38,438 bases of DNA from Thermonema rossianum DSM 10300 (GTDB lineage Bacteria; Bacteroidota; Bacteroidia; Cytophagales; Thermonemataceae). The stretch lies in assembly GCF_000426825.1 (NCBI RefSeq), contig NZ_AUGC01000019.1, forward strand, positions 1 through 38,438, in the 5' to 3' direction. Made by a program: the position numbers and the translations under genes. Every line of letters starts with the position of its first letter. The stretch's first letter is position 1. Positions 1-38,438 of the stretch are shown piece by piece. The notes beneath the pieces are model-generated. The model saw nothing but the letters and a program-made list of their open reading frames with translations, was not told the origin of the DNA and did not search any database.

Positions 1-258
1 ATGACAAGAGGGGAAAGTGCTCGAAAACAAGGGAGATGCACTCAATAACAAATCAGAGGAAGCAACTACACAAACACAGTCTGCCATCCCGAATGAAGCG
101 CAGCCTGTCATTTCGAACGGGCGTAAGCGAGTGAGAAATCTCAATCTCATGCCCACCAAGCCACAAGCAGCAAAGAGATTTCTCGCTTGCGCTCGAAATG
201 ACAAAGAGGGGCGCTCGAAATGACAAGAGGGGAAAGTGCTCGAAAACAAGGGAGGATG
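1..258. repeat. Direct repeat at left edge, about 219-bp period
   Basis: Positions 1-38 recur at 220-258 with a single one-base insertion. Both begin ATGACAAGAGGGGAAAGTGC and continue identically. A third, weaker relative of the ATGACAAAG motif sits near 261-272. The copies flank the palindromic element at 106-203. Because the first copy starts at base 1, the array may continue to the left of the window. No gene is supported in 1-386; the short open frames here are made of repeat sequence. Confidence 0.8.
106..203. repeat. Palindromic intergenic repeat, copy 1
   Basis: The element is bounded by inverted TGTCATTTCGA (106-116) and TCGAAATGACA (193-203). Inside, both arms carry the same sub-motif: GTAAGCGAGTGAGAAATCTC on the left, and AGAGATTTCTCGCTTGCGC on the right, which is its approximate reverse complement. 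The arms are not symmetrical: the left arm (about 37 nt) has a few extra bases compared with the right (about 30 nt). A related element in the opposite orientation lies at 36415-36501. It has no coding capacity and resembles a REP/MITE-like non-autonomous repeat. Confidence 0.8.
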
Positions 259-331
259 TTTGAAATGACAAAGTAGGGCAAAAAGATGGAAATGCCCGGA
301 AGGATAAAAGGGAGGTGCTTTAAAAATACAA

Positions 332-360
332 ACAGCCCCCGCCCGGAAGGCAGGAGCTGT
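332..360 (-). terminator. Terminator of the M16 peptidase gene
   Basis: On the minus strand, arms 360-349 and 343-332 form a 12-bp stem with two G-U pairs and a 5-nt loop. It is followed by a T-rich stretch (minus strand TTTGTATTTTT). It lies 27 nt beyond the peptidase stop codon. The G-U pairs would be A-C mismatches in plus-strand RNA, so it is specific for minus-strand transcription. Confidence 0.75.
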
Positions 361-386
361 CGATGCTTCGATTACAGGACAAGCGC

Positions 387-3335
387 TTATTGGCGCTTCT
401 TTCTTTTTTTCTTTTCTTTCCGGCTTTTTTCTTCACCGCCTTGCTTTTGCGGAGCATTGGCAGAAGAGCTTTCTTTTTCTTCTTTTACCTCTTCAGCAGC
501 CACCGGCTTGCCGTCTTTGTCGAGCTCTACGATGTCGTAGCCCAAACGCTTCAAGCCGTCGAGGATGCGGGCTTTGTCGCCTACTACCACGATGAACGAA
601 TGCTCGGGGTCCAGATATTTACGCGCATATTCATGAGCTTTGGCAGGCGTAAGCTGTTGCAATATTTCGCTTTGCTTCTTCACATAGTCGCCTTCCAGAT
701 TGTATTCCAGCAGGCGGCGCAGGAAGAAGGCTTTTTGGAAGCCCGTTTCATAGTTGAGCGCATCACGCTGCCCTATAGACATTTTGGTGAAGGAGATTTC
801 TTCTTCGGTAGGTCCGTTTTGTTTGTATTCACTTATTTCGCGCATGATTTCGTAAATGGAGCTGTCGGTGGCAGCTGCCTTCACACCTGCCGCCGCAACA
901 AAATAACCATTGTAGCGGGTGCCACTGAAACCGGCACGGGCACCGTAGGTCCAACCTTTGTCTTCGCGTAAGTTTAGATTGATACGGCTGTTGAAAGCAC
1001 CGCCCAAAGGATAAGCCATCAGGTAGGCATGGTAGTACTCGCCCAGCGGATGATAGGGCATGGCGGGGTGCCCTACACGTATTTCAGACTGCGCCGCATT
1101 GGGGATGTCCACCAAGAATAGACGGCTTTTTTCGGGGCGGTTCCCCTCATGCAGCCCGGGGATGCGCTGCGCGCTTTTTTCGCCTTTCCAGCTGTTCAAG
1201 AATGCCAACGCTTGGCGGGTTTCTTCTTCGGTGATATCACCTACCACCACCACATTGGCATATGCCGGGTTGATGGCCATCTTGTAGAAGGCTTCTACGT
1301 CGGCGAGCGTAAGCGCTGCCACACTGGTTTCGGTGCCGCCGGTATCGTAGGCGCGCACGTCGTCTAAGCCATAGAGCAGCTTATCGAAGATGCTCGAAGC
1401 CAGATAGCGGGCTTGTGTTTTGGCGTTTTTAATGCCTTCTATCTGTTGCTTTTGTATGCGCAGAAAATCTTCCTCTTCAAACTTGGGGCGCAGCAGCCGC
1501 TCTTCAAGTAAGCGCATGGTAGGTTGCAAGTTCTTCTTCAAACAACGGACTTGCACATAGAAGCCCGTTTCATCGCCGTAGATGCTGATGCTGCTGCCCA
1601 GGCGTTTGAGTTCGTTTTCAAAGTCTTCGGCACTGTAGTTTTGGGTGTCTTCGTTCAACAAGGCAGCGGTGAGCCCAACCAAGCCTACCTTTTCCGTGTT
1701 GCCATGCAACAACAATTGCCCGCCCTCTATGCTAATCAGCATGTTTACCACGGGAATTTCGTCGTTGCGGGTGCCTATGGCAGGCATCCCGTTGGCAAAG
1801 GTATTTTTCCAGTAGGGGGGCACTTCCACCAGCTTGGCCGGCTTGGGTTGCGGGCGGCGGCTGCGGTCGAAGTTGTCTTTGGGTTCGCGATAACTCAAGC
1901 CTTCATAACCGTAATCAGGGGCTTTGTATTGCGTGCTGTCTATGGTGTAGTTGTCTTCGGCAGCGCGCAAGTCCAGTTTACCTTTGGGGCATACGCTTAC
2001 ATATACGGCCGGTTTGTTTTGTATATACTTCTGATAGGCTTTCCATACGTCTTCTTTGGTGAGGCGCTTCAGCATCTTCAGCTCTTCGGCTAAAAAGTTG
2101 GGGTTCTTTAAGAAGGTTTGGTAAGCTGCCAGGCGGGTAACGCGTCCTCTTACGCTTTCAAGCCCGTAAATCAGCTCGGCTTCGCGCTGTGCTTTGAAGC
2201 GCTCCACGTCTTCATCGCTGATGCCCTTGGCTTCGAACTCTGCCAGTGCTTCTTTGTAGAGATTTGCCATGTCGGCCAGCGAAAGGCCGGGGAAGGGCAA
2301 AATATAAGTAGAAAATTCACCGGCAAGCTCATAGCCTGCATTGAAGGTGCTTACTTGTACGGCTTTTTGTGCTTTCACCAGTTTTTGGTAGAGGATAGAG
2401 TTTTTGCCGCCCCCTAAGAGGTCTGCCACGCAGTCGAGTGCCAGCTCGTCGTAGGTATAGCGGGGTGCTGCGGGATAGGTGATGGAAAGCAGCGGGAGTT
2501 TGATATAAGGGTCTTCATACGATACGTAGCGGTCTTGCTCGAGTGTGGGGATTTGCTTGGGCAAATCTTGCACTTCCGGACCGCGCGGAATGGAACCGAA
2601 GTATTTCTCTACCAAACGCACCACTTCTTTGGGGTCCACGTCGCCGCCCACGGTCAGTGTGGCATTGTTGGGTCCATACCAACGCAGGAAAAAGTTTTTC
2701 AGGTCTTCCACGCTTACACGGTCAAGGTCTTCCACATAACCAATGGTAAGCCAAGAGTAGGGGTGCCCATAAGGATAAAGCGTTTTGTCTTTGTACTCAC
2801 GCACCAAGCCATAGGGGCGGTTGTCGTAGTTCTGCCCCCGCTCGTTTTTCACGGTAGCGCGCTGCACTTCGAATTTCTCTTGCGTGACGGCCGGCAACAG
2901 GAATCCCATGCGGTCGGCTTCCAGCCAGAGCGCTATTTCCAATTGATTGGAAGGCACCGTTTCGAAATAGTTGGTGCGGTCACGGTTGGTGGTGCCGTTG
3001 AGGGTTCCCCCCGATTCGGTGACGATTTTAAAATGCTCTTCGTCTGCGACATGCTTCGAGCCTTGAAACATCATGTGCTCGAAGAAGTGGGCAAAGCCCG
3101 ACTTGCCAATTTCTTCCCTTGCCGACCCTACGTGATAGGTGACGTCCACATGCACGAGCGGGTCAGAGTGGTCTTCATGAATGATAAGCGTAAGCCCATT
3201 GTCCAGTATGTACTTCTCGTAAGGAATGACCAACTCGCCTTCTTTTTTAGTTACTTTCTCTACCAGGCGGGTTTGTGCCCGGAGAGAAAATGCCCCGGTC
3301 AGCAGGGCAATCAGTAGTAGAAACGTTCGTCTCAT
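387..3335 (-). CDS. M16 family zinc metallopeptidase, secreted, two-half form
   Basis: This 982-residue protein is an insulinase/pitrilysin-type peptidase with both peptidase-like halves on one chain. Residues 1-21 look like a signal peptide (MRRTFLLLIALLTGAFSLRA), so it probably acts in the periplasm or at the outer membrane. The inverted zinc motif HFFEH is at residues 83-87, with the expected downstream acidic region around AEVQRATVKNERG. The second half (from about residue 520) has the M16 fold pattern but no HxxEH, so it is probably the non-catalytic clamp half. The C-terminus is a Lys/Glu-rich tail. An upstream in-frame ATG at 3494 would put 53 non-signal-like residues before the hydrophobic segment, so the ATG at 3335 is preferred. 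The gene stands alone and has its own terminator. Substrate unknown. Confidence 0.93.
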   Translation of the reverse strand: MRRTFLLLIALLTGAFSLRAQTRLVEKVTKKEGELVIPYEKYILDNGLTLIIHEDHSDPLVHVDVTYHVGSAREEIGKSGFAHFFEHMMFQGSKHVADEEHFKIVTESGGTLNGTTNRDRTNYFETVPSNQLEIALWLEADRMGFLLPAVTQEKFEVQRATVKNERGQNYDNRPYGLVREYKDKTLYPYGHPYSWLTIGYVEDLDRVSVEDLKNFFLRWYGPNNATLTVGGDVDPKEVVRLVEKYFGSIPRGPEVQDLPKQIPTLEQDRYVSYEDPYIKLPLLSITYPAAPRYTYDELALDCVADLLGGGKNSILYQKLVKAQKAVQVSTFNAGYELAGEFSTYILPFPGLSLADMANLYKEALAEFEAKGISDEDVERFKAQREAELIYGLESVRGRVTRLAAYQTFLKNPNFLAEELKMLKRLTKEDVWKAYQKYIQNKPAVYVSVCPKGKLDLRAAEDNYTIDSTQYKAPDYGYEGLSYREPKDNFDRSRRPQPKPAKLVEVPPYWKNTFANGMPAIGTRNDEIPVVNMLISIEGGQLLLHGNTEKVGLVGLTAALLNEDTQNYSAEDFENELKRLGSSISIYGDETGFYVQVRCLKKNLQPTMRLLEERLLRPKFEEEDFLRIQKQQIEGIKNAKTQARYLASSIFDKLLYGLDDVRAYDTGGTETSVAALTLADVEAFYKMAINPAYANVVVVGDITEEETRQALAFLNSWKGEKSAQRIPGLHEGNRPEKSRLFLVDIPNAAQSEIRVGHPAMPYHPLGEYYHAYLMAYPLGGAFNSRINLNLREDKGWTYGARAGFSGTRYNGYFVAAAGVKAAATDSSIYEIMREISEYKQNGPTEEEISFTKMSIGQRDALNYETGFQKAFFLRRLLEYNLEGDYVKKQSEILQQLTPAKAHEYARKYLDPEHSFIVVVGDKARILDGLKRLGYDIVELDKDGKPVAAEEVKEEKESSSANAPQKQGGEEKSRKEKKKRKKRQ

Positions 3336-3575
3336 TTGGGTATGTTTTTGGTTCAACTTCCATAAAAACGACGTGGATGGGCTGCTATTGTATTTTTTAT
3401 GTGAAAGTGTATCAATCTTACCATGCAAGCAGGCAATGTAAGTTTGTTGCCGCAAAGAGTGAAGGCATCCGGCCTTTGGAGTGCACGAGGGCAAAGCCTA
3501 CACGACGGCGGGATGTCTTATTTTTTATGTCTGTTCAAAGATGCTATATTTTGAATAGGATATAACCCTGATAGT

Positions 3576-4001
3576 ATGAATTTTTTGAATTGGTTGACAG
3601 GTGAGCATCAAAGAAAGTTGAAAAGCATGGTGCGCATGGCTTTGGTTGACGGTGAATTGGCCAATGCCGAGTATGAATACCTGTTGGCTTGGGCGCACAA
3701 GGAAGGAATCGACGAGGCTTTGCTGCACCGTATGTTGGAGAAAGAGGAAGAAGAGGAGGAGCCTTTAGGGCGTATGTCTGTAAAAAAGCGCTTTCACCAC
3801 CTGCACGAAGTGGCATTGTTGATGTTGGCCGATCATGTTGTGCACCCCAAAGAAATAGAATATTGTGCCCGCTTGGTGGAGCATTTTCAACTGAGTGAAG
3901 CCCCCCTGCTGTTGGTACGGCGCCTGCTTGACTGTGTGCGCTCGGGGCTTTCGGCCGATGCGTCTTATCGACTTTTAAAGGCAGAAAAATTACTCAAGTA
4001 A
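3576..4001 (+). CDS. TerB-like (TerB superfamily) protein
   Basis: This 141-residue, largely helical, acidic protein fits the TerB/DjlA-N superfamily, whose core is a helical bundle with acidic residues thought to bind metal. Visible hallmarks are the opening MVRMALVDGELANAEYEYL (residues 18-36), where an Asp-Gly-Glu follows the first helix, and the second-half equivalent MLADHVVHPKEIEY. A run of glutamates lies near residues 55-61. The family name comes from tellurite-resistance operons, but no other ter genes are nearby, so a tellurite role should not be assumed. Divergent from the M16 gene, with a 240-bp gap; 47 bp separate it from the next gene. Confidence 0.75.
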   Translation: MNFLNWLTGEHQRKLKSMVRMALVDGELANAEYEYLLAWAHKEGIDEALLHRMLEKEEEEEEPLGRMSVKKRFHHLHEVALLMLADHVVHPKEIEYCARLVEHFQLSEAPLLLVRRLLDCVRSGLSADASYRLLKAEKLLK

Positions 4002-4017
4002 TAAAGGGATTTTGTAT

Positions 4018-4040
4018 CTTCAAGGCAATTTTCCTTGAAG
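4018..4040 (+). promoter_or_regulatory. Hairpin 8 nt upstream of the barrel gene start
   Basis: CTTCAAGG (4018-4025) and CCTTGAAG (4033-4040) form a perfect 8-bp stem with a 7-nt loop. There is no T-tract after it, so it is a poor terminator. It sits directly before the ATG at 4049, where it could protect the mRNA or limit translation of the barrel gene. Confidence 0.4.
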
Positions 4041-4048
4041 TCGAAAAC

Positions 4049-4891
4049 ATGAATTTACATCCTTACATTCTCTCTTTCTTTTTTGTATTGATGTCCTGCG
4101 GGCTTGCCATGTGCCAGCAGTTCCCCGCGGCGGCAGGGGGGCGTGCTTTCGCTATGGGCAATGCCGTAGCCGCTTTGTCCGATACTTGGGCTGTTTTCAA
4201 TAATGTGGCGGGGCTTGCTTCGCAAGAGCGTGTGGAAGTAGCCGTTGCCGCACAACAGCCTTATGGGCTTGGTGCCCTGCAAACAGCCTATTTGGGAGCA
4301 AGTGCGCCACTGCCTTGGGGCGGGGCAGTGGGCGTGTCGGCCATGCGCTTTGGCGATAAGCTCTTCAATGAACAGGCCTTCGGGCTTGCTTTTGCTCATA
4401 AAATAAGCATGGTGAGCGTGGGCGTGAAGGCTTCTTATTTCCAACGGGCTGTACAAGACCCTACGGGCGTCACTTCGCGCACGCAAGGGGCTTTTTTGTT
4501 TGAAATAGGGGGAATAGCCCGGCTGCTTCCTACGCTTTATTGGGGCATGCATGCCTATAATTTAGGGCAAGCCCGCATGGTTTCCGACTACAGGGAAGAG
4601 TATCTGCCGGTGGTGCTGAAAACCGGCATTGGCTACCACCCTACCGAAAGCCTGTGGTTGAATATAGAAGCAGAAAAAGACACAGAACAGCCGGCACGTG
4701 TAAAGGCGGGCTTTGAGTACCGTTTGGCAAAGCCTTTCTATGTGCGCACAGGCGTACAAACACAGCCTTTTGTAAACACTTTTGGCATAGGCATTCGTCC
4801 GAAGAAACTATCGGTAGATTATGGTTTAATGATTCACAACCCCTTGGGCTTGGTTCATCATATATCTGTGTCCTATGCGTTCCGTCAGTAG
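4049..4891 (+). CDS. Outer-membrane beta-barrel protein, PorV/PorQ (FadL-like) type
   Basis: This is a 280-residue protein with an N-terminal signal sequence (hydrophobic residues 7-22). The mature start, FPAAAGGRAFAMGNAVAALSDTWAVFNNVAGLA, is the pattern of the PorV/PorQ and UPF0164 group, where an AGxRAxxMGxAxVALxD-type segment precedes an NPAGL-like turn. The rest alternates short glycine- and aromatic-rich strands and ends in an aromatic residue near the C-terminus (SYAFRQ), as in outer-membrane barrels. PorV and PorQ proteins shuttle type IX secretion cargo, but no T9SS genes or cargo with a C-terminal sorting domain were seen here, so that role is not established. The gene overlaps the next one by 17 nt, pointing to joint expression. 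Confidence 0.65.
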   Translation: MNLHPYILSFFFVLMSCGLAMCQQFPAAAGGRAFAMGNAVAALSDTWAVFNNVAGLASQERVEVAVAAQQPYGLGALQTAYLGASAPLPWGGAVGVSAMRFGDKLFNEQAFGLAFAHKISMVSVGVKASYFQRAVQDPTGVTSRTQGAFLFEIGGIARLLPTLYWGMHAYNLGQARMVSDYREEYLPVVLKTGIGYHPTESLWLNIEAEKDTEQPARVKAGFEYRLAKPFYVRTGVQTQPFVNTFGIGIRPKKLSVDYGLMIHNPLGLVHHISVSYAFRQ

Positions 4892-6995
4892 TATTTTTTG
4901 CCTGCTCTTTTTTTGTTTGTGCGCTTGGCAGAGCGTAGGGCAACGCCCGGCGCAAGATATCGACCTGCAGCAGTTCATTGAAGATAACTTTGCACTTCAA
5001 GACCCTGAATCAGGCGCCAATTACGAAGATATTTACGAAGCCCTGTATCAGCTTTATCTTGAGCCTTTGGACTTGAACACCGCCGGACGCGACGAGTTGG
5101 CATCGCTGTTTATTCTCCAGGAATATCAAATCAATAACTTTCTGGCCTATAGGGCACGCTACGGCCGGCTGATTTCTATTTATGAGCTGCAAGCCATTCC
5201 CGGTTTCGACCTTGAAACCATTCAAAAGTTGCTGCCTTTTGTAACCGTAGCCGAAAAAAGCATCCACGAAGGCGATGGCAGTCTTTTGTCGCGTATTTTG
5301 CATGAGGAAAACAACTACCTGGTATGGCGCATGACGCGCACGCTGGAAACGCAAGAGGGTTACACGCCGCCCACGCTCAAAAGCGACAGCAGCTACACGC
5401 AGCGTTATGCCGGCTCGCCTTACAACCTGTATGCCCGTTTCCGGGTAAGCCATATTCGCGATTTCAGCTTGGGGTTTACGGCTGAAAAAGACGCCGGCGA
5501 AGCTTTTGCATGGAATCCCGCCCAAAAGCAATACGGAATGGATTTCTATTCTTACCATCTGGTATTGTGGAATAAAAAACGTTTTAAAGCCATTGCTTTG
5601 GGCGATTATCAAATTCAAATAGGGCAAGGATTGCTTTTAGGCGCCGGCTTTCGCATAGGCAAGGGGGCAGAAACAGTACAGACGATCCGGCGCAGCAGCA
5701 CGGGCATCCGGCCTTTTACTTCGGTACTCGAAACCGGTTTTTTCAGGGGGGCAGCGGCTACTTATGAGCTGCTGCGCTTGGATAAAGGCAGCATAGACCT
5801 GACCGCCTTTGCTTCCTGGCAGCGCCAAGATGCCAATGTGCAGACGCTTGGCGACACACTGGACGAGCAAACAGAGACTTTCATCAGCAGCATACAGACC
5901 GCCGGCTTTCACCGTACGCCAACGGAGCTGGCAGCCAAAGACGCCATTGATGAGCAAGTAGGGGGTGCCAATATTACTTACAAGTCCAAAGACAGCCGTT
6001 TGGAAGTGGGACTCACGGGCATCTACACGCGCTTTGGGGTGCCGTTGAAACGCACGCCCACTACCTATAATCAGTTTGAATTCAACGGGCAGCAAAACTA
6101 CAATGTGGGCTTGCACTACTCTTACAACTGGCAAAACTTTAATTTCTTTGGTGAAGCGGCGCGTTCGCAAAGCGGCGGCATGGGCATAATAAGTGGCGTG
6201 TTGGGAAGCTTGACGCCCACACTTGAAATGGCGCTGCTGTACCGGAACTATGCCCGCGATTTTCATTCTTTTTACGGCAATGCTTTGGCAGAAAACAGCC
6301 GCCCTATTAACGAAAGAGGCTTTTATTGGGGCATGAAGTTCACGCCATTCAAGCAACTGAGCTTTGCTGCTTATTATGATAAGTTTGCCTTCCCCTGGTT
6401 GAAATACAAGGTGGATGCCCCTTCGCAAGGCTATGAATACTTGTTTCGAGTAACTTATGCCCCCACACGGCGCATTTCCATGTACGCGCAATACCGCGAA
6501 GAAAACAAAGAGGAAAACGTACCGGACAACGATACGGCCATGGACTTTCTGGGGGCACGCATCCGCCGCAATTACTGGCTGGTGGTGCGCTACGCTGCCG
6601 AAAAATATATCGGCTTGCAAAGCAGGCTTCAGTTTTCTTCTTTTACCCAAAACCAAAAAACCACGCGCGGCTTGGCTTTGGCACAAGACATAAACCTGAG
6701 CTACAAGCAATGGGAGCTTGCCACGCGCTTTGTGGTGTTCGATACCGACGACTATCAAAACAGACAATACATGTATGAGCGCAATGTGCTTTACACCTTT
6801 TCCTTGCCGGCCTACCAAGACCAAGGGTATCGCTATTTTGTGATGCTGCGCTATAATGTTACCCGGCAGCTGCACCTTTGGGTTCGCTATGCGCAAACGC
6901 GCTACCTTAACACAGATACCATAGGCAGCGGACTGGAAGAAATCCGGGGCAACCGGCGTTCGGAGTTGAGGTTGCAAGTGCGCTATCGTTTTTAG
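4875..6995 (+). CDS. Helix-hairpin-helix plus predicted outer-membrane beta-barrel protein
   Basis: This is a 706-residue protein with a signal peptide (residues 1-22). A ComEA-like helix-hairpin-helix segment follows: LDLNTAGRDELASLFILQ at about 59-76 and a second hairpin, GRLISIYELQAIPGFDLETIQKLLPFV, at about 93-119. From about residue 145 onward the sequence is rich in alternating aromatic strands (for example YNLYARFRVSHIRDFSLGFTAEKD) and ends in LRLQVRYRF with a terminal Phe, the signature of an outer-membrane barrel. HhH domains usually contact DNA backbones, so the combination with a barrel is suggestive. Its function is unknown to me; DNA uptake or export is only a hypothesis. It overlaps the preceding barrel gene. 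Confidence 0.75.
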   Translation: MRSVSSIFCLLFFCLCAWQSVGQRPAQDIDLQQFIEDNFALQDPESGANYEDIYEALYQLYLEPLDLNTAGRDELASLFILQEYQINNFLAYRARYGRLISIYELQAIPGFDLETIQKLLPFVTVAEKSIHEGDGSLLSRILHEENNYLVWRMTRTLETQEGYTPPTLKSDSSYTQRYAGSPYNLYARFRVSHIRDFSLGFTAEKDAGEAFAWNPAQKQYGMDFYSYHLVLWNKKRFKAIALGDYQIQIGQGLLLGAGFRIGKGAETVQTIRRSSTGIRPFTSVLETGFFRGAAATYELLRLDKGSIDLTAFASWQRQDANVQTLGDTLDEQTETFISSIQTAGFHRTPTELAAKDAIDEQVGGANITYKSKDSRLEVGLTGIYTRFGVPLKRTPTTYNQFEFNGQQNYNVGLHYSYNWQNFNFFGEAARSQSGGMGIISGVLGSLTPTLEMALLYRNYARDFHSFYGNALAENSRPINERGFYWGMKFTPFKQLSFAAYYDKFAFPWLKYKVDAPSQGYEYLFRVTYAPTRRISMYAQYREENKEENVPDNDTAMDFLGARIRRNYWLVVRYAAEKYIGLQSRLQFSSFTQNQKTTRGLALAQDINLSYKQWELATRFVVFDTDDYQNRQYMYERNVLYTFSLPAYQDQGYRYFVMLRYNVTRQLHLWVRYAQTRYLNTDTIGSGLEEIRGNRRSELRLQVRYRF

Positions 6996-7058
6996 CAGTG
7001 ACGCCCATGGCGCTGTTCTGTCTCTGCTATTGATGAAAAACTGTTAAACAATCTGCCT

Positions 7059-7907
7059 ATGGAATATATTATTGAGCTTTTCCGGAAGTACTTTGATTTT
7101 CACGCCGCAATTGAAAGTATTGTGGCTTTTTTGCCTAAGTTGTTGAGCGCCATTCTGGTATTTGCATTTTTTGTTTTTCTGTGGAAGCTGGTGCGCCGTT
7201 TATTCCGTATGCTTTTCCGGCGCTTTACCGTGGACAGAACCTTGCAAAACTTTTTGGTCAATGTAGGCAAAACGGTCGTCTATGTCTTTGGCTTCTCGGC
7301 AGCCCTTACTCAAATGGGGGTAAATCCGGCCTCTATTCTGGCGAGTTTGGGAATTGCCGGTTTGACCTTGGGTTTTGCTGCCAAAGATGCACTTTCCAAC
7401 ATCATATCCGGACTTTTTATATTTTGGGACCGCCCCTTTGTAGTAGGTGATTTGATTGAGATTGGGGGACAATATGGGCGTGTGGAAGAAATATCGTTGC
7501 GTTCTACGAAAGTGACGACAGTAGATGGCAAAATGATTTCCATTCCCAACACGCAGATAGTAAACTCAATGGTGGTGTCTTATACCAATTTCCCGCACTT
7601 ACGCCTTGATATACCTTTTACGGTAGCCCCCGATGAAGACTTGGCTAAAATTCGCAGCCTTCTGTTTGCTTTGGTTCAGGATACGAACACTTACTTGAGC
7701 ACGCCTCCGCCCGAGTTGGTGCTCAACAGCATCAACGATTACAATATAGAACTGATTTTCAGAGTGTGGATCCGGGATGAAAAGCAGCATATTGCGCTTC
7801 GTTTCCAGCTGAGGGAAGCAATCCTGAAGACACTGCTCGAGGCAAAGGTGAATATGCCTTACGAAACGCTCTCTGTGATTATGAACAAACAGCAGGCAGA
7901 CACCTGA
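7059..7907 (+). CDS. Small-conductance mechanosensitive channel, MscS family
   Basis: This 282-residue protein matches the MscS core. It has an N-terminal amphipathic and membrane segment (about 1-55), a second membrane segment near 65-87, and the pore helix with the adjoining beta domain. The recognisable block NPASILASLGIAGLTLGFAAKDALSNIISG (about 88-117) is the small-residue-rich TM3. It is followed by RPFVVGDLIEIGGQYGRVEEISLRSTKVTTVDGKMISIPN, the MscS beta-domain signature. The C-terminal cytoplasmic alpha/beta portion is complete. MscS channels open under membrane tension to release solutes in osmotic downshock. It lies 63 bp after the HhH/barrel gene; no promoter was recognised in that gap. 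Confidence 0.95.
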   Translation: MEYIIELFRKYFDFHAAIESIVAFLPKLLSAILVFAFFVFLWKLVRRLFRMLFRRFTVDRTLQNFLVNVGKTVVYVFGFSAALTQMGVNPASILASLGIAGLTLGFAAKDALSNIISGLFIFWDRPFVVGDLIEIGGQYGRVEEISLRSTKVTTVDGKMISIPNTQIVNSMVVSYTNFPHLRLDIPFTVAPDEDLAKIRSLLFALVQDTNTYLSTPPPELVLNSINDYNIELIFRVWIRDEKQHIALRFQLREAILKTLLEAKVNMPYETLSVIMNKQQADT

Positions 7908-7920
7908 GCCCGGCAATGAA

Positions 7921-7946
7921 AAAGCCCCGCTGCTTGGCGGGGCTTT
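7921..7946. terminator. Bidirectional terminator between mscS and dsbD
   Basis: AAAGCCCCGC (7921-7930) and GCGGGGCTTT (7937-7946) form a perfect 10-bp stem with loop TGCTTG. A-rich and T-rich ends flank it on both sides. It lies between two convergent genes whose stops are at 7907 and 7955 and can serve both. Confidence 0.9.
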
Positions 7947-7954
7947 CTGTTGGC

Positions 7955-10135
7955 TTATGGTTGATGCCGCTTGCGGTATTCTTCCAGACCTTTTTCCAAA
8001 AATTCTATGAAGTTATCCACGTTCAGGTCATATCCCTTCGGTGGAAGCAACAAGTTTTCTTTTGGGGTTTTGCCGGGGTCGGTATCCAGCAGCGAGTAGT
8101 AGGGCTGGGCATTGGCACCAAATTCAGTGATTTGAAAATCGAAGAATTTGCGCCCGATGGTATTCTTTAGTTTGCCGTCATAGGACGATACATACTGCTC
8201 GCTTTCGGGCAGCGGGGTCTTGTCATCCACGTAAAGGGCAACTACCACGTATTGGTCGCGTAGCAACTTTAACACTCGTGGGTCGCTCCATACTTTGGCT
8301 TCCATCTCGCGGCAGTTCACACAGCCGTGTCCGGTAAAATCAATGAACAGTGGCTTGTTTACCTTCCGGGCATAAGCCACGGCTTCTTCATAATCGAAAA
8401 AGCCTTGCAAGTTATGAGGAAGCTCGAACAAATCGCCATATTTTACTTTGGCAGGAAAGTTCGAATCTGTAGCCGCCTGTCCGCCATTGCCTGCACTTTT
8501 TACTTCTATTTTGTCGAAGGTGGACATGGGCGGCAAGTAGCCCGACAGCGCTTCGAGTGGCGCGCCAAACATGCCCGGAATCAAATAAATCACAAAACTA
8601 AGGGTGACCAAGGCCAACAACAGGCGGGGCACCGACAGGCGCTCTACGGGGCTATCGTGGGGTAGTTGTATCTTCCCTAAAAGATAGAGCGTAAGGGCTA
8701 TGCCAATGGCAATCCATATTGCCAGATACACTTCGCGGTCCAGCAGGTGCCAGTGATATACCTGATCGGCCACACTTAAAAACTTGAAAGCAAATGCCAG
8801 TTCAATAAAGCCCAGCACCACCTTCACCGAGTTGAGCCATCCGCCGGAGCGGGGCAGCTTATTCAAGGCAGTAGGAAATGCCGCGAAAAAAGTAAAAGGG
8901 ATGGCAAATGCCAGTGAAAATGCCAACATACCTACAATAGGTTTAAGCACTTCGCCCCCCGCAGAAGCAATCAACAGGCTGCCGGCGATGGGCACAGTAC
9001 AAGAAAACGACACCAACACCAGGGTGAGTGCCATAAAGAAGATGCCCACCAAGCCCCCTTTGTCGGCTTGCTTATCTACCTTGGTAAGGAAAGAAGAGGG
9101 AAGCGTGATTTCGAACATCCCCAGGAAAGAAAGCGCAAAGATGACAAATACAAGGAAGAATATCAGGTTGGCCAGCCAGTGGGTACTTACTTCGTTGGCA
9201 AATTCAGCCCCTAAGAATACGGCAGCCAAGGTGCCCACAAGTGTATAGATGCCGATAATAGAAAAACCATAGAAAAAGGCTTTGCTAATGCCCTGACGGC
9301 GTGCGGCGCGCAACCGCTGCTGATAACTCTCTTCATCTTCTCCTTCTTTGCGTGCAATGTTGCCTTTCATGAAGTAGGAAACCGTCATGGGAATCATGGG
9401 GAACACGCAGGGAGTAAAGATGGCCGCCAGGCCGGCCAGAAAAGCCGTAAGGGCAAACAGCCACAAGCTTTGTTTCTTTTCGGGGGAGGTGGGGGTGGCA
9501 GGTGAGGGTGTTTGTGTGATTTCTGTGCCGTCTTGAACGCTTTTCACCACTTGGGCGCCACTGCTTACCACACTGTCGATGGCTTGCGGAAGGGTGTCTG
9601 CCGTAGTATTTACCGTGCTTTCTTCTTTCTCTTTTTCTTTATGCCCGCTTTCCTTCGCCCGGGCTTGTACACTCACCGAAAAATCGTAGCTGCCCGGTAC
9701 GCACATGCCCGTTACATTGGAGCACACTTGAAAGTTGATGCTGCCTTTTATATTGACTTCGGGCGCCGTAACTACAAATTTTTGAATAAAAGTGCCTTCT
9801 TTTTTGAAGATGGCCACTTGCCCTTCAAAAATCTCATCATATTTTTTGATGGAGTTGACCGAAAGGAGCGGTCCTGCTGCTTTCGCCCCCTGTATTTGGG
9901 CAATTTCTATTTCGGTAACCATAGGTCCCAACTCGGGGTCGAAGTCCGAAGCATACAGATACCAATCGTTATCTATTTTGGCTTTGAATACAAGCTCGAT
10001 CGTGTCGCCTACGTGGAGGGGTTGGGGGGCACGAAGGTTATGAGTCCAATGGGCGTGCTCTTCGATTTGTGCTTGTGCCCCGCCGGCGGCAAGCCACAGG
10101 CAGAGGGTCAGTAAAAAATAAAGTTTTCGTGTCAT
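7955..10135 (-). CDS. dsbD: Thiol:disulfide interchange protein DsbD family
   Basis: This 726-residue protein has all three DsbD modules. After a signal peptide (1-22), a periplasmic N-terminal domain carries the cysteine pair C138 and C145 (CSNVTGMC). A charged linker (about 155-220) leads to a CcdA-like membrane domain with eight or so hydrophobic segments (about 223-520), holding C243 (FTPCVFP) and C379 (SFSCTVP). The C-terminal thioredoxin-like domain has the motif CVNC at 605-608. The family passes electrons from cytoplasmic thioredoxin across the inner membrane to periplasmic oxidised proteins. A thioredoxin gene lies about 6.6 kb away in this window. A -7 element at 10198-10205 gives a plausible leader. 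Confidence 0.93.
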   Translation of the reverse strand: MTRKLYFLLTLCLWLAAGGAQAQIEEHAHWTHNLRAPQPLHVGDTIELVFKAKIDNDWYLYASDFDPELGPMVTEIEIAQIQGAKAAGPLLSVNSIKKYDEIFEGQVAIFKKEGTFIQKFVVTAPEVNIKGSINFQVCSNVTGMCVPGSYDFSVSVQARAKESGHKEKEKEESTVNTTADTLPQAIDSVVSSGAQVVKSVQDGTEITQTPSPATPTSPEKKQSLWLFALTAFLAGLAAIFTPCVFPMIPMTVSYFMKGNIARKEGEDEESYQQRLRAARRQGISKAFFYGFSIIGIYTLVGTLAAVFLGAEFANEVSTHWLANLIFFLVFVIFALSFLGMFEITLPSSFLTKVDKQADKGGLVGIFFMALTLVLVSFSCTVPIAGSLLIASAGGEVLKPIVGMLAFSLAFAIPFTFFAAFPTALNKLPRSGGWLNSVKVVLGFIELAFAFKFLSVADQVYHWHLLDREVYLAIWIAIGIALTLYLLGKIQLPHDSPVERLSVPRLLLALVTLSFVIYLIPGMFGAPLEALSGYLPPMSTFDKIEVKSAGNGGQAATDSNFPAKVKYGDLFELPHNLQGFFDYEEAVAYARKVNKPLFIDFTGHGCVNCREMEAKVWSDPRVLKLLRDQYVVVALYVDDKTPLPESEQYVSSYDGKLKNTIGRKFFDFQITEFGANAQPYYSLLDTDPGKTPKENLLLPPKGYDLNVDNFIEFLEKGLEEYRKRHQP

Positions 10136-10197
10136 GACTGTGTTTTATTTTATGGCTTATTCGACTGTGAAAATAAGCGATTCAATGTAAACAAAAC

Positions 10198-10205
10198 CAA
10201 AGCTA
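10198..10205 (-). promoter_or_regulatory. -7 element for dsbD
   Basis: The minus strand reads TAGCTTTG, a perfect TAnnTTTG match, 62 nt upstream of the dsbD ATG and inside the 93-bp gap after the esterase gene. No clear TTG at the -33 position was found. Confidence 0.45.
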
Positions 10206-10228
10206 ATGGTTATGAAATGATAAAGGCG

Positions 10229-11194
10229 TCAGGAAACTGACAAATGACGTTTGACAAAATCGGCTATGTGAAGATAGGCTTTTTGTCCTTCCGGCATGCG
10301 GTGGGCAAACAGATGCCACACATGCGGCATACCGTGCCATATTTCCAACTCTACGTGCACACCTTGCTGTGCCATGCGCTCGGCAAGCGCTTTGCCTTCA
10401 TCGAAAAGGAGGTCATGTGTGCCCACTTGAATGAGGGTGGAAGGAAAGCCGGCATATTCTTCCGCAAAAAGAGGTGATAAAAAGGGTTGGCGGCGGTCCT
10501 GTCCGGACGCATAGAGTTCGGCAGCCATGGCCAGGCGTTTGGGGTGCAAGATGCCGTCAAGCCATGCTTTCTTACGAATACCGGGCATCGATAGGGTCAA
10601 ATCTGCCCAGGGTGAAATCAGTACAAGCGCACGCGGCATGGGTTTGCCTTCCCGCTTGGCTTGCAAGAGTGCAGATAAAGCCAGGTTGGCACCTGCCGAG
10701 TCGCCCATCACAATGATTTGTGAGGGGGCATAACGTGTTATCAGCCAGCCGTAGGCCTGCAATACTTGGTCGGGTGGGGTGGGGAAAGGGTGTTCCGGTG
10801 CCAACGAATAATCTACGGCGAGCAATGGCAAACCGGTGGCGTTAGCCAAGCGGTGGGTAAGAGGGCGGTAGCCTGCTACACTGCCTACGACAAAGCCGCC
10901 ACCGTGTACATAAAACAATACGGGTGGGGGTTCAGTGCCGGCAGGCAGCTGCCACTCGCAAGGGATACCGTTGGCGCCCGTGCGCCGCTGCTCTATGTTT
11001 TCCGGGAGTGGAATGCGGGCGCATAAGTGTTCGAAGGTGCGACGCTCTTTTTCTAATGAAGTGGGGCGGTTGTGGCGCCACAGCTTATAAAACTGCAGCG
11101 CAATGGGGGCAATGAATGCTTGCCAGCTGTGGCGGCGAATGTGCCTTACGGTAAGTGTTTTTTGCGTGTCTTGCATGTCGTGTTGAGTGTGCAT
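10229..11194 (-). CDS. Alpha/beta hydrolase, hormone-sensitive lipase (family IV) esterase
   Basis: This is a 321-residue protein of the HSL-like esterase family. The oxyanion-hole motif HGGG is at 97-100. The nucleophile elbow GDSAG at 164-168 gives Ser166, with Asp261 in GTHDLLFDEG and His291 in GMPHVWH as the other triad members. The DYSLAPEHPFP segment after HGGG is typical of the group. These enzymes hydrolyse short-chain acyl esters in the cytoplasm. The substrate cannot be told from sequence. There is no signal peptide. A second in-frame ATG at 11176 is an alternative start. The start region lies back-to-back with the aroE promoter. Confidence 0.9.
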   Translation of the reverse strand: MHTQHDMQDTQKTLTVRHIRRHSWQAFIAPIALQFYKLWRHNRPTSLEKERRTFEHLCARIPLPENIEQRRTGANGIPCEWQLPAGTEPPPVLFYVHGGGFVVGSVAGYRPLTHRLANATGLPLLAVDYSLAPEHPFPTPPDQVLQAYGWLITRYAPSQIIVMGDSAGANLALSALLQAKREGKPMPRALVLISPWADLTLSMPGIRKKAWLDGILHPKRLAMAAELYASGQDRRQPFLSPLFAEEYAGFPSTLIQVGTHDLLFDEGKALAERMAQQGVHVELEIWHGMPHVWHLFAHRMPEGQKAYLHIADFVKRHLSVS

Positions 11195-11213
11195 ACTTAT
11201 TTTTGTACTTTTG
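11183..11213 (+). promoter_or_regulatory. aroE promoter, with two head-to-tail -7 elements
   Basis: TTG (11183-11185) is followed after 20 nt by TACTTTTG (11206-11213), a full Bacteroidota -33/-7 match. Immediately upstream is a second perfect -7 octamer, TATTTTTG (11198-11205). The expected transcription start near 11220 makes the ATG at 11224 unlikely and supports 11260 as the aroE start. Confidence 0.65.
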
Positions 11214-11259
11214 AAAGTGCGCTATGTTTTTAAACTTGTACCTGAAAATAAACGTTCAT

Positions 11260-12009
11260 ATGCCACTTTTTGGTTTAATTGGCTATCCTTTATCGCATTC
11301 GTTTTCCAAGCGCTACTTCACTGTCAAGTTTGAGCAAATGGGCTTGAAAGCGCATCGCTATGATTTGTTTGAGTTGCAAGATATTGAACTTTTCCCGGCT
11401 TTATGGAAGACTTATCCCGCTTTGAAAGGGGTGAATGTAACCATTCCTTACAAGCAAAAAGTAATTGCTTTTTTAGATGAGTTGGCAGAAGGGGCACAAG
11501 CCGTGGGGGCAGTGAACACCATAAAAAAAATGCCGGATGGGCGGCTTGTTGGGTATAATACTGACGTGGAAGGTTTTAAGCAGGCGCTTTTGCGCTGGCT
11601 GCCTCTGTCTTATTTTAAAGAATCAGGTTATGAAGCCCTGGTTTTGGGAACGGGGGGGGCTTCCAAGGCGGTAGCCTATGTGCTGGGGCAGTTGGGGGTG
11701 CCTTACCGTATGGTGTCGCGCGACAAAACCAAAGGCGATTTGACCTACCGGGACATACAAAGGGAGGGGTGGGGGAATGCCCGGCTTATTGTCAATACCA
11801 CCCCCTTGGGGATGAGTCCACAAACGGAAACGGCACCGGCTTTGCCTTACGAGCAGATAGACACGACCTTCTATCTTTATGATTTGGTATATAATCCGCC
11901 ACTGACCTGTTTCCTGAAAGAAGGCATTGAACGAGGGGCTAAAATACAAAACGGCTTGGAGATGCTTTACCTCCAAGCCGAAGCCGCATGGGCAATATGG
12001 AATCAATAA
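11260..12009 (+). CDS. aroE: Shikimate dehydrogenase
   Basis: This 249-residue enzyme reduces 3-dehydroshikimate to shikimate with NADPH in aromatic amino acid and chorismate synthesis. Substrate-binding Ser12 and Ser14 lie in YPLSHSFS, catalytic Lys65 in NVTIPYKQK, and catalytic Asp102 in GYNTD. GAVNTI at 83-88 is conserved. The Rossmann glycine motif is GTGGAS, followed by NTTPLGM and the C-terminal NGLEMLYLQAEAAW block. An ATG at 11224 would add 12 residues (MFLNLYLKINVH), which do not resemble the family start and would begin almost at the predicted transcription start, so 11260 is chosen. The 3' end contains a hairpin that works as a minus-strand terminator for the convergent TPR gene, only 4 bp away. 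Confidence 0.95.
   Translation: MPLFGLIGYPLSHSFSKRYFTVKFEQMGLKAHRYDLFELQDIELFPALWKTYPALKGVNVTIPYKQKVIAFLDELAEGAQAVGAVNTIKKMPDGRLVGYNTDVEGFKQALLRWLPLSYFKESGYEALVLGTGGASKAVAYVLGQLGVPYRMVSRDKTKGDLTYRDIQREGWGNARLIVNTTPLGMSPQTETAPALPYEQIDTTFYLYDLVYNPPLTCFLKEGIERGAKIQNGLEMLYLQAEAAWAIWNQ
11941..11980 (-). terminator. Terminator of the TPR gene, inside aroE coding sequence
   Basis: CGGCTTGGAG (11952-11961) and CTCCAAGCCG (11971-11980) form a perfect 10-bp stem with a 9-nt loop. Reading the minus strand, the stem is followed at once by TTTTGTATTTT (11951-11941). On the plus strand no T-tract follows, so the signal points only at the TPR transcript, whose stop is 34 nt upstream. It is embedded in codons of the conserved NGLEMLYLQAEAAW motif of aroE. 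Confidence 0.75.
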
Positions 12010-12013
12010 GCGC

Positions 12014-13423
12014 TTACGCTTGGGGACGATACATCTCGACCATGCGGAATATCATTTTTTGTGTTTGCAGGTCTTCAAAAAACTCATAGAGCGCTTCGTG
12101 CTTGTCAAAATCCAGCAGTAAAGCACGCTCTAAATAGTGAATAGCTTCTTGGAAGCGCGCATCGCGCAGCAGGTAAGCTACCATGCGATAGAGCAAATCA
12201 ACTTCTTCCGGGTTGGCGTCAATGCCTTCCTGCAACACTTCTATGGCCTTTTCGTAGTCCCCCTGTTCGTAGTACACATAAGACCAATGCAGCCAGCATT
12301 CGGTATCGAAGGGCATGAGTTCGGCAGCATATTGGAAGTGCTCAAGGGCAGATACCACATGCCCTACTTTGAACTCCAGCTTGGCTAAGTTTAAATAATA
12401 GTTGCCATTGAAGGGGTCCAGCTTGCAGGCTTTTTCATAATGGTGGATGGCTTCGAACCAGCGTTCCGAGGCTTCGAAACAGCAAGCAATGCCATACCAT
12501 GCTTCATCGCAGGCATCGTCTATGCGCAAAGCCTCACGGTAGTAGTGAAGCGCTTGCGATAAATTGCCCTCTTTCTCGTAGCATGCGCCTAAATAACAGA
12601 ATAGTTCGGCAGCCGGCTCGTCTTCTTTTTCAATCAGGCGTTCATAGCATTCTTTGGCTTGCCCATACTGCCCTAAGTTCATGTAGGTATTGCCCATTTT
12701 AAAAAGTGCCTGCCCGAAGTTGTCATCGATGAGCGTGGCGTATTCGAGTGCATGAAGGGCATCTTCAAAGCGTTCTATGTGGGCGTACACGTCGCCTAAA
12801 TAAAACCAAGCGTAGGCATTGTAAGGGTTGCGGTCTATTTCCTTTTTATAGAAGGTAATGCCCCGCTCTATTTGATTGCGTTGGTCAAGGCAGTGAAGGT
12901 ATTCATAGTGCACCAGGTCGTGCGCCGGATTTTTGCGAAATACTTTTTCGTACAAAGCGATGGCTTTTTCCGGCTTGCCCCAGTGCTGGTAAGCCCACGC
13001 CATCTGAAACCATATGTCGGTGTCGTCTTGCGCCCAATGCAGGGCGGTGCGTAAAGTATCTATGGCTTCTTCGAAGCGGCTGAGAATTGAAAGAATGTTG
13101 CTTTTGAGCAGGAGGGCGTCCGTTTCAGACGGATGAAGCATCAATACCTGTTCAATCAATGAGAGGGCTTCATCGTACTGTCCCAAGCGGGTCAGCAGGT
13201 CGGCTTTGTCGAGCAACAGGTCGGAAGAGAAAGGGTGTTGGCGAATGCCTATCTCGCAGGCATGCAGGGCTTCATCCCATTTGCCTTGCGAAGAGTAGTG
13301 GTCAATGATGGCCTCATAGGCTTCCACTTCAAAGAAAAACTGCTCTTGGTTGAGTAGCATCTCTTCGAAACGTTGCACCCATGAAGAGGAGTCGTTGTGA
13401 CTATGCTTGAAATTCTGAGCCAT
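12014..13423 (-). CDS. Tetratricopeptide repeat protein
   Basis: This 469-residue soluble protein is built almost wholly of about 34-residue TPR units from about residue 40 to the end. Examples are the unit at about 48-80 (GKWDEALHACEIGIRQHPFS), then GQYDEALSLIEQVLMLHPSE, then RFEEAIDTLRTALHWAQDD. There is no signal peptide and no membrane segment, and no enzymatic domain was seen. Roughly eleven to twelve repeats would form a superhelical scaffold for protein contacts. Partners are unknown. It converges on aroE with only 4 bp between stops and uses a terminator within aroE. A perfect -7 octamer lies upstream at 13460-13467. Confidence 0.9.
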   Translation of the reverse strand: MAQNFKHSHNDSSSWVQRFEEMLLNQEQFFFEVEAYEAIIDHYSSQGKWDEALHACEIGIRQHPFSSDLLLDKADLLTRLGQYDEALSLIEQVLMLHPSETDALLLKSNILSILSRFEEAIDTLRTALHWAQDDTDIWFQMAWAYQHWGKPEKAIALYEKVFRKNPAHDLVHYEYLHCLDQRNQIERGITFYKKEIDRNPYNAYAWFYLGDVYAHIERFEDALHALEYATLIDDNFGQALFKMGNTYMNLGQYGQAKECYERLIEKEDEPAAELFCYLGACYEKEGNLSQALHYYREALRIDDACDEAWYGIACCFEASERWFEAIHHYEKACKLDPFNGNYYLNLAKLEFKVGHVVSALEHFQYAAELMPFDTECWLHWSYVYYEQGDYEKAIEVLQEGIDANPEEVDLLYRMVAYLLRDARFQEAIHYLERALLLDFDKHEALYEFFEDLQTQKMIFRMVEMYRPQA

Positions 13424-13459
13424 TCAGTATAGTAATTTTACCTTAAGATAAATCCTTCG

Positions 13460-13506
13460 CAAATCTAAAACAAATTTGAGGGTTTTTTCATTACCGGAGG
13501 GTAATG
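13460..13506 (-). promoter_or_regulatory. -7 element and adjacent dyad upstream of the TPR gene
   Basis: The minus strand reads TAGATTTG at 13467-13460, a perfect -7 match, 36 nt before the ATG. Upstream, CATTACC (13489-13495), a 4-nt spacer and GGTAATG (13500-13506) form a perfect dyad about where a -33 contact would be. It may be an operator; no T-tract makes it a terminator in either direction. No strong -33 TTG was found. Confidence 0.4.
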
Positions 13507-13598
13507 TTATGTTTATTTAACTTTCAGTTGCGAAATAGACACTTCAAACAATTGAGTTGCCTGTTTGGTTTCTTTAAAAGTTCGAAACAATATTGAGC

Positions 13599-14339
13599 AT
13601 GAAGCACGAAGTGAATCGTTTTTTGGCATCCGGGCAGATGGAGTTATACATCTTGGGCCTGCTCGACGAAAAAGAAAGCCAAAAAGTGGAAAAGATGATG
13701 GAACGCCATCCGGAGCTGCAATCTGTTTATTCCGAAATGAAAAGCGCACTTGATTACTATGCTGACAAGCAGATTCAAACGCATTGTCAGAAAGAAAAGA
13801 GGCAGTCTTTACCATATCAGCAGCCGGTGCAAGGCCGTGTTTTGCCACAGGGCAGACGCCTTTGGACAGCGGCAATGGTGATAAGCGTAATATTCAACGT
13901 GCTTTTGTTTTTTTTCTATCTCAAAGAGCGTAAGGCAAATGAGGAGTTGGTTGGTCAAATGCAGTCCATGGAGCAGCGCTTTTTGGCACAGAGCGTGCAA
14001 ATGCAAGATGAGTACAGAGTGCTGTTGCATGCGCATACTTACTTTGTGCCTTTGTACCGGACGCCCGGCGACGCACAGCAAAAGGCAGTGGTTGTATGGA
14101 ACCGTCAAACGGGGGAAGGTTTCGTTTTTAGTGCTTGGTTGAGCCCGCCGCCTGAGGGGTATTGTTATCGCTTGTGGGCGGTAGATGCACAGGGGAGAGC
14201 TCACCAACTAACCGATTTGCAGCTGCACCGCATTTGCCGGACGAAAGCAAGCTATGAAGTAAGTAGCTGGAAGCTCACCTTGGAGCAGGAGAGCGGTAGC
14301 GGGCGCCAAGTGGTGGCACAAGCCGCTATGAAAGGCTAA
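13599..14339 (+). CDS. RskA-like anti-sigma factor, single-pass membrane protein
   Basis: This 246-residue protein has the order of an RskA-type regulator. Residues 11-45 (GQMELYILGLLDEKESQKVEKMMERHPEL) match the anti-sigma N-terminal helices but lack the zinc His/Cys set. One membrane segment follows at about 88-108. The C-terminal half, from about residue 155, shows the RskA-C pattern (VVVWNRQTGEGFVFSAWLSPPPEGYCYRLWAVDAQG). Such proteins hold an ECF sigma factor at the membrane. No sigma factor gene is adjacent: the upstream neighbour is the divergent TPR gene. A TTG at 13593 is an alternative start two codons earlier. The last 14 nt overlap the end of the convergent 90-residue gene. Confidence 0.75.
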   Translation: MKHEVNRFLASGQMELYILGLLDEKESQKVEKMMERHPELQSVYSEMKSALDYYADKQIQTHCQKEKRQSLPYQQPVQGRVLPQGRRLWTAAMVISVIFNVLLFFFYLKERKANEELVGQMQSMEQRFLAQSVQMQDEYRVLLHAHTYFVPLYRTPGDAQQKAVVVWNRQTGEGFVFSAWLSPPPEGYCYRLWAVDAQGRAHQLTDLQLHRICRTKASYEVSSWKLTLEQESGSGRQVVAQAAMKG

Positions 14340-14598
14340 GCTGCCGTATTTGCAGGAGCAGCTTGCGGCCGGCTTCGCTTAGTTGGCTGTCATCTATGTT
14401 TAGCGAGCGGATAATGTCTATCAGGCAATTGATTTTACCTTCCAAGGTGAAGAACTTATTTACAACGATGATGCGCTGTGATTTAAGAATGCAATAGCCC
14501 GCTTGGAAGTTGCCTTTTTCATAGCGTAAAATATAACCGGACTCACTGAGCAGCTCTTCCAGCTTTTGTAAAAAAGGTTTGTTGTAACGAATACTCAT
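14326..14598 (-). CDS. Conserved small protein of unknown function
   Basis: This 90-residue protein begins 3 nt after the receiver gene stop, so the two are very likely co-transcribed. It is mixed alpha/beta with a central hydrophobic core (YEKGNFQAGYCILKSQRIIVVNKFFTLEGKINCLIDII, about 25-62) and no membrane segment or signal peptide. I recall similar short proteins as widespread in Bacteroidota, without an assigned function; that is from memory and not checked. Its 3' end overlaps the anti-sigma gene by 14 nt in the opposite direction. The pairing with a receiver suggests a signalling accessory role but proves none. Confidence 0.7.
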   Translation of the reverse strand: MSIRYNKPFLQKLEELLSESGYILRYEKGNFQAGYCILKSQRIIVVNKFFTLEGKINCLIDIIRSLNIDDSQLSEAGRKLLLQIRQLSLS

Positions 14599-14601
14599 AG
14601 C

Positions 14602-14976
14602 TTATGCATGTAGAAGTGCTTCCACTTTTTGAAAAAGAGCATCAAAGTTAATGGGTTTCAAGACAACATCCTGAAAGCCCAAAGCTTGAAACTCGGCTTC
14701 GGAGTAATTGGGCGCATTGCCGGTGATGGCAATCACCGGCACTTGATTCTTGGGGGCGTCCAACTGCCTGATTTGTTTGAGGCAGGCAATACCGTCCAGT
14801 ACAGGCATATTCAGGTCCAATAAAACCAAGTCGATGCTTTCCTTTTGTAATATATCCAGCACTTGTTGCCCATTTTTGGCAACCAGTATGCGATAGTCTT
14901 TCAACTCAAATACACGCTTTACAAGGTTCTGTATCACAGAACTGTCTTCACCAATCAGTATTGTTTTGCTGCTCAT
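14602..14976 (-). CDS. Stand-alone response regulator receiver (CheY-like)
   Basis: This 124-residue protein is a receiver domain only. The acidic pair is E10-D11 (ILIGEDSS), the phospho-acceptor is Asp54 (VLLDLNMPVLDG), the switch threonine is in VIAITGNA, and the conserved lysine is in VVLKPINFD. There is no output domain, so it must act through protein contacts, like CheY or a phosphorelay intermediate. No histidine kinase is nearby. It leads the two-gene unit with the 90-residue protein. Confidence 0.93.
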   Translation of the reverse strand: MSSKTILIGEDSSVIQNLVKRVFELKDYRILVAKNGQQVLDILQKESIDLVLLDLNMPVLDGIACLKQIRQLDAPKNQVPVIAITGNAPNYSEAEFQALGFQDVVLKPINFDALFQKVEALLHA

Positions 14977-15084
14977 GCTTGTATATGTTAATGTAAATTT
15001 TATGCGAAATTAGCATTAGGAAAATACAATCTTGGGCTTGATTTTTGCTAAAATAAAAACAATAACAGAAAACACAGAAGAATC

Positions 15085-15333
15085 ATGGAAGAAATTTTAC
15101 AAACATTGCGCGACATTCTGTCTGAAAAGCTGGGTATTCAACCGGCATCCGTCACGCCCGAAGCCCACTTGGTAAAAGATTTGGGGATAGATTCGCTCGA
15201 TTACATTGAGATTATTATGGAGTTGGAACAGGTGTACAATATGTCTATTCCCGAAACTGATTCCGAGCACTTCAAGACGGTGGAAGATGTGATGCTCTAT
15301 ATCCATGATAAGAAACTGAAAAAGACAGCCTGA
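15085..15333 (+). CDS. Acyl carrier protein
   Basis: This 82-residue protein has the full ACP four-helix pattern, with the phosphopantetheine attachment Ser37 in LGIDSLDYIEIIMELE. It is strongly acidic. It lies alone, not beside fabF or fabG, so it may be a dedicated carrier instead of the main fatty acid synthase ACP; sequence alone does not decide. A terminator follows at 15387. Confidence 0.88.
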   Translation: MEEILQTLRDILSEKLGIQPASVTPEAHLVKDLGIDSLDYIEIIMELEQVYNMSIPETDSEHFKTVEDVMLYIHDKKLKKTA

Positions 15334-15386
15334 CTTTTAATTACCTTTTACGCTCATATTGAGAACTGACTTACTTGCATGCCCCG

Positions 15387-15430
15387 GGCACCTCTTGCCG
15401 TTCATTTGAACGAGAGGTGCCTTTGTTGTT
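15387..15430 (+). terminator. Terminator of the ACP gene
   Basis: GGCACCTCT (15387-15395) pairs with AGAGGTGCC (15413-15421). The inner CGTTCA/TGAACG (15399-15404/15407-15412) can pair too, leaving a 3-nt bulge. The sequence TTTGTTGTTT follows. Confidence 0.8.
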
Positions 15431-15640
15431 TGGTGTGGGAGAGAAAAAGAAATAAGAGAGGGGAATGCTGAAAATTTGAGCACAAGCAAAAAAAGCCACT
15501 GCTTTTTGTAGCTTGGTTTGATAGAGCTCTCGAGATGGCAAGCTGCACCTCGCTTGTTTGGGCTGAAAGGCTATGTGGAGGGCAGGCACCGGCGCGCTTT
15601 TGATATGGGGGGGGTGTTTGAGCAGCACGCACAAACCATA

Positions 15641-15663
15641 AAAAAAGCCCGGCATTTGCCGGG
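15641..15663 (-). terminator. Terminator of cold-shock gene 1
   Basis: CCCGGC (15648-15653) and GCCGGG (15658-15663) form the stem. On the minus strand it runs into six or more Ts (15646-15641). It lies 25 nt beyond the csp1 stop. Confidence 0.8.
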
Positions 15664-15688
15664 ATTTCAACGTTATGCGATGTATATG

Positions 15689-15880
15689 TTATACTAACTC
15701 AACATTCACAGCGTTCATTCCTCTACGACCTTCTTGCAAGTCGAAGGCTACTTCATCATCTGACCGGATTTCGTCGATAAGTCCACTCACGTGAACAAAA
15801 TACTCTTGATTTGAATCCAAGTCGCGAATGAAACCATAACCTTTAGTTTCATTGAAGAATTTTACAATACCTTTGTACAT
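15689..15880 (-). CDS. Cold-shock protein 1, CspA family
   Basis: This 63-residue protein is a single cold-shock domain. RNP1 is KGYGFI (13-18) and RNP2 is YFVHVS (27-32), the aromatic nucleic-acid-binding face of RNA-chaperone Csp proteins. It differs from cold-shock protein 2 at only three positions: Arg39, Ala45 and Arg53 here against Lys, Thr and Lys. It has its own promoter (15915-15945) and terminator. The predicted 5' leader is only about 28 nt, so the long structured leader of E. coli cspA is absent. Confidence 0.95.
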   Translation of the reverse strand: MYKGIVKFFNETKGYGFIRDLDSNQEYFVHVSGLIDEIRSDDEVAFDLQEGRRGMNAVNVELV

Positions 15881-15914
15881 GATAATAATTGATAATTAAA
15901 TAAATACTATGAAA

Positions 15915-15945
15915 CAAAGGTAAGTAAAGTAATTGGGTTGTGCAA
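15915..15945 (-). promoter_or_regulatory. Promoter of cold-shock gene 1
   Basis: On the minus strand TTG (15945-15943), 20 nt, then TACCTTTG (15922-15915). It is a full Bacteroidota -33/-7 match, 34 nt before the ATG. Confidence 0.8.
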
Positions 15946-16002
15946 CTTTATAGTCTGTATTTTTAAATATTTTTTTATTTATTTTTCGGAATGAATCAAT
16001 AA

Positions 16003-16033
16003 AAAAGCCCCGCTCTCTGCGAGCGGGGCTTTT
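16003..16033 (-). terminator. Terminator of cold-shock gene 2
   Basis: AAAAGCCCCGCTC (16003-16015) and GAGCGGGGCTTTT (16021-16033) make a perfect 13-bp stem with a 5-nt loop, running into T residues on the minus strand. Confidence 0.9.
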
Positions 16034-16054
16034 GTCGATGCTACTATGTATGTG

Positions 16055-16246
16055 TTATACTAACTCAACATTCACAGCATTCATTCCTTTGCGACCTTCT
16101 TGCAAGTCGAAAGTTACTTCGTCGTCCGACTTGATTTCGTCGATAAGTCCACTCACGTGAACAAAATACTCTTGATTTGAATCCAAGTCGCGAATGAAAC
16201 CATAACCTTTAGTTTCATTGAAGAATTTTACAATACCTTTGTACAT
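16055..16246 (-). CDS. Cold-shock protein 2, CspA family
   Basis: This 63-residue cold-shock domain protein is nearly identical to protein 1 (60 of 63 residues). RNP1 is KGYGFI and RNP2 is YFVHVS. The similarity extends beyond the reading frame: the leader, the -7 and -33 elements and the first bases past the stop codon match gene 1, so the gene and its promoter were copied together, offset 366 bp. It is independently transcribed, with promoter at 16281-16311 and its own strong terminator. Confidence 0.95.
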   Translation of the reverse strand: MYKGIVKFFNETKGYGFIRDLDSNQEYFVHVSGLIDEIKSDDEVTFDLQEGRKGMNAVNVELV

Positions 16247-16280
16247 GATAATAATTGATAATTAAATAAATACTATGAAA

Positions 16281-16311
16281 CAAAGGTAGGCAAAGTAATT
16301 GGACTGTGCAA
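16281..16311 (-). promoter_or_regulatory. Promoter of cold-shock gene 2
   Basis: On the minus strand TTG (16311-16309), 20 nt, then TACCTTTG (16288-16281). It has the same layout and leader as gene 1. Confidence 0.8.
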
Positions 16312-16368
16312 CTCTTGTGGGAATATTTCTTAATATTTTTTACTTACACTTGATGTCCGGGCAACAAA

Positions 16369-16397
16369 AAAGCCCCACTCTTCATGAGCAGGGCTTT
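16369..16397 (-). terminator. Terminator of cold-shock gene 3
   Basis: AAAGCCC (16369-16375) pairs with GGGCTTT (16391-16397), with an inner CTC/GAG match. T residues follow on the minus strand. Confidence 0.75.
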
Positions 16398-16417
16398 GAT
16401 GCCGGTGTTCTTATGTG

Positions 16418-16609
16418 TTACGCTAACTGAACATTCACAGCATTCATTCCTTTGCGACCTTCTTGCAAGTCGAAAGTTACTTCGTCATCCGACTTGATTT
16501 CGTCGATAAGACCGGTAACGTGAACAAAATATTCCTTACCGCTTTCGAGGTCACGAATGAAACCATAACCTTTGGTTTCATTGAAGAATTTTACAATACC
16601 TTTGTACAT
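16418..16609 (-). CDS. Cold-shock protein 3, CspA family
   Basis: This 63-residue cold-shock domain protein is the most divergent of the three: Glu22, Gly24, Lys25, Thr32, Gln61 and Ala63 differ from protein 2. RNP1 (KGYGFI) and RNP2 (YFVHVT) are intact. The open frame continues upstream to 16726, but the promoter at 16642-16671 and alignment with the other two copies fix the start at 16609. It was probably the older copy, with genes 1 and 2 arising later. Confidence 0.95.
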   Translation of the reverse strand: MYKGIVKFFNETKGYGFIRDLESGKEYFVHVTGLIDEIKSDDEVTFDLQEGRKGMNAVNVQLA

Positions 16610-16641
16610 GATTGATAATAGATAATTATGAAACAATAAAC

Positions 16642-16671
16642 CAAAGGTACGGCTTTTTTTTAATCCGGCAA
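16642..16671 (-). promoter_or_regulatory. Promoter of cold-shock gene 3
   Basis: On the minus strand TTG (16671-16669), 19 nt, then TACCTTTG (16649-16642). The -7 octamer is identical in all three csp promoters, while the spacer sequence here is unrelated. Confidence 0.75.
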
Positions 16672-16699
16672 ATTGAGCGACTGTTTTTTTGTGAAAAAG

Positions 16700-16738
16700 A
16701 AAAGAGCATGAGCAAAATTTCTTCACTCATGCTCTTTT
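16700..16738 (-). terminator. Terminator of thioredoxin gene
   Basis: AAAAGAGCATGAG (16700-16712) and CTCATGCTCTTTT (16726-16738) form a perfect 13-bp stem with a 13-nt loop. T-rich sequence follows on the minus strand. It ends 31 nt past the trxA stop. Confidence 0.9.
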
Positions 16739-16769
16739 GCGCGTATCGAAAGGGGGGCACAACGACCAC

Positions 16770-17099
16770 TTATACTTTTTCAGCGACAGCATCCAGCTTT
16801 TGAGCCAGTACAGTCTTGGGTACTACGCCCACTTGCTTGTCAACTACTTCGCCACCTTTGAAGATGAGCAAGGTAGGAATGCTGCGAATGCCAAACTGAG
16901 CTGCCAGGTTGGGGTTGGCATCTACATCCACTTTGCCGATGACTGCTTTTCCTTCATATTCGCCGGCGAGCTCTTCTATAGTGGGTGCCAACATCAAGCA
17001 AGGTCCGCACCAGCTGGCCCAAAAATCAATCAATACAGGCTTGTCGCCATTCACAATTTCATTGAAGTTTGCTTCGGTAATTTCTAAAGCTTTTCCCAT
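16770..17099 (-). CDS. trxA: Thioredoxin
   Basis: This 109-residue protein is a classical thioredoxin, with active site WCGPC at 30-34, buried Asp25 (LIDFWASW) and the cis-proline in RSIPTLLIF. There is no signal peptide, so it is cytoplasmic, where it reduces protein disulfides and could supply electrons to the DsbD-type protein. A -7 octamer (minus strand TATCTTTG, 17188-17181) lies upstream, without an obvious -33. It lies between the csp cluster and dnaE, each with separate signals. Confidence 0.96.
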   Translation of the reverse strand: MGKALEITEANFNEIVNGDKPVLIDFWASWCGPCLMLAPTIEELAGEYEGKAVIGKVDVDANPNLAAQFGIRSIPTLLIFKGGEVVDKQVGVVPKTVLAQKLDAVAEKV

Positions 17100-17180
17100 G
17101 ACAATAGAATATTTAAATGGTTGTTAAACGCTTTTTAAACACAGAACACATGAAAAGAGTTTAATTTTTGTTTTGCTCTT

Positions 17181-17188
17181 CAAAGATA
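17181..17188 (-). promoter_or_regulatory. -7 element for trxA
   Basis: The minus strand reads TATCTTTG, a perfect TAnnTTTG, about 82 nt before the trxA ATG. No TTG at the expected distance. Confidence 0.4.
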
Positions 17189-17230
17189 AGCATAAAAGCC
17201 TATATGCGTCTGTCAGCCGGCTGACTATTT

Positions 17231-20200
17231 TCAATGCACGGGCAGGGCTTTGATGCCCGGCAGGCGATTGAGCGAATCCAGCAGATGCTTGCTTACCGAC
17301 AGTTTGTATTTTTTAGAAAAAGCAGGCACGCTGATTTGCTTTTTGGGGTCAAACAAATGCACTTCCATCCATTTGTCGCCGGCGTAATCTTGTGCCAGTT
17401 TTTCCAGCTTGGGCAGGGTATCCGGGTCGAAGTTGTCCAAATCAATGAGCAGGCGGATGCCTTTCCATGCCTGATTGCGCAACTCGCTGAGGAATTCCAT
17501 TTTTTTGGGTCGGAACTCCCATTGGTCTTGGCTGTTGTAGCGCAGGCGCATTTCTCCTTCGATATAAAGCAGCTGACCATTTTCTACATAAGGCATAAAC
17601 TGTGCATAGTCTTTGCCAAAAAGCGCTATTTGCAGGCTTCCGTGGAAGTCTTCTATGCTGAAAATCATGAAAGGGTTGCCATTTTTGCCCTGCCGGCGGT
17701 TCACCTCGGTAACTACGCCCGCAATGCGAATGGGCTCACTGTGCCCATTGTTTTGGGGTTTATACTCTGCCAGCTCGTCCAAGCGCTTGTTGCAAAGGTG
17801 TTTTACTTCCAGCTCATACATATCGAGGGGGTGCCCCGACAGATAGAAGCCCACCACTTCTTTTTCTTTTTTTAGCTTATACACGGCGCCCCACGGCTCG
17901 CACTGGGGGGCTTTGGGTGGGGGCAGCGCTACATCGCCCTGCATGTCGCCAAAGATAGACTGTTGTGCTTTCAGCTTCTCGGCCTGATAGGCGTTGGCAT
18001 AGCGCAGCAGCTTTTCTATATAGCTTTGTCCGTCTTCTTCGTGAAAATATTGGCTGCGGTCTAAACCGAAGCAGTCGAAAGCGCCGGCCAGTGCCAAGCC
18101 TTCCATGATTTTTTTATTGACCTGTGAAAGGTTGACGCGGCGCACAAAGTCGAAAATATCTTTGAAAGCACCATGCTGACTGCGCTCTTCGATGATGGAA
18201 CGCACGGCGGCTTCGCCTACGCCCTTGATGGCTGCCAGACCGAAACGAATTTCTTTGTCGTTGACAGCCACAAAGTGCACATCACTTTGATTGACATCGG
18301 GACCGAGTACTTCGAGTCCCATGCGGCGGCATTCGGCAAGGAAGAAGTTGATTTTGTCGATGTTGCTCATGTTATGGGTGAGCACCGCCGCCATGTATTC
18401 GGCCGGGTAGTTGGCTTTCAAATAGGCCGTTTGGTAGGCTACGACCGAGTAGGCTGCCGAGTGTGAGCGGTTGAAGCCATACTCGGCAAACTTCGCCATG
18501 ACGTCAAAGATTTCATTGGCTTTTTCTTCGGGTATGTTGTTTTTCTCTTTACAGCCTTTTACAAAGATGGCGCGCTGCTTGTCCATCTCTTCTTTTTTCT
18601 TTTTCCCCATGGCGCGCCGCAGCAGGTCGGCACCGCCCAGCGTATAGCCGGCAAGGACCTGCGCCGCCTGCATGATTTGCTCTTGGTAAACCATGATACC
18701 GAAGGTGTCGCGCAAGATGGGTTCCAGCAGCGGGTGAGGGTATTCCACCGGCTCTTTGCCATGCTTTCGGCGTATATACACCGGAATAAACTGCAAGGGC
18801 CCCGGCCGGTAAAGGGCGTTCATGGCAATGAGGTCTTCTATGTTGGTAGGCTTCAGCTGCCGCAAATACATTTGCATACCTTCCGACTCGAACTGAAAAG
18901 TGCCAATGGTTTCGCCATTTTGATAGAGCTCGAAGGTCTTGGGGTCATCCAAGGGAATGTGGTCTATGTCAATGTCTATGCCCTTGTTTTTCTTGATCAT
19001 GGCAAGGGCATCTTTGATGATGGTAAGGGTCTTGAGCCCGAGAAAGTCCATTTTCAACATCCCGGCATCTTCAATCACCTTGCCATCGAACTGAGTGACC
19101 AGCAAGTTGGTATCTTGTGCCGTACAAACGGGGATATAGTCGGTCAGGTCACCGGGGGCAATGATGATGCCGGCAGCATGCACGCCCCGAGAACGCACCG
19201 AGCCTTCGAGTACCAACGCTTCGCGCAGTACCTTGGCTTTCAGGTCGTTGCTGTTGTATATTTCTTTCAACTCGGGGGTTTCTTCTATAGCCTTTTGCAG
19301 CTTGGTGCCCGGCTTGTCGGGGATGAGCTTTGCCAAAGCATCGGTTTCCTGCAGAGGCAGTTCCAGCACACGCCCTACGTCGCGCACAGCCATTTTGGCG
19401 GCCATGGTGCCATAGGTGATGATGTGCGCCACTTGGTTCCATCCATACTTCTCTACCACGTAATCGATGACACGTTGCCGTCCTTCATCGTCGAAGTCCA
19501 CATCTATATCGGGCATGGATACACGTTCCGGGTTCAGGAATCGTTCGAAAAGCAGGTTGTAACGAATGGGGTCTATATTGGTGATGCCGGTGCAGTAGGC
19601 TACTACCGAGCCGGCTGCCGACCCCCGTCCGGGACCTACGGAAACGCCCAATTGGCGGGCCGCAGCTATGAAGTCTTGCACGATGAGGAAATAGCCCGAG
19701 AAGCCCATGTTTTGAATGATGTTGAGCTCGTAGTTGATGCGCTCTTCTATCTCGGGGGTAATGGTGCCGTAGCGGCGTTTCGCCCCTTCGAAAGTTAAGT
19801 GCCTCAGATACTCGTCCTGGTTTTTGAAACCGGGCGGAATAGGGAAGTGCGGCATCAAGATATCGCGCTTGAGCTGCAGGGTCTCTACCTTGTCATAAAT
19901 TTCATTGGTGAAGTCGAGCGCTTGCGGCACATCGGCAAAGAGCCGGTTCATTTCGGCTTGGGTCTTAAAATAAAATTCGTTGTTGGGGAAGGCAAAGCGC
20001 ATGCCCTTACCTTCGCCCTTGGGGTCGCTTTGCTTGGCACCGGTGTTGATACACAGCAAAATATCGTGGGCGTTCCAATCGTCTTGGTCGAGGTAGTGCG
20101 AATCATTGGTGGCAATGACCTTGAGATTGTATTTTTTAGCCCACCGCAACAAAGTCTGGTTGATGTCTTCTTGGGAAATGCCCGTGCCATCGATGTTTTC

Positions 20201-20752
20201 GAGGTGGTGCCGCTGCAGTTCTATATAGAAATCATCGCCAAAAACATCGATCCACCACTTGAGTTTTTCTTCGGCCGCTGCTTCGCCTTGCCGCAGGATA
20301 GTCTGCGGAATTTCGGCACCGATACAGCAAGAAGTGGCAATCAGCCCTTTGTGGTATTTTACAATCAACTCTTTGTCTATACGCGGGTATTTCGAGTAGT
20401 AGCCTTCAATGAAGCCCAAGGAGCATAACTTTGACAAGTTTTTATAGCCTTCCGCATTTTTGGCCAACAGCAATTGGTGGTAGCGTACATCTTTTTCTTC
20501 CCGGGAAAACTGCTTTTTGTGCCGGTCTTCCACCAAGTAAAATTCGCAGCCCACGATGGGCTTTACACCTTGTTTGTGAGCTTCTGCCACAAACTTGAAC
20601 GCCCCGAACATATTGCCGTGGTCGGTGAGTGCCACGGCTTTCATGCCGTCTTCTTTGGCTTTGCGCATCATGTCTTCGATGCGTGTGGCGCCGTCGAGCA
20701 GTGAGAATTGTGTGTGGCAGTGCAAGTGGATAAAAGGGATAATATCGGACAT
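17231..20752 (-). CDS. dnaE: DNA polymerase III alpha subunit
   Basis: This 1173-residue replicative polymerase is full length. The PHP domain opens the protein, with metal-type residues in HLHCH (9-13) and LTDHGNMFG (42-50). The polymerase core has GPGRGSAAGS (373-382) and the catalytic aspartates in PDIDVDF (Asp415 and Asp417). The third acidic residue is in KMDFLGLKTL. The tandem HhH region and then an OB fold (IRIAGVVTEVNRRQGKNGNPFMIFSIEDFHGSLQIALF, near 1030-1067) complete the C-terminus. It is the DnaE1 type, not PolC, since there is no exonuclease insertion. A -7 octamer lies 96 nt upstream. Confidence 0.97.
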   Translation of the reverse strand: MSDIIPFIHLHCHTQFSLLDGATRIEDMMRKAKEDGMKAVALTDHGNMFGAFKFVAEAHKQGVKPIVGCEFYLVEDRHKKQFSREEKDVRYHQLLLAKNAEGYKNLSKLCSLGFIEGYYSKYPRIDKELIVKYHKGLIATSCCIGAEIPQTILRQGEAAAEEKLKWWIDVFGDDFYIELQRHHLENIDGTGISQEDINQTLLRWAKKYNLKVIATNDSHYLDQDDWNAHDILLCINTGAKQSDPKGEGKGMRFAFPNNEFYFKTQAEMNRLFADVPQALDFTNEIYDKVETLQLKRDILMPHFPIPPGFKNQDEYLRHLTFEGAKRRYGTITPEIEERINYELNIIQNMGFSGYFLIVQDFIAAARQLGVSVGPGRGSAAGSVVAYCTGITNIDPIRYNLLFERFLNPERVSMPDIDVDFDDEGRQRVIDYVVEKYGWNQVAHIITYGTMAAKMAVRDVGRVLELPLQETDALAKLIPDKPGTKLQKAIEETPELKEIYNSNDLKAKVLREALVLEGSVRSRGVHAAGIIIAPGDLTDYIPVCTAQDTNLLVTQFDGKVIEDAGMLKMDFLGLKTLTIIKDALAMIKKNKGIDIDIDHIPLDDPKTFELYQNGETIGTFQFESEGMQMYLRQLKPTNIEDLIAMNALYRPGPLQFIPVYIRRKHGKEPVEYPHPLLEPILRDTFGIMVYQEQIMQAAQVLAGYTLGGADLLRRAMGKKKKEEMDKQRAIFVKGCKEKNNIPEEKANEIFDVMAKFAEYGFNRSHSAAYSVVAYQTAYLKANYPAEYMAAVLTHNMSNIDKINFFLAECRRMGLEVLGPDVNQSDVHFVAVNDKEIRFGLAAIKGVGEAAVRSIIEERSQHGAFKDIFDFVRRVNLSQVNKKIMEGLALAGAFDCFGLDRSQYFHEEDGQSYIEKLLRYANAYQAEKLKAQQSIFGDMQGDVALPPPKAPQCEPWGAVYKLKKEKEVVGFYLSGHPLDMYELEVKHLCNKRLDELAEYKPQNNGHSEPIRIAGVVTEVNRRQGKNGNPFMIFSIEDFHGSLQIALFGKDYAQFMPYVENGQLLYIEGEMRLRYNSQDQWEFRPKKMEFLSELRNQAWKGIRLLIDLDNFDPDTLPKLEKLAQDYAGDKWMEVHLFDPKKQISVPAFSKKYKLSVSKHLLDSLNRLPGIKALPVH

Positions 20753-20847
20753 GGCTTACAGCTTGCTTTTGGTGAATACGGGTACTCAGACAATGAAGAG
20801 AAAAGTGCCGGCGTAGGGGTAAAGATACTTGGCTTTATAGGAACAGG

Positions 20848-20855
20848 CAAAAGTA
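20848..20855 (-). promoter_or_regulatory. -7 element for dnaE
   Basis: The minus strand reads TACTTTTG, a perfect TAnnTTTG, 96 nt before the dnaE ATG and downstream of the minus-strand terminator at 20898-20930. No -33 TTG was found. Confidence 0.4.
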
Positions 20856-20897
20856 CGAAATTTTGAGCTGAAGCGTATTTTTTGAGAGGCACAAAAC

Positions 20898-20930
20898 AAA
20901 AAAGCCCCCCGCAGAGCAGAGAGCTTTTTT
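20898..20930 (-). terminator. Minus-strand intrinsic terminator with no annotated gene in front of it
   Basis: In minus-strand RNA, 20930-20916 pairs with 20912-20898 as a 15-bp stem with three G-U pairs and a 3-nt loop, then a T-rich run (TTTTTTGTTTTG). In plus-strand RNA the three G-U pairs become A-C mismatches, so selection is for minus-strand transcription. The only minus-strand sequence available upstream is non-coding (20931-21091) or antisense to the DinB-like gene. Confidence 0.7.
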
Positions 20931-20992
20931 CCAAAAAATTATGAAAAACCAACTGAAAAATGAAACAGTTGATGCGCTGCTTCTTTTTTAGA

Positions 20993-21068
20993 TTCGTTCT
21001 TATTAACGAAGAGCAAGCCGTGAAAGTTTCATGCTTGCAGATTAGGCGACTTTCGTTATCTTAACGAA
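20993..21068. promoter_or_regulatory. Pair of TTCGTT/AACGAA dyads upstream of the DinB-like gene
   Basis: TTCGTT-N6-AACGAA lies at 20993-21010 and TTCGTT-N5-AACGAA at 21052-21068, 41 nt apart. Each alone looks like a binding site for a dimeric repressor. They also pair with one another, which is why the same bases appear in the candidate RNA fold. The second dyad ends 23 nt before the DinB-like start codon. No plus-strand TAnnTTTG was found in the interval. Confidence 0.45.
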
Positions 21069-21091
21069 TCAAACGCCAAAAATATTTCATC

Positions 21092-21625
21092 ATGGAGCAT
21101 ACACTTCGCACTTCCCGTATTCGCATAACTGACTGGGGGCAGCAATACCATCATTACATACAGCTTTTAGACGATGACCTGTTGTTGAGCCTGCGCAAGA
21201 ACCGGGAGGAAGTGAACCGTTTGTTGGGCAACCTGACCGACGAGCAGGCTGCCTATGCCTATGCACCCGGCAAATGGTCTATCAAGGAGGTGCTGGGGCA
21301 CATCATTGATGCCGAGCGTGTGATGAGCTACAGGGCTATGTGCATTGCCCGTGGCGAAAAGCAAACTTTGCCCGGTTTCGATGAAGACGACTATGTGGCA
21401 GAAGCACAGTTTGCGCGCCGTTCTATGCGCTCACTGCTCGATGAATTCAACCATTTGCGCCATGCCAATATGTGTTTGTTTGAAAGCTTCGATGAAACTG
21501 TGCTTGCCCGGCGTGGCATAGCCAATGGGGTGGAGGTGAGTGTCTTGGCCCTTTGTGCCGTTGTGGCAGGCCATGCCATCCATCATGTGAACGTACTCAA
21601 AGAAAAATATTTACCTGTTATATAA
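21092..21625 (+). CDS. DinB/YfiT-like four-helix protein, putative metal-dependent enzyme
   Basis: This 177-residue protein fits the DinB_2/YfiT superfamily. The metal ligands are recognisable as His70 (EVLGHIIDAER) and the GHAIHHV block near the C-terminus (His161 and His165). The APGKWSIKEVLGHI opening is the typical first motif. Members include thiol transferases and hydrolases using small thiols such as bacillithiol; the name DinB comes from the B. subtilis damage-inducible gene and does not mean polymerase IV. Substrate unknown. It is preceded by two dyads and is followed 30 nt later by the amidohydrolase gene. Confidence 0.85.
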   Translation: MEHTLRTSRIRITDWGQQYHHYIQLLDDDLLLSLRKNREEVNRLLGNLTDEQAAYAYAPGKWSIKEVLGHIIDAERVMSYRAMCIARGEKQTLPGFDEDDYVAEAQFARRSMRSLLDEFNHLRHANMCLFESFDETVLARRGIANGVEVSVLALCAVVAGHAIHHVNVLKEKYLPVI

Positions 21626-21655
21626 CGTTTACAAGAAAACATAATACGGAAGCTC

Positions 21656-24600
21656 ATGAAGAGAATTTTTATCTATTTCTTGTTGGTTTTGGGGCTGTGG
21701 TCCATAACAGGGCACTACAGCCAAGCGCAACAGACCAAACCACGCAACGGCGTGGCAGAGCCCAGAGAAGGATTGTATGCCTTTACGCATGCCACCTTGT
21801 GGCTCGACTACCGCACCAAGATAGAAGACGCCACGCTCTTGATACGTCAAGGGCGGATCATTGCAGCCGGAAAAAAGGTGTCTGTGCCAAAAGAAGCCGT
21901 AGTCATCGACTTGGCAGGCAAGCACGTCTATCCTTCGTTTATTGATTTGTATTCGCACTATGGCATGCCCAAGGTAGAAGAGCGCCCCTGGCGCCGAGGA
22001 CCGCAGATCGAATCTTCGAAGCAGGGCGCCTATTATTGGAACGAAGCCGTGCGCGCCGAGCAAGAAGCGGCTTCCATGTTTGTAAACAAAGCGAAAGAAG
22101 CAGAAGGCCTGAAAAAAGCCGGCTTCGGTGCCGTGCTTACGCACTATCCTGATGGCATTGTGCGTGGCAGCGGGGCTTTGGTCAGCCTGGCAGGGGAAGG
22201 CGAAGAGCACCTCTCTATTTTAAAAGAGCGCGCTTCCACGCATTTTGCCTTTCAACGGGGCAGCAGTCAGCAGGATTATCCCACTTCCTTGATGGGCATG
22301 GTGGCGCTCATTCGCCAAGTGTACTACGATGCCGACTGGTATGCCAAAAGCCAAGAGCTGAACAAAGAGCACAACCTTACGCTCGAGGCTTTTAACCGCC
22401 AGCGCAACCTGCCTGCTATTTTCGAGGTAGAGCACCGCTTGCAGGCTCTGACTGCCGACAAGATAGGCGATGAGTTCGGTGTGCAATATATTATCAAGGG
22501 GGCAGGCGATGAATATATGCGCCTGAATGAATTGAAGCAAACCGGGGCTACTTTTATTGTACCGCTCAACTTCCCCAAGCCCTATGACGTGAGCGACCCC
22601 GCCGACGCACAGCTGGTAACGCTGGCGCAAATGAAACACTGGGAGTTGGCGCCGTCGAATGCCGCCCGTTTGGCGCAGGCAGGCATTCCTTTTGTTTTCA
22701 CGGCAGCAGGGCTCGACAAAGCCGAAGACCTCATAGCGCAGGTGCAAAAAGCCATAGAGGCAGGTCTCTCGCCCGAAGAAGCCCTGAAAGCCTTGACTTA
22801 CCGCCCGGCTCAATTGCTGGGGGTGGAAAACGAGCTGGGCGTTTTGAAGCCCGGCGCCTGGGCTAATTTCCTCATTACTTCAGGGGAAATATTCGACAAA
22901 GAAACCACCATTTATGAAAACTGGGTGCAGGGCAAGCGCCATGTGTTGGCAGACATGAGCCTGAAGCCCATTGCCGGCAAGTATGAGCTGGAAATGAACG
23001 GCAAGAAGTTAAGCCTGACGGTTAAAGGCAAGCCCCATGCCCCACAAATGAGCCTGCGTGCCGAAGGCGACACCACCGACACCAAAGTCAATGTGCAGCG
23101 CCAAGGCGATTTGCTTACACTGTACTTCACCTTGGGAAGTGGCGAGGCAGCCACCTTGTATCGTTTGACCGGATGGATTAAAGACAAAGCGTTGGAAGGG
23201 AAAGGGCAAGATGCCGAAGGCAAATGGTTTGAATGGGTAGCCCGTTACCAAGGCGCGGCAGAAGAAAAAGAAGAGAAAAAAGAAGAAAAAGAGAAAAAGG
23301 CAGAAGAGGAAGAGAAGAAAGAGCAGGCAGCAGGCGAAGTGATTTATCCTTTTGTAGCCTATGGACGTGCGCAGCTGCCACCACAAGAAACCGTGCTTAT
23401 CAAAGATGCGGTGGTGTGGACCAACGAAGCCGAAGGCATCATTCAAGAAGGCGACGTGCTGATTCAAAACGGCAAAATAGCTGCCGTAGGCAAGGAGCTG
23501 AAAGCCCCTAAAGGTGCCAAAATCATCGATGCAGCGGGCAAACACCTAACGCCCGGTATCATTGATGAGCACTCACACATTGCCTTGTTTAGCGTGAACG
23601 AAGCCGGGCAAGCCATCTCGGCGGAAGTGCGCATGGCCGATGCCGTCAATTCCGAAGACGTAAACATTTACCGTCAGTTGGCGGGGGGCGTTACTGCCGC
23701 ACAGCTGTTGCATGGCTCGGCAAACCCCATAGGTGGGCAGTCAGCCATCATCAAAATGCGTTGGGGCATGGCACCGGCACAAATGTTGATAGAAGGGGCA
23801 GACGGCTTCATTAAGTTTGCGCTGGGCGAAAATGTAAAACAAAGCAACTGGGGCGACGATTACCGCATCCGCTATCCTCAAACGCGTATGGGCGTGGAGC
23901 AGGTGATGGTCGATGCCTTCACCCGCGCGCTTCAGTATGAAAAAGAAAAAGAAGAAGCAGCCAAGAGCAAAGGCAAAAAAGTGGTACGCACCGACCTGGA
24001 GCTGGAAACGCTGCTTGAAATTCTTAATAAAAAGCGTTTTATCACCTGCCATTCTTATGTAGCTTCCGAAATTACCATGCTCATGCGTGTGGCTGAGCGT
24101 TTTGGCTTCCGTGTCAATACCTTTACGCACATTCTGGAAGGCTACAAAGTAGCTGACAAGATGAAAGCACACGGTGCCGGGGCTTCTACCTTTGCCGACT
24201 GGTGGGCATATAAAAACGAGGTAAAAGATGCCATCCCCTACAATGCCGCCATCATGCACAAAGTAGGTCTGACTGTAGCCATCAATTCCGACGATGCCGA
24301 AATGGGGCGCCGCCTGAACCAAGAAGCAGCCAAGGCAGTAAAATACGGGGGCGTGAGTGAAGAAGAAGCCCTGAAAATGGTGACTTTAAACCCTGCCAAG
24401 CTCTTGCATCTTGACCACCGCATGGGGAGCATCAAAGTAGGGAAAGACGCCGACTTGGTGATATGGTCAGACCACCCCTTGTCTATTTACGCCAAAGCAG
24501 AAAAGACCTTTGTTGATGGGCGCCTGATGTATGACATGGAAGAAGACAAACAACTGCGCGAATTCATTGCAAAAGAGCGTGCACGCTTGATTCAAAAGAT

Positions 24601-24703
24601 GATAGAAGCCAAAAACGGAGGCGCTTCCACCCAAAAAGCAGGGCATCGCCCGCATAAAGACTTCCATTGCGAAGACCTGGAAGAAAACTTCTTGGACTTT
24701 TAA
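21656..24703 (+). CDS. Secreted double amidohydrolase
   Basis: This 1015-residue protein has a signal peptide (1-24) and two amidohydrolase-superfamily modules. The N-terminal module (about 40-440) has the beta-sandwich entry (TLLIRQGRIIAAGK, VIDLAGKHVYPSFIDLYSH) but reads IDLYSHYG (96-103) where active enzymes have DxHxH, so it is probably inactive. A Glu/Lys-rich linker lies at about 535-560. The C-terminal module has DEHSH at 637-641 (His639 and His641), a His-rich middle, an active-site-type Asp in INSDDAEMG, and the closing GSIKVGKDADLVIWSDHPL. The closest functional guess is an imidazolonepropionase- or dipeptidase-like hydrolase of the periplasm; the substrate is unknown. Probably co-transcribed with the DinB-like gene. 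Confidence 0.88.
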   Translation: MKRIFIYFLLVLGLWSITGHYSQAQQTKPRNGVAEPREGLYAFTHATLWLDYRTKIEDATLLIRQGRIIAAGKKVSVPKEAVVIDLAGKHVYPSFIDLYSHYGMPKVEERPWRRGPQIESSKQGAYYWNEAVRAEQEAASMFVNKAKEAEGLKKAGFGAVLTHYPDGIVRGSGALVSLAGEGEEHLSILKERASTHFAFQRGSSQQDYPTSLMGMVALIRQVYYDADWYAKSQELNKEHNLTLEAFNRQRNLPAIFEVEHRLQALTADKIGDEFGVQYIIKGAGDEYMRLNELKQTGATFIVPLNFPKPYDVSDPADAQLVTLAQMKHWELAPSNAARLAQAGIPFVFTAAGLDKAEDLIAQVQKAIEAGLSPEEALKALTYRPAQLLGVENELGVLKPGAWANFLITSGEIFDKETTIYENWVQGKRHVLADMSLKPIAGKYELEMNGKKLSLTVKGKPHAPQMSLRAEGDTTDTKVNVQRQGDLLTLYFTLGSGEAATLYRLTGWIKDKALEGKGQDAEGKWFEWVARYQGAAEEKEEKKEEKEKKAEEEEKKEQAAGEVIYPFVAYGRAQLPPQETVLIKDAVVWTNEAEGIIQEGDVLIQNGKIAAVGKELKAPKGAKIIDAAGKHLTPGIIDEHSHIALFSVNEAGQAISAEVRMADAVNSEDVNIYRQLAGGVTAAQLLHGSANPIGGQSAIIKMRWGMAPAQMLIEGADGFIKFALGENVKQSNWGDDYRIRYPQTRMGVEQVMVDAFTRALQYEKEKEEAAKSKGKKVVRTDLELETLLEILNKKRFITCHSYVASEITMLMRVAERFGFRVNTFTHILEGYKVADKMKAHGAGASTFADWWAYKNEVKDAIPYNAAIMHKVGLTVAINSDDAEMGRRLNQEAAKAVKYGGVSEEEALKMVTLNPAKLLHLDHRMGSIKVGKDADLVIWSDHPLSIYAKAEKTFVDGRLMYDMEEDKQLREFIAKERARLIQKMIEAKNGGASTQKAGHRPHKDFHCEDLEENFLDF

Positions 24704-24732
24704 ACAGGCATATAGCTTCAAGCCTTTGCCAG

Positions 24733-24771
24733 ACCGCCTTGCGAGCATCGTAAGGCGGTTTTGTTTTTTCC
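24733..24771 (+). terminator. Terminator of the amidohydrolase gene
   Basis: ACCGCCTTGCG (24733-24743) pairs with CGTAAGGCGGT (24749-24759), with one G-U pair and loop AGCAT. TTTGTTTTTTCC follows. Confidence 0.9.
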
Positions 24772-24836
24772 TTTTTTAAAAGACGGAAAAAGGTGTTTCC
24801 ACAGCTGCTTTTTGCGGCAGGAAGTGGACAGTCTTA

Positions 24837-24868
24837 TTTGGCTTTTAGGTAAAAAGCGTGTAGCTTTC
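24837..24868 (+). promoter_or_regulatory. Promoter of the aldehyde dehydrogenase-folC unit
   Basis: TTTG (24837-24840), 20 nt, then TAGCTTTC (24861-24868). The -7 element has one mismatch (final C for G) but the spacing is exact, and the predicted start is about 17 nt before the ATG. Confidence 0.55.
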
Positions 24869-24891
24869 TTTTCAAAACAAAACAAAAGGTC

Positions 24892-26253
24892 ATGATAGAA
24901 TCACGCAACCCATATAACAACGAAGTACTGACAACGTACGAAGCAGAAGATGCCGGGCGCATAGAGCAGAAGATAAACCAAGCCCATGAAGCTTTTCTTG
25001 ATTGGCGCCGCCGCTCTTTTGACGAGCGTGCCGGGCTGATGCGTAAAGTGGCTGATTTGCTGCGTGAGCGGAAAGAATCCCTGGCGCAACTTATGACAGT
25101 TGAAATGGGCAAAGTCCGGCGCGAAGCCATTGCCGAAGTGGAGAAATGTGCCTGGGTATGCGATTATTATGCCACCTATGCCGGGCAGTTCTTGACCGAA
25201 GAAGTGGTGCGTACCGACGCCTCTCGCAGTTATGTGCGTTTTGCCCCTTTGGGGGTGGTGTTGGCTGTCATGCCTTGGAACTTCCCTTTTTGGCAGGTAT
25301 TTCGCTTTGCAGCCCCTTCGCTGATGGCAGGCAATGCCGCTTTGCTCAAGCATGCGTCCAATGTGCCGCAGTGTGCGTTGGCAATAGAAAAACTGTTTGT
25401 AGATGCCGGTTTCCCGGAACATATTTTCCAAACGCTGCTCATCGGTGCCGGAGCAGTAGAAGCGGTTATCCGGCATGACAAGGTGCGGGCAGTCACACTT
25501 ACGGGCAGCGAAGCAGCCGGACGCAAAGTGGCCGCTGTGGCCGGCGAGTGTCTGAAGAAAACAGTGCTGGAGTTGGGCGGGAGCGACCCCTTCATTGTGT
25601 TGCCCGATGTGGACATAGAAGCCGTGGCAGCTAAGGCAGTGCAAGCCCGTATGATAAACAACGGACAGTCTTGTATTGCTGCCAAGCGGTTTATTGTTCA
25701 TGCCGGCATTTATGATTCTTTTGCGGAAGCCTTTGTCGAACATATGCGCAAACTGCGTTTCGGTAAGCCGGAAGACGAGGCCACCGACTATGCAGCCATG
25801 GCGCGCCATGACCTGCGCGATGAATTGCATGCCCAGGTGCAAGCGAGCATAAAAGCAGGTGCTACCTGCCTTTTGGGAGGCAAGCCCATGGAGCACCCCG
25901 GTGCTTGCTACGAGCCCACCGTGCTGGCCGGCGTACTGCCCGGCATGCCCGCCTTCGATGAAGAGCTGTTCGGACCGGTGGCAGCACTCATCAAAGCTTC
26001 TTCTACAGAGGAAGCGCTGCAGCTTGCCAACCGCTCGGCTTATGGTTTGGGCGGCTCTGTATGGACTGCCGACACGCTGAAAGGGGAGCAGCTGGCGCAA
26101 CAGCTGGAAGTAGGATGCGCCTTTGTGAATGGCATTGTGAAGTCGGACCCGCGCTTGCCTTTTGGGGGCGTGAAGCATTCGGGCTATGGCAGGGAATTGT
26201 CTATCTTTGGCATCCGCGAATTCGTGAACATACAAACCCTGTGGATAGCTTGA
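24892..26253 (+). CDS. NAD(P)-dependent aldehyde dehydrogenase, succinate-semialdehyde type
   Basis: This 453-residue enzyme is an ALDH-superfamily member. Catalytic Cys261 sits in NNGQSCIAAKRF and the general base Glu227 in VLELGGSDPFIV. The coenzyme motif is MPWNFPFWQVFR, with the Rossmann TLTGSEAAGRKV. The length and the sequence SDPFIVLPDVDIEA are like the short succinate-semialdehyde dehydrogenases (Sad/YneI group), which oxidise succinate semialdehyde to succinate; related aldehydes cannot be excluded. Its stop codon overlaps the folC start (TGATG), so translation of the two is coupled. Confidence 0.9.
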   Translation: MIESRNPYNNEVLTTYEAEDAGRIEQKINQAHEAFLDWRRRSFDERAGLMRKVADLLRERKESLAQLMTVEMGKVRREAIAEVEKCAWVCDYYATYAGQFLTEEVVRTDASRSYVRFAPLGVVLAVMPWNFPFWQVFRFAAPSLMAGNAALLKHASNVPQCALAIEKLFVDAGFPEHIFQTLLIGAGAVEAVIRHDKVRAVTLTGSEAAGRKVAAVAGECLKKTVLELGGSDPFIVLPDVDIEAVAAKAVQARMINNGQSCIAAKRFIVHAGIYDSFAEAFVEHMRKLRFGKPEDEATDYAAMARHDLRDELHAQVQASIKAGATCLLGGKPMEHPGACYEPTVLAGVLPGMPAFDEELFGPVAALIKASSTEEALQLANRSAYGLGGSVWTADTLKGEQLAQQLEVGCAFVNGIVKSDPRLPFGGVKHSGYGRELSIFGIREFVNIQTLWIA

Positions 26254-27572
26254 TGAAAAAACCACCTTTTGAACATTACGAAGAGGCAGTGGCTTGGCTT
26301 TACGGGCAACTGCCTCTTTTTGAGAAACAAGGCGCCGCTGCTTATAAGCCCGGCTTGGAGCGCATGGAAGCAATGGCGGCGCTGCTGGGGCATCCCGAAG
26401 GCCGCTTTCGTGCCATCCACATTGCCGGCACCAATGGCAAAGGCAGTGTGGCGCATTTGTTAGCCAATGCCCTGTATGCAGCAGGTTACAAAACAGCCTT
26501 GTTTACATCGCCCCATATCCACCGCTTTGCCGAGAGAATCAGGGTCGATGGCAAAGAAGTGCCTGCTGCCTTTGTGTTGGACTTCGTGAACCGCCACCAT
26601 GCCTTGGTAGAGCGTTTTCGCCCCACTTTTTTTGAATGGGTCACGCTGATGGCTTTTGATTTTTTTGCCCGGCAAGAAGTAGATGTGGCAGTAGTGGAGG
26701 TGGGCATGGGCGGACGCTTGGATGCCACCAATATTTTAATGCCTGAAATGGGCGTAATTACCCGCATAGCTCTCGACCATCAGCAATTTTTGGGCGATAC
26801 TTTGGCACAAATTGCTGCCGAAAAAGCCGGTATCATCAAAAAAGGAATGCGGGTGGTGATTGGGTGCCGGCAAGCAGAAACCACTGCCGTGTATGAAGAG
26901 AAAGCTGCCGGGCAAGCAGCACGCTTGTTGTGGGCAGAAGACAAAGCCGGAGTGGCATGGGGCGCTTTCTTGGCTGACGGAAGGCGCCGGGCAACCATTC
27001 AGGACCACACAGCATGTTTCGATATTGAAACCCCGCTGACAGCCGCTTATCAGGCAGACAATTTGTTGACCGCCTGGGTGACTTTCAAAGAGTGGATGAC
27101 CACGGAAGGGCGCAATGAAGAAGCCCAAGCCGCTTTTCGCAAGGGGGCGTGTTTGTCTGTTTTTCGTCTGAAAGGGCGTTGGCAGCGCTTGCGTACACAA
27201 GCCCTTGTTTTTGCAGATGCCGCACATAATGAAGAAGGCATACGGGCGTTGTGCCGCCAGATTGAACAGATGCGGCCTGCACATTGCCGTTGGGTCATAG
27301 GATTGGCTGCCGATAAGAACTTGCCACTTTTGGCTTCTTGCTTGCCTGCGGCAAAGTCTTCTTACTACTGCTGCGCTGCCCGGTCGCCACGCGCATTAGC
27401 GGCAACACAGCTGGCAGCCGAATTGCAAAAACAGGCTTTAGAGGCGCGTGCCTATACTTCGGTGAACGAGGCTTTGCAAGCTGCCATGCACGACTACCAA
27501 GAAGGCGAACTGATAGTGGTGGCAGGCAGTCATTTTATTTTGGCAGAGCTGCCCGAAGCACTTTTTGAGTGA
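26253..27572 (+). CDS. folC: Bifunctional dihydrofolate synthase / folylpolyglutamate synthase
   Basis: This 439-residue Mur-ligase-family enzyme adds glutamate to dihydropteroate and to folates. The P-loop GTNGKGS is at 59-65, followed by the family blocks TSPHIHRFAERIRVDG, EVGMGGRLDATN and ALDHQQFLGDTLAQIAAEKAGIIK; the C-terminal domain has DAAHNEEGIRAL. The open frame reaches back to 26061, inside the aldehyde dehydrogenase, but homology begins at MKKPPFEHYEEAVAWL, and the ATG at 26253 forms the TGATG junction. The pairing with the aldehyde dehydrogenase is translational and has no evident metabolic link. Confidence 0.95.
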   Translation: MKKPPFEHYEEAVAWLYGQLPLFEKQGAAAYKPGLERMEAMAALLGHPEGRFRAIHIAGTNGKGSVAHLLANALYAAGYKTALFTSPHIHRFAERIRVDGKEVPAAFVLDFVNRHHALVERFRPTFFEWVTLMAFDFFARQEVDVAVVEVGMGGRLDATNILMPEMGVITRIALDHQQFLGDTLAQIAAEKAGIIKKGMRVVIGCRQAETTAVYEEKAAGQAARLLWAEDKAGVAWGAFLADGRRRATIQDHTACFDIETPLTAAYQADNLLTAWVTFKEWMTTEGRNEEAQAAFRKGACLSVFRLKGRWQRLRTQALVFADAAHNEEGIRALCRQIEQMRPAHCRWVIGLAADKNLPLLASCLPAAKSSYYCCAARSPRALAATQLAAELQKQALEARAYTSVNEALQAAMHDYQEGELIVVAGSHFILAELPEALFE

Positions 27573-27586
27573 AAGCAAGGAAGGCA

Positions 27587-27618
27587 GCAAGCACACTCTA
27601 CTAATTGGGTGCGCTTGC
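27587..27618. terminator. Possible shared terminator between folC and the M3 peptidase
   Basis: GCAAGCACAC (27587-27596) and GTGCGCTTGC (27609-27618) form a 10-bp stem with one mismatch and a 12-nt loop. It lies in the 60-bp gap between convergent stops. The T-tract after it is poor. Confidence 0.4.
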
Positions 27619-27632
27619 CGCTCTTGTTTGAA

Positions 27633-29309
27633 TTACATGTCTTGTACAACCTCAAGCACTTGCCGTATATACGCTTCACTAAAATCGAAGCGTATGCCTG
27701 CTGTGGCGTATATGTCTGCAATAGAGCGTGTATATCCCAGTTTCAAGGCACTCATATAGTCTTGGAGCGCTCGCTTCCGGTCTGCTTGATAGTTCTTCCA
27801 TAGAGCGAGAGCACCCAGCTGGGCAATGCCGTATTCTATGTAATAGAAAGGCACTTCGTAGATATGCAACTGCTTTTGCCAGAAGTAATCATGATATTCT
27901 TCGAGGTCGTGCCAGTCGGTGAGGTGGTCATGAAAGCGGGTGTATATGTCGTGCCATGCTTTACGCCGCTGTTCATGATTGTGTTTGGGGTGCGTGTAAA
28001 GCCAATGTTGGAAGGCATCGATGCAGGCCACCCACGGAAGCGTTTCTATTATTTCTTGTTTTTGGAAGGCGTAGGCACGCTCTAAGTCTTCTTTTTGGGG
28101 CAAATACACATCCCATGCAGGCATGGTGATGAGCTCCATGCTCATGGAAGCAAGCTCTGCCACTTCGGAAGGCACTTCTTTAAAGGCAGCCAAGGGGAGG
28201 TCTGCCATCAAAATAGAATGCACGGCATGCCCCATTTCATGAAGCAAGGTGGTCACGTCGCGCAGGTTGCCACTGGCATTCATGAAAATAAAGGGCAAGT
28301 TCGAGACCGGCAAAGGGTAGTTATAGCCCCCCGGGGCTTTATTCTTCCGGGAAGAGAGGTCCAAGTGACCGGCTTCCCGGAGGCGTTCCAGACATTCGGC
28401 AAAGAAAGGATGGGTTTGTTCCAGGCAGGCTTTGGTCTTTTCTATCAAGTCCTTTTCGTCGCTAAACGGATGCAAGGGAGGGCGCCCCAGCGGGTCGGCT
28501 TTCCAGTCCCAGGGTTTGAGCTTGCTTACACCCATTTGCTGTTGGCGTTCGGCGGCCAAGGCATCGAGCAGGGGAACAGCATGGCGTGCCACGGCTTCGT
28601 GGAACTGCAGACAATCGCCGGGCGTGTAATCGAAACGGCACAGCTCATCCCAGATATAATCCCTGTAGTTGGCATAACCGGCTTGGGTAGCTATCTGATG
28701 CCGCAGCGCCAGCAGTTCGTCCAGCAGTTCGTCCAGCTCTTTGCGATCTTTCAGGCGCCTTTCGGCTATCTTTACATAGGCTTCTTCCCGCTTGTTCCGG
28801 TTGGGGTCAAAAAGCAGGTCTTGCGCTTGCTGCAGGGTCAATTCTTTGCCGTCGATGTGCACGGTCATGCTGCCGGCTATTTTGCCATATTCCTGTTGCA
28901 GTACCTGCACTCTTGTAATAAGCGGAATGTTTTTTTCCTGAAAGAGGTCTATTTGCTTACGCAGGCGTCTGATATAAATGTCGTAAGCCGGTTCTTCTTT
29001 TAACCGGTTGATAAAAGGCGATTCGAAAGCCTTGCGGTTGAGCTTTTGTGTGTATTGCAAGCTGACGGGTTGAATTTCTTCCACAAATTGCTCAAATGCC
29101 TGCTTGGCTTCTTGGTCGGCGGTGTTGCAGGTGTAACGGATATAAAGCCAGCCCATGGCTTCGGCCAGTTGGGCTTCCAGCTCGTTGCGGTCGCTGAACC
29201 AGCGCTTCAGTGCTTCGAGGCTCTCTATGGGGCGCCGCAGCAGGTCTTCATAGTAAGGAATGATGCTTTCGGCAGAGCGCGTATCTATGTTGTCCACAAA
29301 CTGAGCCAT
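27633..29309 (-). CDS. M3 family oligoendopeptidase
   Basis: This 558-residue zinc peptidase has the HExxH motif HEMGH at 357-361, with the downstream third ligand in SEVAELASMSMEL, the standard M3 arrangement. The N-terminal helical domain and FIFMNASGNLRDVTTLLHEMGHAVHS segment fit the PepF/thimet group. There is no signal peptide, so it probably degrades cytoplasmic peptides. It begins 24 nt after the nucleotidyltransferase stop on the same strand, so the two may share a transcript, although no functional link is apparent. Confidence 0.93.
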   Translation of the reverse strand: MAQFVDNIDTRSAESIIPYYEDLLRRPIESLEALKRWFSDRNELEAQLAEAMGWLYIRYTCNTADQEAKQAFEQFVEEIQPVSLQYTQKLNRKAFESPFINRLKEEPAYDIYIRRLRKQIDLFQEKNIPLITRVQVLQQEYGKIAGSMTVHIDGKELTLQQAQDLLFDPNRNKREEAYVKIAERRLKDRKELDELLDELLALRHQIATQAGYANYRDYIWDELCRFDYTPGDCLQFHEAVARHAVPLLDALAAERQQQMGVSKLKPWDWKADPLGRPPLHPFSDEKDLIEKTKACLEQTHPFFAECLERLREAGHLDLSSRKNKAPGGYNYPLPVSNLPFIFMNASGNLRDVTTLLHEMGHAVHSILMADLPLAAFKEVPSEVAELASMSMELITMPAWDVYLPQKEDLERAYAFQKQEIIETLPWVACIDAFQHWLYTHPKHNHEQRRKAWHDIYTRFHDHLTDWHDLEEYHDYFWQKQLHIYEVPFYYIEYGIAQLGALALWKNYQADRKRALQDYMSALKLGYTRSIADIYATAGIRFDFSEAYIRQVLEVVQDM

Positions 29310-29333
29310 GTTATGATATGTTTGAACGTTTGT

Positions 29334-30329
29334 TTATTGAAAGTTGATTTCCGTGTTGTCGCCTATGTTCAGGCTTTGGCGCAGCCCTTTGAGGGCGCTG
29401 TCGTTGCCTATGATGGAGTCGTGTAAAACCACATAATCGAGGTGGCTGAAGGAGCCAATGATGGAGTTGGATATGATGGATGACTGCACTATGGCGTCAT
29501 TTCCGATGGCTACGTTGGGGCCGATGATGGAATTGCTGATTTTACAGTTCTCGCCAATACTAACCGGCGGAATGATGATGGTATTGGGAAAGTGCGGAAG
29601 GTCGGTTTTATACTTGCTTTGGTTCAACAAGATGGCATTGGCTTCGAGAATGGTCTCTTTCTTTCCGCAGTCATACCAATGGCGCACGGGCAGGGCGTAA
29701 ATCTCTTCGCCTTTTTCTATCATGCGCTGCAGGGCATCGGTCAGGTGGTACTCACCGCGGTTTTTGAGCTGATTCTCTATCAAATACTGGATACACTCGA
29801 AAAGCAACGGCAGGTTTTTGAGCTTATAAATACCGACCAGCGCCAGGTTGGATTTCGGTATTTTGGGTTTTTCTTCCAAGCGCAAAATGCGCCCGTTGGC
29901 ATCGGTTTCGGCAATGCCGAACAGCCCCGGCTGCGATACTTTTTTAACACCTACCGCCGAGGTGCGCATGCTCAACAGCGCTTTCCAGTTCAGGTGTGCG
30001 ATGGTATCGCCCAAAACAACCAATATTTGCTCTTCCTGAATGAGCAGGTCTTTGGCAACCCAAAGCGCATGTGCCAGCCCTTCCCGTGGTTCCTGCACCA
30101 CGAAAGTCATATTGAGCTTGCCTTCATAGCTTTCACGAATAAACAGCTCTATTTTGTCGCCCAGGTAGCCGATAATGAATACAAAGTCCTGCAAGCCCTC
30201 TTCCAGCAGGCTGTCTATAATGTGCCCCAGCAGGGGTTTGCCGGCTACCGGCACCAAAGACTTGGGTTGCGTGTGGGTGTGTGGACGAAGCCGCGAGCCT
30301 ATGCCCGCTACCGGTATGACTACTTTCAT
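29334..30329 (-). CDS. Sugar nucleotidyltransferase with left-handed beta-helix tail
   Basis: This 331-residue protein has a GT-A-type nucleotidyltransferase domain (about 1-240). It opens with VVIPVAGIGSRLRPHTHTQPKSLVPVAGKP, the GxGxRL...PK signature, and carries a metal-site Asp in VVLGDTI near residue 102. From about 250 it changes to hexapeptide-like repeats (ISNSIIGPNVAIGNDAIVQSSIISNSIIG), a left-handed beta-helix. The likely reaction joins NTP and a sugar 1-phosphate to make an NDP-sugar; glucose-1-phosphate thymidylyl- or mannose-1-phosphate guanylyltransferase are candidates. An upstream ATG at 30353 would add eight residues (MFVIFRKT); the one at 30329 is preferred by homology. Confidence 0.88.
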   Translation of the reverse strand: MKVVIPVAGIGSRLRPHTHTQPKSLVPVAGKPLLGHIIDSLLEEGLQDFVFIIGYLGDKIELFIRESYEGKLNMTFVVQEPREGLAHALWVAKDLLIQEEQILVVLGDTIAHLNWKALLSMRTSAVGVKKVSQPGLFGIAETDANGRILRLEEKPKIPKSNLALVGIYKLKNLPLLFECIQYLIENQLKNRGEYHLTDALQRMIEKGEEIYALPVRHWYDCGKKETILEANAILLNQSKYKTDLPHFPNTIIIPPVSIGENCKISNSIIGPNVAIGNDAIVQSSIISNSIIGSFSHLDYVVLHDSIIGNDSALKGLRQSLNIGDNTEINFQ

Positions 30330-30450
30330 AGTTTTCCTAAAAATGACAAACAACAGGCAATATAATAACTATTATCATGCATTTGACGAAATGCCGGCAA
30401 ACATAACACCTTTGTTTTGTATTCTGTGTTCATATTGTATAAAAAAAACT

Positions 30451-30458
30451 TAACTTTG
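30451..30458 (+). promoter_or_regulatory. -7 element for icmF
   Basis: TAACTTTG is a perfect TAnnTTTG, 53 nt before the GTG start. The nearest TTG is 13 nt upstream, closer than usual, so the -33 is doubtful. Confidence 0.45.
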
Positions 30459-30511
30459 TACTATTCTTAAAGAGTTTTTGTGTAGTGTAGTTACTTAAAA
30501 AGTGTAAGTCT

Positions 30512-33500
30512 GTGGAAACCAAACCTTATAAACCGGAAAACCATGTACGCCTGGTAACAGCGGCTTCCCTTTTCGACGGGCACGATGCCGCCATCAACCT
30601 GATGCGCCGTATTATGCAGGCATCGGGCGCCGAAGTGATTCACCTGGGACACAACCGCTCGGTGCAGGAAATCGTGGAGTGTGCCATTCAGGAAGATGTG
30701 CAAGGCATTGCCGTTACCTCTTATCAAGGGGGGCACATGGAGTTCTTTCAGTATATGTATGATTTGCTGAAGGAGCGGGAGGTGAATATTAAAATATTTG
30801 GAGGCGGTGGGGGGACCATCTTGCCTTCCGAGATAGAAGAACTGCACCGCTACGGCATTACGCGCATCTATCATCCCGACGACGGGCGGGCCATGGGCTT
30901 GCAGGGCATGATCAACGATGTGCTCAAAAAAGCCGACTTCCCCACTTATATTCCCAAAGCCAAGCGCCAACGGTTGGCAGCTGCCGGTGCCGATGACACC
31001 GAAGAGCATGACCCTTCGGCACGTTTTCAAGACCTGCAATATTTGGTGGAAAATGTAGAGACCAAAGACTCGCGCGTGATTGCCCGCCTGATTACCGTGG
31101 CTGAAAATGCCCCCGAAGATTACAGCGAGATACAAGAAACCATCCGGCAGAAGGCGGCTCAAAAGAAAATCCCCGTTTTGGGTATTACGGGCACGGGCGG
31201 TGCCGGTAAGTCTTCGCTGGTCGATGAGTTGGTGCGCCGCTATTTACTCGACTTCGAAGAGCACACCATTGCTATCATTTCCGTGGACCCCTCGAAGAAG
31301 AAAAGCGGCGGTGCTTTGTTGGGCGACCGTATCCGTATGAATTCCATCCACAACCCGCGCGTATATATGCGCTCAATGGCTACCCGCCAAGCCAACCTTG
31401 CTTTGAGCCAGCATGTGCAGCATGCCATCGACATATGCAAGGCGGCGGGCTACGATTTGGTGATTGTAGAAACCTCAGGGATTGGGCAGTCCGACACCGA
31501 AATTGTGGACCATTCGGACGTCTCTTTGTATGTGATGACTGCCGAATATGGGGCAGCCACGCAGCTCGAAAAAATAGATATGCTCGAGTTTGCCGATGTG
31601 ATTGCCATCAATAAATTCGACAAGCGCGGCTCGCTCGATGCCCTGCGCGACGTGCGCAAGCAATACAAGCGCAACCACATGCTTTTTGATGTGCCCGATG
31701 AGGAATTGCCCATTTACGGCACCATCGCTTCGCAGTTCAACGACCCCGGCACCAACGTGTTGTACCGCAAGCTGATGGATAAAATTGTAGAAAAAACCGG
31801 TGCCGAACATTTGCGCTCCGACTTCGAGATTACCGAAGGCATGTCGAAAAAGGTCTATATCATACCGCCCGACCGGGTGCGTTACCTTGCCGAAATATGC
31901 GAGACCAGCGAGCGCTACGACCGCTTTGTGCAAGAGCAGTCGGAGATAGCCCGCCGTATGTATCAGCTCAAAGGTACCATTGAGCAGTTGCGTGCCAACA
32001 TAGGCAAGAAGGTGATAGAGGTAGAAGAAAACGAGGGCGTGGTGCAGGCAATACAATACGAGCAGGGCGAGCCCGAATACCTCAAAGACCTCATTGAAAT
32101 GTACCGGGAGCTGGAAGAGAAGCTGGACCCCGAGTGCAAGCGTCTGTTGCAAGAGTGGCCCGAAATGGTGAAGCGTTACCAAGCAGACAAATACCAGTTC
32201 CGGGTGCGCGACAAAGTCATAGAGCAAGACCTTTATACTACTTCGCTTTCGGGTACGCGCATTCCTAAGGTGGCTTTGCCCAAATACAAAGACTGGGGCG
32301 ATATTTTGAAATGGCTGCTTACTGAAAATGCCCCCGGTTTCTTCCCCTATGCGGCGGGAGTGTTCCCATTGAAGCGTACCGGTGAGCTGCCTACCCGTAT
32401 GTTTGCCGGCGAGGGCGGTCCCGAGCGCACCAACAAACGCTTCCATTTTCTGTGTGAAGGCATGCCGGCTCATCGCCTGTCAACCGCTTTCGACAGTGTG
32501 ACCCTTTATGGCGAAGACCCGGACTACCGCCCCGATATTTATGGGAAAATAGGCAACTCGGGCGTGAGTGTGGCCACCCTGGACGACGCCAAGAAGCTCT
32601 ATTCCGGCTTCAACCTGGCAGACCCCAAAACGTCCGTCTCGATGACCATCAACGGACCGGCTCCCATGATGCTGGCTTTCTTCATGAACACCGCCATCGA
32701 CCAGCAGTGCGAACTTTACATCAAGCAGCATGGCTTGGAAGAAGAAGTGCAGCGCAAAATCGATGAGATTTACCGCCAAAAAGGCGTGCCGCGTCCCTAT
32801 TACAACGGCGAGTTGCCGCATGGACACAATGGCTTGGGCTTGATGCTGCTGGGCGTGACCGGCGATGAAGTGCTGCCGCGTGAAGTATATGAAAAAATTA
32901 AAGCGGACACGCTCTCGAAAGTGCGTGGTACCGTGCAAGCCGATATCTTGAAAGAAGATCAGGCGCAAAATACCTGCATTTTCTCTACCGAGTTTGCCCT
33001 GCGCATGATGGGCGACATACAGCAATACTTTATCGATCACCGGGTGCGCAATTTTTACTCGGTGTCCATCAGTGGGTACCATATTGCCGAGGCGGGCGCC
33101 AACCCCATTACGCAGCTGGCGCTGACCTTGTCGAATGCCTTCACCTATGTGGAGTATTACCTGAGCCGCGGCATGCACATCGACGACTTTGCGCCCAATT
33201 TGTCTTTCTTCTTTTCGAACGGCATGGACCCCGAATATTCGGTGCTGGGGCGTGTGGCACGGCGCATCTGGGCAAAAGCCATCAAATATAAGTACGGCGG
33301 CAATGAGCGCAGCCAAAAGCTGAAATACCATATTCAGACCTCGGGGCGTTCGTTGCACGCACAAGAAATCGCTTTCAACGACATACGCACCACCCTGCAG
33401 GCGCTCTATGCCATTTATGACAACTGCAACTCGCTGCATACCAACGCTTATGATGAGGCGATTACGACGCCTACCGAAGAAAGTGTGCGCCGCGCAGTGG

Positions 33501-34024
33501 CTATTCAGTTGATTATCAACCTTGAATTGGGCTTGGCTAAGAATGAAAACCCGCTGCAGGGCTCTTTCATCATAGAGCAGCTTACCGACTTGGTAGAGCA
33601 AGCCGTATTGAAGGAGTTCATGTCTATTTCGGAACGTGGGGGCGTGCTGGGCGCCATGGAGCGCATGTATCAGCGTGCCAAGATACAAGATGAGTCCATG
33701 TATTACGAAATGAAGAAACACAGCGGCGAGTTGCCCATCGTGGGCGTGAACACTTTCCTTGACCCCGAAGGCTCACCTACCGATATACCCGAAAAGGTGG
33801 TGCGGGCAAGTAAAGAAGAGAAAGAGTTTGCCATTAACAGCCTGCGTGCTTTCCAAGAGCGCAACAAAGAAGCGGCACCAAAGGCATTGAAAATGCTGCA
33901 AGAAACAGCCGTGGAAAACCGCAACGTTTTCGAGGCGCTTATGGAAGCAGCCAAGGTGTGTTCCTTAGGACAAATGACCCACGCACTCTATGAAGTAGGG
34001 GGGCAGTATCGTCGCAACATGTAA
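30512..34024 (+). CDS. icmF: Fused isobutyryl-CoA mutase (B12 domain + MeaB-like GTPase + mutase)
   Basis: This 1170-residue adenosylcobalamin enzyme interconverts isobutyryl-CoA and n-butyryl-CoA. The order is B12-binding domain (about 10-140, with the lower-ligand histidine in [10 protein letters not shown] and TSYQGGH), MeaB-type G-protein chaperone (P-loop [12 protein letters not shown], 224-235), linker, then the TIM-barrel mutase (about 590-1150). By-eye alignment gives Phe631 (TRMFAGEGG) where methylmalonyl-CoA mutase has Tyr, and Gln819 (KEDQAQNTC) where it has the carboxylate-binding Arg. Both changes indicate a non-carboxylated acyl-CoA substrate. It starts with GTG at 30512 ([14 protein letters not shown]). 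The gene stands alone with promoter and terminator. Pivalyl-CoA mutase activity, known for some IcmF, is also possible. Confidence 0.93.
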
Positions 34025-34040
34025 CGACAAAAGAAGAAAA

Positions 34041-34084
34041 GCACCGGGGGCAAAAGACAAATATTCTTGCTCCCGGCTTTTTAA
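34041..34084 (+). terminator. Terminator of icmF
   Basis: CCGGGGGCAA (34044-34053) pairs with TTGCTCCCGG (34067-34076) with one G-U pair; CTTTTTT follows. Confidence 0.85.
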
Positions 34085-34099
34085 AAAAAGCATCTCCGG

Positions 34100-34131
34100 T
34101 TTGGTATTGAGTGGAATAGGTTGTATATTTG
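34100..34131 (+). promoter_or_regulatory. Promoter of rplU-rpmA
   Basis: TTTG (34100-34103), 20 nt, then TATATTTG (34124-34131). It is a complete Bacteroidota -33/-7 match, 35 nt before the rplU ATG. Confidence 0.85.
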
Positions 34132-34165
34132 CGACCCTGTAATGGTCTAAAAAAACGAAACGAAC

Positions 34166-34477
34166 ATGTACGCAATCATTGAAGTAGCGGGACAGCAATT
34201 CAAAGTAGAAAAAGACCGTTATATCTACGTGCACCGCTTGCCCAACGCAGAGGGCGAGGAATTGACTATAGACAAGGTGTTGCTCGTAGATGATAACGGC
34301 GCTGTGTCCGTAGGTGCCCCCATAGTAGAAGGCGCCCAGGTAAAAGCCAAAGTATTGGAACACTTGAAAGGCGAAAAAATCATCGTCTTCAAGAAAAAGC
34401 GTCGTAAAGGCTACAGACGCAAAAACGGTCATCGTCAGTACTTGACGAAACTGCAGATTGTAGATATTGTAAAATAA
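34166..34477 (+). CDS. rplU: 50S ribosomal protein L21
   Basis: This 103-residue protein matches L21 throughout: MYAIIEVAGQQFKVEKDRYIYVHRL at the start, VLLVDD in the middle, and the basic rRNA-binding end IIVFKKKRRKGYRRKNGHRQYLTKLQI. It binds 23S rRNA in the large subunit. It leads the two-gene unit with rpmA (18-nt gap), the standard bacterial arrangement. The conserved obg partner is absent downstream. Confidence 0.98.
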   Translation: MYAIIEVAGQQFKVEKDRYIYVHRLPNAEGEELTIDKVLLVDDNGAVSVGAPIVEGAQVKAKVLEHLKGEKIIVFKKKRRKGYRRKNGHRQYLTKLQIVDIVK

Positions 34478-34495
34478 TTTTAAAACGAAAGAATT

Positions 34496-34768
34496 ATGGC
34501 TCACAAGAAAGGTGTCGGTAGTTCGAAGAACGGTCGTGAATCAGAAAGCAAACGCTTGGGTGTGAAAATATATGGTGGTCAATTTGCGAAGGCGGGCAAC
34601 ATCATTGTTCGTCAGCGTGGCACCAAGCATCACCCGGGGCAAAATGTAGGCATGGGTAAAGACCATACCCTGTTTGCATTGGTTGACGGCATCGTGCGCT
34701 TCAAGCGCAAAGGCTTCGACAAGAAGTCTTATGTGTATGTAGAACCTGTTTCTAAGGATGCCAACTAA
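34496..34768 (+). CDS. rpmA: 50S ribosomal protein L27
   Basis: This 90-residue protein is L27. The N-terminus [24 protein letters not shown] reaches the peptidyl transferase centre in the family, and the core [41 protein letters not shown] is unmistakable. It starts directly at AHKKG, with no N-terminal extension of the kind processed in Firmicutes. Followed by a strong terminator. Confidence 0.98.
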
Positions 34769-34800
34769 GCCAAGTAGCTTGAAGGCACAATATTAGTAGT

Positions 34801-34828
34801 AAAGCCGCCTCCACAGGCGGCTTTTTTT
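34801..34828 (+). terminator. Terminator of rplU-rpmA
   Basis: AAAGCCGCCT (34801-34810) and AGGCGGCTTT (34815-34824) form a perfect 10-bp stem with loop CCAC, followed by Ts. Confidence 0.92.
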
Positions 34829-35161
34829 ATTTCTACCGGGTGAAGGTGATAAAAAAAAATTCTCTTCAACTTTTGAATTTAGTTTTGCGTAAAAGAGTGA
34901 AAAACAAAAAATCAATTTTGTGCATTCCTTCTCCGGAAAGGCATTGAAATTAAAGCGGCAGCAGGAGTAAAAACTTGTTTTTTTGCCGTAAACAGATAAA
35001 ATATAACATCTGGTTGGTACGTGTGTTTACCATTTTGTTTTGAATCTTTTTTCTTTTTGTAAAGAAACGGTTGTTTTTAATTTTGCTTTTTTAATACTGT
35101 GTTAAAATTTCGTTTGGATTTATTTTATAAAACAAATGGTTTTTTAAACAAAAACTTGTTT

Positions 35162-35169
35162 TATATTTG
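35162..35169 (+). promoter_or_regulatory. -7 element for the DksA/TraR-like gene
   Basis: TATATTTG is a perfect match 29 nt before the ATG at 35198, identical to the rplU -7. No TTG lies at the proper distance upstream. Confidence 0.5.
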
Positions 35170-35197
35170 CATCCAAGAACGCAAACATACATGCATT

Positions 35198-35587
35198 ATG
35201 GCTGATAAAAAGGAAAAAACCCGCTACTCTCCCGAGGAATTGAAGGAGTTCGAAGAGCTGATTTTGCAAAAACTGCGTCAGGCAGAGGCTGAATTGGAAG
35301 AGCTGAAGCGTTCGATGATGAAATTGGACGACGCAGGCACCAGCGATACCGAGGGGGGGAATCTCAACCTGCTGGAAGATGGCGCCGATACGCTCGAAAA
35401 GGAGAGCATCAACCAGTTGGCAGCACGCCAGCAGAAATTTATCAATCAGTTGAGGATGGCTTTGGTGCGCATTAAAAACGGCACTTATGGTATCTGTGTT
35501 GATACAGGCAAGCTTATTCCCAAAGAGCGCCTGCGCATTGTGCCGCATACGCAACACTCCATTGAAGCCAAATTGAACAAAGATTAA
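35198..35587 (+). CDS. DksA/TraR-family protein lacking the zinc-finger cysteines
   Basis: This 129-residue protein has the DksA-like coiled coil (about 11-45 and 62-95), an acidic tip (DDAGTSDTEGG) and a C-terminal globular end, NGTYGICVDTGKLIPKERLRIVPHTQHSIEA. Only one cysteine (Cys100) remains, where DksA has a four-Cys zinc site. I recall the same loss as common in Bacteroidota members. DksA binds the RNA polymerase secondary channel and acts with ppGpp on rRNA and amino acid promoters; a similar role here is inferred. The frame extends upstream to 35099, but the -7 at 35162 and homology fix the start at MADKKEKTR. Confidence 0.85.
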   Translation: MADKKEKTRYSPEELKEFEELILQKLRQAEAELEELKRSMMKLDDAGTSDTEGGNLNLLEDGADTLEKESINQLAARQQKFINQLRMALVRIKNGTYGICVDTGKLIPKERLRIVPHTQHSIEAKLNKD

Positions 35588-35626
35588 CAACAACGCTTAT
35601 TAAGTTTGTACCTTGTCAATACATGG

Positions 35627-35670
35627 AAGCCGCTGTGTATTTCCTGCCACAAAGGAAAACAGCGGCTTTT
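35627..35670 (+). terminator. Terminator of the DksA/TraR-like gene
   Basis: AAGCCGCTG (35627-35635) and CAGCGGCTT (35660-35668) form the outer stem, with inner TTCC/GGAA. TTGCTTTTG follows. Confidence 0.85.
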
Positions 35671-35722
35671 GCTTTTGTGTTTTTTCCTTTATTTTGCTTT
35701 CTCATTCAAAGCCGCTGAGTCT

Positions 35723-36295
35723 ATGGACTTCTTGCAGAACCATATAGAAGCACTTATTTTTTGTGCCCCTTCGCCCATTACCGAAGAAGAAATACGGCAA
35801 TGCATGACAGAAATGTTTGATGCCGACATAGAGTTGAGGGTAATAGAAGAAACACTACAGCGCATCATAGAAAAATACGAAGCCGACATTTATCCTTTTG
35901 GGGTTTACAAAAGTGGAGGTGGCTATCAATTCCTGACCAAGCCCGCTTATCAGGCCTCCATCAGCATTTTGTTGAAGCAGCAATCAAAAAAACGCCTTTC
36001 CAAGTCGGCTCTGGAGACCTTGGCCATCATTGCCTACCGGCAGCCCGTAACCAAAGGCGAAATAGAGCAAATCAGAGGGGTGAACTGTGACTATGCCATT
36101 CAAAAGCTTTTGGAAAAAGAGTTGATTGTTATCAAAGGCAAAGCTGATACCGTAGGGCGTCCCTTGCTTTACGGCACCAGTGACAAATTTATGGACTACT
36201 TCGGCATCAACAGCCTCAAAGACCTGCCCCAACCTAAAGACTTGAAGGCAGAAGAAGGCGAAGGCTTGGAAATAGGCAAAGAGCAAGACGACTAA
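35723..36295 (+). CDS. scpB: Segregation and condensation protein B
   Basis: This 190-residue winged-helix protein is ScpB, which joins ScpA and SMC in chromosome condensation. Hallmarks are the N-terminal IEALIFCAPSPITEEEIRQCM and the conserved ALETLAIIAYRQPVTKGEIEQIRGVNCDYAIQKLLEKELI (about 99-138), ending in GRPLLYGTSDKFMDYFGI. An acidic tail follows. The frame begins at 35606, but those 39 residues contain the upstream terminator sequence and a hydrophobic stretch foreign to the family, so the ATG at 35723 is used. scpA and smc are not in the window. Confidence 0.95.
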   Translation: MDFLQNHIEALIFCAPSPITEEEIRQCMTEMFDADIELRVIEETLQRIIEKYEADIYPFGVYKSGGGYQFLTKPAYQASISILLKQQSKKRLSKSALETLAIIAYRQPVTKGEIEQIRGVNCDYAIQKLLEKELIVIKGKADTVGRPLLYGTSDKFMDYFGINSLKDLPQPKDLKAEEGEGLEIGKEQDD

Positions 36296-36332
36296 ACGGA
36301 AAAGTATTTGTTTTTTTCACGATAAAAAGTGA

Positions 36333-36358
36333 AGGCGGGTATTCGTCCGCCTTTTTAT
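36333..36358. terminator. Terminator after scpB
   Basis: AAGGCGG (36333-36339) and CCGCCTT (36348-36354) form a 7-bp stem with an 8-nt loop; TTTTTATTTT follows on the plus strand and a T run also follows on the minus strand. Confidence 0.8.
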
Positions 36359-36414
36359 TTTGAGAGTGTAAGCTAAAAATAGATGAGATTTATTTTTTTG
36401 AAGCTTTTCTTTTT

Positions 36415-36501
36415 TGTCATTTCGGGCGCATACGAGAAATCTATTTTGTTGCATGGCGTGATGAGAGCTCTCACTACGCTTACGCTCCGTTCGAAATGAC
36501 A
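36415..36501. repeat. Palindromic intergenic repeat, copy 2 (inverted)
   Basis: It is bounded by TGTCATTTCG (36415-36424) and CGAAATGACA (36492-36501). The left arm reads GGGCGCATACGAGAAATCT, like the right arm of copy 1 reversed. The right arm, read on the minus strand, gives AACGGAGCGTAAGCGTAGTG, like copy 1's left arm. So this copy is in the opposite orientation. It lies between convergent scpB and the kinase gene. Confidence 0.8.
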
Positions 36502-36556
36502 AGTCACGTTTCACACCGTGAGAGCTGAAAGAGTGGAGTTGATATAATTGGGAAAA

Positions 36557-38438
36557 TTATCTTTGAATGACGGTTCCTTTATTTAAGACCTCTTTGGGCT
36601 GTTGCTCTTCTGCCGGTATGATGGATGAGGATAAGGCTGAAAACAAAGCGACGCTTACTGCCATGGGACCCAGTTTCATCAGGGTGATTTTAAATGCAGG
36701 TAAGCCCGCATTTAAGATACTTTCGATGATTACGATGATTACATGAGGATGTTCGGCACTTGCAAGCGTCCATTCGCCTACAGATGGTGGCACAAATAAA
36801 AGATAAAGTGCTTGTGCAGCAAGAAACAGCGTCAAATGGCTGCTGTTGATAAGATAACGGTTTAGCGTCATACGTTCTTTACTTCGTTCCTTTCTTTTGA
36901 CCAAAAGAGTAAGCACCCATATAGATAAGAAGCAGGCAAGTGGCGATAGTATGCCGGTAGCCAAGCTGTTGGCTACACCTTTAAGGGAAGCGGGTAATAG
37001 GTGATCGCTAAGCAGCATGAACCCTCCGTAAAAAAGGAAGAGAAATGCCATGCCGTGAAGAACGCTTAGGGTGAACATCGACAGCAGGTGCTTCCGGGGA
37101 GCCTGTACAAGGGCAATTTCTTGGGACGGCACCAGCCATGAAAGCAGCAGTTTTTCGGTTCGTAAGAGTATAAAAGTCACGGCTGCCATATCTATGAGCC
37201 AAGCCCATGAATCGCTGAGAGCCGCTACTATGTTAATGAATGTACCAACGCCGGATATGAGCACTGCCCCAAAAAGCGAATAAGCAGAAACGGGGGTGAA
37301 AGGGTACTTCCGGGCATGTTTAGCTGTATGGTTTAAAAGCGCATAAGCCGGCGCAAACGAAAGCCAGAAAGAAGGCAGGCGATATACTATCCGGTCTATA
37401 AATCCGGTAAGAGGGTAGGAAGCTTGTGTTTTTGTGTATGTAATGCCGCTAAATAAGGTTTGATACAATATGGCAAGCACACTGATACAGGTCAATGGAA
37501 GACACAACAGCAGTATGCTATCCATTACTTCGACGCTCAACCAAAGCTTAAATAGGCTACCCTTGTATAGCCTGCTAAAATACAAGACACTCAAAAGCAG
37601 CAGCAAAGCGGCATTTATCTTTCCATTGCTGAAAACAATTTCTTGTATATGTTTAAGTGTTTGTATTGCAGTATGTTGTGGGGGATTGCGCTTCTGTAGA
37701 GTTGGTGACGTTTTTGTTTTCTTCGGTGCTTTTGCTTTCAACTTCAGTAGCCGGCACCATTCGAGGGCGGAAGGACGTTTGTCCGGCTCGAAGAGACAGC
37801 TGTCGAATACCCACTCAAAAGTTTTGGCTATTGCCGGCGGATAGAGCGTAAACAGTCGTTGGTGGGTAGGCGGTATCACCTCGAAGAAGTCTTTGCGTGA
37901 GCCATTGGGATACAAGCCGTGCCGGATGAGTTCTTCATAGGTGGTGAGCTTGTCGTAAGGCGGCTTGAGTGTACCGGTGAAAGGATGAATGCCCACAAGA
38001 AAACGATAGAGGATAACAGCCAGGCTGAAGCGGTCCCAGCCTTCATTTTTGAAGTCGCCCACTTCCATGTCTTTGCTTTCGGGCGGGGCATATTCCGGCG
38101 TGACTGCCATGGAAGGGAAGTGTCCTTCCTTTGTGTGTATTTGTATGCTGTCGAGGTCTGCAATGGAAATGAGACCGTTGGGCAATACAAAGATATTGAC
38201 GGGTTTGAGGTCGCCGATGACATATCCTTTTTGATGCAAGGCATGCACGGCCGCACAGATATTGAATGCTGTGCGCAGGCGGTAGTATGCCACCATGGGG
38301 TGGGAGAAGTAAAACTTTCTCCACGCATGCTCCTGAAATTCGGGATAGTGTTCGAAGTCTTGTGAACAGAGGTATTCGAGCTCGACGCCTTCGGCTTTGG
38401 GCATGAGGAATCCGGTGAATTGTCCCTGTTCGTTGAAG
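36557..38438 (-). CDS. Protein kinase-like domain plus multi-pass membrane region, 5' end cut by window edge
   Basis: The frame stays open to the window edge, so the start lies outside; the Met at 38404 is internal (upstream in-frame residues read FNEQGQFTGFL before MPKAEG, a hinge-like strand). Counting from that Met, the catalytic loop is GDLKPVN (Asp65, Lys67, Asn70). The metal-site Asp83 is in IADLDS, where DFG is replaced by DLD, and VTPEYAPPE (101-109) is the APE motif. The kinase part ends near 220. After a basic linker, about eight to ten hydrophobic segments (about 265-600) anchor it in the membrane. The HRD His is replaced by Ile, and the N-lobe with its Lys and glycine loop is outside the window, so activity cannot be judged. 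Confidence 0.8.
   Translation of the reverse strand, partial: FNEQGQFTGFLMPKAEGVELEYLCSQDFEHYPEFQEHAWRKFYFSHPMVAYYRLRTAFNICAAVHALHQKGYVIGDLKPVNIFVLPNGLISIADLDSIQIHTKEGHFPSMAVTPEYAPPESKDMEVGDFKNEGWDRFSLAVILYRFLVGIHPFTGTLKPPYDKLTTYEELIRHGLYPNGSRKDFFEVIPPTHQRLFTLYPPAIAKTFEWVFDSCLFEPDKRPSALEWCRLLKLKAKAPKKTKTSPTLQKRNPPQHTAIQTLKHIQEIVFSNGKINAALLLLLSVLYFSRLYKGSLFKLWLSVEVMDSILLLCLPLTCISVLAILYQTLFSGITYTKTQASYPLTGFIDRIVYRLPSFWLSFAPAYALLNHTAKHARKYPFTPVSAYSLFGAVLISGVGTFINIVAALSDSWAWLIDMAAVTFILLRTEKLLLSWLVPSQEIALVQAPRKHLLSMFTLSVLHGMAFLFLFYGGFMLLSDHLLPASLKGVANSLATGILSPLACFLSIWVLTLLVKRKERSKERMTLNRYLINSSHLTLFLAAQALYLLFVPPSVGEWTLASAEHPHVIIVIIESILNAGLPAFKITLMKLGPMAVSVALFSALSSSIIPAEEQQPKEVLNKGTVIQR

Follow-up and report, generated by a model that had tools for sequence, protein, structure and literature searches.

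The window analysed here is the whole 38,438 nt stretch of contig NZ_AUGC01000019.1 from Thermonema rossianum DSM 10300 (genome G000). It includes an intergenic region (20753-21091), between dnaE and a gene of the DinB superfamily, that contains a putative small RNA gene with the features listed in Table 1. The same arrangement of dnaE, the element and a DinB-type gene is found in G001, the one other genome of the genus met. The element shares 0.90 identity with its counterpart in G001 over 178 nt, while identity over the whole intergenic region is only 0.78. When coding sequence is included, 1591 of the 38259 segments of that size match this level. Among noncoding segments compared between the two genomes, the best 100 nt of the element (0.94) exceeds all 1496 others and the best 150 nt (0.913) all 913 others, while the best 80 nt is equalled by 7 of 1772. 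Five differences between G000 and G001 fall on paired bases, and 4 of these preserve the minus-strand pair.

Table 1. Position, strand and basis of features at the dnaE-DinB intergenic region.
Feature	Position	Strand	Remarks
dnaE, DNA polymerase III alpha, neighbour	17231..20752	minus	no target on the evidence here
Conserved -7 box TACTTTTG, probably the promoter of dnaE itself	20848..20855	minus	3' of terminator; no -33 TTG
Intrinsic terminator	20898..20930	minus	15 bp, 3 nt loop, T-rich tail
Predicted small RNA, ~173 nt	20898..21070	minus	promoter to terminator, G001 identity, fold
20 nt motif AGTTGGTTTTTCATAATTTT, candidate pairing region	20935..20954	minus	complementary to A-rich start-codon contexts
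16-codon ORF MKNQLKNETVDALLLF	20941..20991	plus	by eye; same peptide in G001, 2 synonymous changes
Second hairpin ATCAACTG / CAGTTGGT	20948..20973	minus	3' arm overlaps 20 nt motif; identical in G001
Extended stem-loop at the 5' end (8 bp, 7 bp and an apical hairpin), alternatively two local hairpins	20991..21070	minus	this genus only
Dyad TTCGTT-N6-AACGAA	20993..21010	unstranded	first unique dyad; may be an operator, or only arms of the RNA stem
Dyad TTCGTTA-N3-TAACGAA	21052..21068	unstranded	second unique dyad
-7 promoter element TATTTTTG	21077..21084	minus	perfect TAnnTTTG, conserved in G001; without -33 TTG
DinB-superfamily gene, neighbour	21092..21625	plus	

The terminator hairpin, originally described as 15 bp with three G-U pairs, a 3 nt loop and a T-run, was borne out pair by pair, and its three U-G pairs, listed singly, are A-C on the plus strand. 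Four terminator-like sites occur in 20700-21200 as against 0.7 in shuffled sequences, and three of the four are this hairpin or are nested inside it. The window as a whole includes 11 terminator-like sites with at least 10 pairs. Eight of the other 10 lie directly 3' of a same-strand stop codon and two lie within genes, leaving 20898-20930 as the sole intergenic site with no gene preceding it (comparison with the ORFs by eye), and the original statement that no minus-strand gene stands before the hairpin holds.

The perfect -7 octamer predicted at 21084-21077 is present as TATTTTTG and is kept in G001. TAnnTTTG octamers are common in the window (45, with 29.6 expected), and TATTTTTG alone therefore says little. 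As already stated in the original prediction, a -33 TTG is absent, none being found within 36 nt upstream of TATTTTTG. Three cold-shock gene promoters in the window, unlike the putative promoter of the small RNA, carry TTG-N19/20-TACCTTTG. These belong to three tandem, near-identical cold-shock-like genes (identified by eye) on the minus strand at 15689-15880, 16055-16246 and 16418-16609, each preceded by a separate TACCTTTG promoter and followed by a terminator-like hairpin. In the family sample of 8 genomes (G000 to G007), a perfect TAnnTTTG is found within 200 nt before the 20 nt motif in G000, G001, G003 and G004 only, and is at least 101 nt away in the last two.

A 185 nt minus-strand piece folds with a z-score of -3.4, and 3 of 200 shuffles fold equally well. 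The stem-loop at 20991-21070, which had been predicted to begin at the transcription start, does start there and appears both in the 185 nt fold and when folded alone, but it is broken in the lowest-energy fold of the assumed 173 nt transcript of G000, which splits the long stem into local hairpins. The long stem is retained in the assumed transcript of G001. In an 82 nt piece the long-range fold dominates, with outer-stem probabilities of 0.987 and 0.992 at 37 C, and of 0.976 for the plus strand.

A covariance search of related genomes, proposed with the original prediction as a check, gave a strong match in G001 and none beyond the genus. The model of the whole RNA (R1), run on 291 genomes of the order, matched strongly in G000 and G001 only; the others were weak, at up to 41 bits, and 59 of the 291 genomes had matches at E ≤0.05. 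Six of the R1 alignments were inspected, and all except that of G005 were judged to be terminator or coding matches. A model without the terminator (R2) scored 162 bits in G000 and 159 bits in G001 among 39 relatives, the next being G006 with 20 bits. In 395 genomes of the phylum, R2 gave one match besides G000, of 32 bits, which was judged to be chance. No Rfam family reached its cut-off in the window. At E ≤10 the element had 16 Rfam matches, the best being Thr_leader (E 0.0048, 26.2 bits against a cut-off of 55), an identity that was rejected as the alignment is below cut-off and rests mainly on the terminator.

The weak covariance matches in G003 and G005, which belong to the same family, led to recognition of a shared 20 nt stretch, AGTTGTTTTTTCATAATTTT, before the terminator. 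Among the loci compared before the pattern search, G003 and G005 were the only ones outside the genus to carry this motif free of mismatches. In the window, the motif AGTTGKTTTTTCATAATTTT sits 4 nt before the terminator stem. The motif was searched for in genomes of the order and in viral contigs, and in 390 order genomes was found at 66 places in 55 genomes when up to one mismatch was allowed. G000 has one such site, as does G001. Exact motifs were present in 7 of the 8 family genomes (G000 to G006), with one exact copy in each, and in 2 of the 382 other genomes of the order (Fisher p ~1e-12, with genomes treated as independent); in G007 the motif is absent even at one mismatch.

Hairpins were inspected at 51 of the 66 places, comprising all 7 in the family and 44 of the 59 others. 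Each of the 7 family motifs is followed, after 4 to 6 nt, by a terminator-type hairpin of 15 to 16 positions with a loop of 3 to 4 nt; the fold energies across 50 nt are -14.4 to -27.7 kcal/mol. At the 44 other places, no uninterrupted stem after the motif exceeds 9 pairs (by eye; folds of -1.1 to -15.4). The two exact motifs outside the family are the starts of ordinary protein genes, of 193 and 210 aa, with no terminator hairpin. All 13 exact matches in viral contigs are likewise starts of ORFs, of 43 to 155 aa, without a comparable hairpin, and spread of the module by phages was rejected on this ground. A derivation of the motif from a start codon must be considered, as its exact copies outside the family are real start codons. 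Between G004 and G006, 130 of 141 columns agree from promoter to terminator, compared with 82 of 105 before this region and 62 of 75 after it.

Pairing in the terminator also indicates the strand. With arms placed by hand and read in the direction from motif to terminator, the 15 pairs in 7 family genomes give 105 cells, of which 94 are Watson-Crick, 10 are G-U, none is A-C and one, in G003, is U-U. Across the 7 genomes 13 of the 15 pairs vary and, allowing for the kinship of G000 with G001 and of G004 with G006, there were about 7 separate G-U events and none of the opposite kind. The stem of G002 is one pair longer and its U tract is poor. The excess of G-U over A-C cells suggests that the RNA most likely runs on the minus strand of the window, in agreement with the earlier claim that minus-strand transcription shaped the hairpin.

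The locus is probably best explained as an independent gene on the minus strand for a small RNA of ~173 nt, with its own promoter and terminator, and as a member of a small RNA family that extends across the taxonomic family. The presence of the element, its conservation, strand bias and terminator, and its independence from dnaE are all evident in the sequences compared. Transcription, which we infer, would start near 21070 from the element's own promoter and end near 20898 at the intrinsic terminator. The 3' module common to the family consists of AGUUGKUUUUUCAUAAUUUU, 4 to 6 nt and the terminator hairpin of 15 to 16 positions, while the 5' part, predicted in this genus to be the 80 nt stem-loop and the second hairpin, differs by genus, as does the place in the genome.

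An alternative for the 5' part, though an unlikely one, is that the stem-loop is a pair of DNA operators for a repressor of the DinB gene and small RNA promoters and not an RNA structure. G000 and G001 each contain exactly two copies of the dyad, confined to this locus and spaced 58.5 bp apart in both genomes, and one copy covers a possible plus-strand promoter of the DinB gene, TTG-N19-TATCTTAA (by eye). Operators would also fit the fold of lowest energy for the whole assumed transcript of G000, in which two local hairpins replace the long stem. However, no regulator gene adjoins the locus (by eye), and the outer stem includes two pairs beyond those expected of a dyad, one of them kept as G-U in G001. 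The dominance of the long-range fold in the 82 nt piece also speaks for RNA structure, though it holds for the plus strand too. Operators and a small RNA are compatible and can both be true.

It is improbable that the motif instead marks a leader peptide, MK[KN]QL..., translated from the plus strand ahead of the DinB gene, the stem-loop being the attenuator. An ORF of 11 to 32 codons starts within the motif in all 7 genomes, the 16 aa peptide is identical in G001 with both nucleotide changes synonymous, and at other places the exact motif coincides with genuine start codons of MKKQL or MKNQL proteins. However, genera have nothing in common beyond MK[KN]QL, and 2 of the 3 changes between G004 and G006 alter the peptide (by eye). 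The hairpin would also stand directly before the start codon, and the 10 G-U pairs without exception point to the other strand. In G000 to G003, no gene on the strand of the motif ORF was seen ending at the hairpin.

The original prediction had left open whether the element is a small RNA or a dnaE leader, in which transcription from 21070 would reach dnaE or not as decided by the terminator. In favour of a leader, no gene separates the terminator from dnaE, which follows it on the same strand, and the arrangement in G001 is the same. Nevertheless, the module is linked to dnaE only in these two genomes. In G002 to G006 dnaE is not in the flanks of the module (1 to 1.5 kb seen), and in G003 to G007 the module is not in the 420 nt before dnaE; the dnaE start of G002 is cut by a contig end, so its upstream region is lacking from this comparison. 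DnaE relatives from genome contigs (at most 62% identical) were left out. In G002 the module adjoins an SmpB-like gene and an ORF of beta-barrel-like type (identified by eye in both cases), in G003 it lies between genes for an NMN transporter and a ferredoxin-type protein, and in G004, G005 and G006 a PAP2 gene is nearby (Pfam for G005 and G006). In the last three genomes the next gene downstream is oppositely oriented and ends at the hairpin. In addition, the conserved TACTTTTG lies between the terminator and dnaE, and the remaining leader is poorly conserved. As the neighbours vary between genera and the downstream gene is reversed in three genomes, the dnaE attenuator reading fails and is highly improbable, while the small RNA half of the original prediction is strongly supported by conservation, strand-biased pairing and the shared 3' module in 7 of 8 family genomes.

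No same-strand gene precedes the terminator in G000 and G001, nor in G002, G003 and G005 within the 1 to 1.5 kb seen. G004 and G006 have a gene on the same strand whose end is ~130 nt before the motif, and there the hairpin could be the terminator of that gene and the RNA a 3'-UTR product. An outer-membrane-type gene adjoins the small RNA locus in G005 (L108:1616-2182) and in G002 (L242, reverse strand 1172-1870), which may be coincidence.

A diverged housekeeping RNA, 6S RNA or similar, is very improbable. In its favour, no 6S RNA was found elsewhere (RF00013 has no match in G000, RF01685 none in G000 or G001). Against it, the window has no Rfam match at cut-off, no 6S family is among the 16 matches of the element at E ≤10, and no closing stem joins the 5' and 3' ends in the fold of the 185 nt piece. 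As an observation on the genome itself, RF00013 and RF01685 identify no 6S RNA in G000, though one exists in Bacteroides (PMC7366714) and in Flavobacterium; these models may be too weak here, RF01685 having reached its cut-off in none of 14 control genomes.

For the small RNA, the motif suggests how targets may be recognised. According to PMC6847099, Bacteroidetes lack Shine-Dalgarno sequences and prefer A upstream of the start codon, and such an A-rich start-codon context, AAAATTATGAAAAAACAACT, is the complement of the motif. The RNA probably works in trans by base-pairing near start codons, with the motif as a seed that would pair with A-rich start-codon regions (AAAAUUAUGAAAAA) and block initiation of translation. 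The motif is predicted to be unpaired with a probability of 0.34 to 0.68 in the assumed transcripts, and of 0.13 to 0.52 with 100 nt of upstream sequence included. The best candidate target would be a DUF3575 gene of outer-membrane type (L003:1508-2068; G000 contig 9, from 49615 onward), in which 17 nt over the start codon match the motif as a perfect complement. Within G000, the 14-mer AAAATTATGAAAAA has just two occurrences, one in the RNA and the other where this gene starts. Pairing is predicted at -18.7 kcal/mol in G000, at -11.7 for the ortholog in G001 and at -8.5, an ordinary value, in G005.

Enrichment was assessed in 438 kb of the 2.95 Mb G000 genome, using 332 start windows and 1500 of 2373 internal Met codons under a longest-ORF rule. 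In this sample start windows were not better complements of the motif than internal Met codons (means -7.80 and -7.76); 51 of 100 shuffled motifs complemented start windows as well, and 15 of 100 reached the difference. A general start-codon seed was therefore unsupported in the sample. Given the weaker pairing in G001 and G005 and this negative enrichment, the target side, including the DUF3575 gene, is only a lead. A broader proposal, that the invariant 3' motif is a general antisense to the start-codon context AAAAUUAUGAAAAAACAACU of envelope genes in bacteria without Shine-Dalgarno sequences, with 5' halves freely exchanged between genera, is speculative and is given little weight.

The closest systems by description include GibS, FopS and the Rfp small RNAs of Flavobacterium psychrophilum (PMC9723704). 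GibS and FopS are Bacteroides small RNA groups described as repressing by start-codon binding (PMC7366714, PMC11697453). GibS, a trans-acting small RNA of Bacteroides thetaiotaomicron, is reported in PMC7366714 to be intergenic like the element and of similar length (145 nt), with hairpins at first, then a linear region and finally an intrinsic terminator. Its conserved seed pairs with translation initiation regions, whereas the targets here are only candidates, and the seed of GibS lies in the 5' part while the conserved stretch here adjoins the terminator. In FopS, as described in PMC11697453, a conserved stretch is also followed by an intrinsic terminator, and binding is near the start codon of mRNAs for outer-membrane transporters. 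However, FopS has 12 to 15 paralogs per genome in Bacteroides species (PMC11697453), compared with one exact copy per genome here. Rfam scans at E ≤10 or 0.5 gave no FopS match, and the Rfam copy used may not contain a FopS model.

The element looks like a so far undescribed RNA gene that founds a family-wide small RNA family. A literature search on Cytophagales small RNAs found no paper, and "undescribed" rests on such searches and on Rfam. The Bacteroidota small RNA papers found concern Bacteroides and Flavobacterium, and the element would add another lineage of the phylum. A short invariant motif plus a terminator would define the RNA family, which one pattern search suffices to trace. Since Bacteroidetes are described as lacking Shine-Dalgarno sequences (PMC6847099), a conserved RNA able to pair with the A-rich surroundings of start codons would open a new form of translational control to testing.
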